The notes under the pieces are model-generated. The model searched no databases. It saw nothing but the letters and a program-made list of their open reading frames with translations, and was not told the DNA's origin. This document shows positions 1 to 64,000 of a stretch of 64,000 nucleotides of DNA, one piece after another. The stretch is taken from NCBI GenBank assembly GCA_039819165.1, contig JBCBSM010000001.1, positions 1,860,001 through 1,924,000 on the forward strand, given 5' to 3'. The DNA comes from Planctomycetota bacterium (lineage in GTDB: Bacteria > Planctomycetota > Phycisphaerae > Phycisphaerales > UBA1924). The position numbers and the translations under genes are program-made. How positions within the stretch are numbered: the stretch's first letter is position 1; every line of letters starts with the position of its first letter.

Positions 1-1
1 C

Positions 2-475
2 CTCAACGGATTCAAGGAGGTCAACGACGCGTACGGGCACAAGAGCGGCGATGCCATCCTCGCCGCGTTCGCGGACCGTCTCCGCAGCACCCTGGACGAA
101 CACGTACCCGGGCCCGCGGTGGGCGAGGCCGCCCGCATCGGCGGCGACGAGTTCGTCGTGCTCGTGACCGGCCTGGACGACGAACGCGTCGCCGCCCTCG
201 CCGATGCGCTGCACGACGAGCTGGCCAGGCCCTACAGCATCCGCGGACGCGAGATCCGCTGCGACGCGAGCATCGGCGTCGTGGGCTTCACGCCCAAGAT
301 CGGAAGCACCTCGGCGCTGCTCGAGCACGCCGACGCCGCCATGTACGCCGCCAAGTTCGGCCAGGGGCGGACGCTCTCGGTGCGGCTGGGCCGCGACGGC
401 GACGCCGTGCAGCGCCGCCGCAAGTCGGACTGGCACATCGAGCAGCCGCCGCCGAGCAGCGCGAGGGGCGCTTGA
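2..475 (+). CDS. GGDEF-domain diguanylate cyclase, 5' end outside the window
   Basis: Only the last ~157 residues are in the window. They cover most of a GGDEF domain: an entry motif 'LNGFKEVNDAYGHKSGD', the signature 'RIGGDEFVV', and the late 'HADAAMYAAKFGQGR' that normally closes the fold. The signature is intact, so diguanylate cyclase activity (two GTP to cyclic-di-GMP) is likely. No EAL domain follows. The C-terminal ~30 residues are a basic, Pro/Ser-rich tail. The stop codon TGA shares one base with the ATG of the next gene, and an HD-GYP protein follows two genes down, so synthesis and breakdown of cyclic-di-GMP appear to be encoded in one transcript. Any N-terminal sensor or receiver domain cannot be seen. 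Confidence 0.9.
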   Translation, partial: LNGFKEVNDAYGHKSGDAILAAFADRLRSTLDEHVPGPAVGEAARIGGDEFVVLVTGLDDERVAALADALHDELARPYSIRGREIRCDASIGVVGFTPKIGSTSALLEHADAAMYAAKFGQGRTLSVRLGRDGDAVQRRRKSDWHIEQPPPSSARGA

Positions 476-2628
476 TGCCCGAGCTACCCCACGACCCCGC
501 GGCTGAACCCGCCACCGACGCCGCCGAGCAATTTGCGCGGAGCCTCGGGAAGCTGTGGGAGTGCATCCGGCTGTACGAGGACGGCCATCCCTCGCGGACC
601 GACGCGCTCGAACGCTGCGTCCGTGATGCCGCGACGCTGGGGCCGCCGTTGCGATTCGCGGCGACCGAGACCGGCCTCGCCAGCGTGCCCGACGCCCGGT
701 GGCGGCAGGCTCGCTCGCTGGCCGAGCGGCTGCGGAGCGGCAGCATCGTCGGGCTCACCATCGATCGGCGGCCGGACGCCGCGGCGCTGATCGCGTTCCT
801 GGAGACGCTCAGCCGCGGTCACGACGATCCCCGTGCCCTCGTCGAGGCCGTCCACGGCGCGACCGGCGGCGCCATCGGTGCGCACCGGCCCACCGAGCGG
901 CTCGCGGCATCCACCCAGACTGAGCCGCCGCATGCCGAAGAGGACGGCGAGCGCATCCTCACGTTCGGCGACGCCACGCCTGGGTCCGCGGGCGGGGCGC
1001 GACCCACGAACCGACCCGAGCTCGATCCGCCCGAAGAAGTCCGATCGGTCCTGGACGGTCTCGCCGAGCTTCCCTTGGGCGGCCGCCCCGTGATCGCGGG
1101 CGGCGCCACTGCAGCCGAACACTCGGCGGACGACGCGGATCGGGCGGGCGACGATTCGCCGCTCGAACCCATCCACTGGTTCCAGGGGCAATTCGACGCG
1201 CTCTCCGACGAGCAACGGAGGCTGCTGTTCCAGGGCCTCGCGGCCGACGGCGAGCTGCCCTTCGAGAACGCGGCGTTCGCGCTCTCGCAGATGCCGATCC
1301 TCAACATTGCCGACGCCATCGCGGTGCTGCGGCGGGGTGATGCGCAGGTCAGCGAGACCTCGCTGCTGCTGCTCCGCCGACTCGCGGACCTGGCCGTCGG
1401 CTCGGAGAGCGACCTGCGCGCGCTCGCGTCGGTCGCGCGAGACTGGGGTGACGACGAACCCGAGCCCGGCAGCCAGGAGGACGCCGCCCGCGTCGCCGCC
1501 GAGATCCTCGAGCGGCAGGCCGACGGCGAGTTTCGCTCGCGGGATTACTCCGAGCTGCTCGATCGCGCGCTCCGCAGCGCAACCGTCGCGCGCACGCCGA
1601 TCGCGATCCGCCTGGAGGACGAGCGGGCCTCGATCGCCGAGCTGGCGACCGACATCATCTGCGACATCGCCGAGGAGCCAGCCTCCGACGAGATCGATGC
1701 CTCGGGGATGTACGAATTCCTCACGTCGAGGGCGGCGATGCTCGCCGAGAGCGGCCGCTTCGACACCATCCAGCGGATCACCGTGCTCGCGACCTCGACG
1801 CTGCGTCGGAGCACGACCCAGGACGAGCGCGACGCGGCGCATCGGCTGCTGGAGCGGGCCCGACGCGAAAACTGGCTCGCCGAGGCCCTGGCGCGATCGT
1901 CCAACGCCGAGGTGCTCGCCCAGCAGCTCGAGCGGACCCGCGACGACGGCGCGGACCCCGTGGGCCTGCTGCTCGACGTCGCCGAGCGGGCGCAGACCAC
2001 CGGCGGCCGGGCGGCGGTGCTCCAGGCGGCGGCGGGCTACCCGCGCGACGAGATCCTCGACGGATGCCTGGCCCGTGCCGGCTCCGATGCGGACGCCGCC
2101 ATCGGGCTGGCCTTCCTCGTCGCCGAGCTGGATGCGAGTGAACTCGCGGCTGCGCTCAAGCCCGCGCTGCTGAGCACGGATGCCGGCCTGCGGGAGCACG
2201 CCTTTCGGCTGTTCGAGCGGCTGGGCGGCCCGTGGCCCCGCGAGCTGTGCATCCGCGGGCTGAGCGATCCGCTCGAGGACATCCGCCTGCTGAGCGCCCA
2301 CGCCGCCATGCCCGAGCACGAAGACGTGCTGGTCGAGCGTCTCTGCGGCGAGATCGGCGGGACGGCGCCGGGCGCCGAGGAGGCCGCAGAGCTGGCGCGG
2401 CTGCTGCGGCGCACGCCCTCCGCCGGGACGACGAATCGACTCGCGCGCAGCGCGCTGCTCCGCCTGGCGACGTCGGCCAGCACGACCGGCGCCGAACCCC
2501 TGCTGGCCACGCTGAGCGGGCGGCCGCGCACCGGGTGGTCCACGCTCGCGATCGGCGTTGCCCGGCTGCGGCTGTGCGGCCCGCCGGCCGAGAACCGACC
2601 GGTCCGCCTGCAGAGGAGGGCGGCATGA
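475..2628 (+). CDS. large HEAT-like helical repeat protein of unknown function
   Basis: 717 residues starting at the ATG that overlaps the GGDEF stop (TGATG); a TTG three bases earlier is less likely. The protein is Ala/Glu/Arg-rich and mostly helical. The C-terminal half reads like degenerate HEAT or Armadillo repeats, for example 'LREHAFRLFERLGGPWP' and 'DIRLLSAHAAMPEHEDVL'. The N-terminal ~130 residues resemble a short helical domain, followed by an acidic low-complexity linker (~residues 140-230). No catalytic motif, signal peptide or membrane segment is visible. It lies between a GGDEF and an HD-GYP gene and overlaps both by 1 and 4 bases. A scaffold or partner role in that signalling unit is inference from position only. 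Confidence 0.8.
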   Translation: MPELPHDPAAEPATDAAEQFARSLGKLWECIRLYEDGHPSRTDALERCVRDAATLGPPLRFAATETGLASVPDARWRQARSLAERLRSGSIVGLTIDRRPDAAALIAFLETLSRGHDDPRALVEAVHGATGGAIGAHRPTERLAASTQTEPPHAEEDGERILTFGDATPGSAGGARPTNRPELDPPEEVRSVLDGLAELPLGGRPVIAGGATAAEHSADDADRAGDDSPLEPIHWFQGQFDALSDEQRRLLFQGLAADGELPFENAAFALSQMPILNIADAIAVLRRGDAQVSETSLLLLRRLADLAVGSESDLRALASVARDWGDDEPEPGSQEDAARVAAEILERQADGEFRSRDYSELLDRALRSATVARTPIAIRLEDERASIAELATDIICDIAEEPASDEIDASGMYEFLTSRAAMLAESGRFDTIQRITVLATSTLRRSTTQDERDAAHRLLERARRENWLAEALARSSNAEVLAQQLERTRDDGADPVGLLLDVAERAQTTGGRAAVLQAAAGYPRDEILDGCLARAGSDADAAIGLAFLVAELDASELAAALKPALLSTDAGLREHAFRLFERLGGPWPRELCIRGLSDPLEDIRLLSAHAAMPEHEDVLVERLCGEIGGTAPGAEEAAELARLLRRTPSAGTTNRLARSALLRLATSASTTGAEPLLATLSGRPRTGWSTLAIGVARLRLCGPPAENRPVRLQRRAA

Positions 2629-3758
2629 CCACCACCTCGCCCGCCGCCGCCATCCAGTCGCTCATCCTTGCCGACGAGTGCACGCACGTCTACGGCGAGG
2701 GGCACGCGCGGACCGAGGAGGCCCGCGCCCGCGCCGCGGGCGATCTGGCGCGGGCGGCCGCCGCGCACGCCATCACGCTCAGCGCCATCCGCACCGGGCT
2801 GATCATCAACCGCATCATCGTGTCCGATGCCTGGGCGGCGGCGTCGCCCTTCGCCAGCCGGCTGACCCGCGGCGGGACGGCCGCGGTCATGATCGCCCGC
2901 GGCGCCAACGAGGCCGACGCGCTCTGGCTGCTCGATCACGGCGACGACGACGCCTGGCTGGTGAGCCCGTCGGGCCACATCCGCCGCAACCCGCTGGCGC
3001 GAAGCGGAGGCACCCCGGCGCTCTCGGCGGCGTCCGACGCGAATGCGCCAGCCGCGACCATCGTGGGCGACGAGGGCGCCGAGCAACTGCAGGCCACGTG
3101 GACCTCGCTGCTCGTGGGCGAGCGCCGCGTCGACGACCGCGTCTCGACGCTCGCGGCGCGCATCGGAGCGGCGGTCCGCAGCAACGGCAGCGGGCTCGTG
3201 CCCCTCATGGATCTCAAGAGCCACGACGAGTACACCTATGTGCACGCCATCAACGTGGGGCTGCTGGCCTCGGCGCTCGCGCAGGCAACCGGCCTGGACG
3301 GCGACGTGCTGCACGAGGTGACCGAGGCCGCGCTGCTCCACGATGTCGGCAAGCGGCTCACGCCCCTGCCGCTGCTCGGAAAGCCGGGCAAGCTCTCCGA
3401 CGCCGAGCGCGCCGTGATGCAGGAGCACCCCTCGTCGGGCGCCGCGCTGCTCGCCGGCGTGCGGGGCGTGAGCGACCTGGCGATCGTGGCGGCGTACGAG
3501 CACCACATGCGGATCGACGGCACGGGCTACCCCAACGGCGCCCGCAGCCGCGCGCCATCGCTGTGCAGCCAGCTCATCCAGATCGCCGACATCTTCGATG
3601 CCCTCCGCAGCGATCGGCCGTACCGCAAGGGGCTGAGCAGCGAGCGGTGCCTCGAGATCCTCGGCGAGGGCAGCGGCGCCGCCTTCGACAAGGACCTCTT
3701 CGAGGTGTTCCGCACCCGCGTGGTGCGTCGGATCGCCCGGGCCGCCGACGCCGCCTGA
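2625..3758 (+). CDS. HD-GYP domain phosphodiesterase-type protein
   Basis: 377 residues. The start is ATG 2625, in an ATGA overlap with the previous stop and behind a strong GAGGAGGG ribosome site. The N-terminal ~190 residues form an uncharacterised helical region. The C-terminal half is an HD-GYP domain: 'LLHDVGKRLTP' with the HD pair at about residues 239-240, 'QEHPSSGAALL', and 'YEHHMRIDGTGYP' with GYP at about 301-303. HD-GYP enzymes hydrolyse cyclic-di-GMP with a di- or tri-nuclear metal centre, and the metal-binding His/Asp residues I can check are present. With the GGDEF gene two positions upstream, this looks like a local cyclic-di-GMP module. The input signal is unknown. Confidence 0.9.
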   Translation: MTTTSPAAAIQSLILADECTHVYGEGHARTEEARARAAGDLARAAAAHAITLSAIRTGLIINRIIVSDAWAAASPFASRLTRGGTAAVMIARGANEADALWLLDHGDDDAWLVSPSGHIRRNPLARSGGTPALSAASDANAPAATIVGDEGAEQLQATWTSLLVGERRVDDRVSTLAARIGAAVRSNGSGLVPLMDLKSHDEYTYVHAINVGLLASALAQATGLDGDVLHEVTEAALLHDVGKRLTPLPLLGKPGKLSDAERAVMQEHPSSGAALLAGVRGVSDLAIVAAYEHHMRIDGTGYPNGARSRAPSLCSQLIQIADIFDALRSDRPYRKGLSSERCLEILGEGSGAAFDKDLFEVFRTRVVRRIARAADAA

Positions 3759-3764
3759 CGCGGC

Positions 3765-6700
3765 CTACTTCGCGCCAACGAGCCTGCGGACGAGCACGTA
3801 GAACGCCGGCGTGAGGAACAGGCCGAAGAGCGTGACGCCCAGCATGCCGCTGAAGACCGCGGTGCCCAGCGCCCGCCGCATCTCCGACGCGGGCCCGGTG
3901 GCGATCAGCAGCGGGACCACGCCCAGGATGAAGGCGAAGGCCGTCATGAGGATCGGCCGCAGCCTCAGGCGGCAGGCCTCGACGACGGCATCGAAGCGAT
4001 TCTTGCCGGCGTCTTCCTGCTGCTTGGCGAACTCGACGATCAGGATCGCGTTCTTGGTTGCCAGCGCGACGAGCACCACCAATCCGATCTGCGTCAGGAT
4101 GTTGTTGTCCATCCCGCGGAGCCAGACGCCCGCGATGGCGCACAGCAGGCACATGGGCACGATCAGGATGATGATCAGCGGCAGCGACCAGCTCTCGTAC
4201 TGCGCGGTGAGCAGCAGGAACACGAACAGGACCGCCAGCGGGAAGATGTAGATGGCGGTATTGCCCGCGAGCTGCTGCTGGAACGCAAGGTCGCTCCACT
4301 CGTAGGACATGCCCCGCGGCAGCGTCTGGTCGGCCAGCCGATCCATGATCGCCAGCGCCTCGCCCGAGCTGGTGCCCGCGGTGGCGCGGCCATCGATGCT
4401 CGCGGCCGGGTACAGGTTGTGCCGCATCACCCGGCTCGGACCGATCGTGCGATCGATGGTGACGACCGACCCCAGCGGCACCATGCCGCCCTCGGCGTTG
4501 GTCGTGCGGAGGCTCAGGATGTCGTCGGCGGTCAGCCGGAAGCCCGCGTCGCCCTGGGTGGTCACCCGGTAGGTGCGGCCCAGCAGCGTGAAGTCGTTGA
4601 TGTACGCCGAGCCCAGGTAGACGCTGAGGGTCTCGAAGACGTTGGACACCGGCACGCCGAGCATCTCGGTCTTGGTGCGATCGATGTCGGCATAGAGCTG
4701 GGGCGTGTCGGCCCGGAAGGTCGAGAACACGCCCTCGAGGTCCTGGTGATCCCGGGCGGCGTCGACGAGGTCGTCGGTCGCCGCCTGGAGCAGCGGATAG
4801 CCCAGGCCCGAGCGATCCTGGAGCTGCATGCGGAAGCCGCTGCCCGTGCCGATGCCGCGGATGGCGGGCGGGTTGAGCACGATGATGCTGGCGTCGCGGA
4901 CGGCCGACAGCCGCTCCTGCAGATCGGGGATGATGTCGAAGGACGTCAGCCCGTCCTTCTGCCGTTCCTCGAACGGCGCGAGCGGCGTGAACACCGCGGC
5001 GGCGTTGGAGGCGTTGGTCCGCGTCGCGCCCGAGAACCCGGCGAAGGCCACGGCGTTCTCGATGCCCGGCGTCGCCATCGCGATATCCGACACCTCGCGA
5101 ACCACGCGATCCGTCCGCTCCAGCGACGCACCCTCGGGCAGCTGGATGGCCACGATCAGATAGCCCTGGTCCTGCTCGGGCACGAAGCCCGCGGGCACCT
5201 TGTTGAACATGTACCCCGTCAGCCCCAGCAGCGCGACGTACAGCACCGCGGCGATGACGGCGAACCGTACGATCCGCCGCACGACGACCGCATACACGTT
5301 CGAGGACGCGTCGAACGCCTTGTTGAAGAGCTTGAAGAACCAGCCGAGCAGGAAGCCGCCGACCCGCGAGATGAGGCCCTTCCTGGCCTCTCCTCTGGGC
5401 TGCAGCAGCAGGGCGCAGAGCGCCGGGCTGAGCGTCAGCGAGTTGATCATCGAGAGCATGGTCGCGCCGGCGATCGTGAGCGCGAACTGGCGGTAGAACG
5501 CACCGGTGATGCCCGACAGGAAGGCCGTGGGCACGAAGACGGCCACGAGCACGAGCGACATCGCGACGATCGCGCCCGAGACCTCACCCATCGCCTTGCG
5601 GGTGGCCTCCTTGGGTGCGAGGCCATCCTCGATGTTCCGCTCCACGTTCTCGACGACGACGATGGCGTCATCGACGACGATTCCGATCGCCAGCACGAGG
5701 CCGAAAAGCGATAGGTTGTTGAGCGAAAAGCCCAGCGGCGCCATGATGGCGAAGGTGCCGATGAGCGAGACGGGGATCGCCGCCAGCGGGATGATCGCGG
5801 CCCGCCAGCTCTGCAGGAAGACCACGATCACGATGATGACCAGCACCACCGCCTCGAAGAGCGTGTGGATCACCGCGTCGACCGAGCGCTCGATGAACGC
5901 CGTGGGGTTGTAGATCACCCGGTACGCGAGCCCGTCGGGGAAGTCCTCGGCCAGGCGATCCATCGTCGCGTAGATCTCCTCGACGGTATCGATGGCGTTG
6001 GCGCCCGGACGCTGCTGGATCGCCATGGCGACGGCGGGCTGGCCGTCGAGGTAGCTGTTGGTCGTGTAGTTGCGGGCGCCGAGCTCCACACGGGCGACAT
6101 CGCGGACCCGCAGCAGCCGGCCGTCCTCGCCCGAGCGGATGATGACCCCGCCGAACTGCTCGGGATCCTCGAAGCGGCCCTGGGTGTTCACCGAGAGCTG
6201 GAACGCCTCGCCCAGCGGCGCCGGCGGCTGCCCGATGGCGCCCGCGGCCACCTGCACGTTCTGGCGGCGGAGCGACTCGACGATGTCCTGCGTGGAGAGC
6301 CCGAAGGCGCTCATGCGGTCGGCATCGAGCCACACCCGCATGCTGTACTCGCGCGAGCCGAAGAACTGGATGTTGCCCACGCCCTCGATGCGGGCGAGCA
6401 CGTCGCGGACCTGCAGCAGCGCATAGTTGCTGATGTACAGCTGGTCCCGCGAATCATCGGGCGACACGAGGTGCACCACGATCAGCAGGTCGGGCGTGCT
6501 CTTGGTGGTGGTCACGCCGAGCCGCGTGACCTCCTCGGGCAGCCTGGATTCGGCGATCGCCACCCGGTTCTGCACCAGCACCTGCGCCCGATCGAGGTCG
6601 GTGTCCGTGCCGAAGGTCACCGTCAGCTGCATCGTGCCGTCGCTGGTGGACTGCGACGTCATGTACAGCATGTCCTCGACGCCGTTGACCTCCTGCTCGA

Positions 6701-6899
6701 TCGGCGTCGCAACCGTCTCGGCGATCGTGACCGCGTCGGCTCCCGGGTAGGACGCGCTCACCACGACCGTCGGCGGCGCGACGTCGGGGAACTGCGCCAC
6801 CGGCAGACCCACGTACGAAAGGGCGCCGACGATCATGGTCAGCAGCGAGATGACGATCGCGAACCGCGGCCTGTCGATGAAGAATCGCGAGAGGTTCAT
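3765..6899 (-). CDS. RND multidrug efflux inner-membrane transporter (HAE1/AcrB type)
   Basis: 1044 residues, the normal length for HAE1-family RND pumps. The start at 6899 gives the typical 'MNLSRFFIDRPRFAIV' N-terminus and overlaps the adaptor gene's stop by 4 bases (ATGA). Visible hallmarks are the first transmembrane helix after the RPxFA motif, the central 'GIVVDDAIVVVENVER' containing the proton-relay Asp pair, and the repeated 12-helix layout with two large periplasmic loops. AcrB-type proteins use the proton gradient to expel drugs and lipophiles through a tripartite complex. The adaptor is encoded just upstream, but no TolC/OprM-type outer-membrane channel lies in the window, so the channel must be encoded elsewhere. 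The substrate cannot be read from the sequence. Confidence 0.95.
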   Translation of the reverse strand: MNLSRFFIDRPRFAIVISLLTMIVGALSYVGLPVAQFPDVAPPTVVVSASYPGADAVTIAETVATPIEQEVNGVEDMLYMTSQSTSDGTMQLTVTFGTDTDLDRAQVLVQNRVAIAESRLPEEVTRLGVTTTKSTPDLLIVVHLVSPDDSRDQLYISNYALLQVRDVLARIEGVGNIQFFGSREYSMRVWLDADRMSAFGLSTQDIVESLRRQNVQVAAGAIGQPPAPLGEAFQLSVNTQGRFEDPEQFGGVIIRSGEDGRLLRVRDVARVELGARNYTTNSYLDGQPAVAMAIQQRPGANAIDTVEEIYATMDRLAEDFPDGLAYRVIYNPTAFIERSVDAVIHTLFEAVVLVIIVIVVFLQSWRAAIIPLAAIPVSLIGTFAIMAPLGFSLNNLSLFGLVLAIGIVVDDAIVVVENVERNIEDGLAPKEATRKAMGEVSGAIVAMSLVLVAVFVPTAFLSGITGAFYRQFALTIAGATMLSMINSLTLSPALCALLLQPRGEARKGLISRVGGFLLGWFFKLFNKAFDASSNVYAVVVRRIVRFAVIAAVLYVALLGLTGYMFNKVPAGFVPEQDQGYLIVAIQLPEGASLERTDRVVREVSDIAMATPGIENAVAFAGFSGATRTNASNAAAVFTPLAPFEERQKDGLTSFDIIPDLQERLSAVRDASIIVLNPPAIRGIGTGSGFRMQLQDRSGLGYPLLQAATDDLVDAARDHQDLEGVFSTFRADTPQLYADIDRTKTEMLGVPVSNVFETLSVYLGSAYINDFTLLGRTYRVTTQGDAGFRLTADDILSLRTTNAEGGMVPLGSVVTIDRTIGPSRVMRHNLYPAASIDGRATAGTSSGEALAIMDRLADQTLPRGMSYEWSDLAFQQQLAGNTAIYIFPLAVLFVFLLLTAQYESWSLPLIIILIVPMCLLCAIAGVWLRGMDNNILTQIGLVVLVALATKNAILIVEFAKQQEDAGKNRFDAVVEACRLRLRPILMTAFAFILGVVPLLIATGPASEMRRALGTAVFSGMLGVTLFGLFLTPAFYVLVRRLVGAK

Positions 6900-8176
6900 C
6901 GGCCGCCCGACCCCGAGCCGCTGCCCTCGGAGGATCCGGCGGACCCGGGCGGTGCGGATGTCTCGGAAGCCCCGGCCGACTCGGGCGGATCGAATCGCCG
7001 CATCCACGCCTCGACCTCGACGCGATCCGGCGAGACGGCATCGCCCGACCCGATCCGCTGCAGCCCCTCGATCACGATCGACTCGTCGGCGCCGAGCCCC
7101 GACCGCACGACTCGCAGGCCGTCGATCATCGGGCCGAGCTCGACATAGCGGTACTTCGCGTTGTCCTGGTCGTCGACGACGACCACGAACTGGCGGGACT
7201 GATCCGTGCCCACCGCCTGGTCGGGGATCAGCACGGCCTCGTACTCGGCGGTCCCCAGCAGCCTGACCTTGGTGAACAGGCCGGGCGTCAGCAGCAGATC
7301 TGGGTTCTCGATGATCGCCCGGCCCTGCATGGTGCCCGTCTGGTTGTCCACGCGGTTGTCTACGAAGTCCATGACGCCGCGGTGCGGGAAGCCGGCCTCG
7401 TCCACCAGCCCGATCTGCACGGGGTTGGCCGCGTCGCGCGAACTCGGCCGCGCGCCCGAGTCCGCCAGCCGCGCGTATCGCAGGAACTCCTGCTCACTCA
7501 CGGTGAAGTAGCAGTGGATCGGATCGAGCGAGACCACCGTCGCGAGTATCGGCGAGGACGCGGTACCGCCCGCGATCAGGTTGCCGACGTCCACAAGGTT
7601 GCGGCCCACGCGGCCCGTGATCGGCGAGCGGACCTCGGTGAACTCCAGGTCGAGTTCGGCCGTCCGCACGCGGGCGGCGGCGGCCTGCACCTCGGCCTCG
7701 CGCTGCGCGACCGTCTGCGTCGCGCTATCCAGCTCCGAGGGCGACGCGGCCTGCTGGCCGAAGGCCCGCTCCACGCGGCCCAGATCGTTCTGGGCGAGCT
7801 TCAGTTCCGCCTCCGCCCGGGCTCGATTCGCCTGCTCGGATTGCAGCAGCGCTTCATAGGGCCGCGGATCGATCACGAACAGCACGTCGCCCGCATCGAC
7901 GATCTGTCCGTCCTCGAAGTTGACCGACTCGACGTAGCCGCTCACCCGCGCCCGGATCTCGACCGACTCGACCGGCTGCAGCCGGCCCGTGTACTCGTCC
8001 CACTCCTGCACCACGCGGCTCACCGGCAGCGCCACGGTGACCTCGGGCGGCCCGGCATCGGGCGGCGGGGCGTCGGACTCGCACCCGGGGCCGGCCGCCA
8101 GGCACGCAACCCCCGCCATCACCACTGCCGGGAACCAGGGCCCCCGCGCAACCCGCCGTGCATGCATCGCGTCCAT
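6896..8176 (-). CDS. RND efflux periplasmic adaptor subunit (MFP, AcrA/MexA type)
   Basis: 426 residues from ATG 8176; ATG 8167 three codons later and upstream starts are possible. A basic N-terminus and hydrophobic stretch lead to 'LAAGPGCESD', a possible lipoprotein site at about Cys32 with an imperfect lipobox. Then come a barrel-sandwich segment ('ARVSGYVESVNFEDGQIVDAG'), a coiled-coil hairpin (~residues 85-150), the second half of the lipoyl-like domain ('SPITGRVGRNLVDVGNLI') and a beta-barrel/MP domain. Adaptors of this type bridge the RND pump and the outer-membrane channel. The gene ends inside the pump gene (4-base overlap), so the two are co-translated. A truncated TetR regulator lies 225 bases upstream. 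Confidence 0.93.
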   Translation of the reverse strand: MDAMHARRVARGPWFPAVVMAGVACLAAGPGCESDAPPPDAGPPEVTVALPVSRVVQEWDEYTGRLQPVESVEIRARVSGYVESVNFEDGQIVDAGDVLFVIDPRPYEALLQSEQANRARAEAELKLAQNDLGRVERAFGQQAASPSELDSATQTVAQREAEVQAAAARVRTAELDLEFTEVRSPITGRVGRNLVDVGNLIAGGTASSPILATVVSLDPIHCYFTVSEQEFLRYARLADSGARPSSRDAANPVQIGLVDEAGFPHRGVMDFVDNRVDNQTGTMQGRAIIENPDLLLTPGLFTKVRLLGTAEYEAVLIPDQAVGTDQSRQFVVVVDDQDNAKYRYVELGPMIDGLRVVRSGLGADESIVIEGLQRIGSGDAVSPDRVEVEAWMRRFDPPESAGASETSAPPGSAGSSEGSGSGSGGR

Positions 8177-8401
8177 GGAAGCCCATGGTACCGCCGGCGG
8201 CGGCGGCCAAGGGACGCCGCGCACTTACAGGGGCACATGGCACATGCGGATCGCGGCGAGGAACACGACGGACGCGTGTGCCCGTGCGACGACGCGTGCC
8301 GGCGACTAGGGATAACCGCCATAAGCCAGACGGGCGCGCCAACCAAACGCGACTCGCCGCCGACGGTGCATCGAGTCGCTCGGCGCCGAACCGTCGTGAG
8401 T

Positions 8402-8596
8402 TCATGAGGAAAGTGGCAACGGGGCGCCGCCCAGCCGGTGGTCGAGCAGCAGCTGCGCCACGCCGCGCGCGGTGCGGCCGCTCTCTTCGTCGCCCGTGAC
8501 CTGCCGGGTGACGCATGCGCCCTCCATGAGGAGCACCAGCTCCTTGGCGAGCGCCGCCGATGCCAAGGCAACGCGAAGTGCGCTTGAATCGCTTCT
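8402..8596 (-). pseudogene. C-terminal remnant of a TetR-family repressor
   Basis: Reading the minus strand, an open stretch of 64 codons ends at TGA 8402-8404. It contains 'ASAALAKELVLLMEGACVT' followed by 'RQVTGDEESGRTARG' and 'VAQLLLDHRLG', the usual last two helices of TetR regulators. An in-frame TAG at 8597-8599 cuts it off upstream, and no helix-turn-helix region can be found beyond that point. It points the same way as the efflux operon and sits just upstream, which is the usual place for the pump's repressor. I infer that the repressor was lost. The break lies close to repeated island-end sequence, so an earlier insertion may have removed the 5' part. Confidence 0.7.
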
Positions 8597-8890
8597 CTAG
8601 CAGCGCACATCCACGCCCACGGACTAACGGCCACGTCTCTTCTTCTTCAGGAAGTACTTCGGATAGAGAGCACCGACGTCTCCGTCGTATGCCCGACCGA
8701 GCCTGCAAGCGGTGTCCCGTCCCTGTGAATTCCCGCATCGCTCCAACGCGGGATTTCTGTCGGTGAACTCAGCCAAAGAGTCCAGGTGGCGACGTTGACG
8801 GCTGGTAGCTCGCTGGGGCTGTCATCGGCTTAGGCTTCAGGGCGGTCTGGTCGACTCAAACACCACCCGCGCCCGATCAATGCGCGGTGT
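8597..8890. other. gene-free stretch, probably debris of an older insertion
   Basis: I see no gene here. The first ~130 bases are featureless apart from the in-frame stop that ends the TetR remnant. From 8731 the sequence begins to parallel the island end at 16001-16250 (palindrome, 30-bp block, terminator hairpin, tRNA 3' end, in the same order and at nearly the same spacing), but most of it has diverged too far to align base by base. Confidence 0.5.
8731..8757. repeat. TCCCGC...GCGGGA palindrome, left copy
   Basis: An inverted repeat with arms TCCCGC and GCGGGA and an ~11-base centre, followed by TTTCTGT. A matching palindrome with the arms TCCCG/CGGGA, the same total length and the tail TTCTGT lies at 16001-16028. 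The two sit at nearly the same distance from their respective tRNA-Asp sequences. Each could act as a weak intrinsic terminator on the plus strand or as an end structure of the island. Confidence 0.6.
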
Positions 8891-8920
8891 GGAGAGCGCG
8901 CACTATTCGATCTTCGGCTA
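8891..8920. repeat. 30-bp direct repeat, left copy (partner 16166-16195)
   Basis: The 30 bases here, beginning GGAGAGCGCGCACTATTC and ending TTCGGCTA, are identical to 16166-16195. The copies are 7275 bases apart, one base different from the spacing of the duplicated tRNA segment. At the right copy this block forms the right arm of a perfect 12-bp palindrome. Here the left arm has diverged. Confidence 0.9.
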
Positions 8921-8935
8921 GACCGGGCCCACCCC

Positions 8936-8970
8936 CAAAAACGATAAGCCCCCGCAATGCGAGGGCTTTC
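8936..8970 (-). terminator. duplicated, decayed tRNA-Asp terminator
   Basis: A hairpin AAGCCCCCGC / GCGAGGGCTT with three loop bases and one mismatched pair. On the minus strand it is followed by a T-rich CGTTTTTG run. It occupies the same place relative to the tRNA fragment as the intact terminator at 16212-16245 does to the real tRNA-Asp gene. Confidence 0.6.
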
Positions 8971-8971
8971 A

Positions 8972-9018
<47 letters not shown>

Positions 9019-9171
9019 GGGCTACGGGGACCAGGTCGGCCCACCTGAGGGGTCAGAAACCGCGTTCTTGGGGCCGTCAGGCCGTTCGCTTGTACGCATG
9101 TATGCGATCAGTCGAGCGCTAGTTTCCCCCCGATGAGAGCGCACTGGAGCGCGCACCGTCATCTTCACACC

Positions 9172-9822
9172 CTATTGGTTGCCTTCTCGGCGAAACACCA
9201 GATATGCCCGAACCTGGCTTCCTGCGCGAACCACGGGCGCAGAAACTACAGTGTCGTAGGGGCCGGCCACTTCGGTCGCCTCAGCTTCGGTCGAGTAGGC
9301 GGAACCGGAGGGCACTAGGAGTGACCGAACGGGTTCAGCTGGCCTCCCGCTAGCCTGCAGCGTCCCATCCACTAAAGCCACCGTCCCTGACGAACTGACG
9401 GTGCTCCCTCCGACCGTCGCCTCGATTGTCACAGAAGAGCCGCGAGCAACCACGATATCGTCCGCAGCGACAGACGCCGCCCCTTCAATGGACACATCGT
9501 CCCGTACAATTCGGCTCCGCGGAATCCGCAGCGAGATCGGACCCGTCGGAATGCCGTTTGGAACCTTGATGATGTCTTCCACATTGAACTTAAGTTCAAG
9601 CCCTTCCGCCGCATCCGCGACGGACAGCGAACTCGCCTGCACAATCGATGCTCCACCGAGGTGCGACCGGATGACCAGCTCGGAATCGTCCACGACTCGC
9701 GCCCGGTTCGCTGATGCCGTCGCGTTACTGTTCGACCCAGTCTGTCGCTGGGCTGTGCCACAGCCCAGCAGCGAGAAGACGGTCAACACGATCGAAGCCG
9801 AAACAAGAATTCTCGATTCCAT
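9172..9822 (-). CDS. island lipoprotein of unknown function
   Basis: 216 residues from ATG 9822, behind AAAGGAG 11 bases upstream. The N-terminus 'MESRILVSASIVLTVFSLLGC' is a clear lipoprotein signal with lipobox LLGC, so the protein should be lipidated at Cys21 and anchored in the envelope. The mature part begins with a Ser/Asn/Ala-rich linker. It continues as a beta-rich domain of repeated short strands, for example 'PNGIPTGPISLRIPRSRIV' and 'AADDIVVARGSSVTIEATV'. I recognise no family. It is divergent from the next lipoprotein gene across 82 bases that must hold both promoters, which suggests joint control with the CHAT protein. G+C is well below the genome average. Confidence 0.8.
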   Translation of the reverse strand: MESRILVSASIVLTVFSLLGCGTAQRQTGSNSNATASANRARVVDDSELVIRSHLGGASIVQASSLSVADAAEGLELKFNVEDIIKVPNGIPTGPISLRIPRSRIVRDDVSIEGAASVAADDIVVARGSSVTIEATVGGSTVSSSGTVALVDGTLQASGRPAEPVRSLLVPSGSAYSTEAEATEVAGPYDTVVSAPVVRAGSQVRAYLVFRREGNQ

Positions 9823-9904
9823 CGCGTGCCACACTCCTTTTGTACCGTCTTCCGCAGACAGTACCGCATCGGTCGCCGGACGCGCCCCCATGATATCCAC
9901 TGGG

Positions 9905-10681
9905 ATGGCACATCGAATCCTCCAGGGCGTTGGCGTTCTCGTCTTCGCGACCGCCTACGTCATCCCGCCAGGGTGCGCCTCGGAGCCACCAGCCTCAACC
10001 CCAACCAGCGTCTCAAGCAACGCTACCGGGGCCACGGTGACGGACGGGTCCTCGCTGACAGTGCTGACGGTCTACGGCACGATCGAGAATCTGCCGCCTC
10101 ATGGGGATCCTCTCAAGGTTGGGGATGTCCGGCTTGAGCAGTACAGGCTCGATGACGGTCGGTTTGAACTTCTGCGCAACGTTTTGCGCGATCCTGACCA
10201 CCCGGACTTTAGACTACTTCTCGACGATGACATCAAGCTCTTCGCCAGAATTACTGGCAACGGACTCTGGTATTTGGCGATTGTTGAACCCAGCGGGAGT
10301 GTTCGTCGTGGGCTCTCCGATCATCCCCCGCTCCTACGCAGTCTGGGGAAACTCGAATACCCCGCGCAGGAATCCATGTACTATGGCTTGACCCATGGTA
10401 CTGGTACTCATGCATTCATCCTAGTAGGCACTCACTCGCCACTTCCCGCCGATAGCAACTGGTGGACAGAGCAAACATCGCACTGGAACAGTGTCGAAGG
10501 AGTCTGGCAGTACGACTCACAGGCTCCAGAGCCCTTCCAACGTGTTCGCGGGATCCGCGATCCGCGACGACGCACAAAGCCTGCGATACCCGAAGGCTTT
10601 CGGGCGCTCTGTGAATCTCTCGACTCACTGGAGGCTACGGAGGTGGTCTATGGCATCGCGTTCCACGTCGGCAGCCCGTAA
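9905..10681 (+). CDS. island exported protein, possible sensor partner of the CHAT protease
   Basis: 258 residues. ATG 9905 gives a short hydrophobic leader 'MAHRILQGVGVLVFATAYVI' ending at 'PPGCASEPP', a probable lipoprotein or signal-peptide site near Cys24, followed by a Ser/Thr/Pro linker. The middle of the mature region carries 'DDDIKLFARITGNGLWYLA' and 'LTHGTGTHAFILVGTHSPL'. That arrangement is loosely reminiscent of DUF4384-type domains, which I recall occurring beside CHAT or kinase effectors; this is a weak resemblance. The last 32 bases overlap the CHAT gene, so the two are translationally coupled and probably work together. No enzymatic motif is visible. Confidence 0.75.
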   Translation: MAHRILQGVGVLVFATAYVIPPGCASEPPASTPTSVSSNATGATVTDGSSLTVLTVYGTIENLPPHGDPLKVGDVRLEQYRLDDGRFELLRNVLRDPDHPDFRLLLDDDIKLFARITGNGLWYLAIVEPSGSVRRGLSDHPPLLRSLGKLEYPAQESMYYGLTHGTGTHAFILVGTHSPLPADSNWWTEQTSHWNSVEGVWQYDSQAPEPFQRVRGIRDPRRRTKPAIPEGFRALCESLDSLEATEVVYGIAFHVGSP

Positions 10682-13600
10682 TGGTGCTCTCGTCGTCGCA
10701 GCCATGGTTGCGGCGTGGTTCCACGCTCTGACGTGCAATGCACAAGATGCTGGCGGGTCGTGGCACAGCCCCATTAGCCACTACAGCAACGACGACCTCG
10801 ATATACGACTCAAGAGTGCTGAGTCGACTGCATTCGAACTCCTCGCCAATGGCCATCTCGATAAAGCTCTTGAAATGATGGCTCCGATTGTCCGGCTCCG
10901 TGAGTCCCGGGGCATCGCCGCGGGAAGCGAAACTCCTGTACGACTTCGCCAACTCTCCGGCGCGCTTGCCAGTAATCCGGACGAACAAGCAGAAGTCCAA
11001 GATGCCCTTCGAGTGTTGTACGGAGAGCTCTCACAGTACCGGACACGCGGCGACTTCAATGACGGCGCAGAGGCAGCGCTCTCTGTAGCCGATCGCTTGG
11101 AACGAGCGGTAGGAGTTGATTCCATTGATGCAGCGCACTCACGTCTCCGCTCCGCCTGGCTCTATCGGCAAGCTGGACGACTCGATGATGCGGTCCAGCA
11201 GGTTAGCCTTGCAACTGCAGCATTCAAACGAGCCCTGGGCGATAGACACCCAACCACCCTTGAAGCTACTATCGCCCTAGCCGAATGTCTTCGACTTGAC
11301 GGTCGCATGGGCGACGCGAAAGCGGTCTACGCCGAAGCCATCGATGCAGTTGGCGACCACCTCCCGTTGAGAGGAGCGCCAACCCTCGGGTTGGCCTCGA
11401 TTGCACACGCCGATGGTGCCTTCACCGAGGCCAAACAACTGTTGACCCGCCTTCGCCAGGACCAAGAAGCCGCTGGCATCGATCCTCTCATTCTTTCCGA
11501 GACGCTTCATTTACTCGCTCAAGTGCACCACGCGGCAGGCGAGTATCGAGACGCCGAAAGTCTCTATTGGCAGACGCTTAGCATTCGCCAGGTCCAGGCC
11601 GGCAAATGGGCTGAGTTCACCCTGCCGGTATACCACAACCTTGCGGGGCTGTTCCTGCGCTACGGAGACTTTCGTCGAGCCGAGACGCTTTACCGATCCT
11701 TGTTGAATGCGCTTGATGGCAGATCAGCGGAGTGGGACCTAGAACGTGCTTCCGTTCTGAACAACCTTGGCCTGACTTTGCGTGAAGTGGGAGATACACC
11801 TGCTGCGATTCAAGCGTTCTCTGATGCGCTCCATTTGCGAGAGAGCCGTCTATCGCCAGCAGATGAGCGTATTGCGATCACGCTTGCGAATCTAGCGCCG
11901 CTCGTTATTGAAGGTGGTGACCTCGATCGCGGCATTGACATGCTTGCTCGCGCCACGGACCTTGTATTGGCGCGACGGGGCAGGCACCACCCATACACGC
12001 TTCGCATACGCTCCAACTACGCTGCTGCCCTAGCTCGTGTACCCGGGCGGGAAGACGACGCGGTGCGGATTCTGGACGAGACGGTTCTCCTCGGGAGAAA
12101 GACGGGCGGGCCCTACTTTCTGCAAATCTTGTTGAACCGGGCACAATTTGCCTTGGGACAGCAGCACGACAGCGCACTTGCAGAGCGCCTATTCGAGGAA
12201 GCGTGTGCCGAAGCCGAATCAAACTGGGAGGGTTTTCGTGCGGACGCGATCGATCGTGCTCGCTATTTTAGTGAAAGTGACGCCCTCGACGCCTATAGAG
12301 GTCTATCACGTGCGATTCTCACTCAAGTGCCCGGCGACCCGTGTGGAGTGAGGTCCGGATCTGGTGTATCTCGGGCGTTCGTCGCCCTTGACCGCTCACG
12401 CGCCCGGGAGTTGTCAGCCGCGCTCGCCAGACATGAAGCACTCTTGGAGCGCGTTCCGGAGAGGCTCCAGCGCTTGGTTGAGGAAGCCCGTCGGGAGCAT
12501 GAGCGGGCGGAGACTGAACTTGCTGCCCTGAGCGCTGATTCCTCCGAAGCTGGCATGGCCAGAGTCCTCGAACGACTACGAGACGCCAAGGCGAGACACC
12601 GTGAAGCTCGACGCGCGGCCGTCGCCGCTTCAGGAACCACCGAGTCAGGACCTCCAGTAGTGGACCTCGAATGTTTGCGCGAACGACTGGATCCGCTACA
12701 GTTGGTCCTGGCATTCGACGTCGGGCCGACTCAATCTGCGCTCTATCTGCTTGCCAAGGATGGCGATCCCACTGTGGTGTGCCTCCGATGGCCGGATGGA
12801 ACCGACGTCACAGCCGAAACACTCCGTACACAACATGCCGCAGCGTTCGAATGGCTCAAAGGAGAGCTGGTCGAACCAGCACATCGCGCTGATTCGGTAG
12901 CACGGCTAGAACAGCTAGCCGACTCTCTCATTCCGGCCTCCGTCAGAGATCTGGTACTGTCCAAGCGAGAGCTGATCGTTATTGCGGATGACGTTGTGCA
13001 CGCGACTCCGATCGAGTACCTCCTGCAGCTACTCCCACAGGACTCAGCACCATCGGTGACGTACGCCCCGTCTGCTGCGATTCTGACAGTTTCTTCTATC
13101 CCGAAGCATCAAGTGCGCCGCATGGCGTATTTGTTCGGGAATCCTCAGTATGAGTCAATGCCCCCCTCTCAAGCTCCCGCGGGTGAACTACAGGGTGTCT
13201 TCGTCGCATGGGTGATGCCCGACACGGCCGCGGCTATGTCGGGATTGGCAGCCGGAGACGTTGTGTTATCCGTAGATGGTGAGCAGCAGATGGACGCGGA
13301 AGCACTGCTGACCCACTTGGAAGAGCGACGCCAAGGCCTCATAGGAGTGCCGCCAGTAGCACTCGCGGTGGAGCGAAATGGTCGAATCTTGGAGCTGTCG
13401 CTTGACTTTCCGTTCTCAGGGATGCGACTCTGCTCCATGCCAGTCGGAGAGGCCGTTGCTGCCAGCAAGCTGGCTGACGTCCCAGCAGCACCATCGACGG
13501 ATGATTGGATCGAAGCCGTGCTCCCGGACACGCTTCCAGGGGCTCAGCTGGAACTCGCAGGTGCCAGAGCTACGCTGTCTCGCGCACTTGGCGCTGATCA

Positions 13601-14279
13601 GGTGGTAGTCAGAGAGTGGTGTGACGCAACTAGGTCGGAAGTGGAACAATGCGCACCCGATGCACGGTGGCTGCATTTGGCTGTACACGGCATGGCCAAC
13701 CCGAATGCTTCAGACAGCTCGCTTCAGTTTGCACGCTGCCCATTGACAGATGGTTATTCAACATTGACGGTCGCGGACATCCTATTCGAGTGGCCGCGGT
13801 ACTTGGCTGGGACGGAGCTTGTCGTGCTCAGCGCTTGCGAAACCGGCTCCGGTCAAGTCGAGCGGGGCGAAGGTGGTTTATCCATAGGCTGGGCGATGAT
13901 GACAGCCGGCGCTCAGACGGTGGTGGTATCACGGTGGCGGGTAGACGACGACGCGACAGCACTGTTGATGACGAAATTCTACGAAGTACTCTTTGCTGGT
14001 GACGACACCGGGGCCGAGGCGATTGGCATTCAGCGTCATTCACCGTCAGCTGCCCTGACTGAGGCCAGTCGATGGCTGAGATCGCTCAGCCGACATGAGG
14101 CCGACCAGAGGCTCGCTGAACTCCGTACGATCGCTAAGGCGTCCGAGCCGCCGTTCGACGAGCGTCCGCCTCGATCACGTGATCCACGAAGGCGAGCAAT
14201 TGCTCCAAGCGGTACCGTCCGACCGTACGAACACCCCTCATATTGGGCCGCTTTTTCGGTCATCTCTCGACAACCTTGA
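10650..14279 (+). CDS. exported TPR-CHAT protease with a PDZ domain inside the CHAT region
   Basis: 1209 residues. ATG 10650 is chosen because GGAGG lies 6 bases upstream and the N-terminus becomes a signal peptide ('NGALVVAAMVAAWFHALTC'). Residues ~50-520 hold kinesin-light-chain-like TPRs, for example 'AGEYRDAESLYWQTL', 'YGDFRRAETLYRSLL' and 'VGDTPAAIQAFSDAL'. A charged coiled coil covers ~597-664. The CHAT caspase-fold region starts near 675. Its dyad is intact: His1013 in 'WLHLAVHG' and Cys1063 in 'LSACETGSG'. Between ~847 and 925 a PDZ-like segment is inserted ('GVFVAWVMPDTAAAMSGLAAG'). CHAT proteins are cysteine proteases. Export, TPRs and the PDZ suggest a protease that recognises substrates or peptides in the envelope. 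It overlaps the preceding lipoprotein gene. Confidence 0.9.
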   Translation: MASRSTSAARNGALVVAAMVAAWFHALTCNAQDAGGSWHSPISHYSNDDLDIRLKSAESTAFELLANGHLDKALEMMAPIVRLRESRGIAAGSETPVRLRQLSGALASNPDEQAEVQDALRVLYGELSQYRTRGDFNDGAEAALSVADRLERAVGVDSIDAAHSRLRSAWLYRQAGRLDDAVQQVSLATAAFKRALGDRHPTTLEATIALAECLRLDGRMGDAKAVYAEAIDAVGDHLPLRGAPTLGLASIAHADGAFTEAKQLLTRLRQDQEAAGIDPLILSETLHLLAQVHHAAGEYRDAESLYWQTLSIRQVQAGKWAEFTLPVYHNLAGLFLRYGDFRRAETLYRSLLNALDGRSAEWDLERASVLNNLGLTLREVGDTPAAIQAFSDALHLRESRLSPADERIAITLANLAPLVIEGGDLDRGIDMLARATDLVLARRGRHHPYTLRIRSNYAAALARVPGREDDAVRILDETVLLGRKTGGPYFLQILLNRAQFALGQQHDSALAERLFEEACAEAESNWEGFRADAIDRARYFSESDALDAYRGLSRAILTQVPGDPCGVRSGSGVSRAFVALDRSRARELSAALARHEALLERVPERLQRLVEEARREHERAETELAALSADSSEAGMARVLERLRDAKARHREARRAAVAASGTTESGPPVVDLECLRERLDPLQLVLAFDVGPTQSALYLLAKDGDPTVVCLRWPDGTDVTAETLRTQHAAAFEWLKGELVEPAHRADSVARLEQLADSLIPASVRDLVLSKRELIVIADDVVHATPIEYLLQLLPQDSAPSVTYAPSAAILTVSSIPKHQVRRMAYLFGNPQYESMPPSQAPAGELQGVFVAWVMPDTAAAMSGLAAGDVVLSVDGEQQMDAEALLTHLEERRQGLIGVPPVALAVERNGRILELSLDFPFSGMRLCSMPVGEAVAASKLADVPAAPSTDDWIEAVLPDTLPGAQLELAGARATLSRALGADQVVVREWCDATRSEVEQCAPDARWLHLAVHGMANPNASDSSLQFARCPLTDGYSTLTVADILFEWPRYLAGTELVVLSACETGSGQVERGEGGLSIGWAMMTAGAQTVVVSRWRVDDDATALLMTKFYEVLFAGDDTGAEAIGIQRHSPSAALTEASRWLRSLSRHEADQRLAELRTIAKASEPPFDERPPRSRDPRRRAIAPSGTVRPYEHPSYWAAFSVISRQP

Positions 14280-14312
14280 TGCTCCCGAACCCAAAGCGAT
14301 CCAGAACTCGGC

Positions 14313-15942
14313 CTACTTCGGATGCGATTTTTTCCCTGGGTTACCGATTGTGACCCGCCCGTACTCTCCCGTAGCTGTAAGGACACCATCGTTGCTGTGG
14401 AGGATCATGCTGTCCGAGCCGCTGCCCTTGTCGTATCCCAACAACTCGTGCTGCCGAATGACGAATCGATCGAGGACAACGGCCGCGAGATCGTCCCATG
14501 TGCGATTCCACCAGACTCGATCCCACTGGCTCAGCCAGTTCGAGAGTAATGGCAGCGCGAGGTCGAGGTACGGATCGCGGACGTTTCGAGCACACCACAA
14601 TGCTGCCTCGTGCTCTCGCAACTCATCAAACCCGAGCAACACTGTCGTCAGGGGGGTTAAGGAGACTGCCACACCCGCTGGCGTTGGAAGAGACGCCCAT
14701 TGCAACTGCCGCAGGATCTCTGCGAGGTTCCACTCCGCAAGAGGCGACTCAAGTTGCAGGCCACTGCCGATCGCCGGCCGCCCGTTCGCTTCATCGACGC
14801 CGGCGAGCGAGAGAATTCCCGCGGGAGTCGAGTCGAGGAATGACTCGAGATCGTCCACGCCGAGTCCGGTTCCAAATGTCTCCGCGACGATGCTGTCATC
14901 GAGGGAGCTCAATACAGATTCAAACCGAACATTGCCTCGCTCAGACTGCTCGACATTCCGAATGAGCCCCAGAAATGCACCTTCCAGTGCCACAGACAAG
15001 TGGTTGTGCAAGTAGAACATCCGCCAAAGATCTGCCACGTCACGAAACACCCCATCACGGGAGAACTCGAACACCAAATCCTCGACGGTCGTGGCGCCGT
15101 AGAGCACTGCATCTCCGAACGTTGCACTGTTGAACTCGACATCAACCTCGGCGCACTGGCGGATCAGGTCCATGATCAAGAGCAGACTGCGCCTTCTCAG
15201 GGCGTGGGACTTCCCGGGACTCCCAACCTGATCAAAGAACACGTGGCGAAGCAGCCCCTTATCCACGGGACCTTTGTTCATGATCTCGCAGACACCACCA
15301 CCAGAGCCGATCTTCTCCAAACCACGAAGCGTCACCTGAGAGGCACCCGTCCTCAGGTTCGTCAACACTCGTGGGTGCCCAAGTTCGGCCCCATACGCGT
15401 CGGCCAACTGCTTCCCTAATGGCGTCAAGCGAATCTCGTCTGGCGATGTCTGGCTCGTTGATTCCCCCTCGCCGTTCTCGTCGTCCTCGGTCGGCTCCAT
15501 CTCCTCGAAGCATCCGAGATTCACCAGCGAGTTGAAGTACTGATTCCACGCGAGACTTCCACTCCGGCGGTATCTCCGGAGATCAAAGCTCTCGTCCATC
15601 TCTGTTGCCGACCGCTTGCGCTGAGCTTCTCGAGAACCGACGACGCCACCACCATCACAAGTCGCACCCTCGTGATGTGTGATGCAGCCAAGAGCGAGAG
15701 CCTTCTCACGCTGCCGTATGGCGTCGTTTAGTCCGCGGTCCGACGACTGTCCCTTAAGGTGCGATCGATAGTCATCCACGCACCAGGGGCAGGAAGCTGT
15801 AGTACCGAGCCCGTGGCGTTATGGTCGTGATGCAGTGCAGCAACTGTCCGGCCATGCGCGTAGAGACTCTGAGTTCAAGCCCAAGCGGGTCTTGGACATC
15901 GGATCCGAGTGACGGCTTGTTCCAGATCAGGGTCTCAAGCAC
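14313..15942 (-). pseudogene. frameshifted gene of unknown family in the island
   Basis: Two adjacent minus-strand reading frames join into one ~542-residue protein if a single base is removed from the run of four G (plus strand) at 15786-15789. The repaired join reads 'ITPRARYYSFLPWCVDDYR', continuous in sense on both sides. A GTG at 15942 is the likeliest start, giving 'LETLIWNKPSLGSD' and then 'DPLGLELRVSTRMAGQLL'. The downstream part includes 'DGGGVVGS', an acidic segment and a long helical C-terminal region. I do not recognise the family; no transmembrane segment or signal is present. The break may be a real mutation, a programmed shift or a base-call error. The gene converges on the CHAT gene with 33 bases between stops. 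Confidence 0.7.
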
Positions 15943-16000
15943 CAGTACATTATCGTGCCACTCTGGCCGCTGTGAATCTGCTGCTAGGTGTGGCCTAGAT

Positions 16001-16028
16001 TCCCGTATCCCGTTGAGGCGGGAATTCT
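16001..16028. repeat. TCCCG...CGGGA palindrome, right copy
   Basis: Partner of the palindrome at 8731-8757: the arms TCCCG and CGGGA enclose a ~13-base centre and are followed by ATTCTGT. It lies inside the island about 220 bases from the tRNA-Asp end. The conserved arms with changed loop bases look like compensated drift of a structure rather than chance. Confidence 0.55.
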
Positions 16029-16153
16029 GTCCATGCCCTGGACCTCCGAGGTGGGGCACCAGCCCGGTGCCCCTGAGGCCAGAGGAGAGACCATCGCAGT
16101 CGAATCAGAGCATCGGGTGTCCCCGACCACACGGGGACAACTCGCGTCCGACC

Positions 16154-16179
16154 AGTGCGCGCTCTGGAGAGCGCGCACT
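16154..16179. repeat. perfect 12-bp palindrome at the island's tRNA-proximal end
   Basis: AGTGCGCGCTCT and AGAGCGCGCACT are exact reverse complements separated by GG. The right arm is the start of the 30-bp repeat shared with 8891-8920. Such a strong palindrome could be a recombination-directionality or integrase arm site, a transcription terminator lacking a T-run, or a regulator operator. The sequence alone does not decide. Confidence 0.75.
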
Positions 16180-16195
16180 ATTCGATCTTCGGCTA
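16166..16195. repeat. 30-bp direct repeat, right copy (partner 8891-8920)
   Basis: Identical to 8891-8920 over 30 bases. It lies 55 bases from the tRNA-Asp 3' end here and 54 bases from the tRNA fragment at the left copy. It is therefore part of a duplicated block that is longer than the tRNA segment alone. Confidence 0.9.
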
Positions 16196-16211
16196 AGAGT
16201 GAACACCCCGC

Positions 16212-16245
16212 AAAAACGATAAGCCCCTGCTTTCACAGGGGCTTA
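16212..16245 (-). terminator. intrinsic terminator of tRNA-Asp
   Basis: A perfect 10-bp stem TAAGCCCCTG / CAGGGGCTTA with a 6-base loop. Read on the minus strand it lies 5 bases past the tRNA 3' end and is followed by a CGTTTTTG tract. Confidence 0.88.
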
Positions 16246-16250
16246 CGAAG

Positions 16251-16324
<74 letters not shown>

Positions 16325-16446
16325 GGGCACGCCTCGGTGAGGCGCGAGACAAGCCTAGCAGACACGATTCGGGGGTCAAGGATCGGGCCGCCGTCCGAGC
16401 CGGCGGGGTCCGCGTCCGCCCCTGATCGGTGGAGGCTCCCGCCGCT

Positions 16447-16650
16447 CTAGCCGTCCGCCAGGCGGACGTTACCCTCCTCTTGCAGCTGCATCACGTTGCC
16501 CTCGGGCGCGACCGCGACGGCGGCCTGGTAGACGAACACGCACGCCGCCCCCATCGCGATGACCGCGAGGAACAGCAACGCGTCGAGCACGCTCAGCGTG
16601 GGGCCCCTCGAGGCTCGGCCGCCGGGCATCTGCATGCCGTACTGGCTCAT
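16447..16650 (-). CDS. small single-pass membrane protein, unknown
   Basis: 67 residues. The N-terminus is 'MSQYGMQMPGGRASRGPT', followed by one hydrophobic helix ('VLDALLFLAVIAMGAACVFV') and a short acidic tail with 'EGNVMQLQEEGNV'. Topology is probably N-in. It lies 49 bases downstream of the coiled-coil protein gene on the same strand and is likely co-transcribed with it. G+C matches the genome rather than the island. I do not recognise a family; size and context resemble small envelope partners found beside planctomycete coiled-coil proteins. Confidence 0.75.
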   Translation of the reverse strand: MSQYGMQMPGGRASRGPTLSVLDALLFLAVIAMGAACVFVYQAAVAVAPEGNVMQLQEEGNVRLADG

Positions 16651-16699
16651 ATCTGCGGCTCCAATCTTGAGTCGGGTCCTGGCTCGAATAGTTGGGTGC

Positions 16700-17554
16700 C
16701 TAGCGACGGATGTTGGACACGACGGCGTCGCCGCGGCGGGGCGTGGTGCCCAGGCCCGCGGTGTCGACCGTGCCGTCGGCGAACTGCAGGTCGGCCCGCT
16801 GCACGATGAAGTAGCCCACCAGGGTCGCCTGGCCGCCGCGCTGGCCGACGATGTACAGCCGCTTGCCGGCGGCGAGCCCGTCCTCGCTGCCCAGGTCGAC
16901 GCGGGCGAGCATGGAGCCCGAGTCGTCGTTGCGGGTCTCGGTGATGCTGCCGCGGACGTAGGACGCCACGTCGGGGCTGGTCGACCCGCCGCCGGCGACG
17001 CCGCCGCCGCCCTCGCCCGACTCCAGGCGAGCGACCTGCTCGCGGAGGGAGCGGACGGTGGCCTCCATGGACTCGGTGCTGCTCTGCAAGTCGCTGATGC
17101 GGTCGAGCAGCGCGATCTCGTTCTGGCGGAGGTTCAGCTCGTTGGCCCGCAGCTGCACGACCTCCGACGAGTGGCGGTCGACCAGCTCGGTCAGCAGGCG
17201 GTTGGTCTCGTTGAGCTGGGTGATCTGGTTCTGCAGGCTGGTGACCGACTGCTCGGCCGTCAGCTTGTCGCGGCGGAGGTCGCCGACCTCGCCCTGCAGG
17301 CTGTTGATCTGGCTGGCCAGCGCCGTCTCGTTGGACTGCAGCTCGCTGATCTTGGCCTGCAGCGCCTCGCGGGCGGCGGCGGCCTGGGCGGCGGCCTCCT
17401 GGTTCACCGCACGCTGGGCGTCGAGCTCGGTGTACACCCGCTCGTAGTCATTCAGCACGGCGCGGTTGTTGACCGCGAAGGAGATCGTCAACGACGACAA
17501 CGCGATGCCCGCGACCGCGGCCAACACGACGAGGAACTTCGTGAGCAAGTGCAT
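16700..17554 (-). CDS. membrane-anchored coiled-coil protein with a C-terminal beta domain
   Basis: 284 residues. The N-terminal helix 'LLTKFLVVLAAVAGIALSS' is a signal anchor. A long coiled coil follows (~residues 35-185) with heptads such as 'ISDLQSSTESMEATVRSLR'. A Gly/Ser linker leads to a C-terminal domain (~residues 205-284) with 'VRGSITETR', 'DLGSEDGLAAGKRLYIV' and 'TPRRGDAVVSNI'. The last part looks like a compact beta-barrel fold of the kind found in periplasmic assembly or flagellar accessory proteins. The role is probably structural in the envelope. It forms a likely two-gene unit with the 67-residue protein downstream. Confidence 0.85.
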   Translation of the reverse strand: MHLLTKFLVVLAAVAGIALSSLTISFAVNNRAVLNDYERVYTELDAQRAVNQEAAAQAAAAREALQAKISELQSNETALASQINSLQGEVGDLRRDKLTAEQSVTSLQNQITQLNETNRLLTELVDRHSSEVVQLRANELNLRQNEIALLDRISDLQSSTESMEATVRSLREQVARLESGEGGGGVAGGGSTSPDVASYVRGSITETRNDDSGSMLARVDLGSEDGLAAGKRLYIVGQRGGQATLVGYFIVQRADLQFADGTVDTAGLGTTPRRGDAVVSNIRR

Positions 17555-17879
17555 GTTCAGCTACCCGTATTCTGCACCGGCAACGGCCGGCTTCGCCAGG
17601 GCCTCCAAGGCCATCCCCGCGACCCGAACCAGCGAGAACCCAATCGAACGACGAACCGGAGCGATCCCAGCCGCCCCCAGCCGCAAAAGCCGAAACGAGG
17701 GCCATCCCTGGACCGCCGACGACCCCCCACCGCGGGAGCCGGGATACCGCACGCGATGCCGGCAGCGGCCGACCCTCGCGGTGGGCACCGATACGACCGG
17801 GCCAACCCGCTGGTTGCCCCGACCCGCCGAACACCTCGGAGGTGTCAGCCTCCCGGCCCTGCGGCGAGGGCACAGGTTA
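17555..17879. other. intergenic, no gene recognised
   Basis: 325 bases between the coiled-coil protein start and the end of the HEAT-repeat gene. Reading frames here are short and have no family resemblance on either strand. It presumably holds the promoter for the coiled-coil operon, but I cannot identify a -35/-10 pair with confidence. Confidence 0.5.
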
Positions 17880-18944
17880 TCACGGTCGTGTCAGCCGGAC
17901 AACAGCGGCGGCAGCGTGGACCCGGACGGCCGGATCGGCGTCGGCCAGCATGCCCTCCAGCACCGGCAGGTGCCGCGCCTGGCCCGTGCGGCCCAGCGAC
18001 AGCGCCGCCAGGGCCCGCACCTGCGGCGAGGGATGGGCTAGGTACTCCTCGGCGATGAAGAAGCCCTGGGGCTGGCCAATCTCGGCCAGGGCGTAGACGG
18101 CCGAAAGGCGGACCTCGGGCGGCAGCTTGCGGCCGGTCTCGTCCTCCTTGGCGGTCAGCAGGATGAGCTGGTCGACCGAGCCGCGGTCGCGGACCTCGCC
18201 CAGGATGCGGGCGGCGAGCGCGGCGGCCTCGAGTTCCTCGGGCCGGGCGGGATAGAGCGCCGCCCGCAGCGGGTGCACCTGGGCCTCGTCGCCCAGCTTG
18301 ACCATCGCCTCGCCCATCTGCAGCCGCATGAGCTGGAGCTGGACGGGGTCGGCCAACCGCATCGGCCGCCGCGCCGCCTGCCTGAGCAGCGGCAGGGCCG
18401 ACTCGTTGCCCAGCTCGCCCAGGATCACCGCGGCGTGGGCCCGCAGCCTGGGGTCGTCGGCCTCCAGCACCGCGTCGGCCAGCGTGGACATCTGCCTGGG
18501 CGCGCGGTTGGCCGCCATCGCGTACACCGCCGACAGCCGGACGTAGGGCGAGGGGTCCCGCAGCAGCGGCTCGGCGTCGTCGAGGAGCGAGGCCCGCTCG
18601 GCCCGGCCGATGGCCATCAGCGCGATGGCCCGCACGCCCGGGCTCTCGTCGTTCAGGGCCCGCCGCAGCACCGGGGATGCTCGCCCGGGCGCCTCGAGCA
18701 GGCCCTCGAGCGCGTTGCCCCGGACCACCGGGTTGGGATCGCCCGCGTAGCGCTCCAGGGCGGCGATGGCCCGCTCGCGGGCCTGCGAACGCTCGATGGG
18801 GCCGATGGCGGCCTCGGGCGTCCGCGACACGCGGGGCCCCGCCGACGCGCATCCCGGCGTGAGCGTGCCGGCCCCCAGGGCGCCAAGGGCGAGCGAGGCC
18901 GTCGCGATCGCAACACGTGGTCGTACGCTGGTTCTGCGGAGCAT
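17880..18944 (-). CDS. HEAT-repeat lipoprotein
   Basis: 354 residues from ATG 18944. A basic start, a hydrophobic stretch ('IATASLALGALGAGTLTPGC') and the TPGC site suggest a lipoprotein anchored near Cys31. The rest is a regular array of HEAT repeats at ~35-residue spacing, with the recurring pattern 'SPYVRLSAVYAM', 'DPRLRAHAAVILGELG' and 'SPQVRALAALSLGRTG'. HEAT arrays bind proteins; no catalytic residue pattern is seen. It is the last gene of a run after lnt, 16 bases from it, so envelope assembly or lipoprotein handling is a reasonable but unproven context. Confidence 0.88.
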   Translation of the reverse strand: MLRRTSVRPRVAIATASLALGALGAGTLTPGCASAGPRVSRTPEAAIGPIERSQARERAIAALERYAGDPNPVVRGNALEGLLEAPGRASPVLRRALNDESPGVRAIALMAIGRAERASLLDDAEPLLRDPSPYVRLSAVYAMAANRAPRQMSTLADAVLEADDPRLRAHAAVILGELGNESALPLLRQAARRPMRLADPVQLQLMRLQMGEAMVKLGDEAQVHPLRAALYPARPEELEAAALAARILGEVRDRGSVDQLILLTAKEDETGRKLPPEVRLSAVYALAEIGQPQGFFIAEEYLAHPSPQVRALAALSLGRTGQARHLPVLEGMLADADPAVRVHAAAAVVRLTRP

Positions 18945-18960
18945 CAGCGTCGTTCGTCGG

Positions 18961-20730
18961 CTAGGCCGCCGCGGTTCGTCCAGCCCGGGCCCGCAGCGAG
19001 CCCCGCACCAGCAGCACGCCGCCGGCGGCCAGCAGGACGTAGGGCGTCGCCCAGCCCGCGGCCGCGTAGGGCGTCGGCCGGACGGTGCGGCCCGGGATCG
19101 CGCCGGCCACGATCGCGGGCGTTCGCGTGGCGAAGGCATAGCCCGCGGTCTCGATCTCGTGGTCGGGCCCGGCCTCGGGCAGCCAGGCGGTGGCGCCGAT
19201 GGGCCGACCGCGTGCATCCAGGATGGCCGAGATGCCGGTGTTGGCCGCCCGGACGATGGGCACGCCCAGTTCGAGGGCCCGCCAGCGGGCCAGCTGCATG
19301 TGGGTCGCCCGGGCGGCGTCGCTGTCGCCCATCCAGCCGTCGTTGGTGGCGTTGACGAGGGCATCGACGCGGTCGCCTCCGCCTGTCGCGAGCCGGCGGC
19401 ACACGCCCTCGTAGGCGATCTCGAAGCAGATGGGCGTGGCGACCCGCAGCGCATCGCCGCCGGCCAGCGGCACGTCGATCCACGACGGCTCGGGCGCGGC
19501 GTCGAGGTCGAAGGTCATCCCGCTGGCGCCGATCGCCGACAGCTGCCGCTCCAGCCAGCCCCACCGCGAGACCAGCGGGATCACCTCGCCGAAGATCGTC
19601 AGCCGCATCTTGTCGTACCGCTGGCTCGTCAGCCGGCCGTCCGAGAACAGGTGCACGCTGTTGTGCAGCGCGTCGTAATCACTCTGGATCGAGCCGTCCT
19701 CGGCCCGCGAGAACTCCAGCCCGTCCTGGCTCGCCGCCCCCACCAGCATGGGCACGCCCAGCTCGCCCTGGATGCCCGCGAGCTCTTCGGCGAAGGACCA
19801 CGCGTTGAGCCGGCCCCGCTCGGTCTCGTAGTAGAGCCCAAAGTCCCGCATCGCGCGGACGGCGTCGACGCCGATGGGTGGTCCGGGCAGCATCGTCTCC
19901 GGCCAGACGATGACATCGGCCTCGCCCCCGAGCTGGCGCGTCATCTCGACGAATCGTGCGAACAGGTCGATCTGCCGCTCGATGTCCCAGTTCGTGCGGT
20001 TGCTCTGGGGTACGTTGGTCTGCACGATGCCGGCGCGGATGCCGCGATCACCCCCCGGGGCCTCGCCGACGGGCGGCGCCAGCAGCCCGAGCAGCGCGAG
20101 CGCGAGCCACGGGACCGCGATGAGCGCGACGCACCCGACGATCCTCTCGCGCTGCAGCACGCCCAAGGCAAGACCGATCACCGCCGCCGTGCTCAGCGCC
20201 GCCGCAAAGCCCACGCCGTAGGCCCCCACAACCGCGCCAGCGAGCGACACCCGCGGCGCGTCGATCAGCGGGTGGCCCACGAGCAGCCACGGATACCCGC
20301 CGAAGAGCACCTGCCCGCGGGCGACCTCGACCGCCGACCAGAGCACCGCGAGCGTGGCCGCCGCCGCCAGCGGGGGCCTCGTTCCCCGCAGCGCGAGCGA
20401 CGCCGCCAGCACGAACGCGCCCGCCCAGGATGCCTGCAGCAGCATGCCCGGCGGGTAGCCGAGCGCCGAGATGTCCATGATCCAGGCGTGCGTGATCGAC
20501 CACATGGGCAGCGCGCCCAGCATCGCGCCCAGCGCTGCCGACAGCTTGGCGTACCGACCACGTCGCGACGCCGCCAGCGCCACGGCCATCAGTCCGGCGG
20601 GCGACGCAACCGCCAGCGGCCACCAGGCAATGGGCTCGCCCGACAGCAACCCGGCCAGTGCGTACCAGAGCCCCGCGACTAGCCCGAGCGCGAGCCACGC
20701 GGGCGACAGCTTTCGGAGCCGCCGGACCAT
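18961..20730 (-). CDS. lnt: apolipoprotein N-acyltransferase
   Basis: 589 residues, somewhat longer than the ~510 of E. coli Lnt. The N-terminal ~220 residues hold several transmembrane helices. The nitrilase-like periplasmic domain (~225-540) carries the catalytic triad context: Glu in 'DVIVWPETMLPG', Lys in 'RYDKMRLTIFGEVIP' and Cys in 'TPICFEIAYE'. A final helix anchors the C-terminus. Lnt transfers an acyl chain from phospholipid to the N-terminal Cys of lipoproteins in the inner membrane. It starts 4 bases after accD and is followed by a HEAT-repeat lipoprotein gene, so fatty-acid and lipoprotein functions share a transcript. Confidence 0.94.
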   Translation of the reverse strand: MVRRLRKLSPAWLALGLVAGLWYALAGLLSGEPIAWWPLAVASPAGLMAVALAASRRGRYAKLSAALGAMLGALPMWSITHAWIMDISALGYPPGMLLQASWAGAFVLAASLALRGTRPPLAAAATLAVLWSAVEVARGQVLFGGYPWLLVGHPLIDAPRVSLAGAVVGAYGVGFAAALSTAAVIGLALGVLQRERIVGCVALIAVPWLALALLGLLAPPVGEAPGGDRGIRAGIVQTNVPQSNRTNWDIERQIDLFARFVEMTRQLGGEADVIVWPETMLPGPPIGVDAVRAMRDFGLYYETERGRLNAWSFAEELAGIQGELGVPMLVGAASQDGLEFSRAEDGSIQSDYDALHNSVHLFSDGRLTSQRYDKMRLTIFGEVIPLVSRWGWLERQLSAIGASGMTFDLDAAPEPSWIDVPLAGGDALRVATPICFEIAYEGVCRRLATGGGDRVDALVNATNDGWMGDSDAARATHMQLARWRALELGVPIVRAANTGISAILDARGRPIGATAWLPEAGPDHEIETAGYAFATRTPAIVAGAIPGRTVRPTPYAAAGWATPYVLLAAGGVLLVRGSLRARAGRTAAA

Positions 20731-20734
20731 CGAA

Positions 20735-21589
20735 CTAGAGCCCGGCGTAGTCGATCAGCCGTGCGATCTCGCTCCGCAGGTCGGCACGGGCCACGATCTT
20801 GTCGATCAACCCGTGCTCCAGGCAGAACTCCGCCCGCTGGAAGCCCGGCGGCAGCTCCTGGCGGATCGTCTGGCGGATGACCCGCGGACCCGCGAAGCCG
20901 ATGAGCGCCCCCGGCTCGGCCAGGATGACGTCGCCCAGCATCGCGAAGGAGGCGGTCACGCCGCCGGTGGTCGGGTCGGCCAGCACGCTGATGAACAGCC
21001 CGCCGGCCTCATCGTGCCGCGCCAGCGCCGCGCTCGTCTTGGCCATCTGCATGAGCGAGAGCGTGCTCTCCTGCATGCGGGCGCCGCCCGAGCAGCTGAC
21101 GATGACCAGCGGCAGCGACCGCTCGGTGGCCATCTCGATCGTCCGCGTGATGGTCTCGCCCACCACGCTGCCCATCGAGCCCATCATGAAGCCCAGATCG
21201 AGCGAGCAGAGCGCCGCCTGGCGGCCCTTGACGAAGCCCACGCCAGCCATCACGGCGTCGTGCCGCCCGCTGCGCTTCTGCTCGGCCTCGAGGCGATCGG
21301 GGTAGGCCTTGAGGTCGGTGAAGACCAGCGGATCGATGGGCCGCAGCTCCTCGAACATCGCCTCGAACGAGCCGGTGTCGACCAGGTGCTCGATGCGGTC
21401 GGGGGCGGTAATCCGGAAGTGGTGGTCGCACTCGGGGCAGACGCGGAGATTGGCCTCCATCTGCTTGCGGTAGATCAGCTGCTCGCAGCCCGGGCAGCGG
21501 AGCCACAGCCCTTCGGGCACGCTCGACCGCCGCTGCGGACGCACGTCGGTCCAGCTGCGGGCGGCCTTGGCCTGTGTGGTGCTCGCCAT
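20735..21589 (-). CDS. accD: acetyl-CoA carboxylase carboxyltransferase subunit beta
   Basis: 284 residues from ATG 21589, the usual length. The N-terminal zinc ribbon has Cys32/Cys35 and Cys51/Cys54 ('RCPGC' and 'VCPEC'). The crotonase-like carboxyltransferase core follows, with 'GFVKGRQAALCSLDLGFMMG' and the oxyanion-forming 'SCSGGARMQESTLSLMQM'. With AccA it transfers carboxyl from biotin to acetyl-CoA, giving malonyl-CoA, the first step of fatty-acid synthesis. accA is not in the window. It lies between a histidine-phosphatase-like gene (64 bases upstream) and lnt (4 bases downstream). Confidence 0.95.
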   Translation of the reverse strand: MASTTQAKAARSWTDVRPQRRSSVPEGLWLRCPGCEQLIYRKQMEANLRVCPECDHHFRITAPDRIEHLVDTGSFEAMFEELRPIDPLVFTDLKAYPDRLEAEQKRSGRHDAVMAGVGFVKGRQAALCSLDLGFMMGSMGSVVGETITRTIEMATERSLPLVIVSCSGGARMQESTLSLMQMAKTSAALARHDEAGGLFISVLADPTTGGVTASFAMLGDVILAEPGALIGFAGPRVIRQTIRQELPPGFQRAEFCLEHGLIDKIVARADLRSEIARLIDYAGL

Positions 21590-21653
21590 AGCTCGATTCT
21601 TGGCCGATCGCCGGCCTGCGCTCCGCCCCGGGTCTTGCGGCACGCGGGTCGGG

Positions 21654-22262
21654 CTACACGCCGCCCCGCGCGGGCTGCAGCCGTTCCCGCTCGATCTGGA
21701 TCGGGACTACCAGCGGTCCGCTGACCGCCGCGTCCCAGTTCTCGGTTAGCGGCACTCCCGCCAATCGGCTGCGGACGACGTGGAACGCCAGCGGCCGCAG
21801 CACGACCACCACGTGCTTCGCCTTGCCGTTGAGCTTCTCGATCGCCCGGGCCAGGGCGGCCATGAGCCGGTTCTCGGCCGCCTCGAAGCTCTCGCCCTCG
21901 GGCGCTACCACGGAGGCCGGGTCGTCCAGCCACTGCTTGAAGGCGCCGTACCGCTCCTCCAGGGCGTCGAGCCGCTGCCCCTCCCACAGCCCCAGGTCGA
22001 TCTCGCGGAGATCGTCGATGGTGCGGGGCTTTCGCTCGGCCAACTGGCCGATGTGGTTTGCGGTCTGGGCCGACGCCTCGTCGGGGCCGCACACGATGGC
22101 GGTCACCACCGAGGCGTCCACGCCAAGGAGGGCCTCAGCGAGTTCCTCGCCCCAGGTGGCGCACGCGGGCAGGTCGCAATCGCCGCCCAGACGCGCGGCG
22201 GCGTCCCATTCCGTGCGGCTGCTGCGTACGAGGATGAGATCGATCAGGGCGGGAGCGGCCAT
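21654..22262 (-). CDS. histidine phosphatase-fold protein lacking the catalytic histidines
   Basis: 202 residues from ATG 22262. The fold signals of the phosphoglycerate-mutase-like histidine phosphatases are clear: 'LIDLILVRSSRTEWDAAARL' aligned to the RHG-motif region, 'REIDLGLWEGQRLDALEERY' and 'PEGESFEAAENRLMAAL'. However, the phosphate-accepting His of RHG is Ser (RSS at residues 13-15), and the second catalytic His, usually in a SHG motif, lies in 'VVVVLRPLAFHVV', where Arg replaces it. The Glu of PEGES remains. It therefore looks like a pseudoenzyme, perhaps a binding or regulatory protein for the accD-lnt operon that follows. Confidence 0.85.
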   Translation of the reverse strand: MAAPALIDLILVRSSRTEWDAAARLGGDCDLPACATWGEELAEALLGVDASVVTAIVCGPDEASAQTANHIGQLAERKPRTIDDLREIDLGLWEGQRLDALEERYGAFKQWLDDPASVVAPEGESFEAAENRLMAALARAIEKLNGKAKHVVVVLRPLAFHVVRSRLAGVPLTENWDAAVSGPLVVPIQIERERLQPARGGV

Positions 22263-22457
22263 CCAGGTCCCTTGGGTCGGCAGCCGCTCCGCCACACGCG
22301 GACGACGGCTGCCCCGGGGGCGGCACTCTCCGGGTATCGGCCGGAGGGGCGAACTGTACCGCCCATCCCGACCGATCGAGCGGCCCGAGGGGCGACCGGA
22401 TCGGAATGCCGGGGCTGAAACCCGTACATGATGCGATCAAGATCGGCTATCCGGGCC

Positions 22458-23165
22458 CTACGCCTCGCCACGCCGCATGGCCGATATGACGCCCCGCCGC
22501 TCGCTGGGGGAAGTCCGGAAGACCGCCGATGCCGCCGCCAGCACGTCCGCCCCCGCCCCGAGCAGGCCCGCCGATTGCGCCGGGCCCACGCCGCCGTCGA
22601 CCTCGATCCGCAGGTCCCTCCCGGCCCGCGCCCGCGCCCAGCGAATCTTGCCGAGGGCCGCCGGATCGAACGCCTGCCCCGCGAAGCCCGCGCGGATGGA
22701 CATCACCACGAGCACGTCAACGTGGGGCAGCAGGTCGGCGGCCCGCTCGATGGGCGTCGGCCCGTCGACCGCGACCCCGGCGCTGCAGCCCAGAGACCGG
22801 ATGCGATCGATCAGCGTCCGGGCCTCGTCGCCATCGCACGCCTCGACGTGGAAGGTCAGGTGCCCCGCGCCGGCGCTGGCGAAGGGCTCGACGAAGTCCG
22901 CCGGCCGCTCGACCATCAGGTGGACGTCGAAGAAGGCCTCCGGCAGCGCCGCCTTGAGCGACGCCAGCATGTCGACCCCTAGCGCCAGGTTCGGCACGAG
23001 GTGGCCGTCCATGACGTCGTAGTGCAGGAAGTCGCCGCCGGCCTCCAGGGCGTCGCGGCACTCCTCGCCCAGCCTCGCATAGTCGGCCGCCAGGATCGAC
23101 GGCGCCACCAGCGGCAGGCGCGGCGGATGCAGAAGCGGATTGCTGGTCGTGGACGGCTCGGCCAT
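22458..23165 (-). CDS. rpe: ribulose-phosphate 3-epimerase
   Basis: 235 residues from ATG 23165, which has CAGGGAG 9 bases upstream; an ATG six codons earlier is possible. The TIM-barrel signatures are 'VAPSILAADYARLGEE' (strand 1), 'HYDVMDGHLVPNL' (metal and catalytic Asp/His), 'DVHLMVE' and 'EVDGGV'. The enzyme interconverts ribulose-5-phosphate and xylulose-5-phosphate in the pentose phosphate pathway. The phosphate-loop region reads 'VMSIRAGFAGQAF' where most family members have VMxVNPGFxGQ; the Asn-Pro pair is changed to Arg-Ala but the GF.GQ core is kept. Divergent from the UDP-sugar pyrophosphorylase gene. Confidence 0.9.
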   Translation of the reverse strand: MAEPSTTSNPLLHPPRLPLVAPSILAADYARLGEECRDALEAGGDFLHYDVMDGHLVPNLALGVDMLASLKAALPEAFFDVHLMVERPADFVEPFASAGAGHLTFHVEACDGDEARTLIDRIRSLGCSAGVAVDGPTPIERAADLLPHVDVLVVMSIRAGFAGQAFDPAALGKIRWARARAGRDLRIEVDGGVGPAQSAGLLGAGADVLAAASAVFRTSPSERRGVISAMRRGEA

Positions 23166-23260
23166 CGGCGTGCTCCCTGCCATGCCGCATGGTAATACCG
23201 CCGCCCGGCTCTACGATCGAACCCACCGCCGAAGCACACTCGACGAGGACGACCCACGCC

Positions 23261-24724
23261 ATGAGCACCCCCGCCAGCGCCGGTGCGCGACCCGCGAGAC
23301 TCGAGGACCTGCGGCCAGCGCTCCAGCGGATCGGCCAGGCGCACGTGCTCGCCTTCGCCGACCGGCTCCGCGACGCCGAGCGCGCCGGGCTGGCGGGGGA
23401 TCTGGCGACGATCAACCTCGACGCGCTGCCCGGCCTGATCGAGCGATTCTGCGAGCCCGCGCCCGCCGATGGCCTGGGCGAGCTGCGGCCGCCGACCGTC
23501 TGCTGCCTGCGGGGCACGCCGGGCGACCACGCCATCGACGCCGAGGAGGCACGCAAGGCGGGGCTCGAGCTCGTCCGCGGCGGCAGGGTGGCGGCACTCA
23601 CCGTCGCCGGCGGCCAGGGCACCCGCCTGGGCTTCGACGGGCCCAAGGGCACGCTGCCCATCGGTCCGGTCAGCCGGCGGACGCTCTTCGAGGTCTTCGC
23701 CGACCAGATCGCGGCGGCCTCGCGATGGGCGGGCACGCCCATCCCCTGGCTGATCATGACCAGCCCGCAGAACCACGAGCAGACCATCGCGTTCTTCGGC
23801 GAGCGGGACTGGCTGGGGCTCGATCGCACCCAGATCCGCTTCTTCCGCCAGGGCGTGATGCCGTGCTTCGACCCCGCGACCGGCCGGCTGCTGCTGGCCG
23901 AGCCCCACCGCCTGGCGACCAACCCCGACGGCCACGGCGGCGTGGTCCGCGCCCTCGTCGAGAGCGGCGAGCTGGACCGGCTGGAGCGCGGGGGCGTCGA
24001 ACACATCAGCTACTTCCAGGTCGACAACCCGCTGGTCACGCCCATCGATCCGGCCTTCCTTGGCGCCCACGCCGCGGCCGGCGGCGCGCGATCCTCGGGC
24101 CAGATCTCCAGCAAGATGGTGCCCAAGGCGGCGCCCGAGGAGAAGGTCGGCCTGTTCGCCCGGGTCGCCGGCCGCACCCGCGTGGTCGAGTATTCCGACC
24201 TGCCCGAGGAGGTCGCCCGCGAGCGGACGCCCGACGGGCGGCTCCGCTTCGAGGCCGGCTCGGTGGCGATCCACGCCGCGTCGGTTCGCTTCCTGCGCGA
24301 GATCCACGACGCCGGCGAGCGGGCGCTGCCCTTCCATCGCGCCTTCAAGAAGGTGCCGTACGTCGACGTCGAAACCGGCAATCGCGTCGAGCCCGAGAGC
24401 CCCAACGCCGTCAAGCTCGAGCGTTTCGTGTTCGACGCCGTCCCGGTCGCGGACGAATCGCTGGTGCTGCGGTGCGAGCGGGAGCGGGAGTTCGCGCCCG
24501 TCAAGAACGCCCAGGGCGTGGACAGCGTGGCGACGGGCGCCGCGCTGCAGATCGAGTGCGCCGCCCGCTGGCTGGAGGAACGGGGGCACGCCGTGCCACG
24601 AGGCGACGACGGCGCGCCGGCCTGCACGCTCGAGCTGTCGGGCGGGGCCGCCTGGGCCCACGCCGCGGGCGAGACGCACGAGCCGGAGGGCACGCCAGCC
24701 GCCGGCAGCCGGGTGCTAATCTGA
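23261..24724 (+). CDS. UTP-dependent sugar-1-phosphate uridylyltransferase (UDP-GlcNAc pyrophosphorylase type)
   Basis: 487 residues from ATG 23261. The nucleotide-binding loop 'LTVAGGQGTRLGFDGPKG' is the UAP/UGP signature, followed by 'WLIMTSPQNHEQTIAFF', 'FRQGVMPCFD' and 'YFQVDNPLV'. It ends with 'EFAPVKNAQGVDS', which in UAP1-type enzymes contacts the sugar nucleotide. These enzymes make UDP-N-acetylhexosamine or UDP-hexose from UTP and the sugar phosphate. This eukaryote-like family, rather than the bacterial GlmU type, is common in planctomycetes and related bacteria. The exact sugar cannot be told. It is followed 6 bases later by a hydrolase gene. Confidence 0.9.
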   Translation: MSTPASAGARPARLEDLRPALQRIGQAHVLAFADRLRDAERAGLAGDLATINLDALPGLIERFCEPAPADGLGELRPPTVCCLRGTPGDHAIDAEEARKAGLELVRGGRVAALTVAGGQGTRLGFDGPKGTLPIGPVSRRTLFEVFADQIAAASRWAGTPIPWLIMTSPQNHEQTIAFFGERDWLGLDRTQIRFFRQGVMPCFDPATGRLLLAEPHRLATNPDGHGGVVRALVESGELDRLERGGVEHISYFQVDNPLVTPIDPAFLGAHAAAGGARSSGQISSKMVPKAAPEEKVGLFARVAGRTRVVEYSDLPEEVARERTPDGRLRFEAGSVAIHAASVRFLREIHDAGERALPFHRAFKKVPYVDVETGNRVEPESPNAVKLERFVFDAVPVADESLVLRCEREREFAPVKNAQGVDSVATGAALQIECAARWLEERGHAVPRGDDGAPACTLELSGGAAWAHAAGETHEPEGTPAAGSRVLI

Positions 24725-24730
24725 TCCCGC

Positions 24731-25600
24731 ATGGCCGGCCCGACCGACACGCGTGATCCCTCGGGCTGGCCCGCATCGGCGTTGCGGCTGGCGAGCGCCC
24801 TGCAGGAGCGCACGCGCTTTACCACGCTCGCCGGCGGCGTGCCCGCGCTGCTGGCCCACCCCGATTGGCGGAGCCGCCGTCCGCTCGTGCTCTGGATGCA
24901 CGGCCGCACCAGCCGCAAGGAGATCGACTCGGGCCGCTACCTTCGCTACGTCCGCGCCGGGATCGCCGCCTGCGCCATCGACCTGCCGGGACACGGCGAT
25001 CGTTACGACGCGAGCTGCCAGCAGCCGGAGGGCACGCTGGGCATGCTCGAGCGGGCGCGCGGCGAGGTCGATGGCGTGCTCGCCGAGCTGCTGGGGGGCG
25101 AGCACGCGGGCATGTTCGACGCCGACCGCCTGGCGATCGGCGGCATGTCGGCGGGCGGCATGGTCGCGCTCCGCCGCCTGTGCGAACCCCACCGCTTCCG
25201 CTGCGCCGCGGTGGAGGCCACCACCGGCTGCCTCGAGACCCTCTACTTCCCGCCCGAGGACCAGCCCCGCCGCTGGCCGACGCTGCACGACCGCGACCGC
25301 GTGCGGGTGGTCGACCCGCGGGCGCACCTGGGCGGGTTCGAGCCCCTGCCGCTGCTGGCGATGCACTCCGAGGCCGACGCCATCGTGCCCTTCGAGAGCC
25401 AAGCGGGCTTCGTCCGCGACCTGCGGACGCACTACGAGGCCCGGAGCGCCGCGGCCTCGCTCGTCGAGTTCGTGCACTGGTCCGAGACCGGCGCCGACAG
25501 CGAGCACATGGGCTTCGGCCGCCACGCCCACGAGGCGAAGCTGCGGCACGTCGAGTTCCTGGTGGGCCACCTGGACGCCGCGTCGGGCGCGGAGGCATGA
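24731..25600 (+). CDS. alpha/beta hydrolase, dienelactone-hydrolase or S9-like
   Basis: 289 residues. It has the oxyanion region 'PLVLWMHGRTSRKEID', the nucleophile elbow 'IGGMSAGGMVALRR' (Ser in GMSAG), the acid 'AMHSEADAIVPFES' and the final His near 'DSEHMGFGRHAHE', so the catalytic triad is complete. No signal peptide is present, so a cytoplasmic esterase or hydrolase is expected; the substrate is unknown. It lies 6 bases after the pyrophosphorylase gene and overlaps the MFS transporter start by 4 bases. This suggests that uptake and hydrolysis of a compound are co-expressed. Confidence 0.85.
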   Translation: MAGPTDTRDPSGWPASALRLASALQERTRFTTLAGGVPALLAHPDWRSRRPLVLWMHGRTSRKEIDSGRYLRYVRAGIAACAIDLPGHGDRYDASCQQPEGTLGMLERARGEVDGVLAELLGGEHAGMFDADRLAIGGMSAGGMVALRRLCEPHRFRCAAVEATTGCLETLYFPPEDQPRRWPTLHDRDRVRVVDPRAHLGGFEPLPLLAMHSEADAIVPFESQAGFVRDLRTHYEARSAAASLVEFVHWSETGADSEHMGFGRHAHEAKLRHVEFLVGHLDAASGAEA

Positions 25601-27060
25601 GCGCGGGCGTGCGGGGCCGCCTGGCGCGGCTCAACCCCTTCGCCGGCCTGCCCAACCCGCGGGAGGTGTGGGCCTGGGGCATGTTCGACCTGGCCAACCA
25701 GAGCTTCACGCTGCTGATCATCACGCTGCTGTTCAGCCTGTACGTCACCCAGGTGGTCGTGCCCCAGCCGGTCTTCGATGCCGAATTGCAGGCCCTCGTC
25801 GACGCCGCCCGCGCGAGCGACGACGTCCGCGCGGCGGCCGCCCCGGAGGTCGTCGCCGCCTGCGATCGCGCCGACGCCGCCGAACGACAGGGCAAGTTCG
25901 TCTGGTCGCTGCTGCACGGCGGATCGCTGCTGGCGGTCGTCGTGCTCTCGCCCGTCATCGGCGCCTACGGCGACATCCGCGCCCGGCGGAAGCTGCTGCT
26001 GATGCTCACCGGCCTCGCGTCGGGCGCGCTGACCTGCTCGCTCGGATTCGTCGGCCCGGGCATGGTGATCCTCGCGGCCACGCTCTACATCCCCGCCAAC
26101 GTAGCCTATCAGATCGGCGAGAACTTCCTGGCGTCCTTCCTGCCCGACGTCTCGACGCGGCGGAACATGGGCCGCATCAGCGCCATCGGCTGGACGATGG
26201 GCTACGCCGGTGCGTTGGCGCTGCTCACGATCGTGACCCTTGCCATGCTTCTGTTCGATCTCAAGCAGCCCGGGCAGTGGCGGCCGCTCTTCGTGTTCGC
26301 GGGCCTGTGGTTCCTTCTGGGCATCGTGCCCGCGGGCCTCTTCCTGCGGCGCGACGCAGCGCCCCGCGAGACGGAGCAGCACCCCCTGCGGGCGGCGGTG
26401 CGCCGCGTCGCGGGCCGGGTGCACCTGGCCGCGAAGCACCGCCAGTTGGCGCGCTTCCTGCTGGCCTTCCTCATCTACGGCTTCGGCGTGCAGACCATCA
26501 TCGGCTTCGCGTCGATCATCGCGCGGGACTTCGGCTTCGGCGACGTCAGCCTCGTGCTCTTCGTCGCCCAGATCACCATCACCGCCGTCATCGCCGCCGT
26601 CGCGACCAGCTTCTTCCAGGATCGCCTCGGCGCCAAGCGCACCGTGCTGATCTACCTGGGTGTCTGGGTCGCCAGTTGCTCGGCCATGGTCGCCATCGCG
26701 GTGGTCTGGCCCGGCGGCGGGCCCCAGTGGCCGCTATGGATCGTCGGCAACGGCCTGGGCTTCGGGCTCGGCGGCATCGGCACCGCAAGCCGATCCCTCG
26801 TCGGCCGGCTCACCCCCGCCCACCGCACGGCCGAGTTCTTCGGCCTGTGGGGCATGATCTACAAGCTCGCGGGGGCCATCGGCGTGCTGTCGTTCGGCGC
26901 CATCGCCCGCACGCTGGGCGAGGTCGCCAGCCTCGTGCTGCTGCTGAGCTTCTTCGCGGTCGGCACGCTGCTGATGCTCCGCGTCAACGAGCGGGCCGGC
27001 GTCCGCGAGGCCATGCGCAACGAGCGGCAGGCCCGGCGGGACGGCCTACCCGCCGGCTGA
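25597..27060 (+). CDS. MFS transporter, UMF1/Atg22-like
   Basis: 487 residues from ATG 25597, in an ATGA overlap with the hydrolase. It begins 'PNPREVWAWGMFDLANQSF', the characteristic opening of UMF1-type major facilitator proteins, and has about 12 hydrophobic helices. Other marks are 'SPVIGAYGDIRARRKLLL' (the loop 2-3 MFS motif), 'DVSTRRNMGRISAIGWTMGY' and 'FGLWGMIYKLAGAIGVL'. Eukaryotic Atg22 relatives export amino acids from vacuoles; bacterial substrates are generally unknown. A ~50-residue Ala-rich periplasmic loop sits between helices 1 and 2. The last 15 bases overlap the end of the convergent lipase gene. Confidence 0.9.
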   Translation: MSAGVRGRLARLNPFAGLPNPREVWAWGMFDLANQSFTLLIITLLFSLYVTQVVVPQPVFDAELQALVDAARASDDVRAAAAPEVVAACDRADAAERQGKFVWSLLHGGSLLAVVVLSPVIGAYGDIRARRKLLLMLTGLASGALTCSLGFVGPGMVILAATLYIPANVAYQIGENFLASFLPDVSTRRNMGRISAIGWTMGYAGALALLTIVTLAMLLFDLKQPGQWRPLFVFAGLWFLLGIVPAGLFLRRDAAPRETEQHPLRAAVRRVAGRVHLAAKHRQLARFLLAFLIYGFGVQTIIGFASIIARDFGFGDVSLVLFVAQITITAVIAAVATSFFQDRLGAKRTVLIYLGVWVASCSAMVAIAVVWPGGGPQWPLWIVGNGLGFGLGGIGTASRSLVGRLTPAHRTAEFFGLWGMIYKLAGAIGVLSFGAIARTLGEVASLVLLLSFFAVGTLLMLRVNERAGVREAMRNERQARRDGLPAG

Positions 27061-29070
27061 CGCATCGGGCCGTGCGCCCGCGGGCGGCGTTGCGGCCTCG
27101 GCCTCGGGCGCGCCGCCGTCCACCGCCTCCGCCGGCTGCCCGGCGATCTGCGCCGCCTCGGGAGCCGTGTCGATCGACAGCTCCAGCGACGGATCCTCGG
27201 ACTGCAGGTGCAGCAGCAGGATGCGGCGCATCTCGGCGATGGCGGCCGGGTGGTCGTGCGCGTTATGCCCGCTGGGCACGATGACCTCGCTGACGGCGGA
27301 CTCCAGCCGCGAGCTGGCGTTGGGCACGATGCCGTCGCCCGGCTCGTCGGCCCTGGGCTTGCCGCGGTCGCCCATGATGGTGTGCACCGTCACCCAGTCC
27401 ACGAATGGCGACTCGAGGTAGCCCCGCAGCGACGGCGCCTGCGGCGACAGCGTCGCGATGCCCGTGGGCACGCCGTTACGCTGCATCCACGGATCCATCG
27501 CGTCGCGGTTGGCCAGCAGCTCGCGCCTCGCGTCCCGCAGGTCGTCGCTCAGCCGGCTGAACGCCCGGCCCAGCCGCCCGATGAAGCCGTCGGCCATCTC
27601 CGCCCCGCGGTGCGGCGCCGCGACGAGCACGATCCGCTTGACCTTGCGATCGGGCGGGTAGTAGAAGATCTCGCGCATCAGCCCACGCGTGTTGTCCGAG
27701 AGGTCGAGGTCGTCCAGCGGCTCGAGGTAGATCGAGGCGTACAGCCGTTCGCCGACGTCCCGCACCAGCGACGCCGTGATGATGCCGCCCATGCTGTGCC
27801 CCACGATCACCGACCGGTCCATGCCCCAGCTGGTGTCGTAGGGGTCGTAGCGCTCGCGGACGTCGGCCAGCGCCCGCCGCAGCTCCAGCGCGCTGCGGGG
27901 GATGGGCAGCGCGGTGGGGTACACGAACATCCAGATCTGGTAGCGGCGGCGGATGATGTCGTCGCCCCGCAGCTCGTTGAGCACGTTCCGCCACGTCAGC
28001 GGGCTGGACCGCAGCCCGTGCACCAGGATCAGCGGGATCTTGTCCTCGCGGTAGGGCTCGAGCATGTACAGCCCGGTGCGCGCCTCGATGGCCCGCGGGT
28101 CCAGCGAGCCCTTCTTGCCCAGCTCGTGCAGGTCGGTGCGCGCGTGCAGCACGCCGATGGACGCCGTCTGGTCGCTGGCGATGGGCGTCCGCCGGCCCAG
28201 CACGTTGGTCGTCCGAGTCCGCAGCGTGTCGTGCAGCAGCCCGGTGACGGACACCAGCTCCGAGCCGTCGCGGGCGTCGAAGGCCAGCGTCAGCGTGCCG
28301 GGGTACACGATGCCCTCGGGCGGCAGGTTGGGATCGACGGCGGCCCGCGCGGGCGTGTTGTCCCGCTCGAGCACCAGCGGTGTGCCCAGGCCCTCCCGCC
28401 GGTGGTGGTGCCGCAGGCCCTTGACCTCGATCCGCCGGGCGGCCGACACACGCTCGAAGTCCGCGACGTTCCAGGTGTGCTCGCCCTCGGCGAACTCGAG
28501 CGCGTAGGTGCCGCCGGCACCCTCGAACACGCGGCCCAGCTCGGCTTCGGCGGGCTCGATGGCGCCCAACGCGACGAGCCGTGTCAACGCCCGGTTGTAG
28601 ACGTCCATCGATCGACGCGTGATGCCCGAGAGCATCGCCTCGTCCCGCGACGCCGCCAGCTCCAGCTCCCGCCAGGCCAGCTCGGCGCACGCCAGCGCGA
28701 TGGTGGCATCCTCGCCCGCCCGCGGCCGGCGACGCGTCGCGTAGTACAGCAGCGATTCGGCCAGCGCCGCGGTGCGGTCGCGTGCGAGCGGCTGGTCCGG
28801 GCTTGCGAGTAGATCGGCCCGCAGCGCGAGCAGCGTCTCGACCGAGGGGGGCTTGCGGCGAATGGTCTCGCCGGTCCACATGCTCAGCGTGCGGCGGGCG
28901 TGCTCGCTCAGGCCGCCGCCCGTCGCGATGCTGGACAGGTCGCGGTCGAAGGCGGCCGCCTCGCTGACGGTGCGGGCCTCGATCGGTCCGCCGCACGCCT
29001 GCAGCGGCGCGACCCACGCCGCCGCCAGCAGCACCACCGCCAGCCGCATCGCCCGGGCGCCGATCCTCAT
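27046..29070 (-). CDS. alpha/beta hydrolase (lipase-like) lipoprotein
   Basis: 674 residues from ATG 29070, in an ATGA overlap with the peptidase gene. The leader 'MRLAVVLLAAAWVAPLQACGG' suggests a lipoprotein or secreted protein. A ~380-residue N-terminal region of unknown fold precedes the hydrolase domain. That domain has 'KIPLILVHGLRSSPLTWRNV' (oxyanion), the elbow 'VIVGHSMGGIITASL' with the nucleophile Ser, 'DEPGDGIVPNASSRLE' (Asp) and 'VPSGHNAHDHPA' (His). The triad is therefore complete. The C-terminus ends in a low-complexity Ala/Glu/Pro tail. It is likely an envelope or secreted esterase or lipase. It is convergent with the MFS gene, overlapping it by 15 bases. Confidence 0.88.
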   Translation of the reverse strand: MRIGARAMRLAVVLLAAAWVAPLQACGGPIEARTVSEAAAFDRDLSSIATGGGLSEHARRTLSMWTGETIRRKPPSVETLLALRADLLASPDQPLARDRTAALAESLLYYATRRRPRAGEDATIALACAELAWRELELAASRDEAMLSGITRRSMDVYNRALTRLVALGAIEPAEAELGRVFEGAGGTYALEFAEGEHTWNVADFERVSAARRIEVKGLRHHHRREGLGTPLVLERDNTPARAAVDPNLPPEGIVYPGTLTLAFDARDGSELVSVTGLLHDTLRTRTTNVLGRRTPIASDQTASIGVLHARTDLHELGKKGSLDPRAIEARTGLYMLEPYREDKIPLILVHGLRSSPLTWRNVLNELRGDDIIRRRYQIWMFVYPTALPIPRSALELRRALADVRERYDPYDTSWGMDRSVIVGHSMGGIITASLVRDVGERLYASIYLEPLDDLDLSDNTRGLMREIFYYPPDRKVKRIVLVAAPHRGAEMADGFIGRLGRAFSRLSDDLRDARRELLANRDAMDPWMQRNGVPTGIATLSPQAPSLRGYLESPFVDWVTVHTIMGDRGKPRADEPGDGIVPNASSRLESAVSEVIVPSGHNAHDHPAAIAEMRRILLLHLQSEDPSLELSIDTAPEAAQIAGQPAEAVDGGAPEAEAATPPAGARPDASAGG

Positions 29071-30320
29071 GCGTCCGACTCCTCGAGCACGAACCGCCGC
29101 TCGTGCCAGAGCCGATCGAGCCGCTCGTCGATGCTCCCGCCGGGCCTGAGTTCGATGCCGCAGGCCACCAGCAGGTCGACCAGCCCGTCGAAGTCGCCCA
29201 CGTCGATGAACTCCCGCTCGATCGTCGGCCGGCCCCCGTGCGCGCCCGCCTGCACCGCCGCCAGGTCGGCCATGTTGTGGTAGTTGCCCAGCGGCAGGCA
29301 CACGCACGTGGCGTCGTAGCCCGCGGCGCAGAACACCGTGGCTTCGCACGCGCCGCCCGCCATCAGCTTCCGCTGCCAGCGCCACTTGGGCATCTCGGCG
29401 TGCTTCTGCGCCGCCGTCGGCGACGCCGGCCCGCCCGCGACCGCCTCGGCCCGCGACGCCACCGCCGCCGTCACCCGCGGCGTGAACACGCTCAGGCGAT
29501 CGCCCACGCGGACGATCGGCCCGCCGCCCAGCGGCGAGTCATCGAATGCCCGGCTGTTCTCGAGCGCGATCACGGTCGATTCGGCCTCCATCGTCCTGTC
29601 CCGGGCCGCGCCCAGTGCGCCCACGAACCCGATCTCTTCCGCCCGCGTGAACAGCAGCCGGACGTCGCGTCCGACCCGCTCGCCCGCCGCCCGCAGCCGC
29701 AGCAGCTCGTCCATCGCCGCCAGCGCTGCGGCGGCCGCCGCCAGGTCGTCGCAGGCGGGCGCATGCAGCACGCCATCCACGACCTCCGACGCCGGCAGCG
29801 CCCAGGTGCCGAAGTCCTTGTTGGTCAGGCCGGCCGTCGAATTTCCGTCGTCGAGGCGCACGCGGTACCGCTTGAAGAGTTCCTTCTCGCCCTCCGCCGG
29901 CGGCACGCGCTCGACGACGACGCCCCGCCGTGGCTGCGCGGTCGCATCGGATCCTGAATGGACTGCGACGGGCGTGCCCGCGAAGTAGTCCTCCATCACC
30001 CCGCCGCGGAAGGCCATCACCAGCGTCCGATCGTCCTCGATCGCCTCGACCACGAAGGCCGGATGGTCCAGGTGTGCCGTCACGTACACCGGCGAATCGC
30101 CCGCGAAGGGCTCGGTGCGGCGGATCACCAGGTTGCCGTGCGCATCGGCGCGGATCGCCAGCTCGGGCCGCTCGGCCACCCACCTTCGGGTCCACGCGAC
30201 CACGCGGTCCTCGCGGCCCGCGGCCGTGGGGATGCCCGTGAGCTCCTGGAGCCATCGGTGGTGCTGGGTGCGTCGATCGGCGGCGATCTCGACCAGGTGC
30301 TGCGTCGCGGTCGTCGTCAT
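29067..30320 (-). CDS. M42/M28-like metallo-aminopeptidase
   Basis: 417 residues from ATG 30320. Metal-binding signatures are in order: 'VYVTAHLDHPAFVV' (His/Asp), 'HAPACDDLAAAAA' (bridging Asp), 'FTRAEEIGFVGA' (catalytic and metal Glu) and 'LGNYHNMADL' (late His). This is the M42 pattern of cocatalytic zinc or cobalt aminopeptidases, often tetrahedral oligomers acting on short peptides. No signal peptide is seen, so it is cytoplasmic. It is co-transcribed with the lipase-like gene (4-base overlap). M42 proteins are sometimes mis-annotated as endoglucanases; nothing here supports that. Confidence 0.9.
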   Translation of the reverse strand: MTTTATQHLVEIAADRRTQHHRWLQELTGIPTAAGREDRVVAWTRRWVAERPELAIRADAHGNLVIRRTEPFAGDSPVYVTAHLDHPAFVVEAIEDDRTLVMAFRGGVMEDYFAGTPVAVHSGSDATAQPRRGVVVERVPPAEGEKELFKRYRVRLDDGNSTAGLTNKDFGTWALPASEVVDGVLHAPACDDLAAAAAALAAMDELLRLRAAGERVGRDVRLLFTRAEEIGFVGALGAARDRTMEAESTVIALENSRAFDDSPLGGGPIVRVGDRLSVFTPRVTAAVASRAEAVAGGPASPTAAQKHAEMPKWRWQRKLMAGGACEATVFCAAGYDATCVCLPLGNYHNMADLAAVQAGAHGGRPTIEREFIDVGDFDGLVDLLVACGIELRPGGSIDERLDRLWHERRFVLEESDA

Positions 30321-30343
30321 GCCGTGAGGGTAGCGGCGGCCGC

Positions 30344-30916
30344 CTAGCCCGCCGGCGGCAGCCGGCCCTCGATGCGGCGCAGGCTGTCGCGGATCTCGGC
30401 CAGCAGCGCCGTCGCGGTCGGGCCCGCGGCGTCCTCGGACGCATCGCTGCGGCCGCGCGCAAGCACCCGGCCCTCGGCCAGTTCGTCTCGCTGCTCGAGC
30501 ACCGCCTCGCGGAACGCCGGCGCATCGACGATGCCGATCAGGCTCACCAGGCTCGCGCCCGGGCCCGCGCTCTGCCCGGCGGTCTCCACCTTGAACCCGT
30601 GCAGCCCGAACAGCCGCATGAGGGGCCCCTGGATCATCTGCAGGTCGGTGATCTTCTCGAGCGGCACGGTGCTCTCGACGCGGTTGAGCCAGCCCTTCTT
30701 GATCTCCAGCGTCCGCTCGGTGAGCGTGCACGCCAGGCGGTCGATGTACTTCTGGATCAGCAGCCGCCCGACGACGAAATACACTACCGCCAGCGGCGCC
30801 CCCACGATCGTGACGACCAGCACGATCACGCCCGACAGCAGGTAGTAGCTCGGCAGCTTCTCGTCGAAGCTGGCCTCGCGGAGCACGCGGTAGCGGGATG
30901 CCGACGCCTCAGCCAT
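30344..30916 (-). CDS. membrane protein with bacterial PH (bPH2/DUF304) domain
   Basis: 190 residues from ATG 30916. Two close hydrophobic helices ('YYLLSGVIVLVVTIVGAPL' and the following 'VVYFVVG') precede a PH-like domain with 'LTERTLEIKKGWLNRVEST', 'VPLEKITDLQMIQGPLMRLF' and 'GLHGFKVETAGQS'. That succession is the bPH2 signature. The C-terminus holds a helical segment 'LLAEIRDSLRRIEGRLPPA'. The function of bPH2 proteins is largely unknown; they are membrane-associated. The start overlaps the end of the small upstream gene by 8 bases. Confidence 0.88.
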   Translation of the reverse strand: MAEASASRYRVLREASFDEKLPSYYLLSGVIVLVVTIVGAPLAVVYFVVGRLLIQKYIDRLACTLTERTLEIKKGWLNRVESTVPLEKITDLQMIQGPLMRLFGLHGFKVETAGQSAGPGASLVSLIGIVDAPAFREAVLEQRDELAEGRVLARGRSDASEDAAGPTATALLAEIRDSLRRIEGRLPPAG

Positions 30917-31109
30917 CGCGGCCCTCCTCCCGCTCGCCCGGCCGCAGCACCACCTCGTCCACCGTGGTGGTGGTCCGTCGCAGCACGACGCGCTCGCCGT
31001 CGCGTGCCGGCGGGCGGGCATCTCGTGCGGCGTCCTGCTGCTCGTAGCGCTCGGGCGAGCTCTTCACGGCCCGGACGATCTCACCAAAAAAGGCGCCCAG
31101 CGAACGCAT
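30909..31109 (-). CDS. small hypothetical protein, partner of the PH-domain protein
   Basis: 66 residues from ATG 31109; a GTG at 31154 would add 15 residues. It begins 'MRSLGAFFGEIVRAVKS', a possible amphipathic helix, and is otherwise charged and Arg-rich ('GERVVLRRTTTTVDEVVL'). It has no membrane helix or known motif. The 8-base overlap with the PH-domain gene points to coupled translation and a joint function. I do not recognise the family. Confidence 0.6.
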   Translation of the reverse strand: MRSLGAFFGEIVRAVKSSPERYEQQDAARDARPPARDGERVVLRRTTTTVDEVVLRPGEREEGRDG

Positions 31110-31218
31110 CACGCCGGGCGCCTTCTCGTGGTTGTCCGTGGGCCGGTCGGACACGGAAGACCCTAGGGCATCGCCGCGATCGGCACCGCGACGGGCCGCC
31201 CTCCTGGCATCGGCGGAC

Positions 31219-32091
31219 TCAGGACTCGCCCGCCTCCCAGCGGATGGGGACCTGAGCCTCGGCCCAGCGATCGCGGGCGGGCATGGTCGGGCCGTTGTAG
31301 CCCAGCCATCGGGGCGGGCCCGCGGGCACCCAGCGGCCTGGCGCCATCGAGCCGTCGGGCCCATAGTTGGTCGAGCCCTGCGTGCGGAGCCAGCGGTACA
31401 GCCGGTCGGTCCGCTCGCGGATCATTTCGTCGTCGGCCACGCCGCGGATGCCGACGCTGATCACCGTCACCGGCGGCGCATCGACGACTCGGACGCCCCG
31501 CTCGGCCTCCCCGACCGGGCCGAGGTCCTCGGTGCGGTACAGGAACGACACGGTGACGTCGCCGCGCATGGAGCGATCCGCCGCCGGCTCGCCGAGCTGA
31601 TCGATGGCCTGCGCCATCGCGGGCATGTCGTTCTCGACGGGCGCGGTCATCGCGATGTTGCGGTCCTTGATGTGCATGAATAGCGGCATGAACGCCTGCG
31701 ACGCCGCGCGCCGGGGCGTGTTCTCGACCGTCAGCTCCGCGCGGCGGACGCTCGGGTAGCTCTTGATCTCGATGGCGCCCGCGGGCGTGGGCCGCGGGTA
31801 GCCCTCGGGCAGCACCGCGGTGGTGCGCATCGGGCCGGCGACGTAGACCGTGCCCTCCTCGCCGTCCTCGACGATGGCCGTCCGCGTCTGGATCTCGAAG
31901 GCCGCCTCGCCGCCGACCCGCATCGGCGTCGCGACGGTGGCGGACGCATCCTGGTCGGTGCCGCGGTCGGCGACGCTCGTCGTCGTGCCGCTGGTCTGGG
32001 CGATCGCGACCGCACCGCTGCAGGCGGCGGCCGTCGCGGCGAGCCGCAGGGTGCTGGTGAGCCTCGCGATCGATCCCGGCGTGCGTGACAT
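31219..32091 (-). CDS. SOUL-family haem-binding protein, exported
   Basis: 290 residues from ATG 32091, with AGGAG 9-10 bases upstream. A Tat/Sec-type leader with an Ala-rich core ends near 'SGAVAIAQTSG'. The SOUL domain follows: 'GEAAFEIQTRTAIVEDGE', 'AIEIKSYPSVRRAEL', 'QAFMPLFMHIKDRNIAMT' and 'APVENDM'. The HIKxxxIAMTAPVE block is the family hallmark. SOUL/HBP proteins bind haem or porphyrin. Unusually, ~60 residues of linker separate leader and domain. It is 130 bases downstream of the Rieske operon and on the same strand, so a redox or haem-related context is plausible. Confidence 0.88.
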   Translation of the reverse strand: MSRTPGSIARLTSTLRLAATAAACSGAVAIAQTSGTTTSVADRGTDQDASATVATPMRVGGEAAFEIQTRTAIVEDGEEGTVYVAGPMRTTAVLPEGYPRPTPAGAIEIKSYPSVRRAELTVENTPRRAASQAFMPLFMHIKDRNIAMTAPVENDMPAMAQAIDQLGEPAADRSMRGDVTVSFLYRTEDLGPVGEAERGVRVVDAPPVTVISVGIRGVADDEMIRERTDRLYRWLRTQGSTNYGPDGSMAPGRWVPAGPPRWLGYNGPTMPARDRWAEAQVPIRWEAGES

Positions 32092-32221
32092 GGGCCTTCT
32101 CCTGTAAGTGCTGCACTGAGTGTGCCCACCTGGACGCGCACGGACCGGGTGGGCCGTCAGGGATTCCGACAACCCCCGCCCGCGACGGGGTACCCCGCGC
32201 TCGGTCAATCGTGGTGCGTCG

Positions 32222-32980
32222 CTATCGGATGACGCCGGCGGACTCGACGGCGATCCACAGCCAGCCGTCGCGGGCCGACACGTCGCCGGTGACGACGACG
32301 GGCCGGCCGATGGCGTCGAGCAGCTCGGCCGGCATGACGCCGCCGTCGGCGGCGGTCACGAGGGCGTAGCGGGACTCGCCACTCTCGTCCCGCCAGGCGA
32401 TCATCGGCGGGACGCCGCCCCGCACGCACAGGATGGCGCAGGCGCGGTGGCCCTCGCCCTCGCCGGGCATCATGGCGCCGAGGTAGCACTTGCTGTCGAG
32501 CAGCTGGGTGTCGATGGTGTGCCGTCCGAGCGGCCGCGCATCGGCGCGACCCTCGGCACGCAAGGGGGCGGAGGTCGCCGCGTCGGCATCGGTGACGGCC
32601 CGCTCGTCGGCGTCGTCGATCGACAGCATCCGTAGGCCGTCGCGCCGCAGCTCGAAGCCGGTCAGCGCGACCCGCTCGCCGGCGCGGCTCGTGATGCGTT
32701 CGTCCGGGCCGCTCTTGGCGATGCCCACGAGCAGCACGCCCGGGCCGCCGCCGTCGGGCAGCAACATGGGGTAGGGCTCGGCGACGATCGTGCCCGTGAG
32801 CGTGACGGCGTTGGACAGGTCCCAGGTGCCGCCGCCGGGATCGCGCTGCGCGACGGCCGACGCCACGCCCACGCCCAGCATCAGCCCGGCGAGGCCCGCG
32901 ATTGCGGTGAGCACCACGGCGAACAGCGCGGCGGGCAGCGGGCGGTAGATCACGTAGATGCTGGGCTTGGTCTTGCTCAT
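32222..32980 (-). CDS. membrane-anchored protein with a conserved Cys motif, Rieske-operon partner
   Basis: 252 residues from ATG 32980, overlapping the Rieske gene's stop by 4 bases. One N-terminal helix ('ALFAVVLTAIAGLAGLMLGV') anchors a periplasmic domain. A distinctive central motif is 'DSKCYLGAMMPGEGEGHRAC' followed by 'AILCVRGGVPPM', with three Cys and a His. I recall this Cys-x-Leu-Gly...His-x-x-Cys-Ala...Cys-x-x-Gly-Gly pattern from conserved proteins next to Rieske or oxidoreductase genes, but I cannot name the family. The Cys/His set could bind a metal or take part in electron transfer. Confidence 0.82.
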   Translation of the reverse strand: MSKTKPSIYVIYRPLPAALFAVVLTAIAGLAGLMLGVGVASAVAQRDPGGGTWDLSNAVTLTGTIVAEPYPMLLPDGGGPGVLLVGIAKSGPDERITSRAGERVALTGFELRRDGLRMLSIDDADERAVTDADAATSAPLRAEGRADARPLGRHTIDTQLLDSKCYLGAMMPGEGEGHRACAILCVRGGVPPMIAWRDESGESRYALVTAADGGVMPAELLDAIGRPVVVTGDVSARDGWLWIAVESAGVIR

Positions 32981-34038
32981 CCGGCGTGCTCGCTGTTCGC
33001 GTCGCTCGGGATCGAGACCGGCTGCGTCGGCGTGCCCGGTGCGTTGGGTTCGGGGTTGACCTGCACGCGGCCGCCGCGGACCCGCAGCTCGTAGGTGGGG
33101 ATCTTCTCGGTGTAGGGCGGCGGGCTGGTGCCATCGGCGATGTTGTACTGGTAGCCGTGCCAGGGGCAGGTCGCGCAGCCGTCGATGATCTCGCCCTCGC
33201 CGATGGGGCCGCCCTGGTGGGAGCAGATGTTGCTCATCGCGTGCAGCGAGCCGCCGTCGCGGAACACCGCGACACGCGCGCCACCGCCCAGGCAGACGAC
33301 GCGGGCCCTCTGATCGGGGATGTCGCCGGCGTCGCCGATGTCGACCCAGCCGTCGTCGGCGCGATCGGGTGTAGCGGCGTCGCGCTTCAGCTCGCGGGTG
33401 CCGGCGGCGAGGTGGAGCCCGCCCAGCGCCAGCGCGCCGGCCGCGAGCAGCGCGGGCAGCACGAGCGAGGTCTCGGACCGCAGCACGCCCAGCGTGACGT
33501 GCGCGACGACGAGCGCGTACGCCACGTACACCAGCATGTGCAGCGCCTTCCAGGCCGCCGGCCCGAGGAAGGCGAGCCAGAAGTCGTGGCTCGTGGCGGC
33601 CAGCAGCAGCAGGACGAGCAGCGCGAGGAAGCCCAGGAATTCGAAGCCCACGCCGCCGCCGGGCCGCACCAGCACGGCGACGAGCGGATTCTCGACACCG
33701 AAGCCGCCGTACCAGCCGGTGACGACGAGCGCGTGCAGCAGCGCCACCAGGAACAGCGTGACGCCGAGGTGCCGGCGGTTGGCAAGCAGGAACGTGAACC
33801 GCTCGCTCAGCCGGGCGAGCGGACCGATCGCCAGGATGACGTGCAGCAGCACGAGCGCGAGCGTGCCCAGCGCCCGCATCAGCAGCGTGGGGATCCACTG
33901 GTCGGGCTGGCGATCGGGGTAGGCCGCGAGGCTCACGCCGATGAAGGCGGCGACGAAGGCGACGCAGAGACCGACCACGATCGCGTCGTAGACCAGCTTG
34001 TGCCTGGTCCAGTTGACGGCGCGGAAGCGGACGCTCAC
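32977..34038 (-). CDS. ferric-reductase-like cytochrome b membrane domain fused to a Rieske 2Fe-2S domain
   Basis: 353 residues starting at GTG 34038, in a GTGA overlap with the preceding small gene. The N-terminal ~215 residues have about six helices with His pairs placed as in ferric-reductase domains: 'LLHVILAIGPLARL', 'RRHLGVTLFLVALLHALVV' and 'ALHMLVYVAYALVVAHVTLG'. They could bind two b-haems. The C-terminal ~100 residues are a complete Rieske domain: 'CSHQGGPIGEGEI' then 'CATCPWHGYQYN' (C-x-H...C-x-x-H). The fusion couples a quinol- or haem-side membrane module to a soluble Fe-S centre. Neighbours are two tiny membrane proteins and the Cys-motif protein, all overlapping. Confidence 0.92.
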   Translation of the reverse strand: MSVRFRAVNWTRHKLVYDAIVVGLCVAFVAAFIGVSLAAYPDRQPDQWIPTLLMRALGTLALVLLHVILAIGPLARLSERFTFLLANRRHLGVTLFLVALLHALVVTGWYGGFGVENPLVAVLVRPGGGVGFEFLGFLALLVLLLLAATSHDFWLAFLGPAAWKALHMLVYVAYALVVAHVTLGVLRSETSLVLPALLAAGALALGGLHLAAGTRELKRDAATPDRADDGWVDIGDAGDIPDQRARVVCLGGGARVAVFRDGGSLHAMSNICSHQGGPIGEGEIIDGCATCPWHGYQYNIADGTSPPPYTEKIPTYELRVRGGRVQVNPEPNAPGTPTQPVSIPSDANSEHAG

Positions 34039-34205
34039 GGCGTGCCCTCCGCGGCGGCGGCTTCAACTTCGGTACCAGTGTCGATGGCCGGCCCGGGCTC
34101 GGGCGGCGGCGTCCGAAGCAGCAGGCCCGCGGCGATCACCGCCAGCACCGCCGGCAGCACCAGCAGCCACAGCGCCACGTGCATCTTGCGGTGTGCCGCC
34201 CTCAC
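34035..34205 (-). CDS. tiny membrane protein of the Rieske operon
   Basis: 56 residues starting at GTG 34205, in a GTGA overlap with the upstream gene; ATG 34184 is the alternative. It is a single helix 'LWLLVLPAVLAVIAAGLLL' followed by a Pro/Glu/Ala-rich tail. The stop overlaps the Rieske-fusion start by 4 bases. This strict overlap chain suggests a small subunit of the same membrane redox complex. It has no Cys or His cluster of its own. Confidence 0.7.
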   Translation of the reverse strand: MRAAHRKMHVALWLLVLPAVLAVIAAGLLLRTPPPEPGPAIDTGTEVEAAAAEGTP

Positions 34206-34408
34206 GAAGACGCTCCGGCCGAGATCCACCGCAGCAGCACGAGCGGCCACAGCACGGCCAGCCCCGGGATGGCCAGTACGCGGAAGCCCCAAGTGCCGTC
34301 GCGGGCGGCGCCATCGAAGCGGTTCACTCCGCGGATGGCCATGGGGATAGCGACCAGCAGGCCGACGCCCAGGTAGCCCACGATCACCAGGATCAGCAGT
34401 TCGAACAC
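34202..34408 (-). CDS. small two-helix membrane protein, first gene of the Rieske operon
   Basis: 68 residues starting at GTG 34408. Two hydrophobic segments ('LLILVIVGYLGVGLLVAI' and 'VLAIPGLAVLWPLVLLRW') are separated by 'RGVNRFDGAARDGTWGFR'. It is the first gene of a four-gene overlapping run ending with the Cys-motif protein. I do not recognise a family; its role as an assembly or structural subunit of the Rieske/cytochrome-b complex is inference from position. Confidence 0.7.
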   Translation of the reverse strand: MFELLILVIVGYLGVGLLVAIPMAIRGVNRFDGAARDGTWGFRVLAIPGLAVLWPLVLLRWISAGASS

Positions 34409-34614
34409 GCCCAGCCCCCGAACGTCCCGCCGCGGCTTATTGGCCCTCGCCCAGTCGTTTGTTGGCGCTCGCCGCGGACGGGTCTACCCGGCTTCGCTCG
34501 CGTTCTCATCGCTCCCGACCACGCAAAGCGGCGCCCGACGCGGGATGCGTCGCGTATCCGCGTTAGAATTTGCGAGCACCGCATGTCGCGGCGCATCGAG
34601 AAGAGAGAGGAAGC

Positions 34615-35229
34615 ATGCGCAGCACCGCCATCGTCGTCGCCCTTGCCGCCTGCACCGCCGCCGCCTCGGGCCAGGAGATCTGGTCGGGCTACGACCTCGA
34701 GTTCGTCAAGCCCGACGGTTCCGATTGGACGCTGCCGGAGAACCAGGACCTCCTGACCGACAACGTCATCCTGACCCGGCAGGAGCGACGGGGCGTGTAC
34801 AACATCGCCGTGGAGCCGTTCTACGCCGGCATCGCGAGCCCGGCCGACACGGCCTGGGCCATCGGCACGACGGCGGACCTGGACGCGCTGGCCTTCGACT
34901 GCTGGGAGTGCATCGCCGGCAGCAATCCGCAATCGCTCGTCGGGCAGAACGCCGTAGTGCACCTGATCACCGACGACATCTACGTCGACATCCGCTTCAC
35001 GTCGTGGTCGTGCTGCGGCGCGGGCGGCTTCGGCTACGTCCGCGGCCTGCCCGATGTCGCGTGCCGCGCGGATCTCGACGGCGACGGCGAGCTGACGCTC
35101 TTCGACTTCCTAGCGTTCCAGAACCTGTTCGCCGCCGGCAATCTTGCCGCCGACTTCGACGGCGACGGCTCGCTGACCATCTTCGACTTCCTCGCGTTCC
35201 AGAACGAATTTGCATCGGGCTGCCCCTAG
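34615..35229 (+). CDS. secreted GC-dockerin-type protein
   Basis: 204 residues from ATG 34615, behind AGAGAGAGG. The signal peptide is 'MRSTAIVVALAACTAAASGQ'. The mature ~120 residues form an unrecognised, Cys-containing domain ('DCWECIAGSNPQ', 'TSWSCCGAGGFGY'). The C-terminus is a pair of EF-hand-like loops, 'ADLDGDGELTLFDFLAFQNL' and 'ADFDGDGSLTIFDFLAFQNE', closed by a final Gly-Cys-Pro and opened by a Cys, the GC-dockerin-like tail. Such tails are thought to anchor or sort secreted proteins in Phycisphaerae. The gene next to it encodes a second protein with the same tail. Confidence 0.85.
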   Translation: MRSTAIVVALAACTAAASGQEIWSGYDLEFVKPDGSDWTLPENQDLLTDNVILTRQERRGVYNIAVEPFYAGIASPADTAWAIGTTADLDALAFDCWECIAGSNPQSLVGQNAVVHLITDDIYVDIRFTSWSCCGAGGFGYVRGLPDVACRADLDGDGELTLFDFLAFQNLFAAGNLAADFDGDGSLTIFDFLAFQNEFASGCP

Positions 35230-35307
35230 GGCCCACGCCGCCGCAATAGCCCCGCCGGTCCGCCGTTCGTTCTCGTGCGTGCAACCACGCCGAACGGAGG
35301 ACATCCC

Positions 35308-36486
35308 ATGCGACCCGTCCCGCACCCCCTCCTGCGCCTCGTCATGCGTCTCGATCGCACTACCGCCGCTCTTGCGGTGCTCGCCGCCAGCAGCGCACAC
35401 GGCCAGGTCGAGGTGCGAGAGATCGACCCGACCGACACCGATCCGGCCATCACGCCGCTGGTGGCTCCCAGCGGCCTGGAGGCGCTCCACGTGGCCGCTC
35501 TCGATCCCGCGCTGCGGCCCGCGGAGCGGCCCGGGCTGCTGTTCGTCTTCCTGCCGGGCAGCGGTGGCGTGCCCACGCAGTACGCCGAGGTCGTGGCGCA
35601 CGCCGCCGGAGAGGGCTGGCACGCCCTGGGCGTGGCCTACGGGAGCTGGCCCTCGGTCCGAGATCTGACCCGCGACAGCAGCGACCCCGATCTGCCCGAG
35701 GCCATCCGCCGCGAGCGGCTCTTCGGCGAGCCGCGGACCGACGTCATCGACGTGCCACCGCCCGACGCCATCGACAACCGGCTCGCGCGGGCCCTGGCGT
35801 TCCTCGAGGCGGCGCACCCCGGCGAGGGCTGGGGCCGATTCCTCGACGCCGGCGGCGAACCGACCTGGCGGACGATCGTCGTCGCGGGCCACTCGCAGGG
35901 CGCCGGACACGCCGCCTACCTCACCAGAGACTTCAGCATGGGCGGTGCGATCATGTTCGCCGGCCCGGGCGACTTCGTGCCGGGCGTGGGCCCGGCGCCC
36001 TGGCTCTTCCGTGGCGGCAACACCCCCGCCGAGCGGATGCTCGCCTTCACGCACGTCAACGACCCGACGGCCGCCGGCTTCTTCGGCAACCAGCGGATCC
36101 TGGGCCTCGAAGCGTTCGGAGGCATCGAGAGCGTGGATCGCAGGGCCGCCCATGAGCTCTCGAGCCACATGCTGACCAGCCTGCGGGATCCCGGCCACCG
36201 CAACTTTCACTCGGCCGTGGTCGTGGACGAGTTCCTGCCGACCGGCGCTACCGGCGAGAACCTCTACGAGCCGGTGTGGACCTACTTGCTGGCGACGCAG
36301 GCCGAGGCGTCCCGCGGCTGCCGCGCGGATCTCGACGCCGATGGCGCGCTGTCGCTCTTCGATTTCCTTGCGTTCCAGAACGCGTTCGCCACCGGCGACC
36401 CGACCGCCGACTTCGACGGCAATGGCGTGCTGACGCTGTTCGACTTCCTGGCGTTCCAGAACACGTTCGCGGCCGGCTGCGCGTAG
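35308..36486 (+). CDS. secreted alpha/beta hydrolase with GC-dockerin tail
   Basis: 392 residues from ATG 35308, with CGGAGG 7 bases upstream. A leader with core 'TTAALAVLAASSAHGQ' is followed by an alpha/beta hydrolase domain. Its nucleophile elbow 'TIVVAGHSQGAGHAAYL' (Ser in GHSQG) and oxyanion region 'LLFVFLPGSGGVPTQYA' are clear, and a late 'DPGHRNFHSAVV' may supply the His. The C-terminal tail repeats 'ADLDADGALSLFDFLAFQNA' and 'ADFDGNGVLTLFDFLAFQNT' before the final Gly-Cys-Ala. It resembles secreted esterases or polymer-degrading hydrolases; the substrate is unknown. It lies 78 bases after another dockerin-tailed gene. Confidence 0.88.
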   Translation: MRPVPHPLLRLVMRLDRTTAALAVLAASSAHGQVEVREIDPTDTDPAITPLVAPSGLEALHVAALDPALRPAERPGLLFVFLPGSGGVPTQYAEVVAHAAGEGWHALGVAYGSWPSVRDLTRDSSDPDLPEAIRRERLFGEPRTDVIDVPPPDAIDNRLARALAFLEAAHPGEGWGRFLDAGGEPTWRTIVVAGHSQGAGHAAYLTRDFSMGGAIMFAGPGDFVPGVGPAPWLFRGGNTPAERMLAFTHVNDPTAAGFFGNQRILGLEAFGGIESVDRRAAHELSSHMLTSLRDPGHRNFHSAVVVDEFLPTGATGENLYEPVWTYLLATQAEASRGCRADLDADGALSLFDFLAFQNAFATGDPTADFDGNGVLTLFDFLAFQNTFAAGCA

Positions 36487-36520
36487 GCAGTCGATGATGC
36501 CGTAGAACCGCGGCGGGGCG

Positions 36521-38506
36521 CTAGACCTCGACGCGGTCGCGGGCAGACGGCTGCGCCATGGCCGCCTCGGCCTGACGGCGGATGCCGTCCGCATCGAGGC
36601 CAACTTCGGCGAGCTGCGCGCCGCGGCCGTCCTGCTTGATCCAGGCGTCGGGCAGGCCGTGCCTCCGGACGCGGGCGCCCTCGAGGCTCATTTCCTCGAT
36701 GGCTTCGAGCACCGCGGTGCCGAAGCCGCCCTGCAGCGTGTGCTCCTCCACCGTCAGGATCGGCACGCCCCGCTCGGCGAGGGACCGGATTAGGGCGCGG
36801 TCCACGGGCTTCGCGAAGCGGGCGTCGTAGACGGCGACGCGGGCGTCCATCACGTCGGCGGCGTCCATCGCCGCCAGCGCGGGCACGCCGAAGGCCAGGA
36901 TCGCAAGGTCTGCGGGTTCGTCGCCGAGCGGGTCCGCGTCGGGCGTCAGCAGCCGCGCCCGGCCCAACTCAAAGGACGGGCAACCGAGGTCGGCGAAGCG
37001 GTCCGACACGTCGTCCCGCGGGTAACGGACGCTAGACAGGCCCGCGTCGTACTCCCGCATGAACTCGAGCGCGGCGCGGAGGCTCGGCTCATCGATGGCG
37101 GCCAGGAGGGCGGCGTCCGGGAGCGTCCGCAGGATGGCGACGTCGCAGAAGCCGTGGTGCACCGCGCCGTCACCACCGACGAGGCCCGCGCGATCGAGGC
37201 ACAGCCGCACGGGCAGGCCCTGGAGCGACACCTCCTGGAAGGCCTGGTCGAACGCTCGCTGCAGGAAGGTGCTGTAGACCGCAAAGAAGGGCTTGAAGCC
37301 GGTCTTGGCGAGCCCCGCCATCATGTCCATGGCGTGGCTCTCGCAGATGCCCGTGTCCCAGGCCCGCCGCGGGAAGTCCTCGAGGGCGCGCGTCAGGCCC
37401 GTGCCGTCGGGCATGGCCGCCGTGCAGGCGACGACCTGCTCATCGCGGACCATCAGGTCGTGCATGGCCTCGCCGAAGGCGCTGGTGAAGCTGCGGCCGC
37501 CGCTCTTGACCTCCACCCGGCAGCCCTCGGCCTCGAGTTCCTGCCCGTCGACCGAGGCGAAGGGCTTGGGCGAGTGGAACGTCCGGGCGTCGCCCTCGCT
37601 GAAGCCGTAGCCCTTGCCCTTGACCGTCTTGACGTGCAGCACGCACGGGCGATCCAACTCCTTGACCGACTCCAGGAACTCGATGAGTGTCGGCAGGTGG
37701 TGGCCGTCGATCGGGCCGACGGTAAGCAGGCCGAAGTGCTCGAACCAGTCGCCGTGGGGCGTGCCCTGCGCCCCCTCGGCGATCATCGCCTTGGTGGCCT
37801 CGCCCATGCGGTGGTAGGCGTCGCGGATGGCGCCGCCGCCCGGCAGCGTCTCGAGGATCTTCTTGGCATCCCGCTTGAGGCCCGTATAGGTGTGGCTGAC
37901 GCGGACGCGATCGAAGTACTGCGCCATGGCGCCCTGGGGCTTGGCGATCGACATGCCGTTGTCGTTGAGCACGACCAGGAACTGGCGGCCGAGCGTGCCG
38001 GCGTTGTTGAGGCCCTCCATCGCCACGCCGTTGACGATCGAGGCGTCGCCGATGATGGTCGCCACGCGGCGTCCGTCGGCGCGGGTCTTGGAGTGGAAGC
38101 CCTCACCCCGGAGCGTGTCGCCACGGGCCATGCCGACGGCCGTCGAGATGCCCGTGCCGGCGTGCCCGACGCGGAAGAGGTCGTAGGGCGATTCGTCGGG
38201 TTCCGGAAAGCCGGCCATGCCCTCGCGGGTCCGCAGCTTATCGAGCGCGGGCAGCCGCCCGGTGAGCAGCTTGTGGGGGTAGCACTGGTGGCCGACGTCG
38301 AACAGCAGGCGGTCCCAGCCGAAATCGAACACCCGGTGCATCGCGATGGTCAGCTCGACCACGCCGAGGTTGGGCGCCAGGTGCCCGCCCGAGCGGGCCA
38401 CCTGCCGGCAGATGGCGTCGCGGATGTCCTCGGCAAGCCGCTCGAGGTCCTCGATCGACATCGCCCGGAGGTCCTGGGGCCCGGCCAGCGATTCGAGCAG
38501 CGTCAT
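36521..38506 (-). CDS. dxs: 1-deoxy-D-xylulose-5-phosphate synthase
   Basis: 661 residues, slightly longer than usual (~620). The thiamine diphosphate domain has 'LLFDVGHQCYPHKLLTGR' and 'TIIGDASIVNGVAMEGLNN'. The pyrimidine-domain motif 'LDRAGLVGGDGAVHHG' matches the DXS signature, and the transketolase C-domain includes 'PILTVEEHTLQGGFGTAVLE'. The enzyme condenses pyruvate and glyceraldehyde-3-phosphate to DXP, the first step of the non-mevalonate isoprenoid pathway. A prenyl diphosphate synthase gene lies upstream on the same strand with 182 bases between. That gap includes an A/T-rich tract (8 T at 38602-38609), a candidate promoter region for dxs. Confidence 0.96.
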   Translation of the reverse strand: MTLLESLAGPQDLRAMSIEDLERLAEDIRDAICRQVARSGGHLAPNLGVVELTIAMHRVFDFGWDRLLFDVGHQCYPHKLLTGRLPALDKLRTREGMAGFPEPDESPYDLFRVGHAGTGISTAVGMARGDTLRGEGFHSKTRADGRRVATIIGDASIVNGVAMEGLNNAGTLGRQFLVVLNDNGMSIAKPQGAMAQYFDRVRVSHTYTGLKRDAKKILETLPGGGAIRDAYHRMGEATKAMIAEGAQGTPHGDWFEHFGLLTVGPIDGHHLPTLIEFLESVKELDRPCVLHVKTVKGKGYGFSEGDARTFHSPKPFASVDGQELEAEGCRVEVKSGGRSFTSAFGEAMHDLMVRDEQVVACTAAMPDGTGLTRALEDFPRRAWDTGICESHAMDMMAGLAKTGFKPFFAVYSTFLQRAFDQAFQEVSLQGLPVRLCLDRAGLVGGDGAVHHGFCDVAILRTLPDAALLAAIDEPSLRAALEFMREYDAGLSSVRYPRDDVSDRFADLGCPSFELGRARLLTPDADPLGDEPADLAILAFGVPALAAMDAADVMDARVAVYDARFAKPVDRALIRSLAERGVPILTVEEHTLQGGFGTAVLEAIEEMSLEGARVRRHGLPDAWIKQDGRGAQLAEVGLDADGIRRQAEAAMAQPSARDRVEV

Positions 38507-38688
38507 GATCCGGCCTCCGGGCTCGGCCCGCGGTGGACGCTCCTGCGCGGCGTCCGCGGTGTGCCACCCTCATTCTTAGCATCGAGGGCCTGAGATTTCA
38601 GTTTTTTTTGAAACATTTGTCGCGTTCGCGCCCGCTCGGTGCGGGCCTGCCTGCGGCGATGGGCGGTCTCGGTTGGTCGCTGCATCGA

Positions 38689-39612
38689 TTATCGGGTCCG
38701 CTCGGCCATCGCCGCCGCCAGGTCGGCCAGGACCGCGCCACGCGGGCCCAGGGGGGCGAGCTTCTCGATGGCCTCCGCCCGCAGCCGGGCCACTTCTTGC
38801 CTGGACCGCTCGGTGCCCAGGACGCCGGGGAAGGTCAGCTTGCCGGCGTCGGCGTCCTTACCCGTCCGCTTGCCGGCTTGTTCGGTGGACTGCTCGACGT
38901 CGATCAGGTCGTCGACGATCTGGAACATGAGGCCCAGGTCCTCGGCGTAGGCGGTGATCGCCTCGAGGTGGTCAGCGGGCGCCCCGGCGGTGATCGCCCC
39001 CATGCGGCAGGCGGCGCGGAGCAGGGCCCCGGTTTTCCAGGCATGGATGGTGCCCAGCCGGTCGGCGTCGCCGTCGAGGCCGGCTGGGAAGCAGCCGAGG
39101 GTGTCCAGCGCCTGGCCGTCGATCATGCGGGCCGATGCCTCGGCCAGCTCGGCCGAGAGCGTGCGGGCGACGCCGGCGTCCCGCACCCGCATCGCGAGCG
39201 CCTGGTAGGCCGCATTGAGCATGGCGTCGCCCGCGAGCAGGGCCGCCGCCTCGCCGGCATGCACGTGCAGCGTCGGGCGGCCCCTGCGCAGCTCGTCATC
39301 GTCCATGCAGGGCAGGTCGTCATGCACGAGGCTGAAGGCGTGGATCAGCTCGACCGCCGCCGCCGCGGGCAGGGCGTCCTCGGTGCGGCCGCCGCAGGCC
39401 TCGGCGGAGAGGATCGCCAGCGCCGGCCGCAGCCGCTTGCCGCCGCCGAGCGCGGCGTACCGCGCCGCGTCGCGCATCATGGGCGCGTGGAAGCACTCGT
39501 CGATGATGGCGTCGAGCTCGCCCTCGACGAGCCGCGCGCAGCGGCGGATGTGCTCGACCGCCAACTCGTGCCCAGCCACCCCCACGTCTCCGGCCGATTC
39601 CACGCCCGCCAT
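38689..39612 (-). CDS. ispA: polyprenyl (farnesyl/geranylgeranyl) diphosphate synthase
   Basis: 307 residues from ATG 39612; a GTG three codons earlier is possible. The trans-isoprenyl synthase signatures are 'YAALGGGKRLRPALAI', the first aspartate-rich motif 'SLVHDDLPCMDDDELRRGRP', 'MIDGQALDTLG', and the second motif 'LMFQIVDDLIDVE'. A lysine pair for diphosphate binding lies at 'KLTFPGVLG'. The first motif with an intervening 'PCMDD' is typical of bacterial FPP/GGPP synthases. The chain length cannot be set from sequence alone. Together with dxs, this makes an isoprenoid pair on the minus strand. Confidence 0.92.
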   Translation of the reverse strand: MAGVESAGDVGVAGHELAVEHIRRCARLVEGELDAIIDECFHAPMMRDAARYAALGGGKRLRPALAILSAEACGGRTEDALPAAAAVELIHAFSLVHDDLPCMDDDELRRGRPTLHVHAGEAAALLAGDAMLNAAYQALAMRVRDAGVARTLSAELAEASARMIDGQALDTLGCFPAGLDGDADRLGTIHAWKTGALLRAACRMGAITAGAPADHLEAITAYAEDLGLMFQIVDDLIDVEQSTEQAGKRTGKDADAGKLTFPGVLGTERSRQEVARLRAEAIEKLAPLGPRGAVLADLAAAMAERTR

Positions 39613-39638
39613 CGCCGTCACGGTACCATGCCCGCGCC

Positions 39639-40301
39639 ATGGAAGCCGCCCTGGACGCCCTGCGACGCAGCTTCGAGATCGGCGGCTGGGTGATGCTGCC
39701 GCTGGCGGCCCTTAGCGCCGGGGCCCTGGCCATCGTCGTCGAGCGAGCCCTGTTCTGGGCGCGGCTGACCGGGCCGGCGACGCGGAAGCTCGTCCGCGAG
39801 CTGGCGGCCCGTCTCCGCGAGGGCGGCCACGAGCGGGCCATCGACGCGACGGCCGAGCGGGGGGATCCCTACTCGCGACTCGCACGCGACCTGGCGGGCC
39901 ACGGCCGGCGGGGCGGCGTGGGCGAGGTCGTGGCCCGCGAGGCCATCGAGGCCCAGCGGGGCGCCATCGAGCGCTTCCAGGGCATGCTCTCGATCATCAT
40001 CACGGCCGCCCCGATGCTGGGCATCCTGGGCACGGTCACCGGCATCATCACCAGCTTCCAGGCGATTGGTGGGCTGGCCGGCGATGGCATGGGGAGCGAG
40101 GGCGGCGGCGCGACCGATCCACGGCTCATCGCCGGCGGCATCGCCCAAGCGCTCTACACCACCGCCTTCGGACTGGGCATCGCCATCGCGACGCTCTTCC
40201 CCTATGCGCTGTTCAAGGGCCTCGCCGACCGGGCCCTGACGCGGCTGGAGTTGCTGGGCGCGTCGGCGATGGAGGGGTTCGGGCCGCCAAAGTCCAGCTA
40301 G
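39639..40301 (+). CDS. MotA/TolQ/ExbB proton-channel family protein
   Basis: 220 residues. The N-terminal helix 'WVMLPLAALSAGALAIVVE' is followed by a long cytoplasmic loop and two later helices: 'LSIIITAAPMLGILGTVTGI' with the family's A-P-x-L-G-x-L-G-T-V pattern, and 'ALYTTAFGLGIAIATLFPYA'. ExbB/TolQ-type proteins form pentameric channels that use proton flux to drive a TonB/TolA or flagellar partner. No ExbD/TolR gene follows directly, so the partner is elsewhere or this is a solitary member. It ends 8 bases before a hydrolase gene. Confidence 0.9.
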   Translation: MEAALDALRRSFEIGGWVMLPLAALSAGALAIVVERALFWARLTGPATRKLVRELAARLREGGHERAIDATAERGDPYSRLARDLAGHGRRGGVGEVVAREAIEAQRGAIERFQGMLSIIITAAPMLGILGTVTGIITSFQAIGGLAGDGMGSEGGGATDPRLIAGGIAQALYTTAFGLGIAIATLFPYALFKGLADRALTRLELLGASAMEGFGPPKSS

Positions 40302-40309
40302 CCTCGCGG

Positions 40310-41365
40310 ATGAAGCACGCACTCCTCGCGATGGTCACCGGCATCCTTGCGGTGTTCGCTCCGGCCGTGGCCGCGCAACCCGCGAGCCACGAGATCCGCT
40401 TCCAGGGTGACGGCCTGGAGCTGCGAGGCACGCTGCTGCTGCCGGAGATGGCCGGCGGCGACCGGGTGCCGGCGGTGCTGCTGCTGGCGGGCTCGGGCCC
40501 GACCGACCGCGACGGCAACCAGCCGCCCATCCTGAACACGAACCTGCTCCGGCAGGTCGCCGAACGGCTCGCGGCGGATGGGATCGCCTCGCTCCGCTAC
40601 GACAAGCGAGCCTGCCGGGTGTACGCAAGCTCGTTTCCGCCGCTCGACGAAATGGGTCCGTTCTTCGCCATGGACCGCTTCGTCGCGGACGCGCGGGGCG
40701 CACTCGCGTGGCTGCGGGAACGACCCGAGATCGACGCCAGCCGTGTGGGCGTGCTCGGGCACAGCGAGGGCGGCGTCGTGGCGCTCCGCGTGGCGACGGA
40801 GGAGCCGGATTCGGTCGCCGCGGCCTTCTTGCTAGCGACGCCCGGGCGGCCGATCGCGGTGCTGATGCGCGAGCAGTTCGCCGCCCAGCTCGAGGCGTCG
40901 GGCGTGCCCGACGACAGCGCCGGTCGTGCGCTCGCGAAGCTCGACGCCGCCATCGCCGCCGCCGTCGCGGGAGAGCCGTTCCCCGAGAACCTGCCGCCGG
41001 CGATGCGGGGCCTGTTCAATGCCTCCACGACGGTGCTGACCAGGGACTACGCCGAGATCGATCCCGCGGCGCTGGCGGCGGAGGTGCGCTGCCCCGTCCT
41101 GATCCTGCAGGGCGAACGCGACGTGCAGGTGCTGGCCGAGAAGGACGTGGATGCGCTGGCGACCGCCGTCGAGGCCGCCGGCCACGGCTCGTTCCGGGTC
41201 GCGCTGCTGGGCGATGCGAGCCACAACTTCAAGCGCGTCGAATCCGACCGCGATCCGGGCGTCGCCGGCCCGGTGCTGCCCGATGCGCTCGGCGAGATCG
41301 CCGAGGCTGCACAGGACTGGCTCGTGCGCGGCAGCGCGGACGGCGAAGAGGCGGGCGGCCGCTAG
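40310..41365 (+). CDS. secreted alpha/beta hydrolase (dienelactone-hydrolase type)
   Basis: 351 residues. The signal peptide is 'LLAMVTGILAVFAPAVAAQ'. The core has 'VPAVLLLAGSGPTDRDGN', the nucleophile elbow 'VGVLGHSEGGVVALRVA' (Ser in GHSEG), 'PVLILQGERDVQV' (Asp) and 'ALLGDASHNFKRV' (His), giving a complete triad. This resembles periplasmic alpha/beta hydrolases of unknown substrate that often carry the GSGPTDRDGN motif. It is probably expressed with the ExbB-like gene 8 bases upstream. Its last 4 bases overlap the end of the convergent PTS gene. Confidence 0.88.
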   Translation: MKHALLAMVTGILAVFAPAVAAQPASHEIRFQGDGLELRGTLLLPEMAGGDRVPAVLLLAGSGPTDRDGNQPPILNTNLLRQVAERLAADGIASLRYDKRACRVYASSFPPLDEMGPFFAMDRFVADARGALAWLRERPEIDASRVGVLGHSEGGVVALRVATEEPDSVAAAFLLATPGRPIAVLMREQFAAQLEASGVPDDSAGRALAKLDAAIAAAVAGEPFPENLPPAMRGLFNASTTVLTRDYAEIDPAALAAEVRCPVLILQGERDVQVLAEKDVDALATAVEAAGHGSFRVALLGDASHNFKRVESDRDPGVAGPVLPDALGEIAEAAQDWLVRGSADGEEAGGR

Positions 41366-41823
41366 CCCACCTTTTCCTGCTCCTTCAGCAGCTCGTAGAT
41401 CGCCTCGGACGAGTCGGCGCCGTAGATCTTGTCGCGGAAGTCGTCCATCGTCATCAGGCGGCTGATGCGGGCGAGCGCCTGGATGTGGTCGCTGGTGCGG
41501 TCGGGCGGGCTGGCGAGGAGGACGACGAGCCGCACGGGCTGGCCATCGATGGCCTCGAAGTCGATGGGGTCGGCCGGCTTTCCGATGGCCATGGCGAGCC
41601 CATCGAGTCCCTCGCACTTGCCGTGGGGGATCGCCAGGCCGTGGCCGATGCCGGTGGTCCGCGTCTGCTCGCGGGCCCAGACGGCCTCCTTGAGCTCGCC
41701 CGGGCTGGCGACCCGCTCGAGGGCGGCGAGCAGGTCGACGAGCTCGTCGATGACCGCCCGCTTCTCGATCGAGTCGAGCGGAGCCTTCACGCACTCGGGC
41801 GACAGGATGTCCAGCAACTTCAT
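41362..41823 (-). CDS. PTS EIIA domain protein (PtsN/fructose-mannitol type)
   Basis: 153 residues from ATG 41823. The EIIA type-2 fold is shown by 'MKLLDILSPECVKAPLDS', 'VWAREQTRTTGIGHGLAIPH' with the phosphorylated His at about residue 67, and 'LVVLLASPPDRTSDHIQALA'. No membrane permease domain is attached, so a regulatory PtsN-like role in a phosphorelay is more likely than sugar import. HPr and EI genes are not in the window. It lies ~95 bases downstream of the rsmB stop region on the same strand. Confidence 0.9.
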   Translation of the reverse strand: MKLLDILSPECVKAPLDSIEKRAVIDELVDLLAALERVASPGELKEAVWAREQTRTTGIGHGLAIPHGKCEGLDGLAMAIGKPADPIDFEAIDGQPVRLVVLLASPPDRTSDHIQALARISRLMTMDDFRDKIYGADSSEAIYELLKEQEKVG

Positions 41824-41917
41824 GAAGCCACGCTCCGCAGTGCGGGAGCCGGCCCGGACCGGAAGACGCCGGTCCGGCACCCCTCGCGGCAGCCAGTGTA
41901 GACCCCCGCCACGCGGG

Positions 41918-43348
41918 CTACCGCCCGCCCGCGGGCGACGCACGCAGCAGCGCCGCGAAGCCGCCGTCGCGGTAGAGCTCGGGCGGGTCGCCGGGCCGAC
42001 CCGTCGGCAGGGTGGTGCGCGACGCGACAAGGTTGAAGCCCAGCGCGGTGCGCGCCCACTCGGCGATCGCCTCGTTCTCGTCGGCGTCGATGCTGCACGT
42101 CGCGTAGATCACGTGGCCCCCGGCCGCAAGCATCGCCTGCGCCTGCACCAGCAGGTCGCATTGGATGGCAGCGAGCCGCTCGAGTTGCGCGTCGCCCGTG
42201 CGGTATCTAGCCTCGGGCCGCCTCGGCAGCACGCCGGTGTTGGAGCAGGGCACGTCGAGCAGCACGAGATCGGCGCGGCCCGCGGCCTCGTAGCGGACGG
42301 CGTCGATGTCGAGCACCTCGACGCGGTCGTCATCCGCGAAGACGCGGGCAAGGGTCTTGCGGCGGGCGGCGTTGGCATCGCACGCGAGGATCCGCGCGGC
42401 GGGATGCACCGCGCGGAGCTGCCGCGTCTTGGTGCCCAGACCGGCGCACAGATCGACGGCGAGCGCCGGCGGCGGCGCATCGGACGCGATGCCCAGCGCG
42501 TCGGCCGAGGTTGGGTCTTGCGCCCAGGCGTCCCGCCGCGCCGCGAGCAGCACGCGGGGGCTGGCGCCGGGCGGGCCGAGCACCGCCATGCCCCCGGACT
42601 CGTGGGGCGTGAGCATCTGGCCGGCGTCGAGGTCACCCTCGACGGGCGATGCGGTGTGCCGCAGGTTGAGCACAACCGGCGGATGCACGAGGCCGTGCAT
42701 CGCCAGGTTTTCGGCGGCCTCCTCGCCGAGTTGGGCCCGCCAGCGATCGAGCAGCCACGCGGGCGTGCTCGTGGCCGCGGCGAGCCAGGCGTCCCGGTCC
42801 TCGGGAAGGAGCGGCGCGGCCAATTCGAGCGCTCGACCGTCGGCGAGGGGCAGCCGATCGGGCGCTCCGATCTCGATCTCGGTGGTCCGCGGGCGGCCGT
42901 CGTCGTCGCGCTCGATGGCGGCGGCGATGCGGCGGAGCAGCGCGTTGACGAAGCCGGTCGCCCGGGGCTTGCCAGCGGCCCGCGTCCATTCGACGGCCTC
43001 GTTGAGCGCCGCGTGCGGGGGCACGCGATCGAGGAAGACCAGCTGGGCGGCGCCGACCAGCAGCGCGGCGCGCACCGTGGCATCGATCGCGTCCACTGGT
43101 CGATCGGCGTGCGCCGCGACCAGGTGCTCGAGCGTGAGCCAGCGGCGGACGACCGCGTCGTAGAGGGCGTGGGCGAAGGCCGCGTCGCGGGCGTCGAGGT
43201 GATTCGTCGCTAGCGGTTCGAGCCCGAGGTCCGGAAAGCGGCCGACCTCGGTCCGCACCCGGGCGTGCACCACGCCCCGGGCCGTCGCGGGCGGCGGGGC
43301 TTTCGCGCGGCCCTTGCGGGGGCGAGCTCTGTTGCGGGGGGATGCCAA
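41918..43348 (-). CDS. rsmB: 16S rRNA (cytosine-967-C5)-methyltransferase
   Basis: About 476 residues from a TTG at 43348; GTG 43273 would give a 451-residue protein, and the start is uncertain. The N-terminal NusB-like domain ('YDAVVRRWLTLEHLVAAHAD', 'RVPPHAALNEAVEWTRAAG') precedes the SAM-dependent RsmB core. Motif I reads 'VDLCAGLGTKTRQLRAV', where most members have DACAAPGGKT. The 'LLDVPCSNTGVLPRRPEARY' motif and 'IYATCSIDADENE' with the catalytic Cys are intact. The enzyme methylates C967 of 16S rRNA. The start is close to the divergent histidine kinase gene (22 bases apart), implying a shared promoter region. Confidence 0.9.
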   Translation of the reverse strand: MASPRNRARPRKGRAKAPPPATARGVVHARVRTEVGRFPDLGLEPLATNHLDARDAAFAHALYDAVVRRWLTLEHLVAAHADRPVDAIDATVRAALLVGAAQLVFLDRVPPHAALNEAVEWTRAAGKPRATGFVNALLRRIAAAIERDDDGRPRTTEIEIGAPDRLPLADGRALELAAPLLPEDRDAWLAAATSTPAWLLDRWRAQLGEEAAENLAMHGLVHPPVVLNLRHTASPVEGDLDAGQMLTPHESGGMAVLGPPGASPRVLLAARRDAWAQDPTSADALGIASDAPPPALAVDLCAGLGTKTRQLRAVHPAARILACDANAARRKTLARVFADDDRVEVLDIDAVRYEAAGRADLVLLDVPCSNTGVLPRRPEARYRTGDAQLERLAAIQCDLLVQAQAMLAAGGHVIYATCSIDADENEAIAEWARTALGFNLVASRTTLPTGRPGDPPELYRDGGFAALLRASPAGGR

Positions 43349-43370
43349 GGGGGCCAGTGTAGGATGACGC

Positions 43371-44984
43371 GTGCCCGAATCCGCCGCCGCCGAAGGAGCC
43401 GACGCCGCGGCCCGTCGCACCCGGCGGGGCCGCGGCCGTGGTGGCCGAGCGGCCCGGCGGTTCCTGGGCACGATGCGGATCCGCAAGAAGATCTTCCTGC
43501 TGCACACGGCCTTCTCGGGGGTGCTGGCGGCGTTGCTGTTCTTCGCGCTGCGGCCGGCGATCCAGGACCTGCTGCGCCAGGCCGAGGCCGAGGACGCGCT
43601 CTTCGTGCTGGCGACGCTGGACCTGAGGGGCCTCGCCGACGGCCGTGCGCAGGGGGAGCGGACCGTCACGGGCGACGCGGTGCTCCGCTGGGGGTCGGCC
43701 GGCGATCTGTCGCTGCGGGGCGAGGACATCGCGCGGCTGCAGCAGGCGTCGGGCGCCCCCGTGCCGCTGCCCCACGGCCGGGCGACGGGCGCGGCGGGCG
43801 TGTACGTGCCGCACGCGGCGGGTGCGGGCTACTACGTGCTCGAACGGCGGCTGGAGGCGGCGCGGGCGTCGGTCGCCCGGCTGGATCTCATCCTGCTGCT
43901 GTCGCTGCTGGGGCTGTACACGCTGGTGGCCGCGGCGCTGGAGATCTTCGTGCTGCCGCGGAACGTCTACGAGCCCATCCGGCTGATGCTGCAGGCCGAT
44001 CGCGCCGTGCAGCGGGGCCACCGGGATGACGAACTCATCGACGAGCGGATGATGCCCGAGGACGAGCTGGGCGAGATCATGCGCAGCCGCAACCGCTCGA
44101 TCGCCGCGCTGCGGCGCAACGAGCGGAAGCTGGCCAGCACGCTGGAGGAACTCGAGCGGGTCGCCGGCGACCTGAAGCGCAAGAACCACCTGCTCGAGAA
44201 CGCGCGGCGGAACCTCGCAGACGCCGACCGCCTGGCAAGCCTGGGCATGCTCAGCGCGGGCATCGCGCACGAGATCAACACGCCGCTGGCGGTGGTCAAG
44301 GGGCTGGTGCATCAGCTCCGTCGGCATCCCGAGAAGGGCGTCGAGCCCGCGACCGCCGACCTCATGAAGCGGGTGGTCGATCGGCTGGAGCGTCTGGGCG
44401 AGGGGCTGCTCGACTTCGCCCGCGTTCGCTCGCCGGCGGTCGACCGGCGGTCGGTGGCGGCGCTCGTGACGCAGGCGCTCGAGCTGCTGTCGCTGGATGA
44501 ATCGGTGCAGCGGGTCGCGATCGCCGACCGCACGCCGGCGGACCTGGCGCTCGAGTGCGACGGCGATCGCATCGTCCAGGTGCTGGTGAACCTGGTGCGC
44601 AACGCGGCGGAGGCGCTCGTGGAATCGGGGACCGCCGCACCAGCGATTGCGATCGACGCCGAGACACTGTCTCGCGAGGATTCGGACTGGGTGTCGATCA
44701 CGGTGAGCGACAACGGGCCGGGCATCCCCGCGGACATCATGGCGACGCTGTTCGAGCCCTTCGTCAGCACGCGGCTGGACGCCAAGGGGTCGGGGCTGGG
44801 ACTGGCGGTGGCCGACGGCATCGTCCGCGAGCACCGCGGGGTGCTGGTGGCCCGCAACCTGGGTGATCGGCGGGCGGGCGCCCCGGGCGCCCAGTTCGAG
44901 ATCCTGCTGCCGGCGTTCGCGGGCGCCGCTCGCTCCGGGCGTGGGGATGCGGAGAACGCGGGGGACGGCCCGAACGTACCATAA
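43371..44984 (+). CDS. membrane sensor histidine kinase
   Basis: 537 residues from GTG 43371. Two transmembrane helices (~residues 40-62 and 168-190) bracket a ~105-residue periplasmic sensor region. A HAMP-like linker and coiled coil follow ('RKLASTLEELERVAGDLKRK'). The dimerisation box 'AGIAHEINTPLAVVKGLVH' contains His300. The ATPase core has an N-box 'VQVLVNLVRNAAEAL', a G1 box 'ITVSDNGPGIP' and a G2 box 'GSGLGLAVADGIVREH'. All catalytic boxes look intact. It is followed 5 bases later by an unusual response regulator, surely its partner. It is divergent from rsmB. Confidence 0.92.
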   Translation: MPESAAAEGADAAARRTRRGRGRGGRAARRFLGTMRIRKKIFLLHTAFSGVLAALLFFALRPAIQDLLRQAEAEDALFVLATLDLRGLADGRAQGERTVTGDAVLRWGSAGDLSLRGEDIARLQQASGAPVPLPHGRATGAAGVYVPHAAGAGYYVLERRLEAARASVARLDLILLLSLLGLYTLVAAALEIFVLPRNVYEPIRLMLQADRAVQRGHRDDELIDERMMPEDELGEIMRSRNRSIAALRRNERKLASTLEELERVAGDLKRKNHLLENARRNLADADRLASLGMLSAGIAHEINTPLAVVKGLVHQLRRHPEKGVEPATADLMKRVVDRLERLGEGLLDFARVRSPAVDRRSVAALVTQALELLSLDESVQRVAIADRTPADLALECDGDRIVQVLVNLVRNAAEALVESGTAAPAIAIDAETLSREDSDWVSITVSDNGPGIPADIMATLFEPFVSTRLDAKGSGLGLAVADGIVREHRGVLVARNLGDRRAGAPGAQFEILLPAFAGAARSGRGDAENAGDGPNVP

Positions 44985-44989
44985 CCACC

Positions 44990-45625
44990 GTGCCCGCCGC
45001 CATCGCCGAGGATGCCCCGACCGCCCCGAGCCTGTCGATCGTCGCGCTCGACGACGACGCGGACTTCCGCGAGTACCTGACGGGCATGCTGTCGACCGAT
45101 GGCCACCAGGTGCGAGCGGTCGCGTCGGGCGACGAGCTGTACGCGACCTGCCAGGAGCAGCTGCCCGAGGTCGTGCTGCTGGACATGCACATGGGCCGCG
45201 TCCGCGGGGAGGACGTGCTGGCGGTCATTCGCGAGCGCTGGCCGCGGCTGTGCGTCGTGGTGCTGACCGGCCACCCGACGATGGACAGCATGCGGGAGAC
45301 CTTCAAGCAGCAGGTCTTCGACTACGTCGCCAAGCCCTTCGACCCCGACGAGCTCCGCCGCGTGCTGGCGCAGGCGGCGCAGCAGTTCGGCCTCGGGCTG
45401 CGGCCCCAGGATCGGCTGCGGCAGGAATTGGGCCGGCAGATGCGGCTGGCGCGGACCGAGAAGGGCTGGACGCTCAAGGAGCTGAGCGAGCACTCGGGGG
45501 TGAGCGTCAGCCAGCTGAGCTCCATCGAGCGGGGCGCCCATCTGCCGAGCCTCGAGTCGCTCGTGCTGGTGGCCCAGGCGCTCGACGCGACGCCGTCGGC
45601 CTGGCTGATCGCGGCCGATTTCTGA
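44990..45625 (+). CDS. response regulator with an XRE/Cro-type DNA-binding output domain
   Basis: 211 residues from GTG 44990, 5 bases after the kinase gene. The receiver domain (~residues 14-125) has the acidic pocket 'LDDDADF', the phospho-acceptor Asp65 in 'VVLLDMHMG', Thr in 'VVVLTGHPT' and Lys in 'DYVAKPFD'. A linker leads to a Cro/C1-type helix-turn-helix at ~145-205: 'QMRLARTEKGWTLKELSEHS', then 'GVSVSQLSSIERGAHLPSLE'. Most response regulators use OmpR, NarL, Fis or LytTR outputs, so a phage-repressor-like XRE output is uncommon. The protein probably binds DNA on phosphorylation by the adjacent kinase. Confidence 0.9.
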   Translation: MPAAIAEDAPTAPSLSIVALDDDADFREYLTGMLSTDGHQVRAVASGDELYATCQEQLPEVVLLDMHMGRVRGEDVLAVIRERWPRLCVVVLTGHPTMDSMRETFKQQVFDYVAKPFDPDELRRVLAQAAQQFGLGLRPQDRLRQELGRQMRLARTEKGWTLKELSEHSGVSVSQLSSIERGAHLPSLESLVLVAQALDATPSAWLIAADF

Positions 45626-45705
45626 CGGGGCCGCCGCGGGCGGGGCGGGCCCGCGGATTGACCCGCCGCCGGCGTGGCGCTTCACTCCCGCCCGTGGCCG
45701 ATCCC

Positions 45706-46929
45706 ATGACGCCCACTCCAGCGGATGCCGATGCCCGCGTGACGCGGCGGCCGCTGCTGTTCACCGCCTTCGAGCCCAGCGGCGACGACCACGCCGCTCC
45801 GGTGATCGCCGAGATCATCCGGCGGCAGCCCGGCCGGCCGGTGTACGCGTGGGGCGGCCCCAAGATGGAGGCCGCCGGCGCCGTGGTCGTAGAGCGGACC
45901 GGCGAAGACGCGGTCATGGGCATGCCGGGGCTCGCGAAGATCCGCGAGCACCGGCGGATCAACGCGCGCCTCGAGCGGTGGATCGCGCAGCACAGGCCCG
46001 TGCTGCACGTGCCGGTCGACTCGCCTGCGGCCAACTTCCCGATCGCGGCGATCGCCAAGCGGCATGGCGGGGGCGTGGTGCACCTGGTGGCGCCGCAGGT
46101 TTGGGCGTGGGGCTCGTGGCGGGTCGCCAAGCTGCGGCGGCTGACCGACCTGGTGCTGTGCCTGCTGCCCTTCGAGGAGGGCTGGTTCACCACGCGGGGT
46201 GTGCCCGCCCGGTTCATCGGGCACCCGCTGTTCGACCACGACCTCGACCCCGCGGACGCCGAGCGGCGGGCGGCGGTGCTGCCGGGCTGGTGCGAGGGCG
46301 GCGAGAACGGCCCGCGGCGCATCGCGATGTTCCCCGGCTCGCGGCCCTCCGAGTTGCAGAAGAACCTGCCGCTGCTGCTCGGTGCGTTCCGGCGGCTTGC
46401 GCGCGACGAGCGCGCGCAGCGGAGTGGAGAACCGCCGCGCGGGCTGATCGTCGCGGTCAACGATGCCGTGGAGGGACGGCTGCGGGATCTGGCGGGCGAG
46501 CACGGCGGCATCCCGGATGGCGTCGCCTTCGTCGCGGCCGACACCGATGCCGCCGTGCGCTGGTGCGAGCTGGCGCTGGTCGTCAGCGGCACCGTGACGC
46601 TGCAGATCGCGCGGCAGGCGCGGCCGATGGTGGTCTTCTACAAGTCCAGCCGGCTGCTGTACCACCTGCTAGCGCGGTGGGTGGTATCCACGCGGTACTT
46701 CACGCTGCCCAACCTGATCGCCGGCAAGCGGGTGGTCACCGAGCTCGTCCCCCACTTCGCCGGCCCCGAGCCCATCGCGGACGCGGCGGGGACGCTGATC
46801 GCCGACGCCGATGCGCTGTCGGCGCAACGCGATGCCCTGGGCGAGATCGCCCGCCGCTTCGAGGGGCTGGAGGCCTCGCTAGCGGCCACCGACGCGATCC
46901 TGGACCTCGCCGACCGGCTGGAGGCCTAG
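45706..46929 (+). CDS. lpxB: lipid-A-disaccharide synthase
   Basis: 407 residues from ATG 45706; GTG 45694 is possible, and no clear ribosome site distinguishes the two. The GT19 signatures are present: 'LFTAFEPSGDDHAAPVIAE', 'VAPQVWAWGSWRVAKLRR', 'ARFIGHPLFD', 'AMFPGSRPSELQKNLPLLL' and 'ALVVSGTVTLQIARQARPM'. It joins UDP-diacylglucosamine and lipid X to lipid A disaccharide on the inner membrane's cytoplasmic face. Its presence supports an LPS-like outer membrane in this organism. No other lpx gene is in the window. Confidence 0.93.
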   Translation: MTPTPADADARVTRRPLLFTAFEPSGDDHAAPVIAEIIRRQPGRPVYAWGGPKMEAAGAVVVERTGEDAVMGMPGLAKIREHRRINARLERWIAQHRPVLHVPVDSPAANFPIAAIAKRHGGGVVHLVAPQVWAWGSWRVAKLRRLTDLVLCLLPFEEGWFTTRGVPARFIGHPLFDHDLDPADAERRAAVLPGWCEGGENGPRRIAMFPGSRPSELQKNLPLLLGAFRRLARDERAQRSGEPPRGLIVAVNDAVEGRLRDLAGEHGGIPDGVAFVAADTDAAVRWCELALVVSGTVTLQIARQARPMVVFYKSSRLLYHLLARWVVSTRYFTLPNLIAGKRVVTELVPHFAGPEPIADAAGTLIADADALSAQRDALGEIARRFEGLEASLAATDAILDLADRLEA

Positions 46930-47049
46930 GCCCCTAGGTCGCGACACTGCCGCCGCGGCGGGGCGTTGCGCGGGCGTTGCGCACCGATGGCCGATGATCT
47001 GGTACATATTGGGTGAGGGCCGCCCGGAATGCGGCCCGGGAGGTGACCC

Positions 47050-49445
47050 ATGCATCGCAGCCGGCGTCTCGTTCGTCCCCGCGGCCTTTCTCGGATTCTC
47101 GCGGCGGGCGTGGTGGCCCTCGCGGCGGCCGCTCCCGCGGCGGCCCAGCTCGCCCGCGACGTGCACGTCGTGGTGCCGCAGGCGCGGCGGGTGATCGCGC
47201 CCGATCGCCAGGCCCACATCGAACTCCGGTCGGTGCAGGTGGAGGCAACCGCCCGCGAGTCGGCCGCCACCACCACCATCCGCATGACGCTGTTCAACCA
47301 CGGCCGCCGCCAGCAGGAGGCGCAGGTGCTGCTGCCCGTGCCGAGCAACGCCGCGGTCCGCGGCTTCCACCTCGAGACCCTGGGCGAGGACGGCATCGCG
47401 ACGCTGCTGCCCGCCGACGAGGCCCGCCGCATCTACCACGGCATCGTGCAGTCCATGAAGGACCCCGCCCTGCTGGAGTTCGCCGGCACGGGCGTGCTGC
47501 GGTCGAGCGTCTTTCCGGTGCCGCCGGGCGGCGAGCAGGTCGTGAGCCTGACCTACGAGGAGGTGCTACCCGCCGACGGCGACCGGCTCGACTACACGCT
47601 GCTGCGGTCGGCCGATCTGGCGATCGGCTCCACGCCGTGGTCCTTCGCGATGACCATCGAGGGCTCGCGGCCGATCGCGGCGACGTACTCGCCGACGCAC
47701 GACGTCGCCATCGAGCGGCTGGACGCAACCCGGTTACGCGTCAGCGTATCGCCCGAGGCGTTCAGCGGCAGCAGCGGATCCATGCGACTGAGCTGGCTCC
47801 GCGAGCCGCTGGCGAAGGGCTCGATCGCGACGTCGTTCCTGGCCTACCCCGAGGGCGAGGGCGGCTACTTCATGCTCGTCGCTGGCCCGCCCGCGCTGCC
47901 CGAGGGCGTCGCGCACGCCGCCAAGCGCGAGGTCACGCTGGTGATCGACAAGTCGGGCTCGATGCGGGGCGAGAAGCTGGCGCAGGCCCGCGAGGCGGCG
48001 CGGCAGGTCATCGCGGGGCTGGAGGACGGCGAGTACTTCAACGTCATCGCCTACTCGAGCTCGGTCGATCACTTCCGCGATGGGGCCGTCGCCAAGACGA
48101 GCGAGTCGGCGGCCGCGGCGCGGGCCTACATCGACAGCATCCAGGCGGGCGGGGGCACCAACATCCACGACGCGCTCGTCGCGGCGATGCGGGCCGAGCC
48201 CGCGGGCGATGCGCTGCCCATGGTGATGTTCCTGACCGACGGCCTGCCCACGGTGGGCCGCACCAGCGAGCAGGAGATCCGCGACGCCGTCGCCAGTGGC
48301 AACACGCACCGGCGGCGGATCTTCGGCTTCGGCGTGGGCTACGACGTCAACGCGCCGCTGATCGGCGCCGTCAGCCGGGCGACCCGCGGCGCCCCCACCT
48401 TCGTGCTGCCCGAGCAGGACGTCGAGGAGAGCGTCAGCCAGGTGTTCCGACGGCTGACCGGGCCGGTGCTGGCGGCGCCCGTGCTGCTGCCCGACGCGAT
48501 CACGAACATCCACGACGTGCTGCCCGGCACGCTGCCGGACGTCTTCGAGGGCGACCAGCTCGTCGTGCTCGGTCGCTACACGAGCCTGGACGACCAACTC
48601 CGGCTGGTGCTGCGGGGCCGCAGCGGCGACGAAGATCGCACCTTCGAGATGCGGTTCGACCCCGACGACGCCACGGTCGACAACGCCTTCGTGCCCCGGC
48701 TGTGGGCGCAGCGGCGGATCGCGCAGCTGGTCGACGCCGTCCGCGACGCGGGCGCGAGCGGCCAGGCCGAACCGAGCACCGAACTCATCGACGAAATCGT
48801 ACGGCTGAGCACGCGCTGGGGCATCCTGACCGAGTACACGGCGTTCCTGGCGATCGAACCGGGCGTCGATCTGGATGATCAGCTCGCCGCGATCGATGGC
48901 CGGAGTGATTTCGACAGGATCGACGATCCGCAGGTCGCGTTGCGGTCGCAGTTCCAGGTGGACTGGGAGCGGGCCGGTCGTGCGCAGGATGCCGCCGGTG
49001 CGCCCGGCGAGTCGGCCGTGCAGCGTCGAGATCTCTTCGTCGCCGAGAACCTCCGCCGCGCCCAGCGGGAGCGCAGCGGCGCCGCCGGGGTGCGGCAGGA
49101 AGTCCAGAACCTCGTTACCCAGCAGGCCGCCCAGGTGCAGGCCAACCGCATGGAGACCGCCGGTGGCGGACAGCTGGTGCTCACCGGCATGCGGCAGGTG
49201 CACGACCAGACGCTGTTCGCCCGCGGCGACCGCTGGGTCGACCATTCGCTGCTGGAGCGGGCCGAGGCGAAGGATGCCGACGTGGACGAGATCGTCGAGT
49301 TCGCCAGCGAGCGGTACTTCGAGCTGGCGGGTGAGCTGGCCCGCGAGAACCGCCTGGGCCTGCTCGCGCTGCAGGCCGACCTGTTGCTGAACCGCGGCGG
49401 GCGGACGGTGCTCGTGCGTCAGGCGCCCGCCGCGAGGGCGCCCTG

Positions 49446-49446
<1 letters not shown>
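47050..49446 (+). CDS. secreted VIT and von Willebrand factor A domain protein
   Basis: 798 residues from ATG 47050, behind GGGAGG. The signal peptide is 'LAAGVVALAAAAPAAAQLA'. A VIT domain (~residues 40-170, 'HIELRSVQVEATARESAATT') is followed by a VWA domain with a MIDAS 'TLVIDKSGSMRGEK' (Asp300) and 'TDGLPTVGRTSEQEI'. The rest has 'WGILTEYTAFLAIEPG', the usual conserved end of the VIT-VWA architecture, and a ~200-residue C-terminal helical extension. These inter-alpha-trypsin-inhibitor-like proteins are exported, metal-dependent adhesion or protein-binding modules. The stop overlaps the next response-regulator start (TGATG), so it may be a sensor partner of that system. Confidence 0.92.
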
Positions 49447-50159
<713 letters not shown>

Positions 50160-50163
50160 CCCC

Positions 50164-51996
50164 GTGCGGACCCGCCGGCTCATCCCGTGGATCGTCTACG
50201 TCGTGTGCGCCCTGGCGGTGCTCGAGGGTCTGGGCTACGCGGCGTGGAAGGCCCTGGACCTGCAACGCCAGGGTCGCCGCGACGAGGCCGCGCGGCTCGC
50301 GCTGTGGCGGATGGACTCGGCGCTGACCGCGGTGCTCGCCGCCGAGAGTGCGCGGCCATACTTCCACTACCGGGCGTTCCATCCCGCCGAGCGGGCATAT
50401 AGCGCGATGCTCGGGCCGGTGCAGCCGGGCGAGGTGCTCGTGCCCAGCCCGCTGCTGACCGAGGTGCCGCCGTTCGTCAAGCTGCACTTCGAGGTCGACG
50501 CCGGCGGCGCACTCTCCAGTCCGCAGGCGCCCGACGGCAACCTGCGGGACCTGGCCGAGGCGGAGTACGTCGCCTCGGACGACGTCATCGCGGCCGAGGC
50601 GCTGCGGCTGCACCTCGCCGAGCTGCTGCGGATGCCCGCGCACTCGCTCCACCGTGCGGTTGACGCCGAGGCCGAGCGAGCGCCGCCGCCGGAGTTCGAC
50701 CGCCGCCTTGACGCGCCCGAGCGTGCCAGCGACGCCGACCTGATTGCGCGGCAGGAGACCGCGGCCGCCGCCCAGCTCGGCGGGCAGCGGAGCCTCGCGG
50801 AGTTTTCCGCGGCCGAACCGGGCGAGGCCGACGAGCGTGCGGATGCCGACCTCCGGCTGCAATCGCGGTCCCGCCCGGCGCCGCCGCGGGTGGCCGACCG
50901 CGAGCAGCCCCGCGTGTCGCTCGGGGCGTTCTCGGCCTCGTGGTTGCGGGGCGACGAACTGGTGCTCGTCCGCGAGGTATCGGTGGGCGAGCGGACGCTG
51001 CGGCAGGGCGTGTGGCTGGACTGGCCGTCGCTGCGGGACTGGCTCGCGGGCCAGGTGGCGGGGCTGGCGCCCGGGCTGACCATCGAGCCCGCGCGCGACG
51101 CGACATCCATCGATTCGGCGGGTCGGGGCCTGGCGGTCATCCCCGCGACGCTGCGGCTGCCCGAGCGGGGCAGCGCGTGGCGGGAACTCGGCACGCCGCT
51201 GGGCATCGTGCTGGCCATGACCTGGACCGCGGCGCTGCTGGCGGTGCTGGCCATCGGCGTCGTGCTGCGGCTGTCGACGAGCCTGGCCGAACGCCGCGGC
51301 CGCTTCGTGTCGGCGGTCACCCACGAGCTGCGCACGCCCATGACCACCGTGCGGCTGTACGCCGACCTGCTCGCGAGCGATGCGGCGCTCGACGATCGGC
51401 GGCGGGAAGGCTTCGTCGCCACCCTCCGCGACGAATCCGGCCGGCTGGCGCGGATCATCGAGAACGTGCTGGTGTACGCGCGGCTGGGCCGCCGCGGGCA
51501 CTCGGGCAACGGCAGCCGGTGCACCGTCGGCGTGCTGCTCGATCGCGTTGCCGCCGAGCAGCGGCCCGGCGTGGAACGCACGGGCCGGTCTCTGGTGGTG
51601 CGGTCGCCCGTCGAGGTGCGCGATGTCGTGGTCGACGCCGACGCGGAGGCGGCCGGCCGCATCCTGGGCAACCTCATCGAGAACGCGTGCAAGTACGCGC
51701 TGCCCGCCGAGTCACCCACCATCGAGTTGGTTGCGCACGCGGACGGCGATCGCGTGCGGATCTCGGTGCGGGACCACGGCCCCGGCGTGCCGAGCCACGA
51801 GCGGCGGCGGATCTTCGAGCCCTTCCACCGGGCCGCCCGCGACGAATACACCGAGCACGGCCTGGGCCTGGGCCTCGCGCTCGCACGCGGTCTGGCACGG
51901 CAGATGGGCGGGACGATCGCGCTGGACGATCCGGATGGGTACGAGGGCGCCGGCGCGCGATTCACGCTCACGCTGCGGCTGGCCACGCGGAGCTGA
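50164..51996 (+). CDS. sensor histidine kinase with a large periplasmic domain
   Basis: 610 residues from GTG 50164. One transmembrane helix near the start ('IPWIVYVVCALAVLEGLGYA') and a second near residues 345-370 ('LGIVLAMTWTAALLAVLAI') enclose ~320 residues of periplasmic sensor. The kinase core has 'FVSAVTHELRTPMTTVRLY' with His387, N-box 'ILGNLIENACKYAL', G1 'SVRDHGPGVPSHE' and G2 'EHGLGLGLALARGLARQ'. It pairs with the OmpR-type regulator just upstream. The periplasmic domain has an Ala/Glu-rich insert (~residues 165-245) with no family resemblance that I can see. It is convergent with the next minus-strand gene. Confidence 0.93.
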   Translation: MRTRRLIPWIVYVVCALAVLEGLGYAAWKALDLQRQGRRDEAARLALWRMDSALTAVLAAESARPYFHYRAFHPAERAYSAMLGPVQPGEVLVPSPLLTEVPPFVKLHFEVDAGGALSSPQAPDGNLRDLAEAEYVASDDVIAAEALRLHLAELLRMPAHSLHRAVDAEAERAPPPEFDRRLDAPERASDADLIARQETAAAAQLGGQRSLAEFSAAEPGEADERADADLRLQSRSRPAPPRVADREQPRVSLGAFSASWLRGDELVLVREVSVGERTLRQGVWLDWPSLRDWLAGQVAGLAPGLTIEPARDATSIDSAGRGLAVIPATLRLPERGSAWRELGTPLGIVLAMTWTAALLAVLAIGVVLRLSTSLAERRGRFVSAVTHELRTPMTTVRLYADLLASDAALDDRRREGFVATLRDESGRLARIIENVLVYARLGRRGHSGNGSRCTVGVLLDRVAAEQRPGVERTGRSLVVRSPVEVRDVVVDADAEAAGRILGNLIENACKYALPAESPTIELVAHADGDRVRISVRDHGPGVPSHERRRIFEPFHRAARDEYTEHGLGLGLALARGLARQMGGTIALDDPDGYEGAGARFTLTLRLATRS

Positions 51997-52095
51997 GTGA
52001 CCGAGGTCGGCAGCGGCGGCTAGTGCAGGCTCGAACCAGGTGTTGCGTGTGCGTTCGCCTAGGCCCGCCGGATTCACTCCGGCGAGGCCGTACCA

Positions 52096-52134
52096 GAGCG
52101 AGCGTCGCGGCCGGACGGCCGCGACGGAGCGCTC
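52096..52134. terminator. long hairpin between convergent genes
   Basis: A perfect 10-bp stem CGTCGCGGCC / GGCCGCGACG with a 4-base loop, extended by outer GAGCG/CGCTC arms. It lies between the kinase stop (51996) and the convergent gene end (52144). There is no T-run on either side, so it may be a Rho-type or bidirectional barrier rather than a classic intrinsic terminator. Confidence 0.5.
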
Positions 52135-52143
52135 GAAGATGCT

Positions 52144-52551
52144 CTAGGCGGTGACGTCGAGGGCCGAGCCGGCCGACGCGGCGCCGACGCGGGTGGCGGC
52201 GACGTTCGCCTGCGCGGGATTGGTGTAGAAGGGCAGGCCGTCGCGGCTGGCGACGGCGCCCGAGACGAAGTCCATCGGCTGGCTCACGCGGGCTGCGATC
52301 AGCTGGCGGGCGCCCTGCGTGGTCGTCGACGCGAGGCCCGTGGTGCCGTAGGTGGCCGGCGACGCCTGGGCCGCGGGCGTGATGTCCACGCGGTCGGTCG
52401 TGCGGGCGGCCTGGCTGGCGTCCGGGACCGGTGGCTGGCCGACCGGGCGAACGAGCAGCCGCTGGCCCGGGACGAGCCGGAGCTGGCCCGCACCCAGGGC
52501 GGCGTTCAGCCCCGAATTCACGCCCGAGATGCCCGATCCGCCGCTGTCCAT
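52144..52551 (-). CDS. small conserved protein, possibly flagellum-related, unknown
   Basis: 135 residues. The sequence is Ala/Ser/Thr/Gln-rich with little predicted order. A short 'ARTTDRVDITPAAQ' segment resembles the ordered motif of FlgM-type and some flagellar-associated proteins, and 'YTNPAQANVAATRVGA' near the end looks conserved. The C-terminus 'SALDVTA' is short and hydrophobic. I cannot assign a function; the FlgM-like resemblance is weak. No flagellar gene lies nearby in the window. Confidence 0.6.
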   Translation of the reverse strand: MDSGGSGISGVNSGLNAALGAGQLRLVPGQRLLVRPVGQPPVPDASQAARTTDRVDITPAAQASPATYGTTGLASTTTQGARQLIAARVSQPMDFVSGAVASRDGLPFYTNPAQANVAATRVGAASAGSALDVTA

Positions 52552-52679
52552 GGCTGCTCCATTATCGACCGCCGGAGGCCCGCGGCTGATCCGAAACCGC
52601 GGCGGCGACTATACCCCAGCGCACGGGCCGCGCGGGGGAGTTCCGTCACGCCGCCCAGGGCGGTTATGCGGGCGTGGAC

Positions 52680-53501
52680 TCAGCCGCCCGACGCCTCGCG
52701 GATGACCTGGGCGATGGCGCCCGCCTCGCCGGCGCGGTCCAGGGCGGTGCGACCCCGGGCGTCGGTGGCCAGCGGATCGGCGCCCGCGCCCAGCAGCACG
52801 ACGACGGCGTCGAGGTGGCGGCCGTCGGCGGCGTGCATCAGCGCCGTCACGCCGTCGACGTCGGCCATGTCCGGGTTGGTGCCGGCCTCGAGCAGCACCC
52901 CGCACAGGTCGGCCGCTCCGGCGCGGGCGGCGAGCATGAGCGCGCTGCGGCCCTCGACGGTGCGCGCCCCCGCGTCGGCGCCGGCGCCGAGCAGCGCGAT
53001 GGCGGCGTCGGTGTGGCCGCCGCCGGCCGCGTGCATCAGCGCGGTGCGGGCCGACTCGGACTCGAGGTTGGCGTCCGCGTCGGCGGCGAGCAGCAGCGCG
53101 ACCATGCGGGCGTCGCCCGAGCCGCTGGCGAGCATGAGCGCCGACGTGCCCAGTTCGTGGCCCTCGATCGCCAGGCCGCTGGCGGTCTGGGCGTCGATGA
53201 CGGCGTTGGCGTCGGCGGCGTCGGCGAGCGCGGCCTCGACGCCCGAGCGGTCCTGCGTCGCCGCGGCCTCCAGCAGCCGCTGCTCGGGGCTGGCCTGCGT
53301 GGCGACCCGCTGCGCGCCATCGGTGGACGCCGGCGCGCCCGATGGTGCGGCCGAACCGTCGGCCACGGCGCCATTCGCCGTCGTGCCCGCGCCGTCCTGG
53401 GGCAGGGGCGGGGTGCCGGGCAGCAGCATGGCCACGACGATCATGACCACGCCTAGGAGCGCGAAGGCGGCCAGCACGATGGGGCCCGCGAGAGTCTTCA
53501 T
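52680..53501 (-). CDS. ankyrin-repeat protein, membrane-anchored
   Basis: 273 residues from ATG 53501; ATG 53510 is also possible. An N-terminal helix ('IVLAAFALLGVVMIVVAMLL') acts as a signal anchor, and a disordered Ala/Gly/Ser linker follows. The rest holds about five ankyrin repeats with the standard pattern, for example 'LGTSALMLASGSGDARMVAL', 'TALMHAAGGGHTDAAIALLG' and 'SALMLAARAGAADLCGVLLE'. Ankyrin arrays mediate protein binding. The domain is probably periplasmic. No enzymatic part is present. It is on the minus strand between the EF-G paralogue and the small unknown protein. Confidence 0.9.
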   Translation of the reverse strand: MKTLAGPIVLAAFALLGVVMIVVAMLLPGTPPLPQDGAGTTANGAVADGSAAPSGAPASTDGAQRVATQASPEQRLLEAAATQDRSGVEAALADAADANAVIDAQTASGLAIEGHELGTSALMLASGSGDARMVALLLAADADANLESESARTALMHAAGGGHTDAAIALLGAGADAGARTVEGRSALMLAARAGAADLCGVLLEAGTNPDMADVDGVTALMHAADGRHLDAVVVLLGAGADPLATDARGRTALDRAGEAGAIAQVIREASGG

Positions 53502-53665
53502 GTCATGCACCTTCCAGAGAAACCGGCCGCCGCACGCGGCGCCGGGTGCCGTGCAGGGCCGCGGACCGCCCCGGACCGGGCGCGTCCGCCGCCGTCGCCA
53601 CTGTACGTCGGCCGAACGCCCGCCCGGCGGACAGCAATCGCCGCCCGGGCGTGCCGGCCTCGGGC

Positions 53666-55744
53666 CTAGTCCTCATCGCCGTGGGGGTTGTAGGCGGCGA
53701 CGACCTCGGCCTGCACGTTGGGCGGCGTCCGCTCGTCGTGGCTGTAGTCCATCATGTACGACCCCGCGCCGTGGGTCATGCTCTTGAGCTCGTTGGCGTA
53801 GTTCTGCAGTGCGCCCAGCGGCGCGATGGCCCGCACCATGCAGCTGTCGCCGTCGACGGCCGAGTCCTGCACGCGGCCCCGCCTCGTGGACAGGTCGCCC
53901 GTGATGTCGCCCATGTACTGGGAGGGCGCGTGGACCTCGACCTCGACGAAGGGCTCGAGCAGCGCGGGCTTGGCCTTGCGGACGGCGTCGACGAAGGCCT
54001 TCTTGCCGGCCTTGATGAAGGCCGTCTCCTTGCTGTCGACGGGGTGGTGCTTGCCGTCGTAGACCTCGACCTTGACGCCGGTGATCGGGTAGCCGGCGAT
54101 GGCGCCCTCCTCGAGGGCCTGGCGGACGCCCTTCTCGATGGCGGGCATGAACTGCCGGGGGATCGAGCCGCCAACGGTGGCGTTCTCGAACTCGAAGGGC
54201 GGGGGCGGCTCGCCGGCGTCGTCCACGTCGCCGTTGAGGGGCGCCACGCGGAGGTAGACCTCGCCGAACTCGCCCGCGCCGCCCGACTGCTTCTTGTGGC
54301 GGTGGTGCCCCTCGGCCGGCGCCGTCACGGTCTCCTTGTACGCGACCTTGGGCGTGTGGGTCTCGACGTCGATGCCGTACTGGTCCTTGAGGCGATCGAG
54401 GACGGCGCGGAGGTGCATCTCGCCCAGCCCGCGGGCGACGGTCTCGCCCGTGGCGGCGACGCGATCGACCACGAAGCAGGGGTCCTCGGCCTGCAGCTTG
54501 GCGACCGCCGGCGCGAACTTGCTCTCGTCCTTGTGGTTCGACAGCGTGACGGCGAGCCCGAACATTGGCTTGGGCAGCGGCAGCGGACGCAGCCGCAGGT
54601 GCTCGCTGGCGCTGGCGTGCAGCACCTCGTTGAACGCGATCTCGTCGATCTTGCTAATCGCCACGATCTCGCCCGGGCCCGCCTCGGCGACCTCGACGTG
54701 GTCCTTGCCCTGCAGCTTGAACAGCGTGTTGACCCGCACGGGCTTGCGGCCGTCGCCGATGTAGACCTCGTCCTTGAGCTTCAGGGTGCCCTGGTGCACC
54801 TTGAGCGCTCCGAGTTTGCCCACGAAGGGGTCCGAGGCCACCTTGAAGATGTGCGCGAGCAGCGGCCTGGCGGCATCGGACTCGGGATGGAACTCCTCGG
54901 CCACGCCGCCGTCGTCGTCGAGCTTCTCGAAGGTGCGGGGGTTGGTCTCCAGCGGGCTGGGGCACTGGTGCTCGATCAGGTCGAGCAGCGCGTCGGCCCC
55001 GGCGCCCGTCTTGGCACTCACGAAGCAGATGGGCACCAGGTGTGCCTCGCGGAGCGCCCGCTCGAAGGCGTCGTGCACCGCCTTGCGATCGAGCGACGCG
55101 GCGCCGCCCTCGAGGTACTGGGTCATCAGGTCGTCCTCGACCTCGACCACCTGCTCGACGATGCTGGTGTGCGCATCCTCGATGCCGCTGAACAGCGGGT
55201 CGCCCGTGCCGCCCTCGCCCAGCACGTCGATGACGCCGCCGCGGTCGGCCGTGGGCAGGTTCACGGGCACGCACACGGCGCCGAAGGTGGCCCGGAGCGT
55301 CTCGACCAGCGCCTCAAGGTCGGCCTGCTCGTCATCGATCTTGTTGACGATGAGCATGCGCGGCAAGTTGCGCTGCTGCGCGACGGTCATGACGCGGCGT
55401 GTGTTGGTGCCGATGCCCTTGGCCCCGTCCACGACGACGCCGACCATGCCGGCGCCGGGCATCGCCGCGATGGCATGGCCCAGGAAGTCGCTCAGGCCCG
55501 GCGAATCGATGAGGTTGACCAGCGTGTCGCCGCGCTCGTAGTGGCAGAGCGAGCTGGCGTGGCTGTGGCCGGCCTTCTTGGCCTCGTCGCTCCAGTCGCA
55601 CACCGTGGAGCCGTCCTCGATGGAGCCCATGCGGTTGATGGCGCCGGCGGCATGCAGCAGGCGGTCGGCCAGCAGCGTCTTGCCGGCGCCGGCGTGGCCC
55701 GCCAGCAGGAGGTTGCGGATCGAGGATGGGCTGCGTGCGGCCAT
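53666..55744 (-). CDS. elongation factor G paralogue (EF-G2-like GTPase)
   Basis: 692 residues from ATG 55744, with GGAGG 9 bases upstream. G1 is 'NLLLAGHAGAGKTLLADRLL', G3 appears as 'LVNLIDSPGLSDFLGHA' and G4 as 'LIVNKIDDEQ'. Domains II-V follow, with 'GSIPRQFMPAIEKGVRQALE' and 'ALQNYANELKSMTHGAGSY', the EF-G family's domain IV-V signatures. The sequence is well diverged from housekeeping EF-G: the G1 loop is AGAGKT rather than AHIDAGKT. It is thus an EF-G-like paralogue of the FusA2 type, whose role in translation, recycling or stress is not settled. It is transcribed away from the subtilase gene. Confidence 0.88.
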   Translation of the reverse strand: MAARSPSSIRNLLLAGHAGAGKTLLADRLLHAAGAINRMGSIEDGSTVCDWSDEAKKAGHSHASSLCHYERGDTLVNLIDSPGLSDFLGHAIAAMPGAGMVGVVVDGAKGIGTNTRRVMTVAQQRNLPRMLIVNKIDDEQADLEALVETLRATFGAVCVPVNLPTADRGGVIDVLGEGGTGDPLFSGIEDAHTSIVEQVVEVEDDLMTQYLEGGAASLDRKAVHDAFERALREAHLVPICFVSAKTGAGADALLDLIEHQCPSPLETNPRTFEKLDDDGGVAEEFHPESDAARPLLAHIFKVASDPFVGKLGALKVHQGTLKLKDEVYIGDGRKPVRVNTLFKLQGKDHVEVAEAGPGEIVAISKIDEIAFNEVLHASASEHLRLRPLPLPKPMFGLAVTLSNHKDESKFAPAVAKLQAEDPCFVVDRVAATGETVARGLGEMHLRAVLDRLKDQYGIDVETHTPKVAYKETVTAPAEGHHRHKKQSGGAGEFGEVYLRVAPLNGDVDDAGEPPPPFEFENATVGGSIPRQFMPAIEKGVRQALEEGAIAGYPITGVKVEVYDGKHHPVDSKETAFIKAGKKAFVDAVRKAKPALLEPFVEVEVHAPSQYMGDITGDLSTRRGRVQDSAVDGDSCMVRAIAPLGALQNYANELKSMTHGAGSYMMDYSHDERTPPNVQAEVVAAYNPHGDED

Positions 55745-56045
55745 GGTCGTGCCTCCGGGAATCTGGCGCACCGGCGGGCGCGCGGCGGAACCTCGCGGCC
55801 CGCGCGGCCAGGGAACCCCCTCGGATCTGGTCGCCTGCGGGCCATCGCGATCATACCGGGAAACCACCCGGCCGCGGGCGCGACCGCACCCCCGGCTTCC
55901 GGTAACGGGCCAAGCGGTGTCCGGGCTAGGCCTTAGCGGCCGTCATCACCTGCCCAAACCCAGTGATGGTGGTATGTTCAAGGAGAGCGTCGGGCAGGGC
56001 GAAGCCTCCCCGACGTGGACTACTTCTGTACGGGAGAAAATCGGT
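55745..56045. other. divergent intergenic region, EF-G paralogue and subtilase
   Basis: 301 bases between two divergent starts that must hold both promoters. An ATG at 55974 is in frame with the subtilase and would add 24 residues before its signal peptide; it lacks a convincing ribosome site and disrupts the leader, so I do not use it. I identify no other gene. Confidence 0.5.
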
Positions 56046-57350
56046 ATGCCGATCCGGACGACCATCGCCGCGGCGAGCCTGCTCGCCTGCACCGCCGCCC
56101 ACGCCGACGAAGTCGAGCAGATGGCCGACGTGCTCATCGAGTTCGCCACCACGCCCACGCCGGCCGACATCGCCCTGGTCGAGTCCGTCGGCGGCCGCGT
56201 CATCACCGCCTGGACCGTCGCGCCCGGCCTGCACGCCGAGATCCCCTTCGGCAGCGACGTGGACCTGTTCACCCTGAGCGACCGCGTCGTCGGCATCGAG
56301 CTCAACGCGACGGGCGAGTGGCACACCGAGTACGACGCGACCTGGGGCGTCAGCCGCATCAACGGCGAGGCCGTCCACGCCGCGGGCCAGAAGGGCACCG
56401 GCGTCGGCGTGGCCGTGCTCGATTCGGGCCTGCGGGCGACGCACGAGGACATCGCGGCCAACTTCGTCTTCGGCTACGACTTCGAGATCGACAGCCCCGA
56501 CTTCTCCGACCCCTTCAGCCACGGCACGCACACCAGCGGCACGGTGGGCGCGGCCCTGAACGGCACGGGCGTGGTCGGCGCCGCCCCCGAGGCCGACCTG
56601 TACATGCTCAAGATCGGCACCTTCTTCCCCAGCACCAGCGGCACCATCAACGCCCTGCAGTACGTGCTGGACAACGACATCCCCGTGACCACGAACAGCT
56701 ACGGGCTGGGCGGCGGCTCGCGGCTCGTCGAGGACGCCTTCCAGGCCACCTGGGACAACGGCACGATCCACTTCGCCTCGTCGGGCAACGGCGGCGGCGG
56801 CAGCGTGTCGATCCCCGCCCGCTACGACACGGTCATCGCCGTCGGCGCCACCGACGACCGCGATCGCCGCGCCGGCTTCTCGCAGGGCGGCCCCGATCTC
56901 GAGCTGGTCGCCCCGGGCGTCGACGTGCTGTCGACCACCTCCAACTCCGATAGCAGCTACGACGAGTTCAGCGGCACCTCCATGGCCTCGCCCCACGCCG
57001 CGGGCGTGGCGGCCCTCGTCATCGCCGCGGGCATCACCGACGAGAACGGCAACGGCCGCATCAACGACGAGATCCGCCAGCGGCTGATCGACACCGCCAT
57101 CGACCTGGGCGCCACCGGCAAGGACAACGACTTCGGCTACGGGCTGGTCAACGCCGAGGCGGCCATCGGCCTCGACCCCGTCTGCACCGCCGACCTCAAC
57201 GGCGACGGCGTGCTGGACATCTTCGACTTCCTGGCCTTCCAGAACCTCTTCGACGCGGGCGATCCCGCCGCCGACTTCAACGGCGACGGCGTGCTCAACA
57301 TCTTCGACTTCCTGGAGTTCCAGAACTTCTTCGTTGCCGGCTGCCCCTAG
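56046..57350 (+). CDS. secreted subtilisin-like serine protease with GC-dockerin tail
   Basis: 434 residues from ATG 56046, with GGGAGA ~8 bases upstream. The signal peptide is 'MPIRTTIAAASLLACTAAHA', then a ~65-residue inhibitor-like propeptide. The S8 catalytic triad is complete: Asp126 in 'VAVLDSGLRATHED', His159 in 'SHGTHTSGTVG' and Ser312 in 'GTSMASPHAAGVAAL'. The C-terminus carries the paired loops 'ADLNGDGVLDIFDFLAFQNL' and 'ADFNGDGVLNIFDFLEFQNF', ending in Gly-Cys-Pro. It should be an extracellular or surface protease, held or sorted through the dockerin-like tail. A hairpin terminator follows at 57395. Confidence 0.95.
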   Translation: MPIRTTIAAASLLACTAAHADEVEQMADVLIEFATTPTPADIALVESVGGRVITAWTVAPGLHAEIPFGSDVDLFTLSDRVVGIELNATGEWHTEYDATWGVSRINGEAVHAAGQKGTGVGVAVLDSGLRATHEDIAANFVFGYDFEIDSPDFSDPFSHGTHTSGTVGAALNGTGVVGAAPEADLYMLKIGTFFPSTSGTINALQYVLDNDIPVTTNSYGLGGGSRLVEDAFQATWDNGTIHFASSGNGGGGSVSIPARYDTVIAVGATDDRDRRAGFSQGGPDLELVAPGVDVLSTTSNSDSSYDEFSGTSMASPHAAGVAALVIAAGITDENGNGRINDEIRQRLIDTAIDLGATGKDNDFGYGLVNAEAAIGLDPVCTADLNGDGVLDIFDFLAFQNLFDAGDPAADFNGDGVLNIFDFLEFQNFFVAGCP

Positions 57351-57394
57351 CCCGCGGCGCGAAAGACGACCAAGCGCAACAGATCCCACCATGA

Positions 57395-57414
57395 GCCCGG
57401 GCCGACGCCCGGGC
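57395..57414 (+). terminator. candidate terminator of the subtilase gene
   Basis: GCCCGGGC and its self-complementary partner separated by CGAC, followed by CTTGTTGTG. The 8-bp G+C stem is strong but the T-run is short. It lies 31 bases before the gltX start, so it may also influence gltX translation. Confidence 0.5.
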
Positions 57415-57444
57415 CTTGTTGTGCGCTCCCACTACGATGGTCCA

Positions 57445-59139
57445 ATGACCGACACCAACCACTCCGGGGCCCCGGGCGTCGTCACGCGGTTCGCGCCGTC
57501 GCCCACGGGCCACCTGCACGTCGGCGGCGCCCGCACCGCGCTGTTCTGCTGGGCCTACGCCCGCGGCCGCGGCGGCCGATTCGTCCTCCGCGTCGAGGAT
57601 ACCGACCAGAAGCGGTCGAGCGAGGCCGCGACGCGGGGCATCCTCGAGGACCTCGCGTGGCTGGGCATCACGTGGAACGAGGGACCCGAGTTCGATGGCG
57701 CCGGCGGCGATCCGCGGAGCGTCGGCCCCTTCTTCCAGGCCGAGCGGATCGACGAGTACAACATGGCGCTCGCGACGCTGCTCGAGAGCGGCCGCGCCTA
57801 CACGGCCTTCGAGACGGCCGAGGAGCTGGACGCCAAGCGCCGTGCCGCCCGGGACGCGGGCGAGACCTACCGCTACGACCGCGCGGCGCTCGACATCCCC
57901 GAGGCCGAGCGCATCAGCCGGATGCACAACGAGCCGCACGTGGTCCGCTTCCTCGCCCCCGATCACGACGTCGTCGTCGACGATGAGGTCCTGGGCGAGG
58001 TCCGCTTCGCCGCGGGCGAGCTGGACGACTTCGTGATCCGAAAGGCCGACGGCTTCCCGACCTACCACTTCGCGGTCGTTGTCGACGACCAGGCGATGGG
58101 CGTCACGCACGTGCTGCGGGGGCAGGAGCACCTGCAGAACACGCCGCGGCACGTCGCGCTGCAGCGGGCGCTGGGCTACCGCACGCCGGTGTACGCGCAC
58201 CTGCCGCTGATCTTCAATCCAGACAACTCCAAGATGAGCAAGCGGGACAAGGACAAGGCGCTGCGCGCGCATTGCAAGGCCGAGGGCATCGATGCCGCGC
58301 CAACGGGGACTATCGGCGACGATGCGTTCCGGGCGTGGCAGAAGGACAAGAAGTCGCAGCTAGAGACCGGCGACCTGCGCGCAATCGCGGACGCCACCGG
58401 CTTCACGCCGCCCGAGATCGATGTCGAGGACTTCCGCCGCAGCGGATACTTGCCCGGAGTGCTGTGCAACTACCTGGCGCTGCTGGGCTGGAACCCGGGC
58501 GCCAAGAACGAGGACGGCACGGATCTCGAACGCTTCGGCATGGGCTATCTGGCTCAGGCCTTCGACCTGCCGCGCATCGGCAAGAGCGCCAGCAAGTTCG
58601 ACCGCGAGAAGCTGTTGGCCTTCAACGCCGACACGATCCAGAACGGCATGGGCGATGCCGAGTTCGCCGACGCCTGGCGGACCTGGCTCGAGCGCTACGA
58701 CGCGGCAACCCTGGAGCAGCTGGGTGATCGCCTCGCCCTCGCCGCCGCGGCGGCGAGGCCCCGCACGCGGATCTTCCGCGAGGCGGCCGGCGTCGTGCGG
58801 TTTGCGCTCGTCGACGGCGATGCGCTGGAGTACGACGAGAGGGCCGTCACCAAGGTGCTGCTCAAGAACGACGGCGAGGGGCTGGCGGCGCTCCGCGAAC
58901 TCGCCGGTGTCCTGGGCAAAGTCGAGCCCTTCGAGGCGGACGCGATCGAGACGGCCATCAAGCAATGGTGCGAGGCGAAGGGCCTGGGCATGGGCAAGGC
59001 GGCCCAGCCGCTGCGGATCGCGGTCACGGGCGGCACGGTGAGCCCGGGGCTGGGGCAGACGCTCGCGCTGGTGGGCCGCGAGGGCGTGGTGACGCGGATC
59101 GAGCGGTGCGTGGCGGCGAATACGCTGCCGGCTAGCTGA
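57445..59139 (+). CDS. gltX: glutamyl-tRNA synthetase
   Basis: 564 residues from ATG 57445. The class I signatures are both present: the HIGH-like '[19 protein letters not shown]' and the KMSKR loop '[15 protein letters not shown]' (from ~residue 263). It is ~80 residues longer than typical bacterial GluRS, mainly in the middle and C-terminal anticodon-binding region. It charges tRNA-Glu and, if non-discriminating, also tRNA-Gln; sequence alone does not decide which. The last 8 bases overlap the end of the convergent cysC gene, and a stem-loop from the subtilase gene lies just upstream. Confidence 0.93.
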
Positions 59140-59746
59140 CCAACCCCCGGCCCTCGAGGAACTCCAGCGCCTGCCGCACGCAGGCCTCGACGTCGTGCTC
59201 GGCGGTCTTGAGGACCAGTTCGGCACTGGGCGGGGCCTCGTAGGGATCGTCGATGCCGGTGAAGCCCTTGATCTCGCCGGCGCGGGCCTTCTTGTAGAGG
59301 CCCTTGGGGTCGCGCTCTTCGCAGACATCCAGCGGCGTGTCGACGAAGACCTCGAAGAAGGGCAGGCCCGCGTCGTCGTGCATCTGGCGGCAGAGGTCGC
59401 GGTCGCTGCGGTAGGGGCTGATGAAGCTGGTGAGCGCCAGCACGCCGGCGTCGGCGAAGAGCTTGGCGACCTCGCCGATGCGGCGGATGTTCTCGGCCCG
59501 GTCCTCGGCGGAGAAGCCCAGGTTCTTGTTCAGGCCGTGGCGGACGTTGTCGCCGTCGAGGCGGTAGGCCGCGGTGCCCTGCTGCACGAGGACCTGCTCG
59601 AGGGCGCTGGCGATGGTGCTCTTGCCCGAGCCGCTGAGCCCGGTGAACCAGACGGTGGCCCCCTTGCACTTGAGGTTGCCCCACCGCTCGTCGCGGCTCA
59701 GATCGCCCTCGTGCCAGTGGATGTTGGTGGCCTTGGCCTGGGTCAT
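59132..59746 (-). CDS. cysC: adenylylsulfate (APS) kinase
   Basis: 204 residues from ATG 59746, with AGGAGG 7 bases upstream. The P-loop '[19 protein letters not shown]' is at ~residues 36-44. Further motifs are '[19 protein letters not shown]' (APS-binding), '[20 protein letters not shown]' and '[16 protein letters not shown]'. It phosphorylates APS to PAPS using ATP. The product is a sulfate donor for assimilation or for sulfotransferases. sat lies ~1.4 kb away on the other strand with a glycosyltransferase between them. It is convergent with gltX, overlapping it by 8 bases. Confidence 0.95.
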
Positions 59747-59792
59747 TTCCGCCTCCTGTTTGGGTATCCGCCGCTCCGCGACGCGAGAAGGG

Positions 59793-61010
59793 ATGATAGA
59801 CGCCACGCCGGGCAATGCCGATATCCTGCGGGCCGTGCCTGCCGAGGGAAGCCCGATCCGCGTGCGCATCCAGCAGCCGGGGCTGCCCGGGTATCGCGTG
59901 CCGGTGTTCCGCGAGCTGGCGAGCCGGCCGGGCCTGTCGGTCGAGGTGCTCTACTCCGGCACGAGCAAGGTGCCCAACGTGGACGCCGAGGGCTTCGCGG
60001 CCTCCCCGGTGCGGCGCCGCGCGCTGCTGGGCTGGCCCCGAGAAGTCCGTTGGGAGGACGCCCAGCTGCGGGCCGTGGATCCGGCGCACGCGGACGTGGC
60101 GATCCTGGAATTCAACGCGGGTGTTGCGAGCCTCGTGCCCGCGCTGCTGCGGGCGCGTCGCGCGGGCGTTGGCACGGTGCTCTGGGGGCACGGCTATTCG
60201 CTGCGGGAGACGGCCGTCGCGCTCCGGCTCCGCACGATGCTCGCGGGCCTGGCCGATGCACTGCTCTTCTACAACGACCGCGGACGCGACCTGTTCGCCG
60301 GCCGGGGCGTCGCGCCCGAGAAGCTGCACGTTGCACAGAACGCGATGGACCAGCGGTCGATCCAGGACCAACGCCAGGAGTGGCTCGGCCAGCCCGATCG
60401 GCTCGCCGCCTTCCGTCGGGAGCACGGCCTCGACGCCGGGCCCGTGGTGCTCTTCGTGTCGCGCCTCGTCGAGCAGAATCGCGTCGACCTCCTGCTGCGA
60501 GCCGCGGCGCTGCTGCACGCCGAGATTCCGACGCTCACCGTGGCGATCGTGGGCGATGGCCCCGAGGCTCCGAAGCTGCGGTCGCTCGCGGAGGAGCTCG
60601 GCTTGGCCGATCGCGTCCGCATGCCCGGCGCGGTGTACGGCGAGCCGAGCATCGCGCCGTGGTTCCTCTCTGCCGACGTGTTCTGCTATCCCGAGTACAT
60701 GGGCCTGAGCATCCTGCACGCGATGGGCTACGGCGTGCCCGTGGTCACGAGCGGCGACCCGCGGGTGCATGGCCCCGAGATCGAGGCGCTGCGCCACGGC
60801 GAGAACGGGCTCGCGGTCGATGCCGCGTCGGCGGACTCGATCGCCGACGCGTTGCGCGAGATCCTGGCGGACGACCAACGCCGGCGGCGTATGGGCGAGG
60901 CCGCCCGCGCGACGGCGACTACGGCCTACGCCGTGGAGCGGATGGTCGACGGGATGGAGGCGGCGGTCCGGTTCGCGGCGCGGCGGGCCGAATCCCGTCG
61001 CCGCCCCTGA
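59793..61010 (+). CDS. GT4-family glycosyltransferase
   Basis: 405 residues from ATG 59793, with GAGAAGGG immediately upstream. The C-terminal Rossmann half is diagnostic of retaining GT4 enzymes: '[20 protein letters not shown]', '[19 protein letters not shown]', the acidic nucleotide-sugar motif '[20 protein letters not shown]', and '[20 protein letters not shown]'. The N-terminal half has '[12 protein letters not shown]' and '[13 protein letters not shown]'. The donor and acceptor are unknown. Its position between cysC and sat raises the possibility of a sulfated polysaccharide or glycan. Divergent from cysC (46 bases). Confidence 0.9.
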
Positions 61011-61127
61011 GTGGACGAGGGAGACCCGAACATCCCTCCACCTGCCGGCCGGTTCGTTGCTCCAGGGCCGCGTGCGTCATAACCTCGCCTCCCCCCGAGC
61101 AATTCCGGCGTGGGGCAGGAGATACAG

Positions 61128-62303
61128 ATGCGAGGGTTGATCCAGCCGCACGGCGGCACGCTTGTGGACCGGGTCGCAACCGGGGCCCGCCGAGACGAGC
61201 TCATCCAGGAGGCCTCGGGCCTGCCGCGGATCGAGCTGTCGGCCAAGCAGTCCTGCGACGTCGAGATGATCGGCATGGGCGCCTTCAGCCCGCTCACGGG
61301 CTTCATGGGGTCGGCCGACTTCGACGGCGTCGTGGGCGGCATGCGGCTGGCCAGCGGTGTGCGGTGGCCCATCCCCATCACGCTGAGCGTGGACGGCGCG
61401 GGTGCGCCCAAGGCGGGCGATCGCGTCGCGCTGCACGCGCCCAACGGCGCGCTGCAGGCGGTGATGACGATCGAGGAGGTCTACCCCCACGACCGCGAGC
61501 GGGAGGCGATCATCTTCTTCAACCAGGCGGGCGACGACGACGGGGAGCACCCCGGCGCCCAGGCGGTCAAGGCCGAGGGCGACACCTGCCTAGCCGGCCC
61601 GATCGAGGTGGTGACGCTGTGCGTCGACCCCGATGGGCCGGAGGCCTTCCTGGAGCACCGGCTGACGCCTGCGCAGACCCGCACGGCCTTCGAGGCCAAG
61701 GGCTGGTCGACGGTCAGCGCCTTCCAGACGCGCAACCCGATCCACCGCGCCCACGAATACCTGTGCAAGTGTGCCCAGGAGATCACCGACGGGATTCTGA
61801 TCCACCCGCTCGTCGGCGAGACCAAGCCGGGTGATATCCCCGCGGCCGTGCGCATGGAGTGCTACACGACGCTCATCGACAACTACTTCAACAAGGAGCG
61901 CACGATGCTGACGGTGATGCCGGCGGCGATGCGCTACGCCGGCCCGCGGGAGGCCGTCCTACACGCCATCGTGCGGCAGAACTACGGCTGCTCGCACTTC
62001 ATCGTGGGCCGCGACCACGCGGGCGTGGGCAGCTACTACGGCACCTACGACGCGCAGAACATCTTCGATGAGTTGGAGGCGGGCGACCTGCTGATCGAGC
62101 CGCTGAAGTTCGAGCACGCCGCCTGGAGCCACAAGGCCCAGGGCATGGTCAGCGGCAAGACCTTCCCCAAGATCGAGGGCGACCAGGTCTTCCTGAGCGG
62201 CACCAAGGTCCGCGGCATGCTGCAGGAGGGCCAGCGGCCGCCCGCGGAGTTCACGCGGCCGGAGGTGGCCGACGTGCTCATCGCGTGGGCGACGAGCGGC
62301 TAG
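61128..62303 (+). CDS. sat: sulfate adenylyltransferase (ATP sulfurylase, single-polypeptide type)
   Basis: 391 residues. ATG 61128 is preferred over 61110 because GGCAGGAGA lies just upstream. The signatures are 'FQTRNPIHRAHEYLCK' (ATP binding), 'GRDHAGVGSYYGTYDAQ' and 'LSGTKVRGMLQEGQRPPAEF'. This is the homo-oligomeric Sat type, unrelated to CysND. It forms APS from ATP and sulfate, feeding the APS kinase encoded 1.4 kb away. No sulfite or APS reductase is in the window, so assimilation versus PAPS-dependent sulfation cannot be separated here. Confidence 0.96.
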   Translation: MRGLIQPHGGTLVDRVATGARRDELIQEASGLPRIELSAKQSCDVEMIGMGAFSPLTGFMGSADFDGVVGGMRLASGVRWPIPITLSVDGAGAPKAGDRVALHAPNGALQAVMTIEEVYPHDREREAIIFFNQAGDDDGEHPGAQAVKAEGDTCLAGPIEVVTLCVDPDGPEAFLEHRLTPAQTRTAFEAKGWSTVSAFQTRNPIHRAHEYLCKCAQEITDGILIHPLVGETKPGDIPAAVRMECYTTLIDNYFNKERTMLTVMPAAMRYAGPREAVLHAIVRQNYGCSHFIVGRDHAGVGSYYGTYDAQNIFDELEAGDLLIEPLKFEHAAWSHKAQGMVSGKTFPKIEGDQVFLSGTKVRGMLQEGQRPPAEFTRPEVADVLIAWATSG

Positions 62304-62332
62304 CAGGCTTCCCTTGAGCGGTCCGGCCGGGC

Positions 62333-62728
62333 CTAGGCCGCAACGCGGCCGTCGGTCCAGTAGCCCAGGGCCCCGCGGATGGCGTCCAGCAGCTCCGCGG
62401 TCTCGAAGGGCTTGTGGACCACCGCAAAGGCGCCCTTCTCGATGGCCTGCGAGTCGACCGCCTCGGCGCTGGCGCCGGTGACGTACACCACGGGGATGCC
62501 GGCGATCTCCTCGATCTTGTCGGCCCGCTGCTGCACGCTAAACCCGTTGCCCGCGGGCATGTTGATGTCCAGCACCAGCACGTCGGGCTGGCGGGTCCGC
62601 GCCTGCTCGAGCGCCTGGTAGGCGTCCTGCACGGCGATGACCTCGAAGCCTTCGGCCTCGAGGCGGGCCCGGACGGCCTCCAGGAAGAGGCGATCATCGT
62701 CGGCGATCAGAATGGTGTGGCTGCTCAT
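62333..62728 (-). CDS. single-domain response regulator (receiver)
   Basis: 131 residues: a stand-alone receiver with 'ILIADDDRLFLEAVRARL', the phospho-acceptor Asp in 'VLVLDINMPAGNG', 'VVYVTGASAEAVDS' and Lys in 'AVVHKPFETAELLD'. No output domain is present. It overlaps the upstream receiver gene by 4 bases. With two more receivers and a kinase end in the same run it forms a multi-step phosphorelay-like cassette. Confidence 0.93.
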   Translation of the reverse strand: MSSHTILIADDDRLFLEAVRARLEAEGFEVIAVQDAYQALEQARTRQPDVLVLDINMPAGNGFSVQQRADKIEEIAGIPVVYVTGASAEAVDSQAIEKGAFAVVHKPFETAELLDAIRGALGYWTDGRVAA

Positions 62729-63156
62729 GGCGACTCTCCTTCCAGCACGCTGGCCAGCTCCCGACTCGATCCAAATGCACTCGATCCGTTGGGCCGTCCT
62801 AGCGCATGCAGCACTAGGGCTACGAGGGCCTCGCCCGCGATGGGCTTCTGGAGCACGGTGGCGTCCCGGATGCCCCGCAGCGTGCGGCGATAGTCGTGCG
62901 TGCGGCCGGTGAGCACGAAGATCGGCACGCTCGATTCGGCGCGCACCGCGTCGGCGAGCGCGACGCCGTCGCCCATGGGCATCGACAGGTCGGTTATCAC
63001 GAGGTCGACGTCGCTCGAGCGGAAGGCGGCGATGCCCTGCGCGCCGGTGGATGCCGTCACGCAGGCGATGCCGCGGGCCTCGAGCCGCGTGCGGATGGCC
63101 GCGATGAGGCCCGGATCGTCATCGACGACGAGCACGGTGCATGCGGGGTCAGGCAT
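62725..63156 (-). CDS. single-domain response regulator (receiver)
   Basis: 143 residues from ATG 63156. It has 'VLVVDDDPGLIAAIRTRL', the acceptor Asp in 'LVITDLSMPMGDG', 'IFVLTGRTHDYRRTL' and Lys in 'ATVLQKPIAGE'. A ~25-residue C-terminal tail ('LGRPNGSSAFGSSRELASVL') follows, without a known domain. It overlaps the upstream receiver by 8 bases and the downstream one by 4. It is the middle member of three tandem receivers. Confidence 0.93.
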   Translation of the reverse strand: MPDPACTVLVVDDDPGLIAAIRTRLEARGIACVTASTGAQGIAAFRSSDVDLVITDLSMPMGDGVALADAVRAESSVPIFVLTGRTHDYRRTLRGIRDATVLQKPIAGEALVALVLHALGRPNGSSAFGSSRELASVLEGESP

Positions 63157-63550
63157 GGCCGACCTCGCCATGGATCTCGGGCTGGTCGGCCATGGCGCTC
63201 TCGAGCGCGGCGATGACGTCGGCCGCCTCGTAGGGCTTGGTGAGGAAGCCCGCGGCCCCGATCTCCATCGCCTGCCGCCGCGCGGACTCCTGGGCGTGGG
63301 CCGACAGGAAGACGATGGGCGTGCGCTCGAGCTGGGGCAGCCGGCGGATCCGCTCGAAGGCATCGAAGCCCGAGATGTCGGGCATGCGGATGTCCATGAC
63401 GATGGCGTCGGGCAGGTGCAGCGCGGCGGCCTCGACGCCCGCCAGACCGTTGAGCGCGTGGTTTACCTCGTAGCCGTGGGCCTGGAGGCGGGTCATGAGC
63501 GCCACCGTGATGGCGGGCTCGTCGTCAACGATCAGCACGGACCTAGGCAT
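63149..63550 (-). CDS. single-domain response regulator (receiver)
   Basis: 133 residues. A receiver with 'VLIVDDEPAITVALMTRL', the acceptor Asp in 'AIVMDIRMPDISGFDAF', 'IVFLSAHAQESARRQAME' and Lys in 'GFLTKPYEAADVI'. No output domain is visible. The start overlaps the kinase stop by 8 bases. It is the first of three receivers behind the kinase. Confidence 0.93.
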   Translation of the reverse strand: MPRSVLIVDDEPAITVALMTRLQAHGYEVNHALNGLAGVEAAALHLPDAIVMDIRMPDISGFDAFERIRRLPQLERTPIVFLSAHAQESARRQAMEIGAAGFLTKPYEAADVIAALESAMADQPEIHGEVGHA

Positions 63551-64000
63551 GAACGGCCTCCTGGGTTCGGGTCACGATGGCAAGAAGCGGCGGCTCGGCG
63601 CTGGCCAGGTCCCACCGTCCCAGGTGCTCGCACCGCATCGCGCCCGGGGGCTGCCCGGGGCCGGCCTGCGGCCGAGCGCGATCGAGCGCCAGCAGGCGGG
63701 TCCGCCAGCCGGCGGGGTCCTGGGCGGGGCCCAGCAGGATGACGCCGTCGCCCGCGGGATCGGGCAGTTGCAGGTCGTGGGCCCGGGATTCGGTCGCGAG
63801 GAACGCGAAGAGCGCGTCGCGGTCGCCCGCGGGCTCGTCCCGCTGCACGCGGAGGGCCGCGACCTGCTCGTGCCGCTGCTCGCGGGCGAGCCACCGCAGG
63901 TAGTGCCCGAGCACGCTCCGTGGCTGCGGCGTGGGCAGCGTGAAGGAGAAGGTGCTGCCCTCGCCCAGCCGGCTCCGCACGTCCACCGCCCCGAGGTTGA
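63543..64000 (-). CDS. C-terminal part of a sensor histidine kinase, 5' end outside the window
   Basis: About 152 residues are visible. The first ~20 ('AVDVRSRLGEGSTFSFTLP') are the last strand and G-rich end of a histidine-kinase ATPase domain, where 'GxGSTFxFTLP' closes the fold. The remaining ~130 residues are an extension with no motif I recognise, including 'LRWLAREQRHEQVAALRVQR' and a Pro/Gly-rich portion. The kinase catalytic boxes and sensor lie beyond the window. Three receiver genes follow, each overlapping the previous one. Confidence 0.85.
   Translation of the reverse strand, partial: NLGAVDVRSRLGEGSTFSFTLPTPQPRSVLGHYLRWLAREQRHEQVAALRVQRDEPAGDRDALFAFLATESRAHDLQLPDPAGDGVILLGPAQDPAGWRTRLLALDRARPQAGPGQPPGAMRCEHLGRWDLASAEPPLLAIVTRTQEAVHA

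Follow-up and report, generated by a model that had tools for sequence, protein, structure and literature searches.

In passages of a 2013 survey of the ferric reductase domain (FRD) superfamily, two or three of the four haem histidines are said to be retained in most short members, and all four in the long ones (PMC3591440). In the long forms, i.e. the NOX enzymes and ferric reductases, a two-haem FRD part is combined with a cytosolic electron-input domain. According to the available part of a 2024 paper, MsrQ (YedZ) is the only prokaryotic FRD protein whose physiological role has been clearly established. This FRD cytochrome b passes electrons to a periplasmic partner, and the flavin reductase Fre can supply it on the cytosolic side, a precedent for a cytosolic donor (PMC11031084). 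A further point of comparison is offered by the bc1 and b6f complexes, in which b-haems are found together with a Rieske cluster. Rieske is also listed among the FRD-attached modules in the survey, and the FRD-Rieske architecture as such is known; the passages of the survey used here hold no operon, no counterparts of the subunits A, B and D described below and no function for this architecture (PMC3591440).

In this study, an operon of four genes (A, B, C and D) was analysed within a window of 64,000 nucleotides (the whole stretch of DNA under study) from a planctomycete genome. Protein C is a member of the FRD superfamily, and A, B and D constitute three unnamed subunit families. Judged by its sequence, the operon would act like the MsrQ and NOX systems yet falls outside both. 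Searches of open-licence PMC papers turned up no account of the operon, its subunits A, B and D or its link to Rieske-fused enzymes.

Four overlapping genes on the minus strand

The four genes follow one another on the minus strand, and all of their frames are open from 34408 to 32222. These are: gene A (34202..34408; 68 aa, GTG start), defined by its open reading frame and junction, gene B (34035..34205; 56 aa, GTG start within the overlap with the A stop), defined by sequence and junction, gene C (32977..34038; 353 aa), recognised with Pfam, and gene D (32222..32980; 252 aa), found by its position after C. At each of the three junctions the stop and start codons overlap by exactly 4 bases (GTGA at A/B and B/C, ATGA at C/D), which bears out an earlier sequence-only reading of this DNA, in which four genes overlapped end to start. 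For gene B, the GTG at 34205 (56 aa) is the most likely start; the ORF list had a longer frame with a TTG start. The search for promoter-like sites found none, and Rfam gave no match. A single terminator-like site (31107–31093) lies past the SOUL gene, with 0.6 such sites expected by chance.

The SOUL gene (PF04832) is the next one after D, and its likely ATG (32091) is situated 130 bases past the D stop. The earlier reading was right that such a gene follows, but the gene is not a conserved partner: a SOUL relative was found in none of 100 other loci (97 with a C match), and on this basis it was rejected as a fifth subunit.

Protein C and its comparison with known cytochromes

Protein C combines a six-helix ferric-reductase-type domain and a C-terminal Rieske [2Fe-2S] domain in one protein. 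The former was matched by Pfam Ferric_reduct (PF01794) at aa 57–177 (33508..33870, minus strand; 41.4 bits, cut-off 28), is in line with hydropathy and charge, and places C in the FRD superfamily. The latter was matched by Rieske (PF00355) at aa 231–316 (33091..33348, minus strand; 54.1 bits, cut-off 20.3). Both scores being above the cut-offs, the previously proposed fusion of a ferric-reductase-like helical domain with a full Rieske domain was confirmed. At E up to 1, the Pfam search with C returned only Ferric_reduct and Rieske-type families, and no FAD- or NAD(P)H-binding domains.

In the alignment of C (91 rows, of which 90 are distinct), H90, H102, H167 and H180 are invariant (91/91), in agreement with the several His pairs seen earlier, and so are H151 (91/91) and the Rieske ligands C272, H274, C291 and H294 (91/91; C-x-H ... 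C-x2-H), while C288, an extra Cys of the Rieske domain, is nearly invariant. Six hydrophobic stretches were recognised, and the His pairs sit in TM3 and TM5, with helix placement from hydropathy only. C is a short FRD form with all four haem histidines. Mapped by analogy with the NOX2 scheme, as given in the survey passages, the inner haem would be bound by H90/H167 and the outer one by H102/H180 (PMC3591440). Positive charge prevails in C at the N-terminus and in the loop that follows helix 2 (4 basic residues vs 1 acidic in each), and this charge pattern places the Rieske domain inside, i.e. it is predicted to be cytosolic. Natural fusions of C with D (see below) require the same topology, with the Rieske domain of C inside and the D domain outside.

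In comparisons with solved structures and NCBIfam models, the matches of the C Rieske domain were mainly dioxygenase ferredoxins; the second-best PDB chain was labelled as a b6f iron-sulfur subunit. The Rieske proteins of bc1 and b6f complexes carry an extra disulfide Cys pair in two loops. In the window the corresponding loops read CSHQGG and CPWHGY and have no bc1-type Cys pair, which rules out a bc1 identity; moreover, in contrast to these complexes, no cytochrome b family was matched in C and its Rieske domain is predicted to be cytosolic. The label "cytochrome-b/Rieske" from the sequence-only reading should therefore not be taken in a bc1 sense, since the Cys pair is missing and the helices are FRD/MsrQ-like. 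NOX identity was likewise ruled out by the lack of matched FAD/NADPH domains: the input domain of C is a Rieske domain, not an FAD/NADPH one.

C might also be an ordinary MsrQ/YedZ-type reductase feeding a periplasmic molybdoenzyme, as its FRD part scored 51.3 bits with the MsrQ model. This value is far below the cut-off of that NCBIfam equivalog (130 bits), and C differs from MsrQ in having the fourth haem histidine and the C-terminal Rieske domain, A and B are added, and D takes the place of the molybdoenzyme MsrP. In addition, a search with PF00174 (Oxidored_molyb, MsrP), for which the E. coli control was positive, gave a match in only one of eight operon-bearing genomes, so that such a protein is absent from the window's genome and from 6 of its 7 operon-bearing relatives. 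MsrPQ identity was thus rejected, and we regard this alternative as extremely improbable.

Conservation of the operon and its subunits

A profile scan with the C alignment, covering one genome per species (84,980 species), matched at least 591 stretches, 581 of which encode a relative. The best 80 of these 581 relatives among the matches listed, found by C alone, were used as the locus set. With family HMMs, A was detected upstream of C in 78 of the 80 loci (the exceptions being L064 and L103, in the latter of which the C match begins at base 5) and D downstream of C in 74 (missing from L061, L062, L089, L105, L110 and L117; in L080 the D gene runs off the end of its contig). C and D form a single protein in L030, L040 and L096. 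The C of L107 is identical to that of L031, and counts holding both count it twice.

Protein A is a tiny protein with two hydrophobic stretches and a family motif (read from the alignment by eye) of about G..R.D..A....GFR....PG...LWP.L..RW, and it matched nothing in Pfam and NCBIfam at E up to 1. Protein B has a basic N-terminus with R/K-x-H, one helix (a single stretch by hydropathy) and a short tail; in many lineages it is longer (about 130–180 aa). No match to B was found in Pfam and NCBIfam with the longer 85-aa frame, the only one used as a query. In the 75 loci in which A and C leave a gap, a B-like ORF was present in 72 (misses: L066, L113 and L115) vs 43 of 3000 shuffled controls, and 49 of these 72 start at −4 relative to the A stop. 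In L051, L084 and L119 A continues into a B-like segment within a single protein, and L040 also has an A–B fusion.

Could the four genes be neighbours by chance and form no complex? B is weakly constrained, as judged by dN/dS against three genus-level relatives (L026–L028; A 0.35–0.57, B 0.62–1.02, C 0.28–0.39, D 0.41–0.73), so that the support for B comes from position and motif, and D is absent from 6 of the 80 loci. Against this stand the order kept across phyla, the shuffled control for B and the several gene fusions, and since the search for loci used only C, the repeated presence of A, B and D next to it is more than chance. We consider a chance neighbourhood very improbable. The four-gene order proposed to be checked in the earlier reading was accordingly found conserved, and both small genes keep their position and motif across distant phyla, some of them as fusions; the further idea that these are two dedicated subunits was supported in part.

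A quick tree of C (94 proteins, 93 of them distinct, with good support for 23 of 90 inner branches) placed the fusions apart. Phylum changes on it numbered one each for Pseudomonadota, Bacteroidota and Cyanobacteriota, two for Verrucomicrobiota, three for Planctomycetota and six for Acidobacteriota, with phylum names taken from the submitters' titles and some bins possibly misnamed. These changes suggest that the C family is old and was mostly kept inside phyla, with some exceptions. The operon is also present in records without a MAG label, for example those of Aquimarina sp. 2201CG14-23 and Moorena bouillonii PNG. Within the window's phylum (294 genomes) its distribution is patchy: C (E to 1e-40) was found in 20 genomes and D (E to 0.001) in 23, including all 20 with C. 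The three D-only genomes hold a remnant adjoining a Rieske-GltS gene (L041), a shortened D standing alone (L044) and a weak stand-alone relative (L045).

Protein D consists of an N-terminal helix (one hydrophobic stretch near the N-terminus) followed by a predicted periplasmic part. Its conserved site, D-x-K-C-x2-G-x-M-x-P-x5-H-x2-C-A-x2-C, spans aa 162–185 (32426..32497, minus strand), and the core pattern is present in all 86 aligned D proteins, in which K89, D162, K164, C165, G168, M170, P172, H178, C181, A182 and C185 are invariant. With three Cys, one His and one Met, this is a candidate redox or metal site. The D of the window had no match in Pfam or NCBIfam, nor in PDB at E up to 1, and a larger profile gave one chance-level PDB match (E 0.61). 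DUF5818 (PF19135) matched 13 of the 86 D proteins weakly (E up to 0.1; best E 8.7e-5), that of the window not being among them. By these comparisons D is a protein family without a firm Pfam/NCBIfam match and with a strictly conserved Cys/His/Met site. A Tat-type signal was considered as evidence of a folded cofactor and set aside as weak, because it is largely confined to one clade: of 74 D proteins, 15 have an RR motif, among them 12 of the 17 from loci listed as Alphaproteobacteria.

Other genes recur near the best 80 loci (clusters present in at least 5 loci were considered, and 11 representatives were compared with Pfam). YHS-like (16 loci) and DoxX (10 loci) genes lie one to several kilobases off; the remaining clusters are DinB-like (16), VTT/hydrolase (15), TANGO2/NRDE (13), SDR (13), ECF sigma (11), an ABC-ATPase-like cluster named by eye (10) and zf-HC2 (8). 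The YHS and DinB names are derived from matches below the Pfam cut-offs. TANGO2 homologues are described, in the part of the source used, as haem-trafficking proteins (PMC10470608).

The composition of the D site brings up a role in metal or thiol chemistry, in which the complex would reduce periplasmic copper, iron or disulfides and D would handle the metal or thiol instead of simply carrying electrons. The invariant set of Cys, Met, His and Cys-x3-Cys suits a soft metal and may resemble copper sites, and YHS-like (below the Pfam cut-off) and DoxX genes accompany some loci. These two are, however, at a distance from the operon and present in a minority of loci, and no metal transporter or sensor family was recognised among the neighbour clusters compared with Pfam. 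Ferric and cupric reductases do count among the FRD relatives in the survey passages (PMC3591440). On balance, we hold such a role to be unlikely.

Rieske-fused enzymes and the direction of electron flow

Sequence clustering of the neighbourhoods of the best 80 loci revealed a Rieske–Glu_synthase (FMN) protein near 14 loci and a Rieske–TPP enzyme near 10. The domains were assigned with Pfam in one GltS member (L083) and two TPP members (L082 and L108); for the partial member of L062, the frame used gave no Pfam match and the Rieske part is putative. In Aquimarina (L086) and Saprospiraceae (L125), both Bacteroidota, and in two planctomycetes (L127 and L131), the genes are arranged in the same direction in the order GltS-TPP-A-C-D. 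A Rieske–FMN_red protein is encoded after C in L089 and L105, both without D, and a cut Rieske match follows C in L110, also without D; in the ORF lists of L117 and L061 no Rieske–FMN_red gene was seen after C.

Across the 294 genomes of the window's phylum, the TPP enzyme was found in 12, of which 9 (including the window's genome, G000) are among the 20 with C (Fisher p 8e-10), and the FMN (GltS) enzyme in 26, of which 9 are among those 20 (p 7e-6, or 8e-7 without the five that match only outside the Rieske part); related genomes were treated as independent, and these p-values therefore overstate the evidence. The TPP gene adjoins C in 4 of the 9 genomes (G045, G155, G170 and G264, the G155 match being in two pieces) and is on another contig in 5 (G000, where it is on G000:C2, G278, G035, G103 and G135), and the FMN enzyme gene and C are no more than about 6 kb apart in 6 of the 9 (G045, G103, G135, G155, G170 and G264). 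At the threshold used, the FMN enzyme was not found in the window's genome. Of the 12 TPP genomes, 11 contain the FMN enzyme as well, and the two also occur together in genomes that lack C; 3 of the 12 genomes with the TPP enzyme and 17 of the 26 with the FMN enzyme are without C. As each enzyme is absent from 11 of the 20 C genomes at the thresholds used, neither is a fixed partner or a universal donor.

Among the NCBIfam models, those of pyruvate oxidase come closest to the TPP part, with scores below the cut-offs. In PDB the Aquimarina enzyme matched pyruvate dehydrogenase [cytochrome] (3eya) best, a likeness to PoxB, from which the linked enzyme differs in its additional N-terminal Rieske domain. 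An HEGAA stretch and a GDG...NN motif, both marks of TPP enzymes, are retained in the copy of the window's genome.

We lean towards the view that the four proteins together make up a single membrane complex which moves electrons from the cytosol to the outside-facing D, and regard it as somewhat probable from the sequence features given above. Electrons would enter from soluble cytosolic donors at the C-terminal Rieske cluster of C, which is of the ferredoxin type; candidate donors in some species are the pyruvate-oxidase-like TPP, the glutamate-synthase-like FMN or the Rieske-FMN reductase enzymes. The electrons would then pass the two putative b-haems, from H90/H167 (inner) to H102/H180 (outer), and the outer haem may reduce the periplasmic site of D, with A and B acting as small structural subunits around C.

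The flow could also be reversed, i.e. from quinol or D through C to its cytosolic Rieske domain and on to soluble Rieske enzymes, in a ferredoxin-like manner. Dioxygenase ferredoxins, which the Rieske domain of C mainly matches, usually serve as electron donors to enzymes, and the neighbouring TPP and FMN enzymes have Rieske domains of their own. However, this would make a donor of the outside site of D, the TPP enzyme most resembles pyruvate oxidase or cytochrome-linked pyruvate dehydrogenase, an electron source, and in the available part of the 2024 paper NOX, MsrQ and STEAP move electrons from the cytoplasm outward (PMC11031084). The reverse direction seems to us unlikely, but like the metal or thiol role it is a serious alternative.

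Within the preferred outward flow, a more specific and only tentative proposal, which we would sooner doubt than accept, is that of an old respiratory-type module, in which a Rieske-fused pyruvate-oxidase-like enzyme feeds the FRD complex and this in turn D, which would then represent a new type of metal protein in the periplasm. Such a module might comprise a Rieske-to-Rieske handover, a two-haem FRD complex and two tiny subunits, with the Rieske-FMN enzyme taking part in many species.

The compact, poorly described electron-transfer complex envisaged in the sequence-only reading was thus supported in part: its small genes are conserved, whereas the SOUL gene is not a conserved partner and a bc1 identity was rejected. 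The operon constitutes a second FRD system that is widespread, has its own dedicated subunits and offers candidate partners on either side of the membrane, and for this reason its role becomes testable. If the proposed module is real, FRD proteins would have one more route of electron supply in addition to NAD(P)H/flavin and the respiratory chain.

Genes flanking the A–D operon

Downstream of D, which encodes a single-helix protein with a conserved Cys/Met/His motif, lies a gene (window positions 31219-32091) for a haem-binding protein of the SOUL type, whose N-terminus is signal-like. The stretch separating these two genes showed no terminator-like site. Among 100 loci compared, none carried a SOUL gene near the operon. 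Downstream of the operon, and on the same strand, DinB-like and TANGO2/NRDE genes were identified in loci L055, L058, L059, L063, L067, L077, L079, L081 and L093; in all of these except L081 the cluster is joined by a VTT/alpha-beta-hydrolase gene, also on the A–D strand.

Two adjacent plus-strand genes of the window (34615-35229 and 35275-36486) encode proteins that both close with the same type of C-terminal paired repeat (about DLDGDG.LTLFDFLAFQN), which was judged by eye to be dockerin/EF-hand-like. A third protein with such a repeat is encoded on another contig of the same genome (L126, 2520-4118).

Apparently degraded or interrupted operon copies

In L041 and L044, the C-terminal half of D is kept and C, the ferric-reductase-domain/Rieske fusion gene, is gone; these loci are apparently operon remnants. 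In L115 (8001-9053), an HMM scan split C into two matches (8001-8477 and 8484-9053), reflecting a stop, a frameshift or a sequencing error.

Rieske-fused enzymes

The L126 contig also encodes a Rieske-fused, pyruvate-oxidase-like TPP enzyme (6497-8521), and the gene adjoining it shows weak similarity (25% identity) to a gene of the Aquimarina Rieske cluster. A protein combining Rieske and NADPH-dependent FMN reductase domains is encoded after C in L089 (9126-10214) and L105 (7022-8110), both of which are loci without D.
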